Positions 1 through 64,000 of a DNA stretch of 64,000 nucleotides are shown here, in pieces. The notes beneath the pieces were generated by a model that worked only from the letters and a program-made list of their open reading frames with translations, was not told the DNA's origin and did no database searches. How positions within the stretch are numbered: position 1 is the stretch's first letter; each line of letters starts with the position of its first letter. The position numbers and the translations under genes were made by a program. This stretch comes from Erythrobacter sp. Lineage in GTDB: Bacteria; Pseudomonadota; Alphaproteobacteria; Sphingomonadales; Sphingomonadaceae. The DNA is taken from the NCBI GenBank assembly GCA_024642335.1, contig JAHEBH010000003.1:7688-71687 (forward strand), read 5' to 3'.

Positions 1-26
1 ACTCCCCTCAAGCGAGATCGCTTCTT

Positions 27-114
27 CGTCACCCCGGACTTGTTCCGGGGTCCAGCTGCCATCGATCATCGCGACAGAAGAAAAGCTGGATGCCGGAACA
101 GGTCCGGCATGACG
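27..114. repeat. Inverted pair of 30-bp hairpin-forming units (REP-like intergenic repeat) downstream of sufB
   Basis: Unit 1 CGTCACCCCGGACTTGTTCCGGGGTCCAGC (27-56); unit 2 at 85-114 is, on the minus strand, CGTCATGCCGGACCTGTTCCGGCATCCAGC. Each unit contains a 7-bp stem with a 5-nt loop. Confidence 0.8.
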
Positions 115-131
115 GCGGAAGGTTGAACCGC

Positions 132-1622
132 TCATCCAACTGACCCTTCCAGCGAAATCGCCAGCAGCTTCTGCGCCTCGACGGCAAATTCCATCGGCAG
201 TTCCTTGAGCACTTCCTTGGCAAAGCCGTTGACGATCAGCGCCACGGCCTGCTCCTCGTCGAGCCCGCGCTGCATGGCGTAGAACAGCTGGTCATCGCTG
301 ATCTTGCTGGTGGTCGCCTCATGCTCGATCTGCGCGGTGGGGTTCTTCACCTCGATATAGGGCACAGTATGCGCGCCGCAGGTGCTGCCGAGCAGCAGGC
401 TGTCGCACTGGGTGAAATTGCGCACATTGTCGGCATTGGCGCCCACGCGGACGAGGCCGCGATAGGTGTTGTTGCTCTTGCCCGCGCTGATACCCTTGGA
501 GATGATCGTCGAGCGGCTGCCCTTGCCGTTATGGATCATCTTGGTGCCGGTATCGGCCTGCTGGTAATTGTTGGTGACGGCGACAGAGTAGAACTCACCC
601 ACGCTGTCTTCGCCATTGAGCACGCAGGAGGGGTACTTCCACGTCACTGCGCTGCCGGTTTCGACCTGCGTCCAGCTGATCTTGCTGCGCGCGCCCTGGC
701 ACAGGCCGCGCTTGGTGACGAAATTGTAGATCCCGCCCTTGCCTGACGCATCGCCGGGATACCAGTTCTGCACGGTCGAATACTTGATCTCCGCATCTTC
801 CATCGCGACCAGTTCCACCACGGCTGCGTGCAGCTGGTTCTCGTCACGCATGGGCGCGGTGCAGCCTTCGAGATAGGAGACGTAGCTGCCCTTTTCGGCC
901 ACGATCAGCGTGCGTTCGAACTGGCCGGTATTCTCCGCATTGATGCGGAAGTAGGTCGAAAGCTCCATCGGGCAGCGCACGCCTTCGGGGATGTAGACGA
1001 AGGTGCCATCGGAAAAGACCGCGCAATTGAGCGCGGCAAAATAGTTGTCATGCTGCGGCACGACCTTGCCGAGCCACTTCTTTACCAGCTCGGGATATTC
1101 GCGGATCGCCTCGCTGATAGAGCGGAAGATGACGCCCGCGCTTTCCAGTTCCTTGCGGAAGGTTGTGGCAACGCTGACGCTGTCGAACACGGCATCCACC
1201 GCCACCTTGCGCGCACCCTTTACCCCGGCGAGCACTTCCTGCTCTGCCAGCGGGATACCGAGCTTCTCATAGACGCGCAGAATCTCCGGATCGACTTCAT
1301 CGAGCGATCCCAACTCAGGCTTCTTCTTCGGCTCGGCGTAATAATAGGCGTCCTGGTAATCGATCCTGGGATAGCCGACCTTGGCCCAGTTGGGCTCTTC
1401 CATCGTGAGCCACAGGCGGAAGGCCTTAAGCCGCCATTCGAGCATCCATTCCGGCTCCCGCTTCTTGGCGGAGATGAAGCGGACGGTATCCTCGTTCAGG
1501 CCTTTGGGCGCGAACTCCTGCTCGATATCGCTCGACCAGCCGAATTCGTACTCGGCCACCTTTGCGGCAGCTTCGCGTGCGTCCTTGTCCTGAATTTCCT
1601 TGATGTCGGTCTGTTCGGTCAT
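132..1622 (-). CDS. sufB: Fe-S cluster assembly protein SufB
   Basis: Start at [11 protein letters not shown] (ATG at 1622); SufB motifs [41 protein letters not shown] and [27 protein letters not shown]. The ORF-track extension to 1745 is not needed. Confidence 0.97.
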
Positions 1623-2041
1623 GCGGGAATCTGTTCTTTCGTGCGGGCAAGGTCTGTCAGCTTCACGCTTTCCAGTGCGCCGCGCATTGTGCTGTTCACC
1701 AGGTCCCAATGCGGACGGACGCTGCAACAGGATTCGAGCGCGCAATCATGCCGCCCTTCCTCGACGCAGGCTGTCAGCGCGATCGGGCCTTCAATCGCCT
1801 CGACGATATTGGCGAGCGTGATCGCCGCTGCCGGGCGGGCCAGCTGGATGCCTCCGCCAGCCCCGCGCATGGACTTGAGCAGGCCTGCCCGGGACAGGGC
1901 ACTGACCAGCTTCTGCACGGTGGGGAGCGGAATATTGGTCTCTTCCGCCAGATCGGCAGCGGAAACGCGCGCAAAGCCGCAATGGCGCGCGGCGGCGCAC
2001 ATTGTGACAACGGCGTAATCTGCCATGCTGGAGAGGCGCAT
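1619..2041 (-). CDS. Rrf2-family transcriptional regulator (SUF-associated, IscR-like)
   Basis: Rrf2 winged-helix: [54 protein letters not shown]; Cys cluster [15 protein letters not shown]; 4-nt overlap with sufB. Confidence 0.93.
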
Positions 2042-2151
2042 TTTCCCTTCTCACGGTTAATTGGAGTGATTCGTTCCGATTTCACCTAGGGACGGGTCTG
2101 CCCGCTTTCAACGCCAAACCCCTTGTTGCGAGTCGTTAGCATAAAGCGCAC

Positions 2152-2180
2152 AAAAAAGGGGCGGCCCCGAAAGGCCGCCC
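2152..2180 (-). terminator. Rho-independent terminator on the minus strand with no annotated gene upstream
   Basis: Minus strand reads GGGCGGCC-TTTCGG-GGCCGCCC followed by CTTTTTT (A run at 2152-2157 on +): 8-bp stem, 6-nt loop, U-tract. Confidence 0.8.
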
Positions 2181-2398
2181 TTCAAAGTCGAGAACCCGTC
2201 GCAATGTGCGTCGAGCCCTTCGGGTCGCAAAGTCTGTATATGTGATTCGCGCATGATCCGCTTGTATGAAGGCGACATCGCACATGTGAATTTTCAGATT
2301 CTCGAATTATCTTAAGTTTTGAGTAAGTTCGCCGCCCAGATAGCGCAAAGGCAAGGGTCGCCATCGACACCGCCAAACCTCTTTGCCATAGGCTGTGC

Positions 2399-3451
2399 AT
2401 GATCTATCGACTGCTTCGCTCGGCCATTTTCTTGCTCGATGCCGAAAAAGCACACCGAATCGCAGTAAATTCACTCAAATTCATGCCGGTAGGCAAGAAT
2501 TCGGGGGCAGATGGCCCTCTCTCCACCCAAGTAGCGGGAATAGACTTCCCCAACCCGTTGGGCATGGCTGCAGGATTCGACAAGGATGGCGAAGTGCCCG
2601 ATGCGCTGCTGGGGCTGGGTTTCGGTTTTGCCGAGGTCGGATCGATCACGCCGCGCCCGCAGGAGGGCAATCCCAGACCGCGCCTGTTCAGGCTGGAAGA
2701 GGACCAGGCCGTCATCAACCGCATGGGCTTCAACAATGGCGGCGGCGAAGCGGCGGCGGCGCGGCTGGCCAAACGCCTGTGGCGCGGCGGCGTTGTCGGC
2801 ATCAACATTGGCGCGAACAAGGATTCGGCCGATCGCATCGCCGATTATGCCGCAATGACCAATATGATGGCGCCATTGGCAAGCTATCTGGCGGTCAATA
2901 TTTCCAGCCCCAACACCCCCGGCCTGCGCGCCTTGCAGGACGAAGGCGCGCTCACCGCGCTGCTCGATGCGGTGATGGGCGTGCGCGATATGGCTGCGGC
3001 CATGCATGGCGGCCACTGTCCGCCGGTGTTCCTCAAGGTCGCACCAGACCTGGCGCCTGCCGACATCGATGCCATTGCGCGCATCGCGATCGACAAGAAG
3101 CTGGGCGCGCTGATCGTCTCCAACACCACCGTTGCCCGCCCACCACTCAAGTCGCGACATGCAGGTGAGGCGGGTGGGCTGTCAGGCGAACCGCTCAAGG
3201 ACATGGCGCTCGATCGGCTGCGCGATTTCCGCAAGGCGACGGGCGGGCAAATGCCGCTGGTCGGCGTCGGCGGAATCGCCACCGCCGAAGACGCATGGCA
3301 ACGAATCCGCGCGGGTGCATCTCTGGTGCAGCTCTATTCCGCCATGGTCTATCGCGGTCCGGGCATAGCGCGCGAGATCACCAGGGGGCTGGAAGAACTG
3401 ATGCGGCGAGACGGGTTCGCCTCCATTGCCGAGGCGGTGGGAAGCGAATAG
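2399..3451 (+). CDS. pyrD: Quinone-dependent dihydroorotate dehydrogenase
   Basis: NPLGMAAGFDKDGEVPDALLGLGFGFAEVGSITPRPQEGNPRPRLFRL; NRMGFNN; NISSPNTPGLRALQ; GVGGI. Confidence 0.97.
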   Translation: MIYRLLRSAIFLLDAEKAHRIAVNSLKFMPVGKNSGADGPLSTQVAGIDFPNPLGMAAGFDKDGEVPDALLGLGFGFAEVGSITPRPQEGNPRPRLFRLEEDQAVINRMGFNNGGGEAAAARLAKRLWRGGVVGINIGANKDSADRIADYAAMTNMMAPLASYLAVNISSPNTPGLRALQDEGALTALLDAVMGVRDMAAAMHGGHCPPVFLKVAPDLAPADIDAIARIAIDKKLGALIVSNTTVARPPLKSRHAGEAGGLSGEPLKDMALDRLRDFRKATGGQMPLVGVGGIATAEDAWQRIRAGASLVQLYSAMVYRGPGIAREITRGLEELMRRDGFASIAEAVGSE

Positions 3452-3460
3452 GTAAAGCGG

Positions 3461-5167
3461 ATGCTACGTCCCCTGCTGCTCGCCCTTGCCGCGCCGCTGG
3501 CGCTTGCCGGATGCGCCTCTGTCCAGGCGGAAACGCCCACCACAGCAACTCTCACGCAAGGCGTAGTCAGCGCCGCGGACCCTCGCGCTGCAGAGGCCGG
3601 AGCGGAAATGCTCCGGCGCGGGGGCAGCGCCACCGATGCGGCAATTGCCACCATGCTGGCACTCAGCGTGGTCGAGCCGCAAAGCTCGGGGATCGGCGGG
3701 GGCGGCTTCTACCTGCGCGGTTCACCCGATGGCACGGTGGTGACGCTTGACGGGCGCGAGACCTCGCCCGCCGCCGCCGGGCCGGACTGGTTCCTGGCAG
3801 AAGATGGCAGTCCCTTACCTTTCCCCCGCGCAGTGCTGACCGGGCTTTCCATCGGCGTACCGGGCAATATCCGCCTCGCCGCCGAAGCGCACGGGCGATA
3901 CGGCAAGCTGCCGTGGGCGGAACTGTTCGATCCTGCCATCGCGCTTGCCCGTGACGGGTGGGAAGTAACGCCCCGTTTCCGCGAATTCCTGACCTTTGCC
4001 GCCAATCGCGCAGGCAATGTGGAGGCAGGACGCGCGCTGTTTTTCGACGAGGCTGGCGAGCCGCTGCCCGCCGGAACCATCGTCCGCAATCCCGCATTGG
4101 CCGGGACGCTGGAAATGCTCGCCGGGCAGGGTGCTGACGCCTTCTATCGGGGGGAATGGGCTGAAGGGCTGGCGCAAGTCGTGGCCGAGGCGACCCCGGG
4201 CGAGCGGGATATGACCCCGGCCGATCTTGCTTCCTACAGCGCGGTATGGCGGGAGAGCCCCTGCGGCATCTACCGCACATACAGGATCTGCGGCATGGGC
4301 CCGCCATCCTCGGGGGCGACCACCGTTTTTGCCGTGTTGAAGCAGCTGGAGGGCTTCGACCTTTCCGCACTCGGCTCCGCATCGCCCACGGCCTGGCATC
4401 TCTTTGCCGAGAGCCAGCGCCTCGCCTATTCCGACCGCGAACTCTATCTGGGTGACAGCGATTTTGTTCGCGTGCCCCTCGGCGGCTTGATGGATGACAA
4501 TTATCTGCGCGAGCGCGGCGCCCTGATTTCCGCCACAACGCGCATGGCTTCGGTCGAACCGGGCACACCGCCGGGATCGCAGATTATCCTCTCGCAGGGC
4601 GAGGGGCCGGAAGAGATGGGCACCAGCCATTTTGTCGCCGTCGACCGGTGGGGCAGCGCGGTGACCTATACCTCCACGGTGGAGGGGCCATTCGGTTCGG
4701 GCCATATGTATGGCGGCTTCTACCTCAATAACGAGCTGACCGATTTCAGCTTCGTGCCAGAAAATGGCGGGCGCGCCGTCGCCAACAGGGTGCAGGGCGG
4801 CAAGCGCCCGCGCAGCTCGATGGCGCCGACAGTAGTGTTCGACAGCGAAGGGCGCTTGGTGCTCGCGATTGGCGCGGCGGGCGGAGGGACCATCCCTGTG
4901 CAAGTGGCCAAGGCGCTGATCGGCGTGATCGACTGGGGGCTTCCGGTGGGTGAGGCCATTGCCCTGCCTGGCCTCTATTCCCCCGGTGACACGATCACGG
5001 TGGAAGAAGGCTCTCCCCTGCTGGCCATGCGGGCGGAGTGGGAAGCGATGGGCCATTCTGTCGCCACGCGGCAGCTGCCGTTCAAGGCCAATGCTGCACA
5101 GCTGGTCGATGGCGAATGGGTGGGTGCCGCCGATCCGCGAAGCGAAGGCGTGGCCATCCACCCCTGA
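3461..5167 (+). CDS. ggt: Gamma-glutamyltransferase (probable lipoprotein)
   Basis: Lipobox-like LALAGC; VVSAADPRAAEAGAEMLRRGGSATDAAIATMLALSVVEPQSSGIGGGGF; GTSHFVAVDRWGSAVTYTSTVEGPFGS; KRPRSSMAPTVV. Confidence 0.94.
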   Translation: MLRPLLLALAAPLALAGCASVQAETPTTATLTQGVVSAADPRAAEAGAEMLRRGGSATDAAIATMLALSVVEPQSSGIGGGGFYLRGSPDGTVVTLDGRETSPAAAGPDWFLAEDGSPLPFPRAVLTGLSIGVPGNIRLAAEAHGRYGKLPWAELFDPAIALARDGWEVTPRFREFLTFAANRAGNVEAGRALFFDEAGEPLPAGTIVRNPALAGTLEMLAGQGADAFYRGEWAEGLAQVVAEATPGERDMTPADLASYSAVWRESPCGIYRTYRICGMGPPSSGATTVFAVLKQLEGFDLSALGSASPTAWHLFAESQRLAYSDRELYLGDSDFVRVPLGGLMDDNYLRERGALISATTRMASVEPGTPPGSQIILSQGEGPEEMGTSHFVAVDRWGSAVTYTSTVEGPFGSGHMYGGFYLNNELTDFSFVPENGGRAVANRVQGGKRPRSSMAPTVVFDSEGRLVLAIGAAGGGTIPVQVAKALIGVIDWGLPVGEAIALPGLYSPGDTITVEEGSPLLAMRAEWEAMGHSVATRQLPFKANAAQLVDGEWVGAADPRSEGVAIHP

Positions 5168-5255
5168 TCTTGCTCCCGGCAACCGAGCGGCCTAATCTGG
5201 ACCCTGCACACGGGAATGCGGCCGTACGAACCGGACGGGAAGAGGGGCGGGAAGC

Positions 5256-7052
5256 ATGGAATTGCAGGACGTTGAAGACGCACAAAGCCTTGTCGGCCTG
5301 TTCCTGCGGCGCGCTGACGAGCGGCCGGACCGCCCCTTCCTGACCGCCAAGACCGGCGGCAAATGGGCCTCCATCTCTTATGGCGAGGCAGCGCGGCAGG
5401 CCTGCCTGCTAGCCCAGAAGCTGGTAGATCTGGGCCTCAATCCCGGCGACCGCGTCATTCTGGTTTCCGAAAACCGCCCCGAATGGGTGATTGCGGACCT
5501 CGCCATCATGGCCGCCGGTTGCATCACCACCCCTGCCTACACCACCAATACGGAGGGCGATCACTGCCACATCCTGGATGATAGCGGCGCGCGCGCGGTC
5601 TTCGTTTCCAACGAAAGGCTCGCCAAACCCCTGTTCCCCGCCATGCTGCGGGCCGGCCATGCCGAGCATGTGATCGCGATGGACACAATTCCTTCCGCGC
5701 AATCGGGCAGCTTCGATATCTGCCAGTGGAAGGATGCGATCGCAGGCGACAGTATCGCGGCGCGCGCTGCTGTCGACCGGCGCGCTGCCGCGGTCACCCG
5801 CGACGACCTTGCCTGCATCATCTATACCAGCGGGACGAGCGGGTCCCCGCGCGGGGTGATGCTGCACCACGGTGCCATCCTGCACAATTGCCTCGCGGCA
5901 GGCGAGATACTGGCGGGCGAGTTTGGCTGGGGCGAGGAGCGCTTCCTTTCGTTCCTGCCGATGAGCCATGCGCTGGAGCATACTGCCGGCGTCTACCTGC
6001 CGGTGGGCCTGGGCGCGGATATCTGGTTTGCCGAAGGGCTGGACAAGCTGTCGACCAACCTCGCCGAAGCCCAGCCCACCTTCATGATCGTGGTGCCACG
6101 CCTGTTCGAACTGCTGCGCGACAAGATCATCAAGGCGGTGGAGAAGAAAGGCGGCGCAGCAGGATTCCTGCTCGGCAAGGCCATTGCGCTGGGCGAGCGG
6201 CAGATTGCTGGCAGGCGTTCGCTCGGGGACCTGCCCACCGGCTGGATGCTCAATCTCACCTTGCGCCCCAAGATCCGCAAGCAGTTCGGCGGCAGGATCA
6301 AGGCGCTGGTATCGGGCGGCGCGCCACTCAATCCCGAAGTCGGCGGCTTCTTCCAGGCGATGGGACTGGTCATGCTGCAGGGTTATGGCCAGACTGAAAC
6401 TGCGCCCGTTGTCGCCTGCAACTATCCCTCTGCCGGCATCCGCCTCAATACGGTTGGCCCGCCCTTGCGCGGGGTCGAGGTGAAAATCGCAGAGGATGGC
6501 GAAATCCTGGTGCGCGGCGAGTGCGTGATGAAGGGCTATTGGAACAACCCCGAGGCAACCAGGGCAGTCTTGCCCGAAGATTGGCTGCACACCGGCGACA
6601 TCGGCCATTTCGATGAAGGCGGACGGATCGCCATCACCGATCGCAAGAAGGACATCATCGTCAACGACAAGGGTGACAATATCGCCCCGCAAAAGCTCGA
6701 AGGCATGCTCACCCTGCAGCCCGAGATTGCCCAGGCCATGGTGAGCGGGGACAAGCGCCCCTACATGGTCGCGCTTATCGTTCCCGATGCCGAATGGCAG
6801 AAGCAATGGGCGCGCGACCATGCATGCGGCGCGGATTCAGGCCCGCTGAGCGACCTTCCCGAATTCCAGAAGGCGATCAAGGCGGCTGTCGACCGCACCA
6901 ACCAGGAACTTTCGGTAATCGAGAAGATCCGCAAGTTCACTATCGCGGATGAGGCCTTCACCGTCGAGAACGGGCGGATGACGCCAACGATGAAGATTCG
7001 CCGCCCGCAAATCCGCGCAGCATACCAGGACCGGATCGACGCGCTTTATTGA
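5256..7052 (+). CDS. Long-chain fatty-acid--CoA ligase / AMP-dependent synthetase
   Basis: AMP-binding motif IIYTSGTSGSPRGVMLHHGAI; GYGQTETAPVV; HTGDIGHFDEGGRIAITDRKKDIIVNDKGDNIAPQ. Confidence 0.95.
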   Translation: MELQDVEDAQSLVGLFLRRADERPDRPFLTAKTGGKWASISYGEAARQACLLAQKLVDLGLNPGDRVILVSENRPEWVIADLAIMAAGCITTPAYTTNTEGDHCHILDDSGARAVFVSNERLAKPLFPAMLRAGHAEHVIAMDTIPSAQSGSFDICQWKDAIAGDSIAARAAVDRRAAAVTRDDLACIIYTSGTSGSPRGVMLHHGAILHNCLAAGEILAGEFGWGEERFLSFLPMSHALEHTAGVYLPVGLGADIWFAEGLDKLSTNLAEAQPTFMIVVPRLFELLRDKIIKAVEKKGGAAGFLLGKAIALGERQIAGRRSLGDLPTGWMLNLTLRPKIRKQFGGRIKALVSGGAPLNPEVGGFFQAMGLVMLQGYGQTETAPVVACNYPSAGIRLNTVGPPLRGVEVKIAEDGEILVRGECVMKGYWNNPEATRAVLPEDWLHTGDIGHFDEGGRIAITDRKKDIIVNDKGDNIAPQKLEGMLTLQPEIAQAMVSGDKRPYMVALIVPDAEWQKQWARDHACGADSGPLSDLPEFQKAIKAAVDRTNQELSVIEKIRKFTIADEAFTVENGRMTPTMKIRRPQIRAAYQDRIDALY

Positions 7053-7059
7053 AGCTGGC

Positions 7060-7587
7060 TCAGGCCGCCTCTTCCTCTATCTTCTCGGGGAAGAAATGCG
7101 GCTGGTAGGGTGACCAGGCAGGCGCGGTGGCGGCCGCTTCGCTCAAGCTCTGCAGCAGCATCTTGCGCCGGCAGGGGCGGATATGGGGTAGAGCGGCCGC
7201 TCCGCAGAAGGCGGAAGGAAGGAAGGGGCGCACTTCAGCGCCGAGCAACCGCTCATAGAGAAAACGATAGGCGGAGAAGCAGCTGATCTGTTCCTGCGCC
7301 AGGTCCTGCGCTGAAATTCGGATGAGCGCACCGATGAAGCTGGCGACACCATCGAAATTGTCTTCGGCCGGCATGCTTTCGCGCAGGCCCCGCAGCTCGC
7401 GGTAGGCGATATATTGGGCGCGAATGGTGGAGGTGCCGCCGATGTGGGCGCCCCATGCCTTGAAGGCATCGCCGCGGCCCATGGAAATATCGAGTGCGCG
7501 TTCGATGAAAAGCTGTTCTTCCGCCGTGAAGCTGGCGAATTCGCGCATCTCGGCAATGGTCAACGTGGCTGTCTTCGTGTTAGCCAT
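7060..7587 (-). CDS. Hypothetical protein (175 aa)
   Basis: Intact ORF with ATG, convergent to the acyl-CoA ligase; no family recognised by eye. Confidence 0.7.
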   Translation of the reverse strand: MANTKTATLTIAEMREFASFTAEEQLFIERALDISMGRGDAFKAWGAHIGGTSTIRAQYIAYRELRGLRESMPAEDNFDGVASFIGALIRISAQDLAQEQISCFSAYRFLYERLLGAEVRPFLPSAFCGAAALPHIRPCRRKMLLQSLSEAAATAPAWSPYQPHFFPEKIEEEAA

Positions 7588-7671
7588 GATCGGCTCCCTC
7601 GTGTGTCAAAAGGGAGCTTGCGCCGACATGGTTAAGAAATGGTTTGTGATAAGCGGGCGGGAAAAGATTTT

Positions 7672-8478
7672 TCAGATCAGCCCGGCGAGGGGCGAGCTGG
7701 GGTCGGCATATTTGCGCATTTGCATGCGTCCGGCGAGATAGGCCTCGCGGCCGGCGATCACGCCATGCTTCATCGCGTGCGCCATGCGGATGGGGTCCTT
7801 CGCCTCGGCTATGGCGGTGTTCATCAGCACTCCGTCGCAGCCCAACTCCATTGCCTGTGCCGCTTCGGAGGCTGTGCCCACGCCGGCATCGACGAGCACG
7901 GGCACGCCTGCACCCTCCACGATCAGGCGGATGGTCACCCTGTTCTGGATTCCCAGGCCCGAACCGATCGGCGCGCCCAGCGGCATGATCGCCACTGCAC
8001 CCGCCTCCTCCAGCTGTTTCGCGGCGATGGGGTCATCGACGCAATAGACCATCGGCTTGAAGCCCTCTTTCACCAGCACTTCGGTGGCCTTCAGCGTTTC
8101 GCGCATGTCGGGATAGAGCGTGCGCGCCTCGCCCAGCACTTCCAGCTTGACCAGGTCCCATCCCCCCGCCTCGCGCGCCAGACGCAACGTGCGGATCGCA
8201 TCCTCGGCTGTGTAGCAGCCCGCAGTATTGGGAAGGTAGGTGATCTTCTTGGGATCGATATAGTCCATCAGCACCGGCTGGTTCGGATCGGAGACATTGA
8301 CCCGGCGCACCGCCACGGTGACGATCTGGGCACCGCTCGCTTCGACGGCAGCTGCGTTCTGGGCGAAATCCTTGTACTTGCCCGTGCCCACGATCAGGCG
8401 CGAGGTGAAGCGGCGGCCCGCCACTTCCCAGCTGTCGTCGGTTGCAGGATCGGTCTGGATTGTCGGCATCTCGGTCAT
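7672..8478 (-). CDS. thiG: Thiazole synthase ThiG
   Basis: [90 protein letters not shown]; start chosen at MTEMPTIQ. Confidence 0.95.
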
Positions 8479-8524
8479 TTCGAAACCGGTATCGGCGATG
8501 GGCTGCAAGAGCAACAGGCGTGTG

Positions 8525-8734
8525 TCAGCCCCCGCCCACGAAATGGACGATTTCCAGCACGTCGCCATCGTTCAGCGGCACATTTTCGAGAGTGGAGCGC
8601 GGGGCGATCTCGCCATTGAGTTCCACCGCCACCTTTTCAGGCTTGAGGCCCAGCTCGCGCACCAGCGCGGCAACGGTCGCGGCATTGCTCTGGCGCGGTT
8701 CGCCATTGACGGTGATGGAAATGCTCTCGCTCAT
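8525..8734 (-). CDS. thiS: Sulfur carrier protein ThiS
   Basis: Small ubiquitin-like protein ending in ..[16 protein letters not shown], directly upstream of thiG. Confidence 0.93.
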
Positions 8735-8756
8735 GCAGGCGAGCAGATAGACGAAC

Positions 8757-9134
8757 CTACGCCTTGCGCAAGTTCAGCACATGGCCAGCAGCCACCAGGA
8801 TCACGCCAATGATCGTGAACACGGCTTCCTCATAGCCATGGCCCACGGCGAGCGCGCCGCCCATGAAGGAAAGTCCTGTCATTGCCACCACGAAAGGCGC
8901 GGCACGGCGATGGCGGATGGCGCCCATGCCGATCGCCACGCCGGCAACGATGGTCGCCAGCAACAGGCCGACCCTGTGGATAGCGGGATCGAGCAGGAAG
9001 GTGGCGCCCACGCCCAGGCCCGCCACCAGCACCAGCCCCAGGACACAGTGAATCAGGCACAGGCATGACAAAAGCACGCCGACGCGGTCCAGGCGGCCGC
9101 GAATCCGTGTGAGAACAGAAGCCATGTGCCCCAT
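8757..9134 (-). CDS. MerC domain-containing membrane protein
   Basis: RLDRVGVLLSCLCLIHCVLGLVLV..; four hydrophobic segments; HVLN near the C-terminus. Confidence 0.8.
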   Translation of the reverse strand: MGHMASVLTRIRGRLDRVGVLLSCLCLIHCVLGLVLVAGLGVGATFLLDPAIHRVGLLLATIVAGVAIGMGAIRHRRAAPFVVAMTGLSFMGGALAVGHGYEEAVFTIIGVILVAAGHVLNLRKA

Positions 9135-9232
9135 GTATGTAACGCTATATCATTGCGCAACCGATTTTCTGCTTGGGTTCGGGCCAAAATGGAAACTTGC
9201 GATTCGGGTGTTGCCGGAGCACATCGCTTCGC

Positions 9233-10288
9233 ATGGCGACATCAAACGAATCCGGAACGACGGACACACAGACCGCAGCCCGCCCGCTCGCCCTTGCGCG
9301 CTGGCTTTTCGTGGTAGCCGCGCTCGTCACGCTGATCGTGGCGGTGGGCGGGATCACGCGGCTGACCGAGAGCGGGCTGTCCATCACCGAATGGAAGCCG
9401 GTGACCGGTGCCATTCCACCGCTTAGCGAAGAGCAATGGCAGGCCGAGTTCGAGGCCTATCAGCAGATTGGCGAATACCAGCAGGTCAATGGTCCGGCAG
9501 GCATGACGCTGCGCGATTACAAGTTCATCTACTTCTGGGAATGGTTCCACCGCCTGATCGGGCGCGTGATCGGCCTGGCCTTTGCCCTACCGCTGGCGTG
9601 GTTCTGGGTCAGGGGCGCCATTCCCAAAGGTTACAAACCGCGCCTGCTGGCGCTGCTGGCATTGGGCGGCCTTCAGGGTGCTTTCGGGTGGTTCATGGTC
9701 CGCTCGGGACTCAATGGAGAGATGACCGATGTCTCGCACTTCTGGCTGTCGATCCACCTGCTTACCGCGCTCCTTACGCTGGGCGCACTTGTCTGGACCG
9801 CACGAGACATGTTGCAGCTGGAGCATGGCCCTCGGGCGAGACCGGCCAGGATAAGCGGGCTGGCGGGCGTCACGCTGGTGATTCTCTTCGTGCAATTGCT
9901 GCTCGGCGCCTGGGTGGCGGGCCTCAATGCGGGCCTCGCCTCCGACACATGGCCGCTGATGCAGGGGCGGCTTTTCCCCGAAATCGGCTGGCGCAATGGC
10001 TTCTTCTGGACGCTTACGCATGATCCGTTCCTGCTTCACTGGCTGCATCGCTGGTGGGCATGGGCCGCGGTTGCCGCGCTGGTGGTGATGGCGCGCGCGC
10101 TGAAGAGGGCGGGTGACCGGCGCTCTTCCATCTACATCCATTCGGCTTTCGGCACGCAGATCATTCTGGGCGTTGCCACGGTGATGACGGGTGTCGAACT
10201 ATGGCTGGCAGTCGCCCACCAACTGGTGGGCGCGCTGCTGGTGGCGGCAACGGCATGGGGCGCGCATCGGCTGGGGCAGCGGGCATGA
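9233..10288 (+). CDS. ctaA: Heme A synthase (COX15/CtaA)
   Basis: GGITRLTESGLSITEWKPVTGAIPPLSEEQWQAEFEAYQQ; FIYFWEWFHRLIGRVIG; WLHRWWAW; multiple TM segments. Confidence 0.95.
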   Translation: MATSNESGTTDTQTAARPLALARWLFVVAALVTLIVAVGGITRLTESGLSITEWKPVTGAIPPLSEEQWQAEFEAYQQIGEYQQVNGPAGMTLRDYKFIYFWEWFHRLIGRVIGLAFALPLAWFWVRGAIPKGYKPRLLALLALGGLQGAFGWFMVRSGLNGEMTDVSHFWLSIHLLTALLTLGALVWTARDMLQLEHGPRARPARISGLAGVTLVILFVQLLLGAWVAGLNAGLASDTWPLMQGRLFPEIGWRNGFFWTLTHDPFLLHWLHRWWAWAAVAALVVMARALKRAGDRRSSIYIHSAFGTQIILGVATVMTGVELWLAVAHQLVGALLVAATAWGAHRLGQRA

Positions 10289-10620
10289 GCGAGGGCCCGG
10301 CCCTGCTGTGGTGCCCCTTCCCCGATGAGGAGGAGGCAAGGCGGGTTGCCGGCCAGATGCTCGACGAGAAACTGATTGCTTGCGCCAATATCATCCCGGG
10401 CATGGTCTCGCTTTACGAATGGCTGGGAGAGCGCGGCGAGGCGCGCGAAGTGGGAGCATTATTCAAGACCGATCAAGCACTTGTGCCGGCCCTGATCGAT
10501 CGGCTTGAACGCTTGCATTCCTACGACACTGCGTCCATCACTGCGTGGAATGCACCCGCATCATCGAAAGCCACGGCAGAATGGCTCGGCAGCATCGTGA
10601 ACAGTGGAGCGGCAAGATGA
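10285..10620 (+). CDS. cutA: Divalent-cation tolerance protein CutA
   Basis: MSEGPALLWCPFPDEEEARRVAGQMLDEKLIACANIIPGMVSLYEWLGE..EVGALFKTD; 4-nt overlap with ctaA. Confidence 0.88.
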   Translation: MSEGPALLWCPFPDEEEARRVAGQMLDEKLIACANIIPGMVSLYEWLGERGEAREVGALFKTDQALVPALIDRLERLHSYDTASITAWNAPASSKATAEWLGSIVNSGAAR

Positions 10621-11345
10621 CCTGCGCAGACCGCAGAGAAATGCTGAAATTTGCACTGGGAGCCTCTTTGCTCCCCTTGCTCGCTTCGCAGCGTGTTGCT
10701 GCGGAAACGCCGGGGTCCAGTTCGATCCTGCCGCCATCGGGCAACATGCTGTACCGCCGCAGGCTGGTGCGCGGCCTTCCCGACGGCAAGACTTTCACTG
10801 TGACAAGGGATTTTCGCGTCAGGTTTGAGCCTGTTGCCGCCGGGTTTATTCTCGGTGGCGAGCAGCTTTCCGCGCGCGTCGAGGCCCCCGAGGCGCTCGC
10901 GAGTTTCGCCGCGATAGAGGAACAGCGGGTGGAAACGGGCATGTTCCCGCTCATGCTCGATGCCGCGGGACAGATTGTCGAAGGCAATGCGGAGCTGTCG
11001 GCGAGCGCAGCCGAACATGCGATGCGGGATGTGCGCCAGCGTTTCCCGGTCGAGACCGGGAAACAGGCGAACGAAGCGGTCGACTTTATCGAGGCGCTGC
11101 ACAACACCGGCACAAGGCTGACGGCAGAATTGCCCAGAGACCTCTTTGCCCCGGTTGACAATTCGCGGTCCGATCGCCGCGAGATCGCCTTGCCCTGGGG
11201 CGACAAGGGCGAAGTAACGACGCACTTCGAAGCAGAACGCGACCCCCTGACGCAGCTGATGCGCCACGCCCACCGCGAGGTCATTACCCGTATGGGCAAT
11301 GACATGAGGCGTAACTTCGAAGGCTGGGATCTCCTCCCCGCCTGA
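10617..11345 (+). CDS. Exported protein of unknown function
   Basis: N-terminal signal-like RREMLKFALGASLLPLLASQRVAAET; 4-nt overlap with cutA. Confidence 0.75.
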   Translation: MTCADRREMLKFALGASLLPLLASQRVAAETPGSSSILPPSGNMLYRRRLVRGLPDGKTFTVTRDFRVRFEPVAAGFILGGEQLSARVEAPEALASFAAIEEQRVETGMFPLMLDAAGQIVEGNAELSASAAEHAMRDVRQRFPVETGKQANEAVDFIEALHNTGTRLTAELPRDLFAPVDNSRSDRREIALPWGDKGEVTTHFEAERDPLTQLMRHAHREVITRMGNDMRRNFEGWDLLPA

Positions 11346-11403
11346 CCACCTGAGTCGTTGAGGTATTATTTTACCTCTCGTCAAACCCGCAAGAAAGCTT
11401 GAC

Positions 11404-11470
11404 TTGGGAGGGTTTCCGCGACAGATGGCGCGCCTTCGCAAACCTCCCGGTGAAACCGGAAGGCGCGCGG
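11404..11470 (+). promoter_or_regulatory. Structured 5' leader of rplM-rpsI (two helices in pseudoknot order)
   Basis: Helix A GGGAGGgTTTccGCG (11406-11420) with CGCAAACCTCCC (11437-11448); helix B GCGCGCCTTC (11428-11437) with GAAGGCGCGC (11459-11468, perfect 10 bp); small hairpin CCGGT-GAA-ACCGG (11447-11459). Confidence 0.6.
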
Positions 11471-11504
11471 CGATCCATTCGCGAAACAAGGAATTTATGA
11501 AGCC

Positions 11505-11984
11505 ATGAAGGCGCTTTCGAAGCAGACCCGGTCGATCAAGCCGGCCGAGGTCGAGAAGAAGTGGCATATCATCGATGCAGACGGGCTGATTGTCGGCCGC
11601 CTTGCAACGATCATCGCCAATATCCTGCGCGGCAAGCACAAGCCGAGCTATACCCCGCACGTCGATTGCGGTGACCATGTCATCGTGATCAATGCCGACA
11701 AGGTGAAGTTCACCGGCAAGAAGCTGACCGACAAGGTCTATTACAAGCACACCGGCTATGCCGGCGGGCTGAAGGAAGTGACCGCCGGCAAGGTGCTGGA
11801 AGGCCGCTTCCCCGAGCGCGTGCTTGAAAAGGCCGTAGAGCGCATGATCCCAAGCGGTCCGCTGGGCCGTGTGCAGATGAAGAACCTGCACCTCTATAAT
11901 GGCACCGAGCACCCGCATGACGGCCAGAAGCCCGAAGTGCTCGACGTTGCCTCCATGAACCGCAAGAACAAGGCTGCCCAGTAA
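11505..11984 (+). CDS. rplM: 50S ribosomal protein L13
   Basis: [67 protein letters not shown]. Confidence 0.98.
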
Positions 11985-12493
11985 TGGCTGACGAAAACAA
12001 CACCGTGTCCGATCTGTCGGACCTGAAGGATATTGCCGCCGACGCACCTGCTGCCGACGCTGTTGCAACTCCGGCCGCTCCGCTGCGCGAACAGGAACTG
12101 GACGCGCAGGGCCGCGCCTATGCCACCGGTCGCCGCAAGGATGCCGTGGCCCGCGTCTGGATCAAGCCCGGCACCGGCAAGGTCACCGTCAATGGCAAGG
12201 ACCAGGAAATCTATTTCGCGCGTCCGACGCTGCGCCTGGTGATCAACCAGCCGTTCTCCATCACCGAGCGTGAAGGCCAGTATGACGTTGTGGCCACCGT
12301 CAAGGGTGGTGGACTGTCCGGCCAGGCAGGCGCCGTGAAGCACGGCATCAGCCAGGCGCTGACGAAGTACGAGCCCGCGCTGCGTTCCACCGTGAAGGCC
12401 GCCGGCTTCCTCACCCGCGACAGCCGCGTGGTCGAGCGCAAGAAGTACGGCCGCGCCAAGGCACGTCGCAGCTTCCAGTTCTCGAAGCGCTAA
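11984..12493 (+). CDS. rpsI: 30S ribosomal protein S9 (with N-terminal extension)
   Basis: [67 protein letters not shown]. Confidence 0.98.
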
Positions 12494-12526
12494 CGCTTCA
12501 CAGAACTGCACTCGATTGCACGAAAG

Positions 12527-12553
12527 GGGCGGTCCGGTTGGGCCGCCCTTTTT
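12527..12553 (+). terminator. Rho-independent terminator of rplM-rpsI
   Basis: GGGCGGTCC-GGTT-GGGCCGCCC followed by TTTTT. Confidence 0.88.
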
Positions 12554-12573
12554 CGTTCAGCCGGGGGCCTGAA

Positions 12574-13431
12574 TTATTCCCCTGGCGGGTCGGTGCGCGG
12601 GATGTGGTGTACGGGTGCGACGGGTTCGCCTTCCTCGCGCGGGGGCATGGCGTCTTCGGGCACTTCCTCCACCATCATGTCATGGCTGGAGACGCCTTCC
12701 ATGTTGCGCGCGGTTACTGAGAGCGTTGCCCCGTCCCAGGTCAACTCGTTGAAGCTCGCCGGGGTCGAACGGATGCGGTGCGACAGCGTACCGGCGCCGA
12801 TCATCCGCACTGGCCCGCCGGGCGTCTGCTCCATGATGTCGAAGGCATCGTGCACATGCCCGCTAAGCACCCCCAGCACATTGCGCCGTGCCAGCTCCTC
12901 CAGCGCCTTCGCGCCGTTGCGGGTGAGCGCCGTGCCATGCGTACCTGCCTCGCGCAGCGGATGGTGTGCGGTCACCAGCGCGCGCGTGCCCGAAGGCAGG
13001 GCGTCGATCTGCGCCAGGCAATCATCCAATGCGTGCGGCGTGATCCAACCTTTCGACCAGTTGAGCCGCGGCTGTGCGGGCACATTGGTGTTGAGAGGGA
13101 CCAGCGCGATGCCGTCCACTTCCAGCCGCCGCTCCACCAGCTCGCGAAACGCCTCAAACCGGCTCAAGGGGTTCAGATAGCGGATAGGGAGGTGGTAACC
13201 CGGCAAATCGTGATTGCCCGGCTCGATCGTCACCGGGACATCGATCGAGCGGATCCATTTCTCGGCAGCGGCGAATTCATGGCGGCGGGCGCGCATCGTC
13301 AGATCGCCGGTAATCGCCACGGCATCGGGCCTGCGCGCCGCAATCTCCGCTTTCACCCAGTCGAGCGCACGATTGTCCTCGATCCCGAAATGGATATCGC
13401 TGAGGTGGAAGATGGTGAGCTTGTCGGACAT
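12574..13431 (-). CDS. Metallophosphoesterase (cyclic-nucleotide phosphodiesterase-like)
   Basis: FHLSDIHFG; AITGDLTMRARRHEF; EPGNHDL; VTAHHPL; GVLSGHVH. Confidence 0.9.
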   Translation of the reverse strand: MSDKLTIFHLSDIHFGIEDNRALDWVKAEIAARRPDAVAITGDLTMRARRHEFAAAEKWIRSIDVPVTIEPGNHDLPGYHLPIRYLNPLSRFEAFRELVERRLEVDGIALVPLNTNVPAQPRLNWSKGWITPHALDDCLAQIDALPSGTRALVTAHHPLREAGTHGTALTRNGAKALEELARRNVLGVLSGHVHDAFDIMEQTPGGPVRMIGAGTLSHRIRSTPASFNELTWDGATLSVTARNMEGVSSHDMMVEEVPEDAMPPREEGEPVAPVHHIPRTDPPGE

Positions 13432-13480
13432 TTCTGGCAGGCCTGCTAACAGATCATCGCACGCAAACCTATGCCCTGCT

Positions 13481-13747
13481 TCAGATCCGCCGCGTGACGA
13501 TCAACCAGGCAGCGACGCCGTTCGCCAATGTGTAGAAGGCATAGACCCAGGCCCACCCCTCCACATCGCTCGACACAAGCAACAGGGAAATGAACAGAAG
13601 GCCGAATTCGAAGGCCAGAGTGACGCGCGGGCTTAGAAGGCTTCCCTGCCCCATCATCGCCCGCACCATGGCATGGCCGCTTTCCAGCACTGCGCGATGC
13701 ATCGCGAAATTGGCGATTCCCAGCAGGAATGTGATGACGATGGCCAT
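13481..13747 (-). CDS. Small integral membrane protein of unknown function
   Basis: 88 aa with three hydrophobic segments (MAIVITFLLGIANFAM.., FEFGLLFISLLLV.., WVYAFYTLANGVAAWLIV). Confidence 0.7.
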   Translation of the reverse strand: MAIVITFLLGIANFAMHRAVLESGHAMVRAMMGQGSLLSPRVTLAFEFGLLFISLLLVSSDVEGWAWVYAFYTLANGVAAWLIVTRRI

Positions 13748-14046
13748 GCCTTCCTTTTGCCGACACGCCCGGGAATGCGCAAATCACCTTTCGTAGATCG
13801 CATTCGGCTCTTCGTCGGGTCGCCGAATCGCCCGTCGAGCCAGACCAGCGTCAGGTCGAGCTTAAAGAGATGCGGGACGCCGATGGGCCTATCACTGTTC
13901 CTGCGCCGCGGCCGTGACAGTCCCACCGGTTGCGGCGCGACCTTCACTTCACGAAAGTGGTTCCGTTTTGCGGAGGAGATTGAAGGGCGCCTTCCCCCGG
14001 GCGCCCTTCTCCCGTTCGTCTTGGCAGAGCCAGCCCAGCGCGATTT

Positions 14047-14784
14047 TCAGCGCCCGGCCATGGCCTTGACCTTGCGGAGATAGGTGCGCCCTATGCGCAG
14101 GTCCTCGCCATCTTCCATTTCGACCGCCCACACGCCCAGCCCTTCATGGCGCAGGCCGCGAATCATGTCCCTGCGCAAAATCGTGGAGCGATGGATGCGA
14201 ATGAACTTTTCCGGATCCAGCTTGGCTTCAAGTCCCGCAATGGTCTGCAGCAGGAGATAGCTGTTAGCGCCGACATGCAGGCGCACATAGTCGCGCTCGG
14301 CATCGATGCGGCTGACTTCCTGCGCATCGATACGCAGAAGCTCGGAACGGTAGGGCACCCAGAATTCGGTCAGCCATTGCCGCCCGTCCGCCCTGACGGA
14401 TTCGCGCCGGGCCAGCGCCCTGCCGATGGCGCGCGCCAGCCGGTCGGAGGCAACGGGCTTGAGCACATAATCCACCGCGTCGATATCAAAGGCCTCGACC
14501 GCGAAATCCTCATGCGCGGTCACGAAGATCACCGCGGGCGGTGTGTCGAACCTGGCCGCTTCCCTGGCTACCGCAAGGCCGTCCATGCCAGGCATGGTCA
14601 TGTCCAGAAGCAGCAGGTCGGGCAGGAGTTTCCGTGCCAGGCGCAGCGCCGATTGCCCGTCATTGGCGGTGCCAACTACAGACAGTCCGTCCAGTTCAGC
14701 GCACAGCACCTGCATGCGCTCGATGGCGAGGGGCTCATCATCGACGATCAGGGTCCGCAGATTCTCATGTGCGGCTTCGTTCAT
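14047..14784 (-). CDS. LytTR-family response regulator
   Basis: Receiver LRTLIVDDEPLAIERMQ..LLLLDMTMPGMDG; LytTR DNA-binding region RIDAQEVSRIDAERDYVRLHVGANSYLLLQTIAGLEAKLDPEKFIRIHRSTILRRD. Confidence 0.94.
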   Translation of the reverse strand: MNEAAHENLRTLIVDDEPLAIERMQVLCAELDGLSVVGTANDGQSALRLARKLLPDLLLLDMTMPGMDGLAVAREAARFDTPPAVIFVTAHEDFAVEAFDIDAVDYVLKPVASDRLARAIGRALARRESVRADGRQWLTEFWVPYRSELLRIDAQEVSRIDAERDYVRLHVGANSYLLLQTIAGLEAKLDPEKFIRIHRSTILRRDMIRGLRHEGLGVWAVEMEDGEDLRIGRTYLRKVKAMAGR

Positions 14785-15980
14785 TCGGCCGCCTCCCTGC
14801 GATCTGCACTGCGCAACAGCGGCAGACGGATATGCGTGGCATAACCGCCGGGCACAGCCCCCGACACGATGGATGCCTCATCGCCGAAACGCGCCTCGAT
14901 CCGCTCGCGCACATTGGTAAGGCCGATGCCGAAGCCGTGCCTTGTGCTTCCTATATCGCCCGCGCCTGCGCCATTGTCAGATACGCTCACCACCAGCCGG
15001 CCATATTCCTCCCGGGCAGAAAGCGTAATCGTCACCTTGCCGGTTGATGGCGCGACAGCATGCTTGACCGAGTTTTCGACCAGCGGCTGCAGGATCATCC
15101 CCGGAATCAGGCAATCCTCCAGCATCGGAGGAATCTGGTAATTCGCCACCAGCCGCAGGGGAAAGCGCACCGCCTCGATATCGAGATAGAGTTTTTGCAG
15201 CGCGATTTCTTCACCCAGCGTCACGTCCGAGGTGGGATCGTCCGCCAGGCTGCGGCGATAGAAGCGGCTGATCAGCTGGATCATGCGCTCTGCCTCGGCG
15301 GTTTTCCCCGTCAGGACCTGCGCCGACAGCGAATTGAGCGTGTTGAAGAGGAAGTGCGGGTTCACCTGGTAGCGCAGGCTGCGCAATTCGGCGGCCTTGG
15401 CGGCGCGGCGATAGGCCCCCTCCCTGCGCTCTGCCGCGCGCGCCTTTTCACCGGTCAGGAGGGCCAAATAGAGCGCGCACCAGGCCAGCAACATGAAATA
15501 GCGGCTGATTGCCGTCTCGATAATCTGTTCTCGCGTGCCTGCACTGACAAATTTCGTGAGATCGGCGAGCAGCGAGCCGTCAATCTTCTCGCTCGGGATG
15601 CCGCGACTGTCGGCGAACTCCTCCAGCACCTTTTCGTCCATGGCCGCCTGCATGTCGGCAAAGACGATACTATTGGCCTGTGCGCTGAGGAAGGCTGCTG
15701 GAACCGCAACCAGCAAGGCAGCAGAAATCTTGAGCCACAAGGGCCTGGTGTCGAAGGCTCGCAAAATCACCCACAGTGCGAGCGTGATGACAATGCCCAG
15801 AACGCTGGCGATAACGCGCAGCCCGAGCATTTCATTCGCGAACTCCAACCCGAGCAGTTCTGCCCGCAGCGTCATCAGTACGAGATAGGTCGCCCACAGG
15901 CCGGCAATCGATGCCAGCACCGTGCTGAAGGGGACGCGCGCGACCAGGCTTTCAGGTTCTTCCCTGTCCATCGGGCGCAT
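14781..15980 (-). CDS. LytS-like sensor histidine kinase
   Basis: LRSLRYQVNPHFLFNTLNSLSAQVL (His_kinase family); LQPLVENSVKHAVAP; VSDNGAG; GIGLTNVRERIEARFG; 4-nt overlap with the LytTR gene. Confidence 0.94.
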   Translation of the reverse strand: MRPMDREEPESLVARVPFSTVLASIAGLWATYLVLMTLRAELLGLEFANEMLGLRVIASVLGIVITLALWVILRAFDTRPLWLKISAALLVAVPAAFLSAQANSIVFADMQAAMDEKVLEEFADSRGIPSEKIDGSLLADLTKFVSAGTREQIIETAISRYFMLLAWCALYLALLTGEKARAAERREGAYRRAAKAAELRSLRYQVNPHFLFNTLNSLSAQVLTGKTAEAERMIQLISRFYRRSLADDPTSDVTLGEEIALQKLYLDIEAVRFPLRLVANYQIPPMLEDCLIPGMILQPLVENSVKHAVAPSTGKVTITLSAREEYGRLVVSVSDNGAGAGDIGSTRHGFGIGLTNVRERIEARFGDEASIVSGAVPGGYATHIRLPLLRSADRREAAE

Positions 15981-15983
15981 TTA

Positions 15984-16000
15984 CCCCTGCAAGGCAGGGG
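15984..16000 (-). promoter_or_regulatory. Hairpin sequestering the predicted ribosome-binding site of the histidine kinase gene
   Basis: Minus strand CCCCTGC-CTT-GCAGGGG-TAA-ATG: perfect 7-bp stem whose 3' arm contains the AGGGG SD-like sequence. Confidence 0.45.
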
Positions 16001-16051
16001 AATACCAGCCCCTTGACGCATTCCTGTCGGACAGACTCGGTCCTTGGTCGA

Positions 16052-17578
16052 TCACCTGACGGGCAGGAGGCCTTCCCTGGCGATCCGGTCCTTCCAGTGC
16101 AGCGGGGCCAGCGTGTGGACATTATTGCCGCGCGAATCGACCGCCACGGTGACGGGCATATCCTTGACGGTGAATTCGTAGATCGCTTCCATGCCGAGGT
16201 CTTCAAAAGCGACGACGCGCGATTCCTTGATCGCCCTCGCCACCAGATAGGCCGCGCCGCCCGTCGCCATCAGATAGGCGACCTTGAAGCGGCTGATTAC
16301 CTCCGTTGCATCGGCGCCGCGCTCGGCCTTGCCGATCATGGCAAGCAGGCCCTGGCCCAGCATCATCTCGGTAAACTTGTCCATTCGAGTAGCCGTGGTG
16401 GGACCGGCGGGGCCAACCACCTCACCCATCACCGGATCGACCGGGCCGACATAGTAAATTGCGCGGCCCCTGAAACTGACGGGCAGTTCCTCGCCCTTCG
16501 CCAGCATGTCCTGGATGCGCTTGTGCGCCGCATCGCGCCCGGTGAGCATCTTGCCGTTGAGCAATAGGCGGTCGCCGTGTTGCCAGCTGGCCACTTCTTC
16601 CTGCGTCAGATTGTCCAGATCGACCTTCTTCGCCTCGGCGTCGGGCTCCCAATGGACATCGGGCCATTCATCGAGATCGGGCGGGTCGAGATAAGCGGGA
16701 CCCGACCCGTCGAGGGTGAAATGCGCATGGCGCGTGGCGGCACAATTGGGAATCATGCCCACCGGCTTGCCCGCGGCATGACAGGGCCAATCAAGAATCT
16801 TCACATCGAGAATGGTCGACAGGCCGCCCAGCCCCTGCGCGCCCACGCCCTGGGCATTGACCGCATCGAATATCTCGATCCGCAGTTTCTCGATATCGTT
16901 CTGCGGCCCGCGTGCCTTGAGCTGGGCCATGTCGATCGGCTCCATCAGGCTTTGCTTGGCGAGCTTGAGGCAATGTTCCGCCGTGCCGCCAATGCCGATG
17001 CCCAGCATGCCGGGAGGACACCAGCCTGCGCCCATCGAGGGAATCTGTTCGATCACCCAGTCGACGATGTTGTCGCTGGGGTTCATCATCTTGAACTTGC
17101 TCTTGTTCTCGCTGCCCCCGCCCTTTGCCGCGACATCGACCGAAACAGTATTCCCGGGCACCATCTCCACCGATAGCACGCAGGGCGTGTTGTCGCGCGT
17201 ATTGCGGCGGGTGAAGGCCGGGTCCGCCAGGATCGAGGCGCGCAGCTTGTTATCCGGGTGATTGTAGGCGCGGCGAACACCCTCGTCGACGACATCCTGC
17301 AGGCTACTCTTCGAATTGAGCCGGCAATCCTGACCCCATTTGACGAAGACGTTGACGATGCCGGTGTCCTGGCAGATCGGCCGGTGCCCTTCTGCGCACA
17401 TGCGGCTGTTGGTCAGGATCTGGGCAATCGCATCCTTGGCCGCCGGGCCCAATTCGGCCTCATAGGCTTTGCCCAAGGCCTTGATGTAGTCCATCGGGTG
17501 GTAATAGGAGATGTATTGCAGCGCATCGGCCACGCTTTCGATGAGGTCCTCCTCGCGAATGATCGTGACGTCGTTCAT
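16052..17578 (-). CDS. fumA: Fumarate hydratase class I
   Basis: RPICQDTGIVNVFVKWG; AKGGGSENKSKFKMMNPSDNIVDWV; GAGWCPPGMLGIGIGGTAE; GLGGLSTILDVKI; VGPAGPTTATRMDKF. Confidence 0.95.
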   Translation of the reverse strand: MNDVTIIREEDLIESVADALQYISYYHPMDYIKALGKAYEAELGPAAKDAIAQILTNSRMCAEGHRPICQDTGIVNVFVKWGQDCRLNSKSSLQDVVDEGVRRAYNHPDNKLRASILADPAFTRRNTRDNTPCVLSVEMVPGNTVSVDVAAKGGGSENKSKFKMMNPSDNIVDWVIEQIPSMGAGWCPPGMLGIGIGGTAEHCLKLAKQSLMEPIDMAQLKARGPQNDIEKLRIEIFDAVNAQGVGAQGLGGLSTILDVKILDWPCHAAGKPVGMIPNCAATRHAHFTLDGSGPAYLDPPDLDEWPDVHWEPDAEAKKVDLDNLTQEEVASWQHGDRLLLNGKMLTGRDAAHKRIQDMLAKGEELPVSFRGRAIYYVGPVDPVMGEVVGPAGPTTATRMDKFTEMMLGQGLLAMIGKAERGADATEVISRFKVAYLMATGGAAYLVARAIKESRVVAFEDLGMEAIYEFTVKDMPVTVAVDSRGNNVHTLAPLHWKDRIAREGLLPVR

Positions 17579-17726
17579 CGAAACCTACCTCCTGCTGATA
17601 CAATTTTCGACACGCCTTGGCCGTTGTGATTGCTATGGATGAAATCCACGCTGGCCAAAAGCCTTGGCCTTGCGCCCTCATACGCCTAAGGCTCGCCTCG
17701 GCAAGAGTGACGAGAGACAAGATACA

Positions 17727-18335
17727 GTGACCCTTCTCGATTCCCCCGTAAAAGACACCGGTTCCGCTTCCGCCCGCAGGGCCATGATCGACAGCCAGCT
17801 GCGGACCAGCGGCGTCACCGCGAGTGCGGTTGTTGCGCGCATGGGCGCGGTGGCGCGCGAAGACTTCGTGCCCGAAGCCAGCAAGGCGGTGGCCTATATG
17901 GACCGCGCCATCCCGCTGGGTGATGGCAAGTTCCTCGCCTCGCCCCTGGCGCAAGGCATGCTGTTGCAGGAAGCTGCGCCGAAGGCAGACGACGATGCAA
18001 TCCTGGTCGATGGCGGCAGTGGCTACATGGCCGAACTGCTGCGCCCACTGGTTGCCTCGCTGAAAGTGCTGACACCGCAAGAGGCTGTTGATGCCAAGCG
18101 CGGGAGCAAGAAGGCAGACCTGATCGTCATCGATGGCGCGGTGGAACATATTCCCGAAGCGCTGGCAAAATTGCTGGCCGATGATGGCCGCCTGGTCACC
18201 GGGCTTGCCGACAATGGCATTACCCGCATCGCGGTGGGCCGGAAGGCGGGCAAGGAGGTAGCATTGATGCCCGCTTTCGATATCGGCATTCCGCGCCTGC
18301 CCGCTTTCGACAGACCCAAAGCCTGGAGCTTCTGA
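17727..18335 (+). CDS. Protein-L-isoaspartate O-methyltransferase family protein
   Basis: ARRAMIDSQLRTSGVTASAVVARMGAVAREDFVPEASKAVAYMDRAIPLGDGKFLASPLAQGMLLQ; start (GTG at 17727) inferred. Confidence 0.85.
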   Translation: MTLLDSPVKDTGSASARRAMIDSQLRTSGVTASAVVARMGAVAREDFVPEASKAVAYMDRAIPLGDGKFLASPLAQGMLLQEAAPKADDDAILVDGGSGYMAELLRPLVASLKVLTPQEAVDAKRGSKKADLIVIDGAVEHIPEALAKLLADDGRLVTGLADNGITRIAVGRKAGKEVALMPAFDIGIPRLPAFDRPKAWSF

Positions 18336-18337
18336 TC

Positions 18338-19792
18338 GTGCGGCCACCAGCGCTGAAGGCAGTTCTGCTTGCAGGGATGTGCCTGTGCGCCGCGCCGCTT
18401 TCAGCGGAGACGCTGAGGGGCGCGCTGGTACAGGCCTATACTTCCAACCCGCAGCTGGAAGCCGCGCGTGCACAGCAACGTGCGCAGGACGAAAGCGTGC
18501 CGATCCAGCGTGCCGGCGGTCTGCCCTCGCTCAGCTCGTCCGCCAGTCTTACCGAATTCCTGAAGAGCAGCGGAACCAGCTTCATTTCGCCCGAACGCTC
18601 GCTTTCGGCCAATCTAGACCTGAGCGTGCCGATCTATTCGGGCGGCAGCGTCGCCAATGGCCTTCGCGCCGCGAAGACCCGGGTGGATGCGGGCCGCGCA
18701 GACCTTCGCGGCACCGAAAGCGCCATCTTTGCGCAGGTTGTGGCCGCCTATATGGATGTCATCCGCAACGAGGCGGTGGTCTCGCTTTCGGCCAACAATG
18801 TCGATGTACTGGCCGTAAACCTTGAAGCCACGAGCGACCGGTTCGAAATCGGCGAATTGACCCGTACCGACGTCGCGCAATCGGAAAGCCGCCTCGCACT
18901 TGCCCGCAGCGATCTCCAGAGCGCGCAGGCCAACCTCGCCAACGCACGCGAAAATTATATCGCGCTGGTGGGCGCCGCTCCCACCGACCTTCAGGCCCCG
19001 CCCCCGCTCCCCGGATTGCCCGAAAGCGCGGATGACGCGGTGAATCAGGCACTGGAGCACAATCCTGACCTCATCGCAGCGCGCGAACGGGCCATTGCAT
19101 CGGGTTTCGATATCGAGGTGGCGGGCGCAGGGCGGCTTCCGCGGCTGGATGCCTTCGCAACCGGGGGCTACCAGAATTTCCTCGGTACGCTCGGCTCCAT
19201 CCCGGGCACTGGTACGGCGAACCAGGTCAGCACCACCGCGCAAGCAGGGCTGCGCCTGTCATTGCCCATTTTCCAGGGCGGCCGGATCGCGGCGCAGCAA
19301 CGCCAGGCGCAAGCGCAATCCTCTGCCGCACTGGAACAGGCCATCGCCACCGAACGCAGCGTGATTGCGCAGGTCCGCGCCTCTTTCTCGAGCTGGCGCG
19401 CCGCCCGCGCCATCATCGTCTCCACGCAGGCCGCAGTCGACGCAGCGGAATTGAGCCTTGAGGGCGTCCGCGCGGAGAATTCGATCGGCAACCGCCAGAT
19501 CCTCGACGTCTTGAACGCGGAACAGGAATTGCTCGCCGCCCGCGTGCAGCTCGTCAGTGCGCAGCGCAACGAATATGTCGCGGGTTTCTCCCTGCTTGCC
19601 GCAATGGGACGCGCCGAGGCCCGCGATCTGGGGCTCGATGCCGAAGTTCCGCTCTATGATCCGGTGGCGAATTACGAACGTGCGCGCGACGTATTGATCG
19701 ATTGGCAAAGTGACCCAGATCCTGTCGCCACCTCCACGCGCACCGTTGACATCCCGGCGCAGGATGGCGAAGTTTCGCAAGTTCAGGACTAG
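18338..19792 (+). CDS. tolC: TolC-family outer membrane efflux protein
   Basis: GTG start, signal peptide; ALVQAYTSNPQLEAARAQQRAQDESVPIQRAGGLPS; GELTRTDVAQSESRLALARSDLQSAQANLANARENYIALVG; GLRLSLPIFQGGRIAAQQRQA. Confidence 0.93.
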   Translation: MRPPALKAVLLAGMCLCAAPLSAETLRGALVQAYTSNPQLEAARAQQRAQDESVPIQRAGGLPSLSSSASLTEFLKSSGTSFISPERSLSANLDLSVPIYSGGSVANGLRAAKTRVDAGRADLRGTESAIFAQVVAAYMDVIRNEAVVSLSANNVDVLAVNLEATSDRFEIGELTRTDVAQSESRLALARSDLQSAQANLANARENYIALVGAAPTDLQAPPPLPGLPESADDAVNQALEHNPDLIAARERAIASGFDIEVAGAGRLPRLDAFATGGYQNFLGTLGSIPGTGTANQVSTTAQAGLRLSLPIFQGGRIAAQQRQAQAQSSAALEQAIATERSVIAQVRASFSSWRAARAIIVSTQAAVDAAELSLEGVRAENSIGNRQILDVLNAEQELLAARVQLVSAQRNEYVAGFSLLAAMGRAEARDLGLDAEVPLYDPVANYERARDVLIDWQSDPDPVATSTRTVDIPAQDGEVSQVQD

Positions 19793-19802
19793 GCGGGGAC
19801 TC

Positions 19803-20264
19803 ATGCGGCAGGAAGGCGAACCCTCGGTTGAGGAAATTCTCGATTCGATCAAGAAAGTGATCGCGCGCGACAATCGCGAAGCCGCGCAGGCGGAGCGCCG
19901 TCGCCGCGAAACCGATGGCATTGTGGCCCAGCCCGCCACCAGGGATGACGATGTGCTGGACCTCAGCATGATTGCCACCGAAGTTGCCGGTGAGGTGGTG
20001 CATGACTTGGATGAGGAAGCGTCCGAGGCCCTCACCAACGCGCAAGCCGCCGATGCCATGCGCCAGTCGCTGGCTGCGCTCGCCATGCTCGCCGAACCGC
20101 CGGCCTCGCCGCAGATCGTGCGCTCTGGCGAAACCTCGCTCGAAGGTCTGGTGCGCGAGATGCTGCGCCCGATGATGGCGCAATGGCTCGACGCGCATCT
20201 GCCCGAAATCGTCGAGCGGCTGGTCAAGGCCGAGATTGCCCGTATCGCGGGCAAGAAGCGCTGA
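19803..20264 (+). CDS. DUF2497 / PopZ-like polar organizing protein
   Basis: N-terminal [18 protein letters not shown], acidic middle, C-terminal [41 protein letters not shown]. Confidence 0.8.
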
Positions 20265-20629
20265 CACCCGCCAGCCTGCGCAAGGCCTCCCTCGCGTTGG
20301 AGGCGATCGGCGGGGAGACGATCACGCGCCATATCTTCCTTTGTGCCATGTCCGAAAAGCAGCAATGCTGCAGCCGTGACGTCGGTGAACGCAGCTGGAA
20401 CTATCTGAAACGGCGGCTGAAAGAGCTGGGCCTCGCTGGAAAAGGTGGCATCCAGCGCAGCAAGGCCGATTGCCTGCAGATTTGCGCGGCAGGCCCGATC
20501 GCCGTCGTCTGGCCCGACCGGGTCTGGTACCATTCGTGCACCGAAGAGGTGCTCGAACGAATCATCCAGCAGCACCTGATCGGCGGTGAAGCGGTGGAGG
20601 AATTCCGCCTCCGCAGTCCCGAAAGCTAG
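20183..20629 (+). CDS. (2Fe-2S) thioredoxin-like ferredoxin domain protein
   Basis: [65 protein letters not shown]; true start probably further downstream than 20183. Confidence 0.8.
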
Positions 20630-20632
20630 GAG

Positions 20633-20920
20633 CTAGCGCTCGTCGTCGAGCGGATCTTCGACCGCCTCGTCATGCCCTGTTCCGGCGGAAAGGAACACAA
20701 GGCCCATCAGCGCGCTCATCAACAACATGGCAAAACCGATGCCCAGCGCAGTGGCGATGAAGAAATGCACCGACACCATGCCTACCTGCTTGTACAGCAG
20801 CGCCAGCGCAATGATCACCACAGCCGTGGTGACGCCGAACATATAGCGCATCAGCCGGCGATAGCGTGCCCAGGCATGCGCGGCCGCATGCGGATCGTCC
20901 AGGGGTGAACCTCTCTTCAT
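20633..20920 (-). CDS. Small two-TM membrane protein of unknown function
   Basis: MKRGSPLDDPHAAAHAWARYRRLMRYMFGVTTAVVIIALALLYKQVGMVSVHFFIATALGIGFAMLLMSALMGLVFLSAGTGHDE. Confidence 0.75.
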   Translation of the reverse strand: MKRGSPLDDPHAAAHAWARYRRLMRYMFGVTTAVVIIALALLYKQVGMVSVHFFIATALGIGFAMLLMSALMGLVFLSAGTGHDEAVEDPLDDER

Positions 20921-21028
20921 GTGCTGCCTCATGCCCGCACATACGCCGTGACGCAATGCAGCATAGGTGCCGATTTTGCCGGACTCGGAAAGTCATGCCA
21001 TATTGGCTTGGGGAAAAGGAGAACTCGG

Positions 21029-21457
21029 ATGTCGATAGCCCGTGTCATACAAGGTCGCAGTTCTGGAATTATCCAGTGTTCACCGCATGATAGTGTGCGC
21101 ATGGCAGCCTCGCTGATGTCGCAAAGGCGGATTGGCGCCCTGCCTGTTGTCGAGCATGGAAAAGTGGCGGGAATCTTTTCCGAACGTGACTTGCTGCACA
21201 GCGTTGCACGTGAAGGCGATGTTGTCCTGCACCGCCCGGTCAGCGAAGTCATGACCACCCCCCCAATCACGATCGAGCCCTCGGTCGACGTCATGAGCGC
21301 GCTTGCGCTGATGACGACACGCCGCGTGCGCCACCTGCCAGTAGTGCAGGACGGGGAGATGATTGCCTTCATTTCGATCGGCGATCTGGTCAAATATCGC
21401 ATCGAGCAGGTGGAGGCAGAGGCAGAGCAGATGCGCGATTATATCGCTATGGCTTGA
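21029..21457 (+). CDS. CBS domain-containing protein
   Basis: Two CBS motifs: RRIGALPVVEHGKVAGIFSERDLLHSV and RRVRHLPVVQDGEMIAFISIGDLVK. Confidence 0.93.
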   Translation: MSIARVIQGRSSGIIQCSPHDSVRMAASLMSQRRIGALPVVEHGKVAGIFSERDLLHSVAREGDVVLHRPVSEVMTTPPITIEPSVDVMSALALMTTRRVRHLPVVQDGEMIAFISIGDLVKYRIEQVEAEAEQMRDYIAMA

Positions 21458-21488
21458 GCCGGGGCCTTGCGCACACTACATCGAAGCC

Positions 21489-21818
21489 ATGGCTGACGCA
21501 CTGACATTGACCAAAGCTGCCGCCGAGCGCGTGGGGCTGATCGCACAGAAGCAGGGCAAGCCTGCAATCCTGCGGCTATCGGTGGAAGGCGGCGGCTGCT
21601 CCGGCTTCCAGTACAAGTTCGATCTGGAAGAAGTGCTCGCAGCGGACGACTGCGTGAGCGAGACCGATGGTGTCCGGCTCGCGGTCGATCCTGTAAGCCT
21701 TGATCTGGTTTCCGGGAGCACTGTGGATTTCGTGGAATCGCTGGGCGGAGCGGCATTTCGCGTCGAAAATCCGCAAGCGGCAGCCGGTTGCGGTTGCGGT
21801 TCCAGTTTCGGCATCTAA
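21489..21818 (+). CDS. erpA: HesB/IscA/ErpA-type iron-sulfur insertion protein
   Basis: ILRLSVEGGGCSGFQYKFDLEE..FRVENPQAAAGCGCGSSFGI. Confidence 0.93.
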   Translation: MADALTLTKAAAERVGLIAQKQGKPAILRLSVEGGGCSGFQYKFDLEEVLAADDCVSETDGVRLAVDPVSLDLVSGSTVDFVESLGGAAFRVENPQAAAGCGCGSSFGI

Positions 21819-21842
21819 AGTCCGCTCAAAGGCGGACGAAAA

Positions 21843-22619
21843 TTGCGCATAGCCAGCTTCAACATCAACGGTATCAAGGCGCGCCTGCCGCGCCTGCTCG
21901 AATGGCTGGAAGAACGCCGCCCCAGCGTCGCCTGCCTGCAGGAAATCAAGTGCATGGACGAGAACTTCCCGGCTGAGGAGTTCGAAAAAATCGGCTATCA
22001 CGCCATCTGGCACGGGCAGAAGAGCTTCAATGGCGTTGCCATTCTTGCGGACGGGGTAAAGCCCGAAGAAAGGCAGCGCGGCCTGCCCGGCGACGAGAGC
22101 GACGAACAGGCGCGCTACCTCGAGGCCGAGGTCAATGGCGTGCGCATCTGCAACCTCTATCTTCCCAACGGCAATCCGCAGCCGGGACCGAGGTTCGATT
22201 ACAAGCTCGCCTGGATGGAACGCCTGCGCGCACGCTGTCTCGCCCATCTGCAGGCAGAGATAGCTGCCGTTGTGCTGGGCGACTTCAATGTCATCCCCGA
22301 AGACAAGGACGTCTGGGCGGTGAAGGCGATGGAAGACGACGCGCTGATGCAGCCCGAATCGCGCGACGCTTATCGCCGCATGCTCAACGATGGCTGGACC
22401 GATGCGCTCGACGTGCTCAACCCGCGCGGCGGCGTATGGACCTATTGGGATTACCAGGCCGGCGCATGGCAGCGCGACCACGGCTTCCGCATCGATCACA
22501 TGCTGCTGTCACCGCAATGTGCGGACCGGCTGCGCGCTGCAGGCGTGGACAAGGAATATCGCGGGCGCGAAAAGGCCAGCGACCATACGCCTGTATGGGT
22601 GGAAATGGCGGACCGATAG
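21843..22619 (+). CDS. xth: Exodeoxyribonuclease III
   Basis: RIASFNINGIKARLPRLLEWLEERRPSVACLQEIK; LGDFNVIPEDKDVW; DHGFRIDHMLLSPQCADRLRAAGVDKEYRGREKASDHTPVW. Confidence 0.96.
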   Translation: MRIASFNINGIKARLPRLLEWLEERRPSVACLQEIKCMDENFPAEEFEKIGYHAIWHGQKSFNGVAILADGVKPEERQRGLPGDESDEQARYLEAEVNGVRICNLYLPNGNPQPGPRFDYKLAWMERLRARCLAHLQAEIAAVVLGDFNVIPEDKDVWAVKAMEDDALMQPESRDAYRRMLNDGWTDALDVLNPRGGVWTYWDYQAGAWQRDHGFRIDHMLLSPQCADRLRAAGVDKEYRGREKASDHTPVWVEMADR

Positions 22620-22632
22620 GATTGCGGCTTTT

Positions 22633-22745
22633 CGGTCACGAAGTGACCGCAAGGCCGACCGGCCGCCCGCAGGTGCCCCGAACCCTGAACCTGTTTCAGG
22701 GGGAGGGAACAGCACCGAGGACCGTCCACGCGGATGCGCGGACGG
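22633..22745. repeat. Cluster of hairpins between convergent xth and cell-wall hydrolase genes
   Basis: CGGTCAC-GAA-GTGACCG (22633-22649), CCCTGAA-CCTGT-TTCAGGG (22683-22701), CCGTCCaCGC-GGAT-GCGcGGACGG (22722-22745). Confidence 0.6.
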
Positions 22746-22758
22746 AACTCAAATGATC

Positions 22759-23406
22759 TCAACGATAGAAGACGTGGCTGTCGATCCGTGCGCGGGCAAT
22801 CTTGGTGCGCGCCCAGCGTGGGCTCACATGGCTGGCGTGAAAATAGAGCGCATCTTCCGCATCGCTGTCCCACATGTCCTGATGCGCGATCCGCGCAATC
22901 GCCTTGGCGCGCCGCCAGGCCGCAGTCGAGGTGTTGGGATCGGGAATAGTGCCGCCGCGAACGAAGCTGAACTGCGCACGCTGGGTGACGACAGAGCAGT
23001 AGTCATCGGGGAACTGGCTTGATTCGGTGCGGTTGATGACCACACGTGCCACAGCCAGCTGGCCATCGAGCGGTTCGCCGCGCGATTCAAAATAGACCGC
23101 CTGCGCAAGGCAGCGCATCTCGTCCGACATATTGTCTTCCAGCGCCATGGTGGAAACGAGCTGCTGCAGTGAGGCAGCATCGTCGGTTTCAGCAGCTTCG
23201 ACAGGCTGCACAACCGGCGCAGATACAAAGCGGATCTGCTGCACAGGCGCCTCGTCGGAAGCGGAAATTTCTGTATCGACCGTTGCGAGCCCTTCCGGCT
23301 CTGCCTGGTCCTGGGCGGTAGCGCCGGACAGGCCGGTGCCGAGAAGCGTTGCAAACAGGAGTGTGGCCGAGGCAATCGCCCCGACGCGCGTGGTCTTGCG
23401 AACCAT
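22759..23406 (-). CDS. Cell wall hydrolase (SleB-like)
   Basis: DEMRCLAQAVYFESRGEPLDGQLAVARVVINRTESSQFPDDYCSVVTQRAQFSFVRGG; N-terminal signal-like segment. Confidence 0.92.
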   Translation of the reverse strand: MVRKTTRVGAIASATLLFATLLGTGLSGATAQDQAEPEGLATVDTEISASDEAPVQQIRFVSAPVVQPVEAAETDDAASLQQLVSTMALEDNMSDEMRCLAQAVYFESRGEPLDGQLAVARVVINRTESSQFPDDYCSVVTQRAQFSFVRGGTIPDPNTSTAAWRRAKAIARIAHQDMWDSDAEDALYFHASHVSPRWARTKIARARIDSHVFYR

Positions 23407-23622
23407 GAAATACTTAACTCAGTGCGGTGAGAAACCCGTCGCAGGCCAGGATCACGGGGCGAAATTCTGCCCGATTTCCGCGATCAATCCAAAAAGGACC
23501 TGCCGGTTGCTCCCCGACTGCACACTGTCCGGTCTGGCGTAATTGCCAAAGCGCGAACAGGCAGCGCTATGAAAGTCGCCGGCCAGATAGCGGTGGCGGC
23601 CAAGGTGTCAACCGGTGAAGTG

Positions 23623-23949
23623 TCAGTCCTTCAGCAATTGCTCCGCATTCGCCGCATCCAGCTCGACAATCCAGAGGTCATGATCCTGGCGCTTGCGCCT
23701 TTCACAATATTCCACAAAGTCCTGTTTGTTTTCAGGGTCTTCTGCTTTCGAGAGGGCCCATTTCCTGGTGCCGTCCAGCTGCGGCATTCGTTCGAAAGCA
23801 CGCAAGTTTGTGCCGTTTTCGCAACATATTATTAGCAAAGTGCCCGCGTCGCGTTCACCTTTCTTGATAACCATGCCGAAGCCGCCCTGGGCATCGACAG
23901 CGCGAATGAGCGCGCTGACCTCCACGTGGGCTGGCAGGCGATCATCCAC
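23623..23949 (-). CDS. DUF1491 family protein
   Basis: MDDRLPAHVEVSALIRAVDAQGGFGMVIKKGERDAGTLLIICCENG..; family recognition from memory. Confidence 0.75.
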   Translation of the reverse strand: MDDRLPAHVEVSALIRAVDAQGGFGMVIKKGERDAGTLLIICCENGTNLRAFERMPQLDGTRKWALSKAEDPENKQDFVEYCERRKRQDHDLWIVELDAANAEQLLKD

Positions 23950-23954
23950 CGGAT

Positions 23955-24437
23955 TCAGCCGCGGACCCGGTAACCGGGCAAGCCCGAAAGCGCGATGTGC
24001 GAACGCATGAAGGTGCCGGTACCACGGCCGATCTCGTCGCCCTCGTCATCCACAAGGCTTGCTTCGGCCACAAAAACGCGGCGTTTTCCGCTGACCCAGC
24101 GCCCGTGTGCAATGACCTGCCCCGTCCTTATCGGCTTGGTGAAATGCAGGTTGAAGCCCGTGGTCAGCAGGAACCGGTCGGAAACGAGTGAATTGGCCGC
24201 ATAGAAGGCCGCATCATCGAGCATCTTGAAATAGATGGTGCCATGCGCGGCTCCGGCTGCATGATGCAGGCTCTCGTCTACCTGGAAGGTGATTTGCGAG
24301 CGGCCTTCGCCGACTATCTCGAGGCGGGAGGCAAAGAGGTTGTTGATCGGCGCCGAGGCATAGAGTGCCTCCAGCGCGTGGAAATGGGCCCGGGCCCCGC
24401 TTTCGCCGCGATCAGGCGACGTTCCGGTCCGAGACAT
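23955..24437 (-). CDS. PaaI-family thioesterase (hotdog fold)
   Basis: DESLHHAAGAAHGTIYFKMLDDAAFYAANSLVSDRFLLTTGFNLHFTKPIRTGQVIAHGRWVSGKRRVFVAEASLVDDEGDEIGRGTGTF. Confidence 0.88.
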   Translation of the reverse strand: MSRTGTSPDRGESGARAHFHALEALYASAPINNLFASRLEIVGEGRSQITFQVDESLHHAAGAAHGTIYFKMLDDAAFYAANSLVSDRFLLTTGFNLHFTKPIRTGQVIAHGRWVSGKRRVFVAEASLVDDEGDEIGRGTGTFMRSHIALSGLPGYRVRG

Positions 24438-24873
24438 TGGTCAAGAGGCCATAAATGGCCTCCTCATCCGGTGCATCGCTCAGCGCATCGTGGATATGCT
24501 CGTCACGCACCAGGCGAGAAATGGCAGCAAGTGCATGCAAGTGGCCCACGCCGCTGTTTTCCGGCGAAAGCAGCCCGAACACCAGATCGACCGGCAATCC
24601 GTCCGCAGCCTTGAAATCGGCGGGATGATTCAGCTTGAGCAACGCCGCTACGGGGCGCGAGATGCCCGGAACGCGGGCATGCGGTATCGCAACGCCGCGG
24701 CCAAAGCCCGTGCTGCCCAGCTTCTCGCGCTCGTCGAGATATTCGAGAACGACATCCGCATCGAGACCCCAAGTCCGGGCGAAAATCGAGCTCAGATGCT
24801 CGAGAATCTCCTGCTTGCTTCCGGCGTCGATAATCGCCACCGAATCAGGCTTCATCGAAAATTGTAGGTCCAT
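24412..24873 (-). CDS. ptsN: PTS IIA-like nitrogen regulatory protein
   Basis: GSTGFGRGVAIPHARVPGISRPVAALLKLNHPADFKAADGLPVDLVFGLLSPENSGVGHLHALAAISRLVRD. Confidence 0.9.
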   Translation of the reverse strand: MDLQFSMKPDSVAIIDAGSKQEILEHLSSIFARTWGLDADVVLEYLDEREKLGSTGFGRGVAIPHARVPGISRPVAALLKLNHPADFKAADGLPVDLVFGLLSPENSGVGHLHALAAISRLVRDEHIHDALSDAPDEEAIYGLLTNVSDRNVA

Positions 24874-24995
24874 AACAATCTGGTATCAAACTTCGTGGAA
24901 ACATCCAGTTTCGACGCGAGGCGTTGAAATCTCGCAAGAAATCATGTGAACCATGCGGTTAACGTCGTCGCGAAACCCTCTCCAAGATTCCGCTC

Positions 24996-25562
24996 TCAGG
25001 ACGGCTCAACCCATCCGATCGAGCCGTCGTTGCGGCGATAGACCATATTATGTCGCCCGGTTCCAGCATTTTTGAAAAACAGCGCGTTGGTGTGTCGCAG
25101 GTCAAGCAGCATCACCGCGTCTGAAACGCTGACTTCGGGAATATCGACACGCATTTCGGCGATGATCGGTGCCGCCTCTTCGGGAAGTTCCTCGACTTCG
25201 GGTTCTTCGGGCGCGAAGACCGTATAGGCTGCTTCCTCTTCCCTGATGGCGTGGGCTGTCTGCTCGTGCCGGTCCTTCAGGCGGCGTTTGTAGCGGCGCA
25301 GCTGCTTCTCGATCTTTTCGGCAGCCTGATCGAAAGCCTGGTGCACATCATGCGCGTCGCCGTGACTTTTCAGGATCAGGCCGTGATTCACGTGCAGCAC
25401 GATATTGCAGTCATAGGCGTGGGTGGGGGCTTTCCCGAAGGTGACCGAAGATGAAAGCGCCCGGCTGAAATGCTTGTCCACGATGGCATCGAGCCGCTCC
25501 GACACATGCTCCTGCAGTGCGGCACCTGTATCCATCTGATGGCCGGAAACGCGAATATCCAT
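24996..25562 (-). CDS. hpf: Ribosome hibernation promoting factor, long form
   Basis: MDIRVSGHQMDTGAALQEHVSERLDAIVDKHF..; C-terminal dimerisation domain VSDAVMLLDLRHTNALFFKNAGTGRHNMVYRRNDGSIGWVEP. Confidence 0.94.
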   Translation of the reverse strand: MDIRVSGHQMDTGAALQEHVSERLDAIVDKHFSRALSSSVTFGKAPTHAYDCNIVLHVNHGLILKSHGDAHDVHQAFDQAAEKIEKQLRRYKRRLKDRHEQTAHAIREEEAAYTVFAPEEPEVEELPEEAAPIIAEMRVDIPEVSVSDAVMLLDLRHTNALFFKNAGTGRHNMVYRRNDGSIGWVEPS

Positions 25563-25617
25563 ATAAGGGGAACTCCTTCAGTCGAAATAATCTTACTACA
25601 TAAGCCCGAATTTGGAC

Positions 25618-26301
25618 TCAATTATGCCAAAGTGGTGAATCGAGCGTTTCCAGAAACTCCTTGTGCCGGGCCAACTCTCCTGCACTCGCGGAATGCGGGC
25701 GAGGGGGGCGGAATTCACCAGTGCGGGGCCGGAAACTGCGGGTCTCCACCGTCACCTCCTCCACCTCTGCCGCCAGTTCGAGGCCGATCTGCCGTCCGCC
25801 GGTCAATTCGACATAGACCTGCGCCAGCAGCTCGGCATCGAGCAGTGCGCCATGCTTCACGCGGTGGCTGCGATCCACGCCATAGCGCGTGCACAAGGCA
25901 TCGAGCGAATGTTTGGCGCCGGGATGGCGGCGGCGCGCGATGGCCAGCGTATCCACCATCCTGTCCAGAGCCACCTCGGCGTGGCCGCAGGTGGCCAGCT
26001 CCCGATTGAGGAAACCGAAATCGAACTGCGCGTTATGCGCAACAAGAGGCGCATCGCCCAGAAACGCAAGCAGCTCGCTCACCCTGTCCCTGAATAGCGG
26101 CTTGTCCGAAAGGAAGGCGGCAGACAGGCCGTGCACCTGCTCGGCTTCGATCGGCATATCGCGTTCCGGGTTGAAATATGCGTGATAGCTTTTGCCCGTC
26201 GCCACGCGGTTAACCATCTCGATGCAGCCGATTTCGACCAGCCGGTCACCCGAATGGGGATCAAGACCGGTGGTTTCCGTGTCGAAAACGATCTCGCGCA
26301 T
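25618..26301 (-). CDS. dnaQ: DNA polymerase III subunit epsilon
   Basis: REIVFDTETTGLDPHSGDRLVEIGCIEMVNR; PLVAHNAQFDFGFLNREL; KHSLDALCTRYGVDRSHRVKHGALLDAELLAQVY. Confidence 0.97.
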   Translation of the reverse strand: MREIVFDTETTGLDPHSGDRLVEIGCIEMVNRVATGKSYHAYFNPERDMPIEAEQVHGLSAAFLSDKPLFRDRVSELLAFLGDAPLVAHNAQFDFGFLNRELATCGHAEVALDRMVDTLAIARRRHPGAKHSLDALCTRYGVDRSHRVKHGALLDAELLAQVYVELTGGRQIGLELAAEVEEVTVETRSFRPRTGEFRPPRPHSASAGELARHKEFLETLDSPLWHN

Positions 26302-26327
26302 GAACTGACTATCGTGCGAGTTCGGCC

Positions 26328-26927
26328 TCAGTGCAACTGGCTTGTGAGATTCTGCACCAATGCCGCGACGGAGCGTGCCGTTTCCTCGAGCGAGCAGCCC
26401 GTGTCGATCACGAAGTCTGCCCGCGCGCGTTTTTCCGCATCGGGCAATTGCAGCGCCAGAATCCGGTCGAATTTCTCCGCAGTCATGTCGGGACGGGAAA
26501 GTACCCGTTCGCGCTGGACATCGGAAGGCGCTGAAACAACCACGATCCGGTCGACATCGTCCACATCGGTCTTTTCGAACAGCAGCGGAATATCGAAGAG
26601 CACCAGCGGCGCACCGGCATGATCGGCCAGGAATTGCGCGCGCGCCGCGCGCACTGCCGGGTGGATGATCGCCTCCAGCCGGGCAAGCGCATCGGGATCA
26701 TTGAAGACGATGGCGCCCAGTTCCTTGCGCTTAACTCCTTCAGGCCCGGTTGACCCCGGAAAAGCCTCTTCAATGGCGGACAGCAGAGCGCCGTCCGGCC
26801 CTTGCATGCGGCGCACTTCGGCATCGGCATCGAACACAGGCACGCCATTGTCTGCAAACATGGCCGCCACCGTGCTTTTACCCATGCCGATCGAACCGGT
26901 GAGGCCAAGGACGAGCGGTTTGTTCAT
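26328..26927 (-). CDS. coaE: Dephospho-CoA kinase
   Basis: LVLGLTGSIGMGKSTVAAMFADNGVPVFDADAEVR; VLFDIPLLFEK. Confidence 0.96.
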   Translation of the reverse strand: MNKPLVLGLTGSIGMGKSTVAAMFADNGVPVFDADAEVRRMQGPDGALLSAIEEAFPGSTGPEGVKRKELGAIVFNDPDALARLEAIIHPAVRAARAQFLADHAGAPLVLFDIPLLFEKTDVDDVDRIVVVSAPSDVQRERVLSRPDMTAEKFDRILALQLPDAEKRARADFVIDTGCSLEETARSVAALVQNLTSQLH

Positions 26928-27784
26928 GTGGTGAGGATCGCGCGCAGCCCGGCATCGCCATCATCGCGCGGCGGCGCAATGCCGAAGAACTTTTCGAACG
27001 CGAAGGCCGCCTGGCCGATCAGCATGTTGAGCCCGTCGAGAGTTTCGAACCCCGCCTCACGCGCTGCCTTGAGCAGCGGCGTATCGAGCGGGTGGGTGAC
27101 GATATCATAGACCACGCTTCCGGGCGGTATATGGCTAATATCGAGGGTAAGGGGGGGCTGGCCCGCCATTCCCAGCGGGCTGGCATTGACGACCAGGTCG
27201 AAGCAGCCCTCGCGATCATCGAAGGCGAAATCTGTCGGTTCGGCAAAATGCGCGATATCAACCGCATGGTGCTCGCCTTCAGGGTCGATTTGGTCAAGGA
27301 TGGCCTGCGCCTTGGCCGGGTTGCGCCCGGCAAGCACAATGGAGATCCCCTGTTCGGCCAGCGCCGCAACGATGGCCCGCGCCGCGCCGCCTGTTCCCAG
27401 CACGCGCGCCATGCGGAAATAGTGCTGCTGCTTCAACCGGTCCTGCAGGGGTTCGAGAAAGCCGGCCACATCGGTGTTTGTCCCGATCAGCGCGCCATTG
27501 TGGCGGCGGGTTATGGTATTGACCGCGCCGACCATCTCGGCACCGAGTTCCAGCCTGTCGAGCAAAGGGATCACCGCCTGCTTGTGCGGCATGGTGACAT
27601 TGCAGCCGCGCCAGTCGGGATCTTCGCGGCGGCTGGCGAGATAATCGGCAAGGCCTTCTGCCGTTACGTGACAGGCGCGATAGTCCGCATCGATACCCAG
27701 TTTGCCGATCCAGTACTTGTGGATCGCCGGCGATTTCGATTGCTTGATCGGATCACCGATCACTTCAGCGTATGGTGTGCTCAT
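26924..27784 (-). CDS. aroE: Shikimate dehydrogenase
   Basis: [82 protein letters not shown]. Confidence 0.96.
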
Positions 27785-28359
27785 CGGGCAAGCTCCCCAT
27801 GGTCACGCAATGCTCCAAGTACCGCGAGCAGGGGCATGCCCAGAACGGTGAAATGCCCGCCTTCAATCTTGTCGAACAATTGCACGCCCAACGCCTCTAT
27901 CCGGAAGACACCCACACAATAGCCCACTTCGGGCCATTCCGCATCGAGATAGGCCTCGATGAACTGCTCCGATAGTTCGCGGACATGCAATTGCGCCACT
28001 TCCGTATGACTCCAGACAACCTCGCCACCGCGCGCAAGGGCGGCTGCCGAATGGAGGTGTATTTCCTTCCCGGAAAAGAAGCGCAAATGTTCGGCCGCAT
28101 TGTCCCGGTCGCTCGGCTTGTCGAAACGCCGGCCATCGACAACCACCAGCGAATCGCTGCCCAGAACCAGCCGGTCCTCCGCCGGAATCGCCAGAGCTTT
28201 TGCCTTTGCCAGCGCGAGCGCGATCTCCGACGCTGGCGCAGCTCCCAGCGATTCTTCAATCGACCGCTCATCGACATCGGCGCTCAGCGCCTCGAATTCT
28301 ACACCGGCATCGGCGAGCATGGCCTTGCGAGAGGTGGATTTGGACGCGAGCACGATCAT
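27781..28359 (-). CDS. maf: Maf-family nucleotide pyrophosphatase
   Basis: [80 protein letters not shown]. Confidence 0.93.
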
Positions 28360-29201
28360 ATCGGCTTGGGGCCTGTTTGCGGCGGGTGATCGCGCGCGGC
28401 ACGTTCCTGGTGCAGCTTGATCACCGCAGCAGCCGTTTCCTCGATCGATCGGCGCGTCACATCGATCACCGCCCAGCCATTATCGGCAAACATGCGGCGG
28501 GCGAAGGCCACTTCCTTTTCGACGCGTTCCTCATCGACATAGGATGTCTCCGCCTTCTCGTTCAGCGACAACAGGCGGTTCCGGCGGATCTGGATCAGGC
28601 GTTTGGGCGCGGTGGTGAGGCCTACCACCATCGGATGGCGCAGTCCGAACAGCGATGACGGCGGCGGACTTTCGATCACCAGCGGAATATTGGCGACCTT
28701 GAACCCGCGATTGGCGAGATAGATGCTGGTTGGCGTCTTCGAGGTCCGGGATACGCCGGCAAGCAGGATATCCGCCTCTTCCCAGTTTTCCCAGCCGATC
28801 CCGTCATCGTGCGCGATGGTGAACTGGATGGCATCGACACGGTTGAAATAGGCCTCGTCCATGACGTGCCGGGCGCCGGGGCGCTCATGCGCGGCCTGGC
28901 CCAGCCTGTCCTCCAGCGCATGGGTCACGGAATCCAGCGCGGCGACATGCGGCAGGCCCAGCGCCCGGCAGCGCTCCTCCAGTCTGGCGCGCGTCTCCGG
29001 ATTGGCGAGGGTGAAGAGCACAAGTCCCGGATTGGCCTTGAACTCTTCGAAAATCCTGTCGAGATGCTGGCGTGAACGGACCATCGGCCAGAAATGGCGC
29101 GTGACATCGGGATCGTCGAACTGGGCGAGCGCCGCCTTGGCGATCATCTCGAGCGTTTCGCCGGTCGAATCCGATAGAAGGTGAAGGTGCAAACGGGCCA
29201 T
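28356..29201 (-). CDS. Pyruvate, phosphate dikinase regulatory protein (PPSR, DUF299; RP001-type origin-adjacent gene)
   Basis: [82 protein letters not shown] at 29201. Confidence 0.95.
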
Positions 29202-29502
29202 GTGGACAAACCCACGCATAAACCACGGGAGGGAACGGCGGACAAGCATGGGATGCAATTCCACCCCCACTACCGGCCGATTCAGCCGGAGCTTTCTGGA
29301 CAGGCTGGCAATACTTTCGACAGGCTGGGGATAATGGGGAGATGTTCCGCTTGACGACGCGAATGCTCGGATTCGCAAGTGCCGGAACCCCTGTTCATTG
29401 CGGGAGAAATCGGGCAAGGGCGCGCAATCCCCGAAATCCACAGGACCAACAGAGTCCTACATCCTATTATATATAAAAATATTTTATTGTTTGGACCCTT
29501 CG
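29202..29502. other. Candidate chromosomal replication origin (oriC/Cori-equivalent)
   Basis: Intergenic between PPSR/RP001-type gene and hemE; DnaA-box-like TGTGGACAA (29201), TGGGGATAA (29326), AAATCCACA (29434); GACAGGCTGG direct repeats 20 bp apart; 24-nt A/T-only run at 29465-29488; outward gene orientation on both sides. Confidence 0.75.
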
Positions 29503-30519
29503 ATGCCCGGACCTCTCCTTGATACATTGCGCGGTAAAGTGGCCGAAAGGCGCCCGGTCTGGCTCATGCGCCAGGCAGGGCGATACCTTCCCGAATACCG
29601 GGCCTTGCGGGCAGAGAAAGGCGGCTTCCTCGAACTGGTCTACGACAGCGAGGCGGCTGCCGAGATCACGCTCCAACCGATCCGCCGCTTCGGTTTCGAC
29701 GGGGCGATCCTCTTTTCCGATATCCTTATCGTGCCGCATGCACTGGGTCAGGACCTGCAATTCCTGGCTGGTGAGGGCCCGCATCTTTCACCCCGGCTGG
29801 TCGATGTGGCACTGGATACCTTGGAAGCAGCGCCACAGTACTTCGATCCCGTTTATGAGACCGTGCGCCTGACGCGCGCGCAATTGGGCCCTGAGGTGAC
29901 CATGCTGGGCTTTGCAGGCTCACCCTGGACCGTGGCGACCTATATGGTGGCGGGAGAGGGCAGCAAGGACCACCATGTGGCGCGTGCGATGGCCTATCGC
30001 GATCCGGCAGCTTTCGGTGCAATCATCGATGCCATTGTCGAAAGCTCGATAACCTATCTTTCCGGCCAGATCGCCGCGGGCGCAGAGGCGGTGCAATTGT
30101 TCGATAGCTGGGCAGGCAGCCTTTCACCCCGGCAATTCGAGCGCTGGGTGGTGGAGCCGACCACGCGCATTGTGGACGCGGTGCGCAAATTGCACCCCGA
30201 AACGCCGATTATCGGATTTCCCAAGGGTGCGGGCGGCAAATTGCCCGCCTATGCGCGCGAAACGGGCGTGGATGCGGTGGGAATCGATGAAACGGTCGAT
30301 CCGCGCTGGATTCACCGTGAATTGCCGTCCGGAATGCCCGTGCAGGGCAATCTCGACCCGCTATTGCTGATTTCGGGCGGTGAGGAACTCGATGCAGCGG
30401 CGCGTGAAGTGCTTGCCGCCTTCGAGGGCCGTCCGCATGTCTTCAACCTTGGCCACGGAATCGACAAGTCCACGCCCATCGCCCATGTCGAGCGCCTGCT
30501 GGATGTGGTGCGCGGGTAG
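29503..30519 (+). CDS. hemE: Uroporphyrinogen decarboxylase
   Basis: RRPVWLMRQAGRYLPEYRALRAEKGGFLELVYDSEAAAEITLQPIRRFGFDGAILFSDILIVPHALG; start ATG at 29503. Confidence 0.97.
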   Translation: MPGPLLDTLRGKVAERRPVWLMRQAGRYLPEYRALRAEKGGFLELVYDSEAAAEITLQPIRRFGFDGAILFSDILIVPHALGQDLQFLAGEGPHLSPRLVDVALDTLEAAPQYFDPVYETVRLTRAQLGPEVTMLGFAGSPWTVATYMVAGEGSKDHHVARAMAYRDPAAFGAIIDAIVESSITYLSGQIAAGAEAVQLFDSWAGSLSPRQFERWVVEPTTRIVDAVRKLHPETPIIGFPKGAGGKLPAYARETGVDAVGIDETVDPRWIHRELPSGMPVQGNLDPLLLISGGEELDAAAREVLAAFEGRPHVFNLGHGIDKSTPIAHVERLLDVVRG

Positions 30520-30558
30520 AGGGGTGACTTGCGCCGTGCCAGCTCCTAGATATCTGCC

Positions 30559-31002
30559 ATGCAGGACGTGCTCTCCATGATCTATCTGTGGCTCAAGGCA
30601 GGTCACATCATTTTCGTGATCTTCTGGATGGCGGGCTTGTTCATGCTGCCGCGCTATTTCGTCTATCATCAGGAAGCCGTTGAGGGATCGGAAGAAGAGG
30701 CGATCTGGCTCGATCGCGAGCGCAAGCTGCTCAAGATCATTCTTACGCCTTCGATCACCGTGGTGTGGGTGCTGGGGCTGGCACTGGCCTACACGCTCAA
30801 TCTGTGGGGTACGGGCTGGTTCCACGCCAAATTGCTGCTGGTGCTGCTGCTGAGCGGTTATCACGGTTATTTGTCATCCTATCACAAGAAGTTAGCACGC
30901 GGGGTCCGTTCGCTGACCGGCAAGCAATTGCGCATGTTCAACGAAGTGCCCGGCGTTGCGGCGGCATTAATCGTGATCCTGGTGGTGGTCCGGCCTTTCT
31001 GA
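30559..31002 (+). CDS. hemJ: HemJ-type protoporphyrinogen oxidase (CopD/UPF0093 family)
   Basis: YLWLKAGHIIFVIFWMAGLFMLPRYFVYHQEAVEGSEEEAIWLDRERKLLKIILTPSI; WFHAKLLLVLLLSGYHGYLSSYHKKLARG. Confidence 0.93.
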   Translation: MQDVLSMIYLWLKAGHIIFVIFWMAGLFMLPRYFVYHQEAVEGSEEEAIWLDRERKLLKIILTPSITVVWVLGLALAYTLNLWGTGWFHAKLLLVLLLSGYHGYLSSYHKKLARGVRSLTGKQLRMFNEVPGVAAALIVILVVVRPF

Positions 31003-31150
31003 CCGGGCCGCCGGAGTGTTCGATTTACCAAAAGCGAATTGACGATTCCTCGCGAAAGGCATAATTCGCCTCTACCAACCGGCAATTGGTCGCCATCTGA
31101 GCAACCGGGTCCGCTTTCTCCAAGCCCATCGGCCCGCCGGCACCCAGAAC

Positions 31151-32428
31151 TTGAATATGGAAATACCCGAAATGCATCTGAAAGAACTCAAACAACGGAC
31201 GCCGGCAGAACTGGTTGCCATGGCGGAAGAATATGAGGTCGAGGGCGCGAGCACCATGCGCCGCCAGGACCTGATGTTCGCGATTCTCAAGGAAGTTGCC
31301 GAAGATGGCGAGGAAATCCTCGGCATCGGCACTATCGAGGTGCTGCAGGACGGCTTTGGCTTCCTGCGCTCACCCGAGGCGAACTATCTCGCCGGTCCCG
31401 ACGATATCTATGTGTCGCCCAACCAGGTCCGCAAATGGGGCCTGCGCACCGGTGATACGGTGGAAGGCGAAATCCGTGCACCCAAGGATGGCGAACGCTA
31501 TTTCGCGCTCACCAAGCTGCTGAAGGTCAATTACGATGACCCTGAGGCTGTGCGTCACCGGACCAATTTCGACAACCTCACGCCGCTCTATCCCGACGAA
31601 CGGCTGAATCTCGATACCAAGGACCCGACGGTCAAGGACAAGTCGGCCCGCGTGATTGACCTGATTGCGCCGCAGGGCAAGGGCCAGCGCGCGCTGATCG
31701 TCGCCCCGCCGCGTACCGGCAAGACCGTGCTGCTCCAGAACATGGCCAAGGCGATCACGGATAACCATCCGGACGTCATCCTGCTCGTGCTGCTGGTCGA
31801 CGAGCGTCCGGAAGAAGTTACCGACATGCAGCGTTCGGTGAAAGGTGAGGTGATCTCCTCCACCTTCGATGAACCGGCCTCTCGCCACGTTCAAGTTGCT
31901 GAAATGGTTATTGAAAAGGCCAAGCGTCTGGTCGAGCACAAGCGCGATGTCGTAATCCTGCTGGATTCGATCACCCGCTTGGGCCGCGCCTACAACACCG
32001 TGGTCCCGAGTTCGGGCAAGGTGCTGACCGGCGGTGTCGACGCCAATGCCCTGCAGCGTCCGAAGCGCTTCTTCGGTGCCGCGCGCAATATCGAGGAGGG
32101 CGGTTCGCTTTCCATCATCGCCACCGCGCTGATCGATACCGGCAGCCGCATGGACGAAGTGATTTTCGAGGAATTCAAGGGCACGGGTAACTCCGAAATC
32201 GTTCTCGACCGCAAGGTTGCGGACAAGCGCATCTTCCCGGCGCTTGATGTCGGCAAGTCCGGCACGCGCAAGGAAGAGTTGCTGGTGGGCAAGGAAGAAC
32301 TCTCCAAGATGTGGGTGCTGCGCCGTATCCTGATGCAGATGGGCACGGTGGATTCGATGGAATTCCTGCTCGACAAGATGAAGGATTCCAAGACCAACGA
32401 GGACTTCTTCGCCACCATGAACCAGTAA
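31151..32428 (+). CDS. rho: Transcription termination factor Rho
   Basis: [121 protein letters not shown]. Confidence 0.98.
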
Positions 32429-32435
32429 GGGAGAG

Positions 32436-32457
32436 GGGGCCGCGGCCCCCTTTTCTT
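32436..32457 (+). terminator. Probable Rho-independent terminator of rho
   Basis: GGGGGCCGCGGCCCCC followed by TTTTCTT immediately after the rho stop codon. Confidence 0.7.
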
Positions 32458-32551
32458 CGCCACCACTGGAAATCCCTCACCGTCTTGCTCATATAGGACA
32501 CTTGGAGGCGCGCGTTGCTTGCGGTGCGCGCCCGAGTGAAAGGCCAGACGG

Positions 32552-32818
32552 ATGAAAGTGAATATCGAAATCGATTGCTCGCCCGAGGAAGCACGGCGTT
32601 TCATGGGGTTGCCCGATGTCGAAAAGGCCAATTCGGTCTATGTCGATGCCATTGCCAATGCGATGAAGGGCGTGTCCGACAAGGACCAGTTGCGCGAATA
32701 TGCGCAGCAGCTGGCGCCCATGGGGCAGATGGGCCTGAAGATGTTCCAGTCCTTTGTGGAAAGTGCCAGCAAGCAACATGGCGGCTCATCTTCCGGCAAG
32801 CCCAAGAGTGACGACTAA
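32552..32818 (+). CDS. DUF6489-like small conserved protein
   Basis: MKVNIEIDCSPEEARRFMGLPDVEKANSVYVDAIANAMKGVSD..; family name from memory. Confidence 0.7.
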   Translation: MKVNIEIDCSPEEARRFMGLPDVEKANSVYVDAIANAMKGVSDKDQLREYAQQLAPMGQMGLKMFQSFVESASKQHGGSSSGKPKSDD

Positions 32819-32826
32819 GATTCTGA

Positions 32827-34101
32827 ATGGAAACGATATTCGCCCTATCGAGCGGCGCTCCGCCGGCGGGTATCGCTGTTATCAGGGTTACAGGCCCTGG
32901 CGCGGGAAAGGCGCTTGAAGCGCTTGCCGGTAAAATTCCGCCACCGCGCAGGGCCGTGCGTGCCTGGCTGAGCAATAATGAAGGCATCCGCCTCGATGAC
33001 GGGCTGGTGTTGTGGTTTCCGGCTCCAAATTCCGTAACGGGCGAGGATCTCGCCGAGTTCCATCTCCACGGCGGCAGGGCAGTGATCGCGGCAGTCGAGG
33101 CCGCGTTTGCGGCCATTCCGGGCCTTCGCAAGGCGCAGGCAGGGGAGTACACCCGGCGCGCCTTTGCCAATGGGCGCATCGATCTAGCCGAGGCGGAAGG
33201 TCTCGCGGACCTTCTTTCCGCCGAAACCGAATTGCAAAGGCGGGCTGCGATCGCCAGTGCGGGGGGGTTGCTCTCGCGCAAGGTTGAGGGTTGGCGGGAG
33301 GAGCTCCTGCACCTGTCTGCCCAGATCGAAGCGGTTCTCGATTTTGACGAGGAGGACGATGTTGGCGGGTTGCCTGCGGCGTTCTTCAGCGGACTTACGG
33401 TATTGACCGGTGACTTGCAGGCGAGTTTGGCGCTCCCTTCATCCGAGCCTTTGCGGGAGGGTTTCCGGGTTGCTCTGGCAGGCCCTCCCAACGCAGGAAA
33501 ATCCATGCTTTTCAATGCATTGCTGGAAAATGAGGCAGCAATCACGGCTGCAATTGCGGGTACCACGCGCGATGTTCTTGTGCGTCCGGTCGCCATCAAT
33601 GGCGTACCTTTCTCATTGATCGACATGGCTGGCCTGCGCGAACATGGCAGCGACGAGGTTGAGGCCATGGGGATCGAACGCGCGCGTGGTGAAATTGCGC
33701 GTGCCGATCTTGTCCTGTGGTTGGGCGAGGAGGGGCTGGGGCCCGAGGGTGCCTGGGAGATCGAGGCTCAATGTGATCGGGAAGGTCACGCAGTAAAGGA
33801 GAGCCCCGCCTTCCGCCTGTCTGCAGTGACGGGTGAGGGTATTGCCTCATTGAAGACCAGATTGGCAGAACATGCGGCAGGCAAGTTGCCAAAGCCGGGC
33901 GATCTGGCGCTCAACCAGCGTCAGCGCACTCTGGTGTCAGTGGCCGCAGACGAACTGGCCTCTGCGGGCGACACGACTGATCCCCTCCTAATTGCGGAAC
34001 AATTGCGTCAGGCGCGCCTCGCCTTTGATGCCTTGCTGGGCCGGACTTCCACCGAGGACGTGCTCGATGCACTGTTCGGGCGTTTCTGCATCGGAAAATA
34101 G
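32827..34101 (+). CDS. mnmE: tRNA uridine-5-carboxymethylaminomethyl(34) synthesis GTPase MnmE
   Basis: ETIFALSSGAPPAGIAVIRVTGP; AEFHLHGGRAVI; RVALAGPPNAGKSMLFNALLENEAAITAAIAGTTRDVL; C-terminal FGRFCIGK. Confidence 0.97.
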   Translation: METIFALSSGAPPAGIAVIRVTGPGAGKALEALAGKIPPPRRAVRAWLSNNEGIRLDDGLVLWFPAPNSVTGEDLAEFHLHGGRAVIAAVEAAFAAIPGLRKAQAGEYTRRAFANGRIDLAEAEGLADLLSAETELQRRAAIASAGGLLSRKVEGWREELLHLSAQIEAVLDFDEEDDVGGLPAAFFSGLTVLTGDLQASLALPSSEPLREGFRVALAGPPNAGKSMLFNALLENEAAITAAIAGTTRDVLVRPVAINGVPFSLIDMAGLREHGSDEVEAMGIERARGEIARADLVLWLGEEGLGPEGAWEIEAQCDREGHAVKESPAFRLSAVTGEGIASLKTRLAEHAAGKLPKPGDLALNQRQRTLVSVAADELASAGDTTDPLLIAEQLRQARLAFDALLGRTSTEDVLDALFGRFCIGK

Positions 34102-34117
34102 CGTTTCACGTGGAACA
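34102..34117. promoter_or_regulatory. Candidate parS site 1 (mnmE-mnmG gap)
   Basis: CGTTTCACGTGGAACA; begins directly after the mnmE stop codon. Confidence 0.85.
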
Positions 34118-34176
34118 TTGCCCGGCGTGCAGGATGGCTTTGACCTGCGCGGCGCCGGGTTCTATCGGCACAGGCA

Positions 34177-36039
34177 ATGAGTGCGTTCGACATCCTTGTT
34201 ATCGGCGGCGGACATTCCGGCTGCGAAGCGGCCGCTGCGGCTGCACGCATGGGTGCGCGTACGGGGCTGATTTCCTTCGATAACAAGATGATCGGGGCGA
34301 TGAGCTGCAATCCTGCGATCGGTGGGTTGGGCAAGGGCCATCTGGTGCGCGAAGTCGATGCATTTGACGGCTTGATCGGGCGGGCAGCTGATGCCGCCGC
34401 GATCCATTACCGCATGCTCAACCGCTCGAAGGGCAGCGCCGTACAGGGCCCGCGCGTGCAGGCCGACCGCAAGCTTTTCCGCACCGCGATCCAGCGTGCG
34501 GTCAGGAGTCAGGAGGGCCTGGAGCTGATCGAGGGTGAGGCCGCCGGCCTACTACTGTTCGATAGCGGGCGTGTTGCGGGCGTCGTTCTGGGCGATGGGA
34601 CCAAATTGCCGGCGCGGGCAGTCATCCTGTGCACCGGAACCTTCCTTGGCGGGACGCTGTTTCGCGGCGAGGAGCGCTTCACCGGTGGCAGGATCGGCGA
34701 ATCCTCCGCGCAGCTTCTCGCGGAGCAGCTGCGCGAAGCGAAATTGCCCATGGCGCGCCTCAAGACAGGCACTCCGCCGCGTCTCGATGGCCGGACAATC
34801 GACTGGGCGCGGCTCGAAGCGCAGGCTTCGGACAGCGATCCCTGGACCATGTCGCCGCTGACGTCAAAACGCCTGAATCCACAAGTTTTCTGCGCAATTA
34901 CAAGGACAAATGCGCGCAGCCACGCGATCATTGCGGAAAATCTCCATCGCTCTCCGCTCTTTACCGGCGCCATCGGTGCAGCAGGACCGCGCTATTGCCC
35001 CTCGATCGAGGACAAGATCCACCGCTTTGCCGATCGCGATGGTCACCAGGTCTTCCTGGAGCCCGAGGGGCTCGACACGCATCTGGTCTATCCGAACGGA
35101 ATCAGCACCTCGTTGCCGACCGATGTGCAACTCGCCATGCTCAGGACGATGGATGGCCTTGAGCGGGTCGAAATGGAGGTTCCGGGCTATGCGGTGGAGT
35201 ACGACCATATTGATCCGCGCGCTCTGGGGCCGGATTTGCAGCTGAAGGCCATGCCGGGCCTCTATTGCGCTGGTCAGATCAACGGAACCACCGGATATGA
35301 AGAGGCTGCGGCGCAGGGGCTCGTGGCCGGGCTGCAGGCCGCCAGCGCCGTGCTGGAGCGTGATCCGGTGCGGCTGGACCGTGCCAATTCCTACATGGCG
35401 GTAATGATCGACGATCTCACGCTGCACGGGGTGAGCGAGCCTTATCGCATGCTCACCGCAAGGGCGGAGTACCGGCTGCGGTTGCGCGCCAACAATGCGA
35501 CAACGCGCCTGACCCCACTTGCGCTGGAGGTGGGATGTGTCGGGCAGGAGCGGCAAGGCTGGTTCGAGCGGCGTGAAGCGGCGAAGGCACAATGGGAGGA
35601 TGCGTTGGACCGTAGTGTCTCCGCAGGCGAACTGGCCGCCAATGGTGTTTCCGCCAAACAGGATATCGGGCGCCTTTCCTTGCGCGAATGGTTGAGATTT
35701 CCGCAAGTTACGATGGGTTCCCTGGCCCCGTGGTTGCCAGACAAATGCGATCCGGCTGGCCTCTTGGCGGAGGAGTTGGCCGAAGATGCCGCCTATGCGC
35801 CCTATCTCGAGCGGCAGGAGAGTGAATTGCGCGATTTGCGGGCAAGTGAAGCGGTGAGATTGGGCGATAATTTCTCCTACGGCGATGTACCCGGCCTCTC
35901 GAACGAAATGGTTGAAAGGTTGGCGACTGCGAAGCCGGCCAACCTTGCCGCAGCGGGCCGGGTGCGCGGGATAACGCCTGCGGCGCTTGCGGCGGTGCTC
36001 GTCTATGCGAGGCGGCGCGTTACGGAGGTGGCGGAATGA
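34177..36039 (+). CDS. mnmG: tRNA uridine-5-carboxymethylaminomethyl(34) synthesis enzyme MnmG
   Basis: [83 protein letters not shown]. Confidence 0.98.
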
Positions 36040-36662
36040 TCGGTAATGAAGATGAAGCGCGGGCCTATTGTACCCGGATCTGCGATGAAGGGGCGATGGC
36101 GCGGCTCGAACGCTTCATTCCGTTGCTCGTCGCGGAGAACGAGCGGCAGAACCTGATTTCCACCAACAGCCTCAATTTCGTATGGCAGCGCCATATTGCG
36201 GACAGCGTTCAACTCTTGTCACATGTTCCACGTGAAACATCACCCTGGCTCGATCTGGGAAGCGGAGCGGGGATGCCGGGGCTGGTGCTGGCGATCGCAA
36301 GGCCCGATCTGACCTTCCATCTCGTCGAATCGCGGAAGCGTCGTGTGGCCTGGCTTGAGCAGGTAAAGGCGCATTTCGGCCTGGAAAATTGCCATATTCA
36401 TGGCGCACGACTGGAAAATGTGGAAACCATGCCTGTGCGCGTAATCTGCGCGCGTGCCTTCGCTCCGCTTGGTAAACTCCTCAGCTTATCCGCGCGCTTT
36501 TCCACACAGGATACGACTTGGCTGTTGCCCAAAGGGCGTTCGGCAGGTCAAGAATTGTCTGAACAACCCGAATCGGTGCGCAAAATGTTCCACGTGGAAC
36601 ACTCACAGACCGATCCGGAAGCAGGAATCGTCAAAGGCACAGGGAGCCCTCCAGTCCAATGA
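36036..36662 (+). CDS. rsmG: 16S rRNA (guanine(527)-N(7))-methyltransferase RsmG
   Basis: [80 protein letters not shown]. Confidence 0.96.
36224..36239. promoter_or_regulatory. Candidate parS site 2 (inside rsmG)
   Basis: TGTTCCACGTGAAACA. Confidence 0.88.
36586..36601. promoter_or_regulatory. Candidate parS site 3 (3' end of rsmG, upstream of parA)
   Basis: TGTTCCACGTGGAACA, perfect 16-bp palindrome. Confidence 0.9.
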
Positions 36663-37435
36663 TTTGCATCGCCATAGCCAACCAGAAGGGCGGTGTGGGC
36701 AAGACCACCACCGCGATCAACATCGCAACGGCTATGGCTGCAACGGGGTGGAGGACGTTGCTGATCGACCTCGATCCGCAGGGCAATGCCTCGACCGGGA
36801 TCGGTCTCGATGCGGCTCACCGCGATATGTCGAGTTACGATGTGCTGGTTGACCAGATTCCCCTCGATGATTGCATCGTCTCCTCGAAAATCCCCGGCCT
36901 CGACCTGTTGCCCGCCACCGTCGATCTCAGCGGGGCGGAGGTGGAGCTTGTGGGTGTGGAAGATCGCACAAACCGTTTGCGCGATGCCTTGGCCAACCAC
37001 CGCGGCCACGATGTCTGCTTTATCGACTGTCCGCCCTCTCTCGGCTTGCTGACACTCAACGCGCTGTGCGCAGCCGATACGCTTCTGGTCCCGTTGCAGT
37101 GCGAGTTCTTTGCATTGGAGGGATTGAGCCAGCTTTTGCAGACGGTCGAGCAGGTGCAGCAGCGTTTCAACGCAGATCTGGGCATTGTCGGCATCGTTCT
37201 GACCATGTTCGACCGCCGTAACCGCCTGACCGACCAGGTGGCCGACGATGTACGTGAATGCTTGGGCAAGCTTGTCTTTGAGTCCGTAATCCCGCGCAAT
37301 GTGCGCCTGTCCGAGGCACCGAGCCATGGTTTGCCGGCGCTGGTGTACGATCATGCCTGCTCGGGAAGTCGTGCCTATATGGCGCTGGCGCGCGAATTGA
37401 TCGGGCGCCTGCCGCAGGAGAAGGTAGCAGCATGA
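36659..37435 (+). CDS. parA: Chromosome partitioning ATPase ParA
   Basis: CIAIANQKGGVGKTTTAINIATAMAATGWRTLLIDLDPQGNASTGIG; FIDCPPSLGLLTLNAL; VPLQCEFFALEGLSQLL. Confidence 0.97.
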   Translation: MICIAIANQKGGVGKTTTAINIATAMAATGWRTLLIDLDPQGNASTGIGLDAAHRDMSSYDVLVDQIPLDDCIVSSKIPGLDLLPATVDLSGAEVELVGVEDRTNRLRDALANHRGHDVCFIDCPPSLGLLTLNALCAADTLLVPLQCEFFALEGLSQLLQTVEQVQQRFNADLGIVGIVLTMFDRRNRLTDQVADDVRECLGKLVFESVIPRNVRLSEAPSHGLPALVYDHACSGSRAYMALARELIGRLPQEKVAA

Positions 37436-38400
37436 GCACTCAGGAAACCCCGGAAAAACCAGCACAGCGCCGCAAACTGGGCAGGGGGCTGGGTGCGCTG
37501 ATGGGTGAAACCCGCCGTGAAGAGCCTTTGGCGCTATCTACCTCAGGGCGCTTGCACGGCACGGAACATGTTATTTCCCCTTCAGCGAGCGAAACACGCT
37601 CCGAAGGACTGGCGCATCTACCGGTGGCTGCGATAGAGCCCCATCCAGACCAGCCCCGCCGCCATTTTGCAGAGGACGCTCTGGAGGAGCTGGCCGCTTC
37701 CATCGCATCGCGCGGCGTGATCCAGCCTGTGGTGGTGCGTCCCCTGGGTAACGGGCGTTACCAGCTGGTTGCCGGCGAGCGCCGCTGGCGCGCGGCCCAA
37801 AGGGCGCAACTCCATGAAATACCGGCACTAATTCGCGAACTCGGCGATCGTGACGTCATGGCACTGGCGCTGATTGAGAACATCCAGCGCGAAGATCTGA
37901 ACCCGGTGGAGGAAGCCCGCGCTTACCAGCGTCTGGCCGATCTGGAGGAAATGACGCAGGCGGAAATCGCCCGGCTGGTCGAAAAGTCGCGCAGCCACGT
38001 CGCCAATCTGCAGCGCCTGCTGACTCTACCGGACAGCGTGCTCGGCCACCTGGAAACCGGCAAGCTCGATATGGGCCATGCCCGTGCGCTGGTAGGCCGC
38101 GAAAATGCCGCTGAACTGGCCGAACAGGCGATTGCGAAAGGGCTTTCGGTGCGCGAGGTCGAAAAGCTGGCGCGTTCCCTCGACGGCGGCAGGGCGAAGC
38201 AGCGCAAGGCACGCGAACCGCGCGATCTGGCGCAGGATGCCGACATTGCCGCTGTCGAAAACCACCTGGAGGAATTTCTCGGCCTTCCGGTCAAGATCGC
38301 CGCCGATGCAGACCCGCGTTCGGGCGCGGTCACGATCAAATACCGCACGCTCGACCAGCTGGACCTGATCTGTCAGCGCCTGACGGGCGGGGGAATCTGA
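37432..38400 (+). CDS. parB: Chromosome partitioning protein ParB
   Basis: KLGRGLGALMGE; IEPHPDQPRRHFAEDALEELAASIASRGVIQPVVVRPLGNGRYQLVAGERRWRAAQRA; MALALIENIQREDLNPVEEARAYQRL. Confidence 0.97.
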   Translation: MSTQETPEKPAQRRKLGRGLGALMGETRREEPLALSTSGRLHGTEHVISPSASETRSEGLAHLPVAAIEPHPDQPRRHFAEDALEELAASIASRGVIQPVVVRPLGNGRYQLVAGERRWRAAQRAQLHEIPALIRELGDRDVMALALIENIQREDLNPVEEARAYQRLADLEEMTQAEIARLVEKSRSHVANLQRLLTLPDSVLGHLETGKLDMGHARALVGRENAAELAEQAIAKGLSVREVEKLARSLDGGRAKQRKAREPRDLAQDADIAAVENHLEEFLGLPVKIAADADPRSGAVTIKYRTLDQLDLICQRLTGGGI

Positions 38401-38537
38401 TCTGGCATCTGATCGGGGTGCCAAAAGTCGCGCCGCGCTACTTCGGCCACAAATAATCACGCGAATTTGCGCAGTTGATCAGCGAAGTTGATCATTGGCG
38501 ATAGCAAGGCTTGCCGCCCCTGACACCTGCGGCTGCG

Positions 38538-39041
38538 TCAGATCCTGCCAGAAAGGAGCCCTGCCAGCTCCTCGATCCCCGCCTGGTCCTCCAGATCGAA
38601 GCGTGAGGGCAGGGGGCTATCCAGATCGATCACGGCAATCACTACGCCGCCGCGCCTGACCGGCACGACCAGTTCCGACCGTGTCTCCGCATCACAGGCG
38701 ATGTGCCCTGGGAAAGCATGGACGTCTTCTACCAGCTGGCTTGTCCCGCTTGCAGCGCATGCACCACAAACTCCTGAAGTCAAAGGGATTCTGATGCAGG
38801 CAGGCCTTCCTGCAAAGGGCCCGAGCACCAATTCGCCATCCACCATGCGGTAAAAGCCCGTCCAGTTCACATCGGGAAGGAATTCCCACAGCAAGGCGGC
38901 AACATTGGCCATATTGGCCACACCGTCGCATTCGCCTGCAGTCAGGGCGTCGGCCGCCCGAAGCAGCTCACGATAGAGCTCCGGCTTCGAAAGCCCTTCG
39001 GAAAAGCGGAAATCGAACATCATCATCGCTCTAGCCGCCAA
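38538..39041 (-). CDS. GAF domain protein (free methionine-(R)-sulfoxide reductase-like)
   Basis: NVAALLWEFLPDVNWTGFYRMVDGELVLGPFAGRPACIRIPLTSGVCGACAASGTSQLVEDVHAFPGHIACDAETRSELVVPV. Confidence 0.92.
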   Translation of the reverse strand: MAARAMMMFDFRFSEGLSKPELYRELLRAADALTAGECDGVANMANVAALLWEFLPDVNWTGFYRMVDGELVLGPFAGRPACIRIPLTSGVCGACAASGTSQLVEDVHAFPGHIACDAETRSELVVPVRRGGVVIAVIDLDSPLPSRFDLEDQAGIEELAGLLSGRI

Positions 39042-39062
39042 AGCATTTGCCGCAAAGCCCGC

Positions 39063-40550
39063 TTGGCCCTATTTCCATGCGCCATGACTATCGTGAAAAA
39101 GATCCTTATCGCCCTTGTTGTCATCCTGCTGGTGCTTGTGGCACTGGGCTGGTGGCTGACGCGTGGCTCGGCGCCGCAGTATTCTCTGGAAGAAACCAGC
39201 GGCACCGATCCCGTCCTTGCGGAACCGCAGGAGGAATTCCTGCCCACGGTGGGCGTTTCCACACCGATCGGGTGGCAGGAGGGCGAATTGCCCGTGGCGG
39301 CCGACGGTTTGGTGGTCAATCGCTTCGCCGAAGGGCTCGAGCATCCACGTGTCCTCTATACATTGCCCAATGGCGATGTGCTGGCCGTGCTCACCAATGC
39401 ACCCGAACGGCCGATTGCCGGGGGATGGCTGACCAATCTGGTAGCCGGATTCCTGTTCAGCGAGGCCGGCGCTGCCGTGCCGTCACCCAACCAGATCGTG
39501 CTGCTGCGCGATGCCGATGCCGATGGTGTGGCCGAGGAGCGCCATGTGCTGCGTGACGATCTCGACTCTCCCTCTGGCGTCGCCTGGCACGATGGCAACC
39601 TCTACGTCGCCAACCATGATGCGCTGCTGCGCTTCGATTATGCGCTGGGCGATACACAGATCGTGGGCGAGGCGGAGAAGCTCGCCGACCTGCCGCCTGC
39701 CGGCAACCACTGGATGCGCAATATCCTGCTCAATGAGGAAGGAAACCTCCTCTACATCGCAGTGGGATCGGCATCGAACATCGGCGAAGGCGGGATGGAG
39801 ATCGAAGAGGGGCGCGCGGCGATCCATGAGCTCAACCTCCGGACTGGGCAGGCACGAATTTATGGCGGCGGCTTGCGCAATCCCAACGGGCTCGACTGGA
39901 ACCCCTGGCGCGACGAACTCTGGACCACGGTGAACGAGCGCGACATGCTCGGCCCCGACCTGGTGCCCGACTACCTCACCAATGTCCCGCTGGGCGTGAA
40001 TTACGGCTGGCCGTGGGTCTATTACAACGATGTCTTCGACAATCGCGTGAAAGCGCCGGCGCCGCAATTCCTCACCGAATATACGAGAACGCCCGAATTC
40101 GCGCTCGGCCCGCACGTCGCACCGCTCGGTCTCGTGTTCACGCAGGAAGGCACGCGCATGGGCGAGCGTTTTGCACAAGGCGCCTTCGTGGCCCGCCACG
40201 GATCGTGGAACCGCAACCCACGCGTGGGCTATGACGTTGTTTTCATTGAATTTGACTCCCGCGGCAACCCGCAAGGCAAACCGCTAACCGTGCTCGAGAG
40301 CTTCCTGGCCGGCGACGGGGAGACCAGGGGGCGTCCGACCTGGACAGCGTGGGACCGGACCGGCGCGCTGCTGGTGAGCGATGACACGGGCAATGTGATC
40401 TGGCGCGTGGTCAATCCCAATGCCGAACCGACCGCAGCGCCGGTGCGCAATACGGGCGCACCTCTACCACCCCGCCGCGAGCTGATCGGCGATCCGTCGC
40501 GCGCCTTCGAGGAGCCGCCGGCGAACCTCCCCATGCCGGGAGGCCTCTGA
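39063..40550 (+). CDS. PQQ-dependent sugar (sorbosone) dehydrogenase-like beta-propeller protein
   Basis: N-terminal TM/signal anchor; RFAEGLEHPRVLYTLPNGDVLAV; SPSGVAWHDGNLYVANHDALLRFDY; YGGGLRNPNGLDWNPWRDELWTTVNERDMLGPDLVPDYLTNVPLGVNYGWPWVYYN. Confidence 0.88.
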   Translation: MALFPCAMTIVKKILIALVVILLVLVALGWWLTRGSAPQYSLEETSGTDPVLAEPQEEFLPTVGVSTPIGWQEGELPVAADGLVVNRFAEGLEHPRVLYTLPNGDVLAVLTNAPERPIAGGWLTNLVAGFLFSEAGAAVPSPNQIVLLRDADADGVAEERHVLRDDLDSPSGVAWHDGNLYVANHDALLRFDYALGDTQIVGEAEKLADLPPAGNHWMRNILLNEEGNLLYIAVGSASNIGEGGMEIEEGRAAIHELNLRTGQARIYGGGLRNPNGLDWNPWRDELWTTVNERDMLGPDLVPDYLTNVPLGVNYGWPWVYYNDVFDNRVKAPAPQFLTEYTRTPEFALGPHVAPLGLVFTQEGTRMGERFAQGAFVARHGSWNRNPRVGYDVVFIEFDSRGNPQGKPLTVLESFLAGDGETRGRPTWTAWDRTGALLVSDDTGNVIWRVVNPNAEPTAAPVRNTGAPLPPRRELIGDPSRAFEEPPANLPMPGGL

Positions 40551-40556
40551 GACTTC

Positions 40557-41378
40557 TTACCCGAGCGACTTGCCGGCGCGTCCAGCCAGTTCGGTTATGA
40601 AATGCCATGCAGTGCGGCCCGAGCGGGATCCGCGCCGCTTCGACCATTCGAGCGCTTCTGCCTCGTCCAGATCGAGGCCATATTCCGCCGCATAGCCGCG
40701 CAAGATATCGAGAAACTCGTCCTGCGAGCAGGCGTGGAAGCCCAGCGACAGCCCGAAACGGTCGGCCAGCGCGAGAGTGTCGTCCACCGCATCGCGCGGG
40801 TTGAGCGGGTCGTCCTGTTCGCTGCCGTGGCGCGGAATGATCGCCCGGCGGTTCGAGGTCACCGCCAGCCGCACATTGGCGGGACGTGCCTCAACCCCGC
40901 CGTCGAGCCAGCTGCGCAAATGGCGCGGACCGACGCTGTCGCCCTCGGCAAAGCCGAGATCGTCGATAAAGACGAGGAAGTTGCGCTCGACCTTCGCCAG
41001 CTGCTGGAAAAGCGCAGTGAGCGCGGTCAGCGCATCGGTGGTGACCTGCACCAGCGCGATCGCGCCGCCATCTCCTTGCGCGGCGGCCACGGCAGCGCGA
41101 ACCAGCGCGGATTTGCCCATCCCGCGGGACCCCCACAGCAACATGTCATGCGCCGCCTGCCCCGCAGCCAGCCTTGCGACATTTGACGTCACGGTGCGCT
41201 TCTGTCGGTCAATTCCGCGCAAGAGCGCGAGATCGGGCGCTTCGATGCGCCCAACAGGGTGCGCGGTCCCGTTCCAGACATAGGCAGGCGCGGAAAGCCA
41301 GTCCGCCACTGCGGATGCCTGTGCCTGCGCTTCCAGCGCCTCGGCAATGCGGCGCAACAAATCCTCGGTCCTGTTCAT
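40557..41378 (-). CDS. DUF815-family AAA ATPase
   Basis: Start MNRTEDLLRRIAEALEAQAQ (41378); Walker A LLWGSRGMGKSALVRA; FLVFIDDLGFAEGDS; LDGGVEARPANVRLAVTSNRRAIIPRH. Confidence 0.9.
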   Translation of the reverse strand: MNRTEDLLRRIAEALEAQAQASAVADWLSAPAYVWNGTAHPVGRIEAPDLALLRGIDRQKRTVTSNVARLAAGQAAHDMLLWGSRGMGKSALVRAAVAAAQGDGGAIALVQVTTDALTALTALFQQLAKVERNFLVFIDDLGFAEGDSVGPRHLRSWLDGGVEARPANVRLAVTSNRRAIIPRHGSEQDDPLNPRDAVDDTLALADRFGLSLGFHACSQDEFLDILRGYAAEYGLDLDEAEALEWSKRRGSRSGRTAWHFITELAGRAGKSLG

Positions 41379-41510
41379 GCGCCCTGCCTCGCCCGCCGCA
41401 CCTGCTTCGTCAAGTCGATTGCACTGGCACGGATTTGCCGACAAGATGGAGGCTCCCCCCATTGAGGAGGCACCGCGAGGCGCCGGGGGCATGGTAATGG
41501 AGGGGAAATC

Positions 41511-42917
41511 ATGAAGCAGTGGAAGCTGCGGCGGGTAGCCGCGTGCGTCTTTTCGATCGGGTCTCTGGCCCTGGCGGCCCCAATGGCGGCCGCACCCAGC
41601 GTCTATCCTACCGGCACGACGATCTACGATCCGGAGCAGGCTGACAGCGGCTATACGGTACTGTCCATCCTCGGCACGCGTGCCGTGGTGGTCATCGACA
41701 TGAATGGCCGCGTGGTGAAGCAGTGGGACGATTACAACGTCTCGGCCGGCGGACCTGCCCGCATCCTGCCGGGCGGTATCGTTTTGGCATCGAACGGAGC
41801 TTTCCCTGGCCACCTGGAGACCACCGCGCTGATCGCACGCGATTTCGACGGCAACGAGCTGTGGCGATTCGACCGCGCGGAGGAAATCACCATCCGCCGG
41901 ACCACAGGCGAAGGGGCTGATGCCGTTACAACCGAAGAAAGACAATGGAGCGCCCGCCAGCACCACGACTGGCAGCTTTCGAGTTTCCCTGCGGGATATT
42001 ACTCGCCCGATTTCACGCCCGGCCTCGACGGCGCGCGGACCTTGATCCTTGCCCATGCCAACAAGAGCGATGCAGCGATTGCCGATGTCGTGCTGGAAGA
42101 CGACCGGATCTACGAACTCGACGCCAATGGCGCAATCGTGTGGGACTGGCGCGCCAGCGACCATATCGACGAGCTCGGTTTCAACGTGGCGGAGCGCAAC
42201 GCCATCCGCCGCGGCGGCGCGCGCGACAATTTCGACTGGTTCCACATCAATTCGGCCACCTATCTGGGGCCGAACAAGTGGTATGATGCGGGCGACGAGC
42301 GCTTCCACCCCGACAATGTGATCATCTCCAGCCGGCAGACGAGCATCATTGCCATTATCGCGCGCGATGGCTCGATCGTCTGGCAGTTGGGTCCCGATTA
42401 TGCGGATTCGCTGGCGGAAATGGCGATCGGCCAGATCGTCGGCCAGCACCATGCGCATTTCATTCCCCAGGGCCTGCCGGGGGCGGGCAATCTGCTCGTC
42501 TTCGATAATGGCGGTTCGGGCGGTTATGGCGATCCCAACGCCCTGTCCCCCAACGGCCAGACCGAATATCGCCGCCACAATTCGCGTGTGCTGGAAATCG
42601 ATCCGGTGACGCTGGAAGTGGTGTGGAGGTATGAGGCAGGGAACTTCTTCAGCTTCAACATCAGCGGGGCACAGCGCCTGGAAAACGGCAATACGCTGAT
42701 CACGGAAGGTGCGCCGGGCCGCGTGTTCGAGGTAACCGCGGGCGAACGGCCCCAGATCGTCTGGGAATACCAGAACGCCTCGGGCGCTGGTGGGCCACAG
42801 GTCTATCGCGCCTATCGCCTGCCCTATAACTGGATCCCGCAACTGCCACTGCCCGACGAGGTTGCGCTTGCAGCGCCCGAGCCGGGCACCTTCCATGTGC
42901 CCGGCAGCGTGCAATAG
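41511..42917 (+). CDS. Secreted arylsulfotransferase (ASST)-family protein
   Basis: Signal peptide; GYTVLSILGTRAVVVIDMNGRVVKQW; ARQHHDWQLSSF; FDWFHINSATYLGPNKWYDAGDERFHPDNVIISSRQTSIIAIIARDGSIVWQLGPDY; QHHAHFIPQGLPGAGNLLVFDNGG. Confidence 0.87.
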   Translation: MKQWKLRRVAACVFSIGSLALAAPMAAAPSVYPTGTTIYDPEQADSGYTVLSILGTRAVVVIDMNGRVVKQWDDYNVSAGGPARILPGGIVLASNGAFPGHLETTALIARDFDGNELWRFDRAEEITIRRTTGEGADAVTTEERQWSARQHHDWQLSSFPAGYYSPDFTPGLDGARTLILAHANKSDAAIADVVLEDDRIYELDANGAIVWDWRASDHIDELGFNVAERNAIRRGGARDNFDWFHINSATYLGPNKWYDAGDERFHPDNVIISSRQTSIIAIIARDGSIVWQLGPDYADSLAEMAIGQIVGQHHAHFIPQGLPGAGNLLVFDNGGSGGYGDPNALSPNGQTEYRRHNSRVLEIDPVTLEVVWRYEAGNFFSFNISGAQRLENGNTLITEGAPGRVFEVTAGERPQIVWEYQNASGAGGPQVYRAYRLPYNWIPQLPLPDEVALAAPEPGTFHVPGSVQ

Positions 42918-42954
42918 ACTTGGCTTGTCGCCTCGCGCGTTCTAGCGCGGGGCG

Positions 42955-43884
42955 ATGACCGAGAGACTGGCGAATGACGGGCAGGGCATAGCGCGCGCAG
43001 TGGAGCTGCTGCGCGCGGGCCAGCTCGTCGCTGTGCCGACAGAGACGGTCTACGGCCTTGCCGCGCGCGCGGATAGCGAGGATGCCGTCGCCGCGATCTA
43101 TCGCGCCAAGGGCCGCCCCAGCTTCAATCCGCTGATCAGCCATGTATCGAGCGTGGAAATGGCACGGCGCTTGGCGCAATTCGACGAGCGGGCGGAGCGC
43201 CTGGCGGCGCACTTCTGGCCGGGACCGCTCACGCTGGTGCTTCCGCTGCGCGAGGAGGCAGGTGTTGTGCCGGCGGTGACCGCAGGCCTGCCCACGATAG
43301 CGCTGCGCATGCCCGCCCATCCGGTCACGCAGGAGCTGCTGCGCCAGCTCGACCTGCCGCTGGCCGCACCATCGGCAAATCGTAGCATGGGGATCAGTCC
43401 GACCAGCGCCGATCATGTAGCAAGCACGCTCGACGGACGGATCGCGGCGATTCTCGATGGCGGGACCTGCCTGCGCGGGCTGGAATCGACCATTGTCGCC
43501 TTGCGCGAGGGAAATGGCTGGAGCCTGTTGCGCGAAGGCCCGGTGACGCGGGAGGAACTGGAGCAAATACTGGGTTGCCCGCCTGTCGAAGCTGGCAAGG
43601 GGATCGAAGCCCCCGGCCAGCTGGTGCGGCATTATTCACCGGGCAAACCCGTGCGGCTGGAGGCTGGCGAAGCAGCCGAAGGCGAGTTCCTAATCGGGTT
43701 TGGCGAAATCCGGGGCCATAGCAACCTCTCGGATTCGGGCGATCTCGCCCAGGCGGCGGCGCGGCTTTATGCCTGCCTGCATGAGGCGGCCGCATCGCCT
43801 CTTGCGCGCATTGCGGTGGCGCCAATTCCGCAATCAGGGATCGGCGCGGCGATCTGTGATCGCCTGACAAGGGCTGCGGCCTAG
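42955..43884 (+). CDS. L-threonylcarbamoyladenylate synthase (Sua5/YrdC)
   Basis: GQLVAVPTETVYGLAARADSEDAVAAIYRAKGRPSFNPLISHVSS; APSANRSMGISPTSADHV; APGQLVRHYSPGKPVRL. Confidence 0.95.
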   Translation: MTERLANDGQGIARAVELLRAGQLVAVPTETVYGLAARADSEDAVAAIYRAKGRPSFNPLISHVSSVEMARRLAQFDERAERLAAHFWPGPLTLVLPLREEAGVVPAVTAGLPTIALRMPAHPVTQELLRQLDLPLAAPSANRSMGISPTSADHVASTLDGRIAAILDGGTCLRGLESTIVALREGNGWSLLREGPVTREELEQILGCPPVEAGKGIEAPGQLVRHYSPGKPVRLEAGEAAEGEFLIGFGEIRGHSNLSDSGDLAQAAARLYACLHEAAASPLARIAVAPIPQSGIGAAICDRLTRAAA

Positions 43885-43888
43885 AACG

Positions 43889-44746
43889 TCAGCCTTGTTC
43901 CTCGACTGCGGCATCTGGCTCGGTCACCGCTTCGTCTGCGCCGCTATCCATTCCGGGCAGTGGAGCAAGCCCGCAATCCACGTCGCCTCCGCCGATTTGC
44001 GTGACCGAACATGTCGCATGACCATAAATGTCGACATTGCCTCTTCCACCGATCGAAATGTCAGCGTCGTCCGAAACCGAGAGACTGACATCGCCCGTAC
44101 CCCCGATGGTGATATCGGCGGTTTCGCTGCTCAGTTGCGCCGCGTTGATTTCGCCCGATCCGCCGATGAAGATGGTCGTCTCCTTCGCCACGCCTGAAAG
44201 TGTGATCTCGCCCGATCCGGCGATGGCAATCTCGGCCTCGTCCACCTTCATGCCGGTGATCACCAGCTCGCTTTCGCGTCCGGTTATGGCTGCCGAGAAT
44301 TTGTCGCCTTCGACACGGTCGATCGTCATATCTCCATATCCGGTCAGCGCGACTGCGCTGAGCGAGGGCAGGGTGACATAGAAGGTGGCCTCCTGGAGCC
44401 TGGGCCAATTGTCCATATCGAACCCTTCCGGCGGGGCGATTGTCAGGCGGCCATTCGAAACATGGGCCTCCAGAGTGCCGATCGCGCGGGCGGACCCTTC
44501 GGACCGGACGGAGAATTCCTCGCCGTAGGTAACCACGACATCCTGCGGCCCGTTGCTGAAGATTTCCGTGAAGTCGGCCAGGTCATATTCCATCGAGGTC
44601 GGCCCATTGGCGGTGAAATCGCCAACGCTCACCTCGACGGCATCAGGCTCCTCCAGGATGATGGCCGCAGTTCCTGTGGCGAGAGCGCCTGCAGCGACCG
44701 CCAGCAGGATTTCCCTCTTTCTCAGTCTGGGTTTTTCGCCGGCCAC
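43889..44746 (-). CDS. DUF2807 (GIN-domain) protein, copy 1
   Basis: Repeated short beta motifs ..AIAGSGEITLSG..IGGSGEINAAQ..IGGTGDVSLS..IGGRGNVDIYG; N-terminal TM. Confidence 0.85.
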   Translation of the reverse strand: MAGEKPRLRKREILLAVAAGALATGTAAIILEEPDAVEVSVGDFTANGPTSMEYDLADFTEIFSNGPQDVVVTYGEEFSVRSEGSARAIGTLEAHVSNGRLTIAPPEGFDMDNWPRLQEATFYVTLPSLSAVALTGYGDMTIDRVEGDKFSAAITGRESELVITGMKVDEAEIAIAGSGEITLSGVAKETTIFIGGSGEINAAQLSSETADITIGGTGDVSLSVSDDADISIGGRGNVDIYGHATCSVTQIGGGDVDCGLAPLPGMDSGADEAVTEPDAAVEEQG

Positions 44747-44772
44747 TTCGTCTTCGCCCCCTTCCGCAGTTG

Positions 44773-45102
44773 CTAGTCTTCCTGCTCCATCGGAATCGTC
44801 GGTATCAGCGCATCCATTTCCCGCCGTACGGCGATGGCCTCACGGCATGCCTGATCATTGCCCTGGTCGCAATCCTCGACCAGCATGGCATATTCGCGCT
44901 CCAGCTTGCCCAACTCTTCTTCGCGGCGCCGGATTTCGCGGCCGCGTGTCTCGTCCGCTTCGGACTGGCTGGTGGTGGCCACATCGACCGCAGAACTGGC
45001 CAACCTGACGGGAGCCGTCGCCACCTCGGCAACAGCCTTGGCCAGGCAGCCGCCCAGCAACAGAGGGGCGGCAATGGCCAGGATCACTATCTGGAGTCGC
45101 AT
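44773..45102 (-). CDS. Small lipoprotein of unknown function
   Basis: Lipobox APLLLGGC; coiled REIRRREEELGKLEREYAMLVEDC. Confidence 0.75.
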   Translation of the reverse strand: MRLQIVILAIAAPLLLGGCLAKAVAEVATAPVRLASSAVDVATTSQSEADETRGREIRRREEELGKLEREYAMLVEDCDQGNDQACREAIAVRREMDALIPTIPMEQED

Positions 45103-45177
45103 GGGCAGATCCTATCGCAAAATTTCCTGCGACAGCAATGACCTGCGTTTGCTTATCGGGCAATGAACGTGGCTGGT

Positions 45178-45981
45178 TTATGCCGCTTCATCCTCTCTGC
45201 GTTCGCAGACCAGGCTGCCCGAACCCATCGAATGGACGCGGCAACGCGCGCTTCCGCGCACGGTGACATTGCCCGATCCCATGATATTGGCATTTACCTC
45301 ACCATCCGAGGAGAAGGTGGCCTTGCCCGATCCGGCGATGTTGATCTCCGCATCTTCCGCTTCCAGCCCGACCATATCCGCCGTTCCGCTTCCGGCCACC
45401 GACAGGTCAAGCTCGCGCACCTTGCCGCCTGCGGTCAGACGGCCGCTGCCGGCGATCGAGACATCAAGGCTGGTGCTGTCGATTTCTAGGATCGACGCGC
45501 TGCCCGACCCGGCGATGACGATTTCCGCCTCGTCGGCAAGCCGGGAAGCCGCCAGCTGGCCCGATCCGGCAATGACGATCTTTTCGGGCGCGGGCATGGT
45601 GACGTTGACGGTGGCAACTTCGCCATCATCATCGTTCCAGTCGATGTCCTGGCGCATGATCGAAAGCGTTCCGTCTTCAAGGACAAAGCGCATGCGATCC
45701 TTGGCCGCTTCTGTGCCCTGCAGGGCGATGGTGAAGTCCGCACCCTCGCTTACCACCACGTGATCGGGGCCCATGAGGTTGATCGCGGCGGGGGCATCGC
45801 CGCTCATGTCGAGTTCGGACAGCGGCACGCCCCGGGTGCCCTTGAAGCGATACTCGCCGCCCCGGTTCTGGCATCCGGCCATCATTCCTCCCATCGCAGC
45901 CAGGGCGATGAAGGGGCCGACCGTGCGGATGATCTTGTCGAAGCGGAATCCCCCATGTCGCTTGTGTCGCTTGTGGCGCAT
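45178..45981 (-). CDS. DUF2807 (GIN-domain) protein, copy 2
   Basis: VIAGSGQLAAS..VIAGSGSASIL..IAGSGRLTAGG..VAGSGTADMVG..IAGSGKATFSS..IMGSGNVTVRG repeats. Confidence 0.87.
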   Translation of the reverse strand: MRHKRHKRHGGFRFDKIIRTVGPFIALAAMGGMMAGCQNRGGEYRFKGTRGVPLSELDMSGDAPAAINLMGPDHVVVSEGADFTIALQGTEAAKDRMRFVLEDGTLSIMRQDIDWNDDDGEVATVNVTMPAPEKIVIAGSGQLAASRLADEAEIVIAGSGSASILEIDSTSLDVSIAGSGRLTAGGKVRELDLSVAGSGTADMVGLEAEDAEINIAGSGKATFSSDGEVNANIMGSGNVTVRGSARCRVHSMGSGSLVCERREDEAA

Positions 45982-46088
45982 AAGGCCTCCTGTGTCTGTG
46001 TGTTAAGACGATAATACAGGAGGTCAGCGTTTTCGGCAAATACGTTTGTCGATCACTGTTGTGGTTTCGCCGGGTGCAGTCAGGCAAT

Positions 46089-46119
46089 GAAAAAGGCCGC
46101 CCCGACATGCGGAGCGGCC
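46089..46119 (-). terminator. Rho-independent terminator of the carD gene
   Basis: Minus strand GGCCGCtCCG-CATGT-CGGgGCGGCC then TTTTT. Confidence 0.8.
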
Positions 46120-46153
46120 CTTTGCGTGCCCTTCAGGTGCGGTTGTGTGCCGC

Positions 46154-46687
46154 TCAGGCGTCTTCGGTGTTCTCGTAATACTGCGGAGCATGCTCCTTCA
46201 GCACGTTGAGGATCTTGGTCAGCGCGGAAGGCTCATCGGTCTTTTCCATGGCCGCCAGTTCGCGCGCCAGACGGCTGGAAGCCGCTTCGAAGATCTGTCG
46301 CTCGGAATAGGACTGTTCCGGCTGGTCTTCCGGACGGAACAGGTCGCGCGTCACTTCGGCGATCGACACCAGGTCACCCGAATTGATCTTGGCTTCGTAT
46401 TCCTGCGCACGGCGGCTCCACATGGTGCGCTTCACCTTTGGCTTGCCCTTCAGCGTTTCCATGGCTTCCTTCAGCGTCTTGTCGCTGGAAAGCTTGCGCA
46501 TGCCGATGCTTTCGACCTTGTTGACAGGTACGCGCAGGGTCATGCGTTCCTTCTCGAAACGCAGGACATAGAGTTCGAGCTGCATGCCGGCGATTTCCTC
46601 GCTCTGCAGTTCGATCACACGGCCCACGCCGTGCTTGGGGTAAACAACGTAATCACCTACATCAAAGGCGGGGGCATTGGATGCCAT
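46154..46687 (-). CDS. CarD-family transcriptional regulator
   Basis: FDVGDYVVYPKHGVGRVIELQSEEIAGMQLELYVLRFEKERMTLRVPVNKVESIGMRKLSS..RRAQEYEAKINSGDLVSIAEVTRDLFRPEDQPEQSYSER. Confidence 0.96.
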   Translation of the reverse strand: MASNAPAFDVGDYVVYPKHGVGRVIELQSEEIAGMQLELYVLRFEKERMTLRVPVNKVESIGMRKLSSDKTLKEAMETLKGKPKVKRTMWSRRAQEYEAKINSGDLVSIAEVTRDLFRPEDQPEQSYSERQIFEAASSRLARELAAMEKTDEPSALTKILNVLKEHAPQYYENTEDA

Positions 46688-46960
46688 GAATTATCCTTTC
46701 GCTGCCGGTCAGGCCATTTGCCCAGCGTCGCAAACACCCACCGCACGACCCGTCGGCGGTACATGCCTGTTTGATCGAAGCTGAGAGGGGGTGGCCTGCC
46801 TTCCTGTCTTACCGCGTCACCAGGTGAAGCGGATCGGTCGGCCAATTATATAACAGATTCGTAACAATATTACCAGTCTTGCCTAAATGTGCGGCAGCGA
46901 CCGCGAGGCTGGCAGCATCGCAGTTGGTAATTCTGCAAAAAAACTAATAGTTACAATAAC

Positions 46961-47299
46961 TTAATCACCTTCACCCGGTTCGGGTGAAAAGAATTTATCG
47001 AACTTGCCCGCCTGGCCCTTGAAGTCGTCCGCGTCAGCGGGCGGATCCTTCTTCTCGGTAATATTGGGCCATTCCGCGGAGTATTTGGTGTTCACTTCCA
47101 GCCATTGTTCGATGCCGCCTTCGGTATCGGGCAGGATCGCCTCTGCAGGGCATTCAGGTTCGCAAACGCCGCAATCGATGCATTCGCTTGGGTTGATGAC
47201 GAGCATGTTCTCGCCTTCATAAAAACAGTCGACCGGACATACTTCGACGCAATCGGTATATTTGCATTTGATGCAGGCGTCGGTGACGACGTAGGTCAT
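46961..47299 (-). CDS. fdxA: Ferredoxin (FdxA-type 7Fe)
   Basis: [54 protein letters not shown]. Confidence 0.97.
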
Positions 47300-47314
47300 G
47301 TTTGCGAAATCCCT

Positions 47315-47617
47315 TCAATCCAGCGCCGCTGCGGACGGCTTTTGCACTGCTAAGGCGATTGAGCCGCCAGCGTCAAGCACCCGATAGCAGGTCTGCGATT
47401 CTGCTGCCGGACCACGCCGTTCGGGTAAAGCAAGGATTTCTATCACCAGCACAGATCGCCCCTGCGGCATGGTCAGCACGTCGCCCACGCCAATGTCGTG
47501 ATCCAGGCGGGTGATCCGGAGCCCGTTGCAGCGCATATGCGCCTCACGGATACGGGCCTGGGCAATCGACCGGCTCTTGGCGAAGCGCAGGCGCGTGAGC
47601 AGCAGATCGATCCGCAT
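47315..47617 (-). CDS. S4-domain RNA-binding protein (Hsp15/RlbA-like)
   Basis: MRIDLLLTRLRFAKSRSIAQARIREAHMRCNGLRITRLDHDIGVGDVLTMPQGRSVLVIEILALPERRGPAAES. Confidence 0.9.
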   Translation of the reverse strand: MRIDLLLTRLRFAKSRSIAQARIREAHMRCNGLRITRLDHDIGVGDVLTMPQGRSVLVIEILALPERRGPAAESQTCYRVLDAGGSIALAVQKPSAAALD

Positions 47618-47630
47618 CGATGGCGGTGGT

Positions 47631-50228
47631 CTAGCGAAGCAGGTCCGCGAGGTCGGCAAATGCGCCAGTACTGGTGGCAGGACGGTGATCGCCCTGCGGA
47701 CGACCCTTTGGACCCTGGCGCTCCTTGCTTGAATGTGCACCATTGTTGCCGCGACCCTTCCCGCCACGACCCCTGTGGGCATTGTCCTTGCGCGGAGTGT
47801 CCTTGCGAACGGCGCGCCAGCTCCACGGGCGGGGCGGGGGCGGACCGAACAAGCCCTCCGCCAGCGTGACCTCGTCCCCCCGCCGGAACCCGCCATCGCG
47901 CATAAGGCGCTGAAAATTATCCGGCTGCAGGCCCATCGATGTCGGAAGGGCGGTGTCGACGGTGAAACTGGCTCCCTGCATCTTCACGCGCTTTTCATGC
48001 GCAGCGCGGATCAGCTTTTCCGCCATATCGATGCGCACGGCCTGGGTACCCGCGCGGCGATAGCCCGCGGGCAGGCGGTCCGAACCCTCGATCACAGCCT
48101 CCATCGCCTCGCGCAGGGGACGACGATCGACGCCCAGATCGTGCAGCAATTTGCGCGCGCCGGGCTTTAGCATTGCGGGCATGAACACATCGAGCGAACC
48201 GATCAGCACGCCCAGCTGGCGCATGTAGGGGCGCTTTTCCTTGGGGATCACGGCAAGCCCGGCCTCTTCGCGCTGTACAGTCCCCTTGCGCTCGACCAGG
48301 GTGAGCAGCAATGCGCGCACCTCGCTGCCTGCCTCGGGATCCTGCGCAGCCACTTCAATTGCCCGCAAAGGTGCAAGCGGCGCCAGCTGGCCTTCGAGCC
48401 AATGTTCCAAAGCTTCCTGCAGGCGCGCACGATGCGCGGGATCAAGCGCGGCGAGCTGCTTCTCCAGAACAACGCGGAAGCGTGTAGGAGAATTGGCGGA
48501 TTCGAGCTGCGCCACGGGCTTGTCACCCTGCATGATCGCACCGCGACTGATCTGCAGATCGCCAAGTTCCTGCCCGATCAGCGCCTGCGCCTTCTGCGCC
48601 AACAGTTGCGGCATGTGCTTTTCGGCGGCGGCAAGCAGCAGCTTGCGTTCCTCGCTATCCGCCTCGCCATCGACGACGAAGCGAAACCCGTCGAGATGGC
48701 CGATCACATGGTCCTCGACCTTCACCTGACCATCCTCGGCCAATTCCACTCGCAGCAAGGCAGCATCCTTTCTCATGCTTTTCATCAGTACAGCAGTCCG
48801 GCGATTGACAAAACGTTCTGTCAGCCGCTGGTGCAGCGCGTCCGAGAGTTTCGCTTCAGCCGCGCGCGCCCGGGCAGCCATTTCGTCGCGCGCCAGCACC
48901 CAGTCGGGGCGCTGGCAAATATAGGCCCAGCTTCTTATCGCGGCGAGCTTTCCTTGCAAGACATCGATATCTCCGCGCGTTTCGCCAAGCTCCGCTATAC
49001 GCGCTGCCACAAAGTCCGCACCCAGATGGCCCTTGTGCAGATCGCGCCACAGCCGCGTCACGAAACGGGCATGCATATCCGGCCCCTGTTGACGAAAATC
49101 GGGCAATTGGCAGGCTTCCCACAGGCGCTTGACCATATGGGGTGTCGTGACGTCATGGGCGATCTGGCTGTTTTCTGCCAGACGTTTTAGCACAGCCAAA
49201 TCAATGGCTTCGGGAGCCAGGTTGAGTTGCGGCAGCTCGGGTTTGCGTTCCAGATCGGCAATCAGCGTGTCGATGGAGGTGTAGCGCGGCTGCGCCTCGC
49301 GCCAATAGAGCCTGGTCAGTGGGGCGAAGCGGTGTTGCTCGATCGCATAGACCTCGTCCTCCGAAAATTCGATATCGCGTCCGCGCTGTCCGGAAAGCGT
49401 GCCGAAAGTGCCGTCCTGCTGGTGCCGCCCTGCGCGCCCGGCGATCTGCGCCATTTCCGCAGGATCGAGCCGCCGTTGCCGCACACCGTCGAACTTGGTG
49501 AGCGAGGCGAAGGCCACATGACTGACATCGAGGTTGAGCCCCATGCCGATGGCATCGGTGGCGACGATGTAATCCACCTCGCCCGACTGGAACAGATCGA
49601 CCTGCCGGTTGCGCGTATGCGGGCTCAGCGCGCCCATCACCACTGCTGCGCCCCCGCGGAAACGGCGCAGCAGTTCGGCCATCTGGTAGACTTCCTCGAC
49701 CGAGAAGCAGACCACCGCACTGCGCGGAGGCAGGCGCGACAGCTTGCAGGAACCGGCATGGCTGAGCGTGGAGAAGCGCGGACGGTCCTCAATCGTGGCT
49801 CCCGGAACCAGCGCCCTTACTATGGGCTCGAGCGTCGCCGAACCCAGCAGCATGGTCTCTTCCCGCCCCCGCGCGTGGAGCAGCCGGTCGGTGAAGATAT
49901 GCCCGCGCTCGCGATCGGCGGAAAGCTGTGCTTCGTCGAGCGCGACGAAGGCGCGATTGCCGCCATCTCGGGGCATCGCTTCGGCGGTGCACAGGAGGTA
50001 GCGCGCAGCCGGCGGCTCGATCCGCTCCTCGCCGGTAATGAGCGCGACCTGGTTCTCGCCCTTGACCCTGCAGACCTTGTCATAGACCTCGCGCGCCAGC
50101 AGCCGCAGCGGGAAGCCTATGGCTCCGCTGGAATGGCCGCACATGCGCTCGATCGCCAGATGGGTCTTGCCGGTATTGGTCGGCCCCAGGATCGCGCGAA
50201 TTCGGCTGTCGGATGCAGGCTTGTGCAT
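47631..50228 (-). CDS. Suv3-like superfamily 2 RNA helicase
   Basis: RAILGPTNTGKTHLAIERM; VALDEAQLSADRERGHIFTDRLLHARG; VEEVYQMAELLRRFRGGAAVVMGALSPHTRNRQVDLFQSGEVDYIVATDAIGMGLNLDVSHVAF; QIAGRAGRHQ. Confidence 0.93.
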   Translation of the reverse strand: MHKPASDSRIRAILGPTNTGKTHLAIERMCGHSSGAIGFPLRLLAREVYDKVCRVKGENQVALITGEERIEPPAARYLLCTAEAMPRDGGNRAFVALDEAQLSADRERGHIFTDRLLHARGREETMLLGSATLEPIVRALVPGATIEDRPRFSTLSHAGSCKLSRLPPRSAVVCFSVEEVYQMAELLRRFRGGAAVVMGALSPHTRNRQVDLFQSGEVDYIVATDAIGMGLNLDVSHVAFASLTKFDGVRQRRLDPAEMAQIAGRAGRHQQDGTFGTLSGQRGRDIEFSEDEVYAIEQHRFAPLTRLYWREAQPRYTSIDTLIADLERKPELPQLNLAPEAIDLAVLKRLAENSQIAHDVTTPHMVKRLWEACQLPDFRQQGPDMHARFVTRLWRDLHKGHLGADFVAARIAELGETRGDIDVLQGKLAAIRSWAYICQRPDWVLARDEMAARARAAEAKLSDALHQRLTERFVNRRTAVLMKSMRKDAALLRVELAEDGQVKVEDHVIGHLDGFRFVVDGEADSEERKLLLAAAEKHMPQLLAQKAQALIGQELGDLQISRGAIMQGDKPVAQLESANSPTRFRVVLEKQLAALDPAHRARLQEALEHWLEGQLAPLAPLRAIEVAAQDPEAGSEVRALLLTLVERKGTVQREEAGLAVIPKEKRPYMRQLGVLIGSLDVFMPAMLKPGARKLLHDLGVDRRPLREAMEAVIEGSDRLPAGYRRAGTQAVRIDMAEKLIRAAHEKRVKMQGASFTVDTALPTSMGLQPDNFQRLMRDGGFRRGDEVTLAEGLFGPPPPRPWSWRAVRKDTPRKDNAHRGRGGKGRGNNGAHSSKERQGPKGRPQGDHRPATSTGAFADLADLLR

Positions 50229-50340
50229 GGCGATTCATTATGTGGAGGCACCGGAGATTGCGCGCAACCGCCTGACCACAGGCTGTTGTCATGGTCCTTG
50301 TGCATAAGTCCGGACTCGGTTCGGCGCTTGGGGGACTCAT

Positions 50341-52086
50341 TTGGTCGCTGTTAAGGCGGAATTTACTTTATGCGCGCAGTGCAGAAGGCCAGAAACCGGC
50401 CCCGAAGGGGCCATCGCGGGTATCGCGTGGCGGGAAAGGCGTAAAGGCGCAGCCGCAAGGAGGGCGCGTTTGTTCATTGATCGCGACAACCAGGGAGACG
50501 ACGCGCCGGAAAACGGCGCCTTCCCGCATGCACAAATGTCGCTGTCGCAAATGCACCCGGGCGGCAAGTCCGAACATTCGCACCGCCAGCGGCGCGTGAC
50601 CGGGTTCGCCGAACGCTATCACGAGTGGCGCGAGCATGCCTCGTTGAAGCTTGCCGGGGTCGATCTCGCGCCGGACCTGGCGCTCGACATCGGGTCCAAG
50701 CGCTGGCTGCGCGGCGTTGCCACGCTGGTCGGGCTTTCCGCCATTGCGCTGGCGGGATGGCCAGGCTTCTCCGACGTCGAGGCAGCCCCTGCCATGTCGA
50801 TCGACGAGGAAGTGCGTGACGAATTTCGCAGCCAGATGATCATGCCGCTGGCCTATGGCGCCGATAGCGGCCGCCACATGGGCGCGACGCAGGCGGTGAT
50901 TCCGCTGACAAGCGCGCCCGAACGCCCCAGCATCGATCTTGTCGCAACGCTTGCGCAGGGTGACGGGTTTGACCGTATGCTGCGCCGCGCAGGCGTGAGT
51001 GAGGCGGAAGCCACACAGATCGCGGGAATGGTGGGCAATGCCATCCCGCTGGCCGATATCAAATCGGGCACGCAGGTCGATATCACGCTCGGCCGCAGGC
51101 TCGCCGCCGGGCAGCCGCGCCCGCTCGATGCCCTGTCCTTGCGCGCACGTTTCGACCTGCAATTGGCGGTCGAGCGGCGCGCCGGGCAACTGGTGCTCGA
51201 TCCGCGGCCGATCAAGGTCGATGCCACGCCCTTGCGCGTTCGCGGCACTGTGGGGGGCAGCCTCTACCGTTCCGCCCGATCCGCCGGTGCGCCCGCGCGT
51301 TCGGTGCAACAATTCCTGCGCGTGATCGGCAACGAGCTCGACCTCAACCGCGAAATCGGCACGCAGGACGAATTCGATATCATCGTCGACTACAAGCGCG
51401 CGGCAACGGGCGATATCGAGGTGGGCGAGCTGCTTTACGCCGCCATTCTGCGCAATGGCGAACCGCGCCGCCGGCTGATGCGCTGGGGCACTGATGGCCA
51501 CTATTATGAAGCATCGGGCGATGGCGTGCAGCGCGACGGGCTGATGGCTCCTGTGCCGGGGCGCGTTACCTCGACCTATGGCATGCGCCGCCATCCGATC
51601 CTGGGCTATCGCCGCATGCACAGCGGCCTCGATTTCCGCGCGGGCCATGGCACCCCGATCTACGCAGCAACCGACGGACGGGTGGAATTTGCCGGACGCA
51701 ATGGCGGCTATGGCAATTTTGTGCGCCTGCGCCACCAGGACAATCTGGGCACGGGCTATGCACATATGAGCCGCATCGCCGTGAGCAGGGGCCAGCAGGT
51801 CAGGCAAGGCCAGGTTATCGGCTATGTCGGCTCGACCGGCCTCTCCACCGGACCGCACCTGCATTATGAGATGTATCGCGGCGGCCAGACGATCGATCCC
51901 GCCAGCGTTCGCTTTGTGACGCGCGAAAAGCTGCAAGGGCGCGAACTGGCTGATTTCCGCTCGCAGATTGCCGTTCTCGAAAGGGTCGAGGCTGGCGCCG
52001 CCCTCGCGTCGCTGCTGCCTGACGATGCCGGGGAAGAGCCCGTGCGCGAGATCGACCGGCTCGAGAACCGCCAGCAGGTGCGCTGA
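50341..52086 (+). CDS. M23-family metallopeptidase (peptidoglycan endopeptidase); start uncertain
   Basis: MRRHPILGYRRMHSGLDFRAGHGTPIYAATDGRVEFAGRNGGYGNFVRLRHQDNLGTGYAHMSRIAVSRGQQVRQGQVIGYVGSTGLSTGPHLHYEMYRGG. Confidence 0.93.
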   Translation: MVAVKAEFTLCAQCRRPETGPEGAIAGIAWRERRKGAAARRARLFIDRDNQGDDAPENGAFPHAQMSLSQMHPGGKSEHSHRQRRVTGFAERYHEWREHASLKLAGVDLAPDLALDIGSKRWLRGVATLVGLSAIALAGWPGFSDVEAAPAMSIDEEVRDEFRSQMIMPLAYGADSGRHMGATQAVIPLTSAPERPSIDLVATLAQGDGFDRMLRRAGVSEAEATQIAGMVGNAIPLADIKSGTQVDITLGRRLAAGQPRPLDALSLRARFDLQLAVERRAGQLVLDPRPIKVDATPLRVRGTVGGSLYRSARSAGAPARSVQQFLRVIGNELDLNREIGTQDEFDIIVDYKRAATGDIEVGELLYAAILRNGEPRRRLMRWGTDGHYYEASGDGVQRDGLMAPVPGRVTSTYGMRRHPILGYRRMHSGLDFRAGHGTPIYAATDGRVEFAGRNGGYGNFVRLRHQDNLGTGYAHMSRIAVSRGQQVRQGQVIGYVGSTGLSTGPHLHYEMYRGGQTIDPASVRFVTREKLQGRELADFRSQIAVLERVEAGAALASLLPDDAGEEPVREIDRLENRQQVR

Positions 52087-52099
52087 AGCTGGTCCGTAA

Positions 52100-53686
<1,587 letters not shown>

Positions 53687-53690
<4 letters not shown>

Positions 53691-55894
53691 ACGCGGCTTC
53701 ATCGGACCGCCGCTGGCTCTTCACCATTGCCATATTGACCGGCAGTTTCCTGCTGTTCCTGGTGCAGCCGATGGTGGCGCGCATGGCCCTGCCGCAACTG
53801 GGCGGTGCGCCCAATGTCTGGAACAGCGCCATGCTGGTCTATCAGGCGCTGCTGCTGGCCGGATATGCCTATGCCCATGCAATCGGCCGCTTTCCCGTGG
53901 CACGGCAAGTGGCGATTCACATCGCCGTGCTGCTGCTGGCCGCTTTCTCTCTGCCCATCGCGCTTGCCGATATCGCCGCACCCGCGCCGGGGATGGAGGC
54001 GGTCTGGGTTCCCTGGCTTTTCCTGCTGACCGTTGGCCCCGCATTTTTTGCCGTTTCCGCGCAGGCCCCGTTGATCCAGCGCTGGTATGCCGCGCATCCC
54101 GGGGCGGGAAATCCCTATCCGCTCTATGCCGCGTCGAACCTCGGCAGTTTCGCCGGACTGCTGACCTATCCGTTGCTGCTTGAGCCGAGCCTGCCCACCA
54201 GCATGCAAAGTGCAATGTGGGCGGCGGGCTATGCCCTGCTGGTTGTGCTGGTTGTGGCGGCGGCGCTGTCCCGCTTCACCACTGCATCGGCAAGTGTCGA
54301 TGCCAGCGCGCAAGAGGAGGCCGCAGAGCCACTTGGCTGGCGGCGCATCGCCATGTGGCTGGCGTTCTCCGCCATTCCCTCGGGGCTGATGCTCTCGACC
54401 ACCACCTATCTCACCACCGATATCATGGCGATGCCGCTGCTCTGGGTGATCCCGCTCGGCATCTACCTGCTCAGCTTTTCGGTCGCTTTCTCGGACAAGG
54501 GGCGCGTTGCGGCACTCATCGTGATGATCGCGCCGGTGATACTGCTGGTCGATGGGGCGGTGGCGATGTTCACGGCGGGCAGGGCGGATTTCGTCGCCGC
54601 CGTCGCCTCGCTCGTGCTGATGTTCGTGATCGCGGTGGCGTTGCATGCGCGGCTCTATGCAGACAGGCCTGCGGCCTCACGCTTGACGCAGTTCTACCTC
54701 GTCATGTCGGCGGGCGGCGTTCTGGGCGGTCTGTTCGCTGCGCTGCTGGCCCCGGTGCTGTTCGACTGGACCTGGGAGCATCCGATCCTGATTCTGGCGG
54801 CTGCCGCGCTGGTTCCGCTCGACCATTGGAAACCGTGGCTGGGTCGCCTGATCCCCGATGCGCGCACACAGCGCATGGCGCTTGCTGTGGTTCTGACGCT
54901 GGTCTTTGTCGGCGGCAGCTGGATCCAGAAGCTCGGCGTCGAGACCGGCTGGATGGGCCTGGCAGAGCTATTCGCCTTTGCCCTGATCGTTGCGCTGTCG
55001 ATCATGCTCGCTGCCAAGCGTTGGTCCTTTGTCCTCGCCATGGCAGCGGTCCTGCTGGCCTTCGGCGGAGTTCGGCAGATCAGCACCAGCTTTACCGGCG
55101 ATCGGGCGCGCAGCTATTTCGGCATCTATTCGGCTGGACCCAACGAGGCGGGCGACATGGTGCTGCTGCACGGAACCACGGTGCACGGGCTGCAGCTCAG
55201 CGAAGCAGGCAGGCGGCAGGAGCCGACCAGCTATTACGTTCCGCCATCGGGCATCGGCATCGCCATGGCCAAGGCACCCGAATTGTTCGGCCCCGAGGCG
55301 CGGATCGGCATTGTCGGGCTGGGTGTGGGCACGCTCGCCTGTTACCGGCAGGAAGGGCAGGACTGGACCTTCTTCGAGATCGATCCGCTGGTCTATGACT
55401 TCTCGCAGCGCGGCGTCTTCAGCTTCATGGATGACTGCGCCGGCGATGCGCCCGTTCTGTTCGGCGATGCGCGGCTGGAACTGGAGGAAATGCCCGGAGA
55501 TTCATTCGATCTTCTGGCGATCGATGCCTTTTCTTCCGATGCCATCCCGCAGCATCTGCTGACGCGCGAGGCGCTGGAAATCTATTTCAACGTCCTGGCC
55601 GATGACGGTGTGGCGATGATCCATATCTCCAACCGCTTCGTCGACCTGCGCCCCGTGCTGGCGCGGCTGGCCCGGGATAAGGGCTATGCCGCTGCGCGCC
55701 GCCAGTTCGTGCCGGAGAGCGATTATACCGCCGCCACGCCTTCGATCTGGGTTGCGCTCAGCCGCGATCCGGCACAGATTGAGGCGCTGACAGCGGGGAG
55801 CGAATGGCGCGATCTGGGCGAACCCAAAGGCGGCACCTGGACCGATGAATATGCCTCCATCCTGCCACATCTGATCTGGGCGAATTTCCTGTGA
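53687..55894 (+). CDS. Fused multi-TM / spermidine synthase-like methyltransferase-fold protein
   Basis: About 12-13 hydrophobic segments, then IGIVGLGVGTLACYRQEGQDWTFFEIDPLVYDFSQRGVFSFMDDCAGDAPVLFGDARLELEEMPGDSFDLLAIDAFSSDAIPQHLLTREALEIYF. Confidence 0.88.
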
Positions 55895-56475
55895 ACGATC
55901 CCCGTTTTCCCGGCGCGACGATCTTGCCCTTCGGGGGCAAATATCCGCAGATCCACGAGAGCGCCTTCGTCGCGCCTGGTGCCTGCATCATCGGCGATGT
56001 CACGATCCATGCCGAGGCGAGCATCTGGTACAATTGCGTGCTGCGCGGCGATATCCACCGGATCGAAGTCGGCGCGCGCAGCAATGTGCAGGATGGCAGC
56101 GTCTTCCACGTTGAGGGCCCGCGTCCTGATACGGATGGCTTGCCCACGATCATCGGTGAAGACTGCGTGATCGGCCATATGGCGCTGGTCCACGGCGCTG
56201 TGGTTGAAGACCGCGGCTTTGTGGGCATGGGCGCCATCGCGATGGACGACAGCCGTATCGGCGAAGGCGGAATGCTGGCGGCGGGCGCATTGCTCAGCCC
56301 GGGCAAGGCGATACCGGCAGGTGAGATCTGGGTCGGCCGTCCGGCGAAATTCTTCCGCAAGCAGGATGCGGCGCAGATCGAGAAGGTCCGCTTCCAGAGC
56401 GAGCGCTATTGCCGTCTCGCGGAACGGCATCTGGCGCAGTTGCGCGGGCAAAGTGATGGCGCGCCCCAAGGCTGA
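55891..56475 (+). CDS. Gamma-class carbonic anhydrase-like hexapeptide-repeat protein
   Basis: AFVAPGACIIGDVTIHAEASIWYNCVLRGDIHRIEVGARSNVQDGSVFHVE; CVIGHMALVHGAVVEDRGFVGMGAIAMDDSRIGEGGMLAAGAL. Confidence 0.94.
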   Translation: MNDPRFPGATILPFGGKYPQIHESAFVAPGACIIGDVTIHAEASIWYNCVLRGDIHRIEVGARSNVQDGSVFHVEGPRPDTDGLPTIIGEDCVIGHMALVHGAVVEDRGFVGMGAIAMDDSRIGEGGMLAAGALLSPGKAIPAGEIWVGRPAKFFRKQDAAQIEKVRFQSERYCRLAERHLAQLRGQSDGAPQG

Positions 56476-56734
56476 CCTCCCGCCTGCCGATGCCATCCGC
56501 GCCTGTGCCGATGGCGAAGGGCGGCTGGCCCTGCACGTGACGCCCGGTGCCAGGGTGGAAGGAATCACGGTAGTTTCGGGCAAAGTCACGGTAAAGGTCC
56601 GCGCCAAGCCGCAGGATGGCGCTGCCAATGATGCGGTGCTGGCGCTGCTCGCGAGGGCGCTCGGCACCGCGCCGTCGCGCCTAACCTTGCTGCGCGGCGC
56701 GACATCGCGCGAGAAGCTGGTTCAGCTCGACTGA
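56456..56734 (+). CDS. DUF167/YggU-family protein
   Basis: LALHVTPGARVEGITVVSGKVTVKVRAKPQDGAANDAVLALLARALGTAPSRLTLLRGATSREKLVQLD. Confidence 0.88.
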   Translation: MARPKADLPPADAIRACADGEGRLALHVTPGARVEGITVVSGKVTVKVRAKPQDGAANDAVLALLARALGTAPSRLTLLRGATSREKLVQLD

Positions 56735-56736
56735 AG

Positions 56737-57999
56737 TCAACGCTCGGGCTCGTCCCACTCGGGCGGCTTGCGGGTCCCTTCGCGAAGTCGCAATGCCAGG
56801 CCGAACGCGACACCTACGCCGATGGCGACGGTCAGGTCGGCCACTACGGTCAGCACCAGCGTGACGATCAGCAGGGCGCGTTCTTCCGGCGAAGCCTGCC
56901 AGTAATGCTTCCACTTGTGCGGTTCGGTCATGTTCCACGCGGTCAGCAGCAGCAAGGCGGCGAGTGCGGGCATGGCCATATATCCCGCAAGCGGTCCGGC
57001 GAGCAGCAGGACGACCAGAATGACCACTGCATGGACGATACCCGCTACCGGAGTTCGCCCGCCAGCTCTGACGTTGGTGGCGGTGCGCGCGATGGCGCCG
57101 GTTGCGGGAAGCCCGCCGAACAGGGCCGAGCCGATATTGGCCCAGCCCTGCGCCATGACCTCGGCATTGGGGCGGTGCTTGCCCCCCACCATGCTGTCCG
57201 CCACCATGGCCGAAAGCAGCGATTCGATGGCCGCAAGGAAAGCAATGACAAAGGCGCTGGGCAGCAGTTCGGTGATGCGTTCCAGCGTGATCTTTGGAAG
57301 CTCCGGTGTCGGCAATCCGCGAGGAAGCTCGCCATAACGCGAAGCGATGCTGTCAGCGTCCAGCCCGAACAGGGCAGCGCCCGCAGATACCAGCGCCACC
57401 GCTATGATCGGCCCGGGCACGCGAGCTGACAGTTTGCGCAGAAGCACGATCGACACGAGCGCAGCGACACCCAGACCCATGGCGACTGGATTGAAGGAGT
57501 CGTGCGCGGCCCATAGCGCGGCGATCTTTTCGACAAAATCCGCCGGGACATTGGCGACCTCGAGGCCGAAGAAATCCTTCAGCTGGCTGGCACCGATGAT
57601 CACGCCGATGCCGATGGTGAAGCCATGGACCACCGATTGCGGCACATAAGCGACAAGGTTGCCGGCGCGCAGGAAGCCAGCCACTACCAGCATCATGCCT
57701 GCCATCAGCGTGGCCAGCACGAGGCCGTCATATCCGAATTCAACGATGATCGAATAGACGACCACGATGAAGGCCCCGGTCGGCCCGCCAATCTGGACCT
57801 TGCTGCCTCCCAGCGCCGAGATCAGCAGTCCGCCAACTATCGCCGTGATCAGGCCGACGGCAGGCGGTGCTCCCGAGGCGATGGCGATGGCAATGCTGAG
57901 CGGGATCGCGACCATGGCGACAGTCACGCCTGCGAGAGCATCCGCAGTGAATTGCGGAAACGAATAATCCTGCAGTGCGGTCAGCAATTTGGGTTTCAT
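56737..57999 (-). CDS. SulP-family anion transporter
   Basis: FTADALAGVTVAMVAIPLSIAIAIASGAPPAVGLITAIVGGLLISALGGSKVQIGGPTGAFIVVVYSI; GGLPATGAIARTATNVRAGGRTPVAGIVHAVVILVVLL. Confidence 0.95.
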   Translation of the reverse strand: MKPKLLTALQDYSFPQFTADALAGVTVAMVAIPLSIAIAIASGAPPAVGLITAIVGGLLISALGGSKVQIGGPTGAFIVVVYSIIVEFGYDGLVLATLMAGMMLVVAGFLRAGNLVAYVPQSVVHGFTIGIGVIIGASQLKDFFGLEVANVPADFVEKIAALWAAHDSFNPVAMGLGVAALVSIVLLRKLSARVPGPIIAVALVSAGAALFGLDADSIASRYGELPRGLPTPELPKITLERITELLPSAFVIAFLAAIESLLSAMVADSMVGGKHRPNAEVMAQGWANIGSALFGGLPATGAIARTATNVRAGGRTPVAGIVHAVVILVVLLLAGPLAGYMAMPALAALLLLTAWNMTEPHKWKHYWQASPEERALLIVTLVLTVVADLTVAIGVGVAFGLALRLREGTRKPPEWDEPER

Positions 58000-58115
58000 T
58001 GCGTGACGCTCAGGTCCTGATTGCTTGTGCCGGAAGCGATTCTTGCAGGTTTGGGAAAATTCGAACGAACCTCCCGGGAATTGGCGCCCCTCCCTGTTGA
58101 CGGGAGGGGCCTGGC

Positions 58116-60467
58116 TTAATCTTCACCCTTCTTCTGTGCTTCGGGCTTTTTCTTCGCGGCAGGCTTTTTCGCCGATTTCTTCGCCTTGGCCTTGGGCGCT
58201 GCCGCTGTGAGTTCGAAGACGAGCCTGTCGTCCTTCAGGCTCACGTGCACTTCGCCGCCCTGGGCCAGCTTGCCGAACAGCAGTTCTTCGGCCAGCGGCT
58301 GCTTGACCTTTTCCTGCAACAGGCGCGCCATCGGGCGGGCGCCCATCATCTTGTCGTAACCGCGCTTGGCCAGCCATTCGCGCGCATCGCCATCGAACTG
58401 GATATGCACGTTCTGTTCGGCCAGCTGCAGTTCCAGCTGCAGGATGAACTTGTCGACCACGCGGCTGACCGTTTCGGTGCCAAGATAATCGAACGGGACG
58501 ATGGCATCGAGGCGGTTGCGGAATTCGGGGGTGAACATCTTCTTCACCGCCTCTTCCTGCGCCTCGGTCTTGGTGCCCGCGCCAAAACCGATACCCTGCT
58601 TGGCCATGTCGGAAGCGCCGGCATTGGTCGTCATGATCAGCACGACATTGCGGAAATCCACCGTCTTGCCGTGATGGTCGGTCAGGCGGCCATTATCCAT
58701 CACCTGCAGCAATATGTTGAACAGGTCGGGATGCGCCTTCTCGATTTCGTCGAGCAGCAGCACGCAATGCGGGTGCTGGTCGATGGCATCGGTCAGCAAA
58801 CCGCCCTGGTCATAGCCGACATAGCCCGGAGGCGCGCCGATCAGGCGCGAGACGCTGTGGCGCTCCATATATTCGGACATGTCGAAGCGCTTGAGCTCGA
58901 TCCCCATGATCGAGGCGAGCTGGCGCGCCACTTCCGTCTTGCCGACGCCGGTGGGGCCGGAGAAGAGGAAGCTGCCGATCGGCTTGTCCGCATCGCGCAG
59001 GCCCGCACGCGACAGCTTCATCGCGGTGGCAAGCTTCCCGATTGCCGCATCCTGGCCGAATACGACCCGCTTCAGGTCCTTCTCGAGGCTGGCGAGCGCG
59101 GCCTTGTCGTCCTTGCTGACGGATTTCGGGGGGATGCGCGCCATGGTGGCGATCACCTTCTCGATATCCTTGGTGGTGATGGTCTTCTTGCGGCGGCTGG
59201 GCGGCACCAGCATCTGCATCGCGCCGACCTCGTCGATCACGTCGATCGCCTTGTCGGGCAATTTGCGATCATTGATGTAGCGCGCGCTCATTTCCACCGC
59301 CGTCTTGATCGCATCGGGCGTGTAACGGACCTTGTGGTGCTCCTCGAAGGCCGTGCGCAGGCCCCTGAGGATCTTGATCGTATCCTCGATCGTCGGTTCG
59401 TTCACGTCGATCTTCTGGAACCGGCGCAGCAGGGCGCGGTCCTTCTCGAAGTGGTTGCGGAATTCCTTGTAGGTGGTCGAACCGATGCAGCGGATCGCGC
59501 CGTTGGAAAGCGCGGGCTTGAGCAGGTTGGACGCATCCATCGCCCCGCCGCTGGTCGCGCCTGCACCGATCACCGTGTGGATTTCATCAATAAAAAGAAC
59601 GGCGTCGGGCATCTTCTCGAGTTCGTTGACGACCTGCTTGAGCCGTTCCTCGAAATCGCCGCGATAGCGTGTGCCGGCCAGCAGCGCGCCCATGTCGAGC
59701 GAGTAGATCACCGCATCCTGCAGCACTTCGGGCACATCGCCTTCGACGATCTTGCGCGCCAGGCCCTCGGCAATCGCCGTCTTGCCCACCCCCGGATCGC
59801 CGACATAGAGCGGGTTGTTCTTCGAACGGCGGCAGAGGATCTGGATCGTGCGGTCAACTTCCGGCCCGCGGCCGATCAGCGGATCGACCTTCCCGTCCAG
59901 AGCCTTCTGGTTGAGGTTGACGCAGAACTGGTCGAGCGCGGATTCCTTTTTGGCCTTTTCGGGCTTGTCTTCGGTCCGCGCCTCGCTGTCTTCAGCCCCT
60001 GCGGGCGGGCGGGTCTCCACCTGGCGGCCACCCTTGCCGATGCCGTGGCTGATGAAGCTGACCGCATCGAGTCGGCTCATGTCCTGCTGCTGCAGGAAAT
60101 AGACCGCATAGGAATCGCGTTCGGAAAACAGCGCAACCAGTACATTGGCGCCGGTCACCGTATCCTTGCCGCTCGACTGCACATGCAGGATGGCGCGCTG
60201 GATCACGCGCTGGAACCCTGCCGTGGGCTGCGGATCGGCATCATCCTCTGTCTTGAGCGACTGATATTCCTGGTCGAGATACTGTTGCACCACCTGGCGC
60301 AATTCGCCCAGGTCGACACCGCAGGCGGTCATCACTTCTGCCGCATCCTCATCATCGATCAGGGCAAGCAGAAGGTGTTCCAGCGTCGCATATTCGTGGC
60401 TGCGATCCGTCGCGTGCTGGAGCGCGGTGTGGAGAGTCTTCTCTAGGTTTTGCGCAAAGCTAGGCAT
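58116..60467 (-). CDS. clpA: ATP-dependent Clp protease ATP-binding subunit ClpA
   Basis: MPSFAQNLEKTLHTALQHATDRSHEYATLEHLLLALIDDEDA; NNPLYVGDPGVGKTAIAEGLARKIV; GSFLFSGPTGVGKTEVARQLASIMG; GIGFGAGTKTEAQEEAVKKMFTPEFRNRLDAIVPF. Confidence 0.98.
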   Translation of the reverse strand: MPSFAQNLEKTLHTALQHATDRSHEYATLEHLLLALIDDEDAAEVMTACGVDLGELRQVVQQYLDQEYQSLKTEDDADPQPTAGFQRVIQRAILHVQSSGKDTVTGANVLVALFSERDSYAVYFLQQQDMSRLDAVSFISHGIGKGGRQVETRPPAGAEDSEARTEDKPEKAKKESALDQFCVNLNQKALDGKVDPLIGRGPEVDRTIQILCRRSKNNPLYVGDPGVGKTAIAEGLARKIVEGDVPEVLQDAVIYSLDMGALLAGTRYRGDFEERLKQVVNELEKMPDAVLFIDEIHTVIGAGATSGGAMDASNLLKPALSNGAIRCIGSTTYKEFRNHFEKDRALLRRFQKIDVNEPTIEDTIKILRGLRTAFEEHHKVRYTPDAIKTAVEMSARYINDRKLPDKAIDVIDEVGAMQMLVPPSRRKKTITTKDIEKVIATMARIPPKSVSKDDKAALASLEKDLKRVVFGQDAAIGKLATAMKLSRAGLRDADKPIGSFLFSGPTGVGKTEVARQLASIMGIELKRFDMSEYMERHSVSRLIGAPPGYVGYDQGGLLTDAIDQHPHCVLLLDEIEKAHPDLFNILLQVMDNGRLTDHHGKTVDFRNVVLIMTTNAGASDMAKQGIGFGAGTKTEAQEEAVKKMFTPEFRNRLDAIVPFDYLGTETVSRVVDKFILQLELQLAEQNVHIQFDGDAREWLAKRGYDKMMGARPMARLLQEKVKQPLAEELLFGKLAQGGEVHVSLKDDRLVFELTAAAPKAKAKKSAKKPAAKKKPEAQKKGED

Positions 60468-60656
60468 GTGTTCCTGTCCGTTGGACCGATCATATGGTCC
60501 GAATGGTTTCTATTGTGCGAACGCCGCCCCTCGCCCTGTGCGTTATGCGCTCGGTGGAAATCTGTGGCCAGGTATTTGCCGGCTCTTGTGCGTATATCAT
60601 CGATATGGTGTGCCGAAGCACGATTGCGAGAGTTCGGGAGGGCCCTGCCGGCCGCA

Positions 60657-60863
60657 TCAGTCAGATTCTCGCGGTCTGAACAGCGCATCGGCCAGCTTTC
60701 GGTGGTCCGCCGCCTTGGCGTGATGCGCCTTTACCCGTGCGATTTCCGCTTCCAGCAACCGGATGCGCTCCATCAGCTCGTCCTGCGAATAGGTATCGAG
60801 CGCTTCCTTGGCCAATTGGCTCGCCGCATCGCTGCGGATCCGGGGAAGATTGTCTTCATCCAT
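60657..60863 (-). CDS. DUF1192-family small protein
   Basis: MDEDNLPRIRSDAASQLAKEALDTYSQDELMERIRLLEAEIARVKAHHAKAADHRKLADALFR. Confidence 0.82.
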   Translation of the reverse strand: MDEDNLPRIRSDAASQLAKEALDTYSQDELMERIRLLEAEIARVKAHHAKAADHRKLADALFRPRESD

Positions 60864-60940
60864 GATGCCCGAACATCGCCAGCGTCCCGCTTGCTGTCAA
60901 TGGTTTGCGCATCTAGGGGTGTGGAGGATGTGACGGCCCG

Positions 60941-61981
60941 ATGCGAGGCCCGATCGGGGGGAGTGCGGTGACAGAAATTCCGGCAAGAATGGCGGCTATC
61001 GGGATTTCCGCTCCCGGCGGGCCGGAAGTGCTGCAATTGCAGGAAGTTGCGGTTCCTCGGCCGGGGCCGGGCCAGGTTCTTATCGCGGTCAGCCACGCCG
61101 GGGTGAATCGTCCCGATTGCCTGCAGCGGCAGGGCGTCTATCCGCCGCCGCCAGGCGCTTCTCAGCTGCCGGGCCTCGAAGTTGCAGGCGAAGTGGTGGC
61201 GCTGGGTGAGGGGGTGCTGCCCGAACTGCTGGGCCAGCCGGTCTGTGCGCTGGTCAATGGCGGGGGCTATGCGCAATATTGCCTGGCCATGGTGGGCCAT
61301 TGCCTGCCGGTGCCGGAAGGGCCTTCAATGGCAGAGGCCGCGGCCATGCCCGAGACGCTGTTCACCGTATGGCACAATGTCTTCCAGCGCGGGGCGATCC
61401 GCGATGGCGAGGCGCTGCTCGTTCACGGCGGGACGAGCGGGATTGGCAGCATGGCGATCAAGCTGGCCAAGCTGTTCGGGATCACCGTGATCGCCACTTG
61501 CGGCAGCGACGCAAAATGCGCACAGGCGCGGGGGCTTGGTGCCGACCTCGCGGTCAATTACCGCTCGCAGGATTTCGGAGAGAAGGTTCGCGCCTTCACC
61601 GATGGGCGCGGGGCCGACGTGATCCTCGATGTGGTTGCGGGCGAATACACACAGCGCAACCTTGATTGCCTTGCGGTCGACGGGCGCCTCGTTACCATCG
61701 CCACGCTTGGCGGGACCAGGGCGGAGATCAATGTGGTGAAACTGATGGTGCGGCGCCAGACGCTGACAGGCTCCACGCTGCGGCCACGAACCGACGCGTT
61801 CAAGGCCCTTCTGGCGGACGAGATCGCCCTTGAAGTCTGGCCGCTGGTCGAGAGCGGCGAGCTGCGCCCGCAGATGGACCGCACCTATTCGCTGGCCGAG
61901 GCCGCCAAAGCGCACAGGCGCATGGAAGCGGGCGAACATTTCGGAAAAATGGTTTTACAGATCGGAGATTGCGCATCGTGA
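60941..61981 (+). CDS. NAD(P)H-quinone oxidoreductase (PIG3-type MDR family); start may be the GTG at 60968
   Basis: GPGQVLIAVSHAGVNRPDCLQRQGVYPPPPGASQLPGLEVAGEVVALGEGV; ALLVHGGTSGIGSMAIKLAKLFG; VDGRLVTIATLGGTRAEINVVKLMVRRQTLTGSTLRPR. Confidence 0.94.
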   Translation: MRGPIGGSAVTEIPARMAAIGISAPGGPEVLQLQEVAVPRPGPGQVLIAVSHAGVNRPDCLQRQGVYPPPPGASQLPGLEVAGEVVALGEGVLPELLGQPVCALVNGGGYAQYCLAMVGHCLPVPEGPSMAEAAAMPETLFTVWHNVFQRGAIRDGEALLVHGGTSGIGSMAIKLAKLFGITVIATCGSDAKCAQARGLGADLAVNYRSQDFGEKVRAFTDGRGADVILDVVAGEYTQRNLDCLAVDGRLVTIATLGGTRAEINVVKLMVRRQTLTGSTLRPRTDAFKALLADEIALEVWPLVESGELRPQMDRTYSLAEAAKAHRRMEAGEHFGKMVLQIGDCAS

Positions 61982-62874
61982 CCCACCACCACTGGACCCG
62001 CGAGGAACTCTATGCCCGCGCTGACGCCTATCTCGATGCGCTGGTCGACAAGGACCCGTCGCAGCTCGACTTTGCGGACAATGCCATCTTCACGGAGAAC
62101 AACGTCCAGCTGCGCGTTGGTGACGGATTGTGGAACACCATCTCCGCCCGCCGCGACAATTACGATCTCAAATGCGCCGATTGTGCGCACGGGCAGGTCA
62201 GCTGGTTCGGTATTGTCGAGGAATATGGCCACCCGGCGATCATGGGCCTGCGTCTTGCCTTTGATGGCGATTTGATCAGCGAGGTCGAGACCACCGTCTG
62301 CCGCGAAATGGAATTCGGCCCCTTCCCCAGCATCGAAGGTTATGAGGCGCCGCGTGCCCTGATGCTCGCCGATGTGCCGGAAGAACAGCGCGTTTCGCGC
62401 GAGGAAATGATCGCCATTGCCAATGGCTATTTCGAGACGCTCGAACTCAATGACGGCACGCTGCACACCGAATTCACCGATGATTGCGACCGTATCGAGA
62501 ACGGCTTGCAGACCACCAATGTCGAGATCGAAGGCTACCCCATCGCCCGCATGGGCACGGCGGACCAGTTCCGGTTGGGGCAATATATCTATGATGATCG
62601 CCTGCGCGATCGGCGCTTCCCGCTGGTGGATGAAGAGAAGGGCATCGTCTGCGCCGCCGGCTTCATCGACCATGCAGGCAAGGTGATGGACATCACATGG
62701 ACAGATGGCAGCACGCACAAGTCGATCTTCCACTTCCCGCACAGCTTCGTGCTGCTCGAACTGTTCAAGATCGTCGATGGCAAGATTGCCGGTGTCGAGG
62801 CAGTCTTCGTTACCGTGCCCTACAACATGGTTTCGCCGTGGATCGGGCGGCAGGCCTATGTGATCGACGGGTAG
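61978..62874 (+). CDS. Conserved protein, possible NTF2-/SnoaL-like fold
   Basis: WTREELYARADAYLDALVDKDPSQLDFADNAIFTENNVQLRVGDGLWNTISARRDNYDLKCADCAHGQVSWFGIVEEYGHPAIMGLRLAFDGDLISEVETTV; fold assignment tentative. Confidence 0.7.
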   Translation: MTHHHWTREELYARADAYLDALVDKDPSQLDFADNAIFTENNVQLRVGDGLWNTISARRDNYDLKCADCAHGQVSWFGIVEEYGHPAIMGLRLAFDGDLISEVETTVCREMEFGPFPSIEGYEAPRALMLADVPEEQRVSREEMIAIANGYFETLELNDGTLHTEFTDDCDRIENGLQTTNVEIEGYPIARMGTADQFRLGQYIYDDRLRDRRFPLVDEEKGIVCAAGFIDHAGKVMDITWTDGSTHKSIFHFPHSFVLLELFKIVDGKIAGVEAVFVTVPYNMVSPWIGRQAYVIDG

Positions 62875-62969
62875 TCCGGCGCGCCTTCAAACCGTCACAC
62901 TGTCCGCATTCTGACGCGAAACTGTGAGTCCCCTGTCATAATCGCCGCTTAGGGATCCTCAGCCAGACC

Positions 62970-63908
62970 ATGGCTGCACAGGATTACAAGCGCATGTTCG
63001 GCGAATACCTGGAAGGCGATTTCGGCAGTAGCATTCCGATCCCTTCGGTTCCCGATTTTGAGCGGCATGAGCCCGCCGTGCCCGAACCCAGGCGGGGCGA
63101 GCGGCGCAAATACCGCACGATCTGGATCAGCGATGTCCATCTGGGCACCAAGGGCTGCAATGCAGAACTGCTGATCGACTTCCTCGACAATACCGATAGC
63201 GAGACCATGTATCTCGTCGGCGACATCATCGATGGCTGGCGGCTGAAGAAGAAGTTCTACTGGCCCGACACGCATAACGACATTGTCTGGCGCATCCTCA
63301 AGCGCGCCAAGCGCGGCACGCGGATCGTCTATATTCCCGGCAACCATGACGAAATGTTCCGCCAGTTCAGCGGGCTCAATTTCGGCGGCGTCGAGATCCG
63401 GCGCGCGGCATTTCACGATACTGCGGATGGTCGCCGCCTGATGGTGCTGCATGGCGATGAATTCGATGCCGTGATGCTGGCGCACCGCTGGCTCGCCGTG
63501 GTAGGCGATTCGCTTTACATCGCCTCCATGGCGCTCAGCCGCTGGGTCAATGCGGTGCGTCGCCGGCTCGGCCTGCCCTATTGGTCGCTCTCCAACATGG
63601 CCAAGCACAAGGTCAAGAACGCGGTCGAATTCATCTCCCGTTACGAGGAGGTCGTGGCACGCGCCGCTGCGCAGCGCGGCGTCGATGGCGTGGTCTGCGG
63701 CCACATCCACACCGCCGAACACCGCATGTTCGACGGCATCGAATACTGGAATGACGGCGATTGGGTGGAAGGCTGTAACGCGCTGGTCGAACATGCGGAC
63801 GGCCGCATGGAGATCCTTCACTGGCCGGAAGAAATGGCGCGGCGCGAACAGGATGCTGCTGCCGACACGACATTCGAAAGCGCGGCAAGGGTCGCCCGCG
63901 CGGCCTGA
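62970..63908 (+). CDS. UDP-2,3-diacylglucosamine diphosphatase-like metallophosphatase
   Basis: RTIWISDVHLGTKGCNAELLIDFLDNTDSETMYLVGDIIDGWRLKKKFYWPDTHNDIVWRILKRAKRGTRIVYIPGNHDEMFRQF; CGHIHTAEHRMF. Confidence 0.93.
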   Translation: MAAQDYKRMFGEYLEGDFGSSIPIPSVPDFERHEPAVPEPRRGERRKYRTIWISDVHLGTKGCNAELLIDFLDNTDSETMYLVGDIIDGWRLKKKFYWPDTHNDIVWRILKRAKRGTRIVYIPGNHDEMFRQFSGLNFGGVEIRRAAFHDTADGRRLMVLHGDEFDAVMLAHRWLAVVGDSLYIASMALSRWVNAVRRRLGLPYWSLSNMAKHKVKNAVEFISRYEEVVARAAAQRGVDGVVCGHIHTAEHRMFDGIEYWNDGDWVEGCNALVEHADGRMEILHWPEEMARREQDAAADTTFESAARVARAA

Positions 63909-63945
63909 CCCCCAAAAGCAGACTCCTGAGAGAAAGAGCCGCAGC

Positions 63946-64000
63946 ATGAGGATTGCCCTGATCACCGACGCCTGGAAGCCGCAGGTCAACGGCGTAGGGC
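63946..64000 (+). CDS. 5' fragment of a glycosyltransferase (GT4-like), truncated by the window edge
   Basis: MRIALITDAWKPQVNGVG, typical N-terminus of GT4 enzymes. Confidence 0.7.
   Translation, partial: MRIALITDAWKPQVNGVG

Follow-up and report, generated by a model that had tools for sequence, protein, structure and literature searches.

A well-supported hemE-type replication origin with lineage-specific fine structure in an Erythrobacteraceae bacterium

Where does replication of the chromosome start in a bacterium whose genome is available as a draft of 2.66 Mb in 105 contigs? The question is raised by a 64-kb stretch of contig C35 (the window) from a bacterium whose closest named relatives, as judged by the PPSR protein, are Alteraurantiacibacter species, of the Erythrobacteraceae. 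The initial annotation placed a candidate origin in a divergent intergenic region of about 300 bp between PPSR and hemE. That region exists and measures exactly 301 bp (29202-29502), bounded on the left by the PPSR gene (28356-29201, reverse strand; PF03618, E=8e-93; NF003742), which encodes a kinase/pyrophosphorylase of the DUF299/COG1806 type and is the orthologue of Rickettsia RP001, and on the right by hemE (29503-30519, forward strand; TIGR01464, E=3e-117). HMM matches also identified MnmG (TIGR00136) and ParA- and ParB-type families among the flanking genes, the remaining ones being named from their translations alone. Divergence of hemE from PPSR was found in all 30 alphaproteobacterial loci read across the class, a non-random sample made up of the best-scoring PPSR matches. 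In Sphingomonadaceae, oriC has been predicted beside hemE, with conserved boxes and a DUE (PMC4741004, PMC4059872), and an origin on this side of hemE follows the pattern of Caulobacter and Rickettsia (PMC1914354). Taken with the comparative data presented below, the sequence makes it very probable that this member of the Erythrobacteraceae has its one chromosomal oriC at 29202-29502.

The DnaA-like sites of the gap and the conserved blocks around them all read on the forward strand. Both one-mismatch DnaA boxes that had been claimed, TGTGGACAA at 29201-29209 (box 1, which shares one base with the PPSR ATG) and TGGGGATAA at 29326-29334, are present, as is the 7/9 match AAATCCACA at 29434-29442; no perfect box was found in the gap. 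A weak DnaA-like site, TGGACAGG (29297-29304), is seen in many congeners, not in all. The A/T-only run at 29465-29488 had been given its right place and its length of 24 nt (TATTATATATAAAAATATTTTATT), but the sequence written out for it had 23 letters. This run is the only A/T run of at least 18 nt within the window and, with an A/T-rich stretch at the same place in congeners, a candidate unwinding element; inspection by eye of the DNA beside it gave no clear match to DnaA-trio motifs. The two one-mismatch boxes at the 301-bp gap compare with about 0.02 expected; over the 64 kb, six such boxes were observed versus 4.8 +/- 2.1 in shuffles, which is no window-wide enrichment, and 2.9% of the contig's 301-bp windows equal the weighted DnaA box score of the gap. 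Box counts in this window are thus not significant and were set aside as a line of evidence for an origin. By the bacterium's own sequence the boxes are weak evidence, and it is their conservation in relatives that carries the case.

The gap keeps a length of 298-314 bp in 30 congener loci, whose alignment has an overall identity of 0.64, with the best short blocks at 0.93-1.0 and the remainder drifting; third codon positions of PPSR have an identity of 0.60 (10 loci). In 78 named Sphingomonadaceae loci, the gaps (25.6 kb in total) contain 134 one-mismatch DnaA boxes and the flanks (487 kb) contain 62, which makes the gaps 41 times richer in boxes, and the corresponding densities in 27 other alphaproteobacterial loci are 5.0 versus 0.13 per kb. 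Among the conserved parts are the TGTGGA of box 1, invariant in 30 of 30 congeners, the central block GACAGGCTGGGGATAATGGGGAGA (29319-29342), composed of the TGGGGATAA box and a GGGGA motif, and the right box block AATCCCCGAAATCCACAGGACCAACA (29426-29451), which adjoins the A/T-rich run and has a mean identity of 0.93 at 29438-29447. In Sphingobium and relatives (L084, L096) two DnaA boxes arranged as a palindrome, TCCACAGCCTGTGGATAACGGGG / TCCACAGCCTGTGGA, make up the central block; judging from the sequence, this pair looks decayed in the lineage studied here.

The most conserved part of the gap, 29217-29230, had been missed by the initial annotation. It is a nearly invariant 14-mer, CATAAACCACGGGA, with an identity of 1.0 at 29219-29228 among the 30 congeners and with no other exact copy in its own genome. 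Of 401 genomes from the order, 108 contain the 14-mer, none of them more than once (its position being confirmed for part of the 108), with reversed-pattern controls near zero, and it is restricted to part of the Sphingomonadaceae. If the second-last base may be either G or C, the element sits in the gap in 58 of the 78 named Sphingomonadaceae loci, and TAAACCACGGGA is absent from the 27 other alphaproteobacterial gaps. The element is part of a left-edge block with the layout TGTGGA-N11/12-TAAACCACGG(G/C)A-N10-GACAAG, whose spacing is rigid across Erythrobacteraceae and Novosphingobium: measured from start to start, TGTGGA precedes TAAACC by 17-18 nt in all 58 loci, and GACAAG follows TAAACC by 22 nt in 55 of the 58. 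The last motif, GGACAAG at 29240-29246, is a probable degenerate DnaA site that aligns with the GATAAG DnaA box of a Sphingobium locus (L091). Sphingobium carries TGTGGATAAAGCAAGGGA ... GTGGATAAG in the same register, which suggests that the element and GACAAG derive from, or remain, DnaA sites in a phased array. We also considered TAAACCACGGGA as coding or leader sequence of PPSR, for which an in-frame upstream ATG is present, but the distance to the PPSR start ranges over 15-80 nt in all three frames (58 loci) and 29219-29228 is without any substitution among the 30 congeners, so that this reading was rejected.

A cluster of GANTC, the site of the cell-cycle methylase CcrM, had likewise escaped the initial annotation of the gap. 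There are three sites, GATTC at 29279-29283, GATTC at 29370-29374, in a column that is conserved as GANTCG in the congener alignment and reads GA[G/T]TCG in 75 of 78 family loci, and GAGTC at 29452-29456, which adjoins the A/T-rich run and is seen in the sequence and the congener alignment. The 78 Sphingomonadaceae gaps hold 407 GANTC sites versus 110 +/- 11 in shuffles, a difference whose z-score is overstated since related sequences are not independent; the density is 15.9 per kb in gaps versus 1.7 in flanks (ninefold), and 77 of the 78 gaps have at least two sites. Outside the family the excess is modest (91 versus 57 +/- 8 expected, 27 gaps). YGAKTCG forms, a GcrA-type motif, occur in 55 of the 78 loci, and the bacterium's own genome encodes one N6/N4 methylase, with N6_N4_Mtase and RAMA domains, as expected of CcrM. 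Windows that reach the gap's values in both box and GANTC counts were very few, 2 of 59,100 in G017 and 10 of 51,890 in G036, two closed congeners (sampled, overlapping windows), which is compatible with the gap itself, the positions of these windows not being listed. GANTC is generally richer in intergenic DNA and occurs in Caulobacter origins (PMC3973325), so that the cluster is not new in kind; its density here is striking. In 46 of the 78 loci TTGAC precedes GANTCG, mostly by 18, 19 or 24 nt (also 29), the pair in the present gap spanning 29351-29374. A -10 element shared by these 46 loci was not found, and the pair is possibly a promoter within oriC that reads towards hemE.

Chromosome-scale signals were sampled in closed relatives, the genome under study being a draft. 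The GC-skew switch that the initial annotation expected at this place was seen in G036 and G017, where the change of sign falls in the sampling bin that holds the hemE locus and the origin position of best skew contrast covers that locus as well; in G009 the reversal is within about 150-300 kb of it, the position of best contrast being shifted to one side by about 260-310 kb, with nearly equal contrast. In all three genomes the KOPS-like GGGNAGGG changes polarity at the hemE locus or no more than about 150-200 kb from it, the optimum of G009 being within about 150 kb, and the opposite switch is found roughly half a chromosome further on. The minimum of the skew spreads over about 100 kb or more, and fine-scale sampling narrowed it no further. 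In the window itself, a motif search located a parS-like site with one mismatch (34102-34117) and two perfect parS sites (36224-36239 and 36586-36601), 0.15 matches with up to two mismatches being expected in the whole window. They are followed by a parA-type partition gene (36659-37435, forward; ParA-type families, below equivalog cut-offs) and parB (37432-38400, forward; TIGR00180, E=1e-56, above cut-off), so that the three sites and parAB lie about 4.6-9 kb, and the perfect sites and parAB 6.7-9 kb, downstream of the gap. Two of the parS sites fall within the rsmG frame and one just upstream of mnmG. The locus thus combines divergent hemE and PPSR, a conserved cluster of DnaA boxes, an A/T-rich element beside a box, a GC-skew switch in the closed G036 and G017 (approximately in G009) and parABS within about 10 kb. 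Conservation, the skew bracket in relatives and the parS/parAB linkage identify it as an alphaproteobacterial oriC of the hemE type, a new and well-supported case of a kind already known, with a fine structure specific to the lineage.

Many bacteria have oriC beside dnaA, and an origin there or elsewhere on the chromosome would be in keeping with the breadth of the skew minimum, with a genome in 105 contigs and with a former DoriC assignment for S. alaskensis, in which the origin was not beside hemE (PMC4741004). Yet the distance between dnaA and the hemE locus is 433 kb in G017, 388 kb in G036, 517 kb in G009 and 418 kb in G002, and dnaA is off the skew switch in the three of them with skew data, so that a dnaA-side origin is not favoured; moreover, Sphingomonadales are reported not to conserve dnaA in the neighbourhood of ori (PMC8116508). 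We regard an origin outside the gap as extremely improbable. As to dnaA in the genome under study, the true gene is on C105, and two more weak DnaA ATPase domain matches were seen at C99:1576-1869 and C101:1344-1637 (frames of 447 and 430 aa).

It could also be argued that the gap is a mere shared promoter of hemE and PPSR, at which DnaA and CcrM/GcrA regulate transcription while replication starts elsewhere. The genes do diverge from it, the A/T run could be the hemE leader, with a GGA before the ATG that may be the hemE ribosome site, the 46 loci have TTGAC ahead of GANTCG with one of a few fixed spacings, and DnaA and methylated GANTC sites regulate Caulobacter promoters (PMC4468827, PMC3667746). 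A promoter alone would leave aside that the skew switch of closed relatives falls here, that parS is linked and that boxes are 41 times as dense as in the flanks; besides, the distance from the left array is maintained towards hemE (277-327 nt, median 284) and not towards PPSR (15-80 nt). This reading is therefore very unlikely, and a promoter role side by side with oriC is possible. The placement of oriC between PPSR and hemE is supported by position, box conservation, the A/T-rich element, congener skew, parS/parAB and the distant dnaA.

Sequence, conservation, spacing and linkage, together with skew and KOPS polarity in relatives, allow a mechanism to be proposed for this oriC. DnaA would assemble cooperatively on an ordered array of fixed spacing, with a left arm (29201-29246) made of box 1, the TAAACCACGGGA element and GGACAAG, a centre (29319-29342) made of TGGGGATAA and GGGGA, and a right arm (29426-29444), from which it would spread into the A/T-rich run (29465-29488) and open it. 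Helicase would then be loaded and two forks would depart in opposite directions, through PPSR and through hemE, and ParB on parS, 7 kb away, would move the new origins. The GANTC sites would be hemimethylated after initiation until CcrM acts, and could in this way mark new origins and report on, or gate, refiring. A bolder proposal joins two statements: that in Erythrobacteraceae and Novosphingobium TAAACCACGG(G/C)A functions as a lineage-specific component of oriC, either as a DnaA site of a specialised kind or as the sequence recognised by an initiator cofactor of a new kind, and that the dense, conserved GANTC cluster makes initiation dependent on CcrM methylation, in place of the CtrA control of Caulobacter Cori. 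We hold this combination to be doubtful.

The analysis narrows the origin of a bacterium with a draft genome down to a gap of 301 bp and defines an architecture for the origins of Erythrobacteraceae and Novosphingobium whose blocks can be mutated one at a time. Testable leads on the control of initiation in alphaproteobacteria other than Caulobacter are provided by the rigid element, present once per genome, and by the enrichment in GANTC.

The nearest known system is Cori of Caulobacter crescentus, which lies between the same flanking genes, hemE and CC0001 (COG1806) (PMC1914354, PMC4468827, PMC3973325), is of similar size (404 bp versus 301 bp) and likewise has an A/T-rich element, imperfect DnaA boxes, GANTC sites and parS within 8 kb. 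The present gap differs from it in having the TAAACCACGGGA element and in being without CtrA or IHF consensus: no CtrA site (TTAA-N7-TTAA, strict consensus) was found in 29100-29600, nor was the strict IHF consensus, in a search that weak sites would escape, and a Caulobacter-like CtrA control is therefore not supported. Closer at hand, the oriC predicted for Sphingopyxis granuli TFA, like those of further Sphingomonadaceae in DoriC, lies beside hemE and has putative conserved DnaA boxes and a DUE, as here (PMC4741004), whereas the gap of S. granuli NBRC 100800 (L095) is without TAAACCACGGGA. The predicted oriC of Novosphingobium sp. PP1Y has three DnaA boxes beside hemE (PMC4059872); as placed by Ori-Finder it is also close to a dnaA gene, whereas dnaA is remote in the congeners studied here, and the Novosphingobium gaps that we read retain GATAAACCACGGGA.
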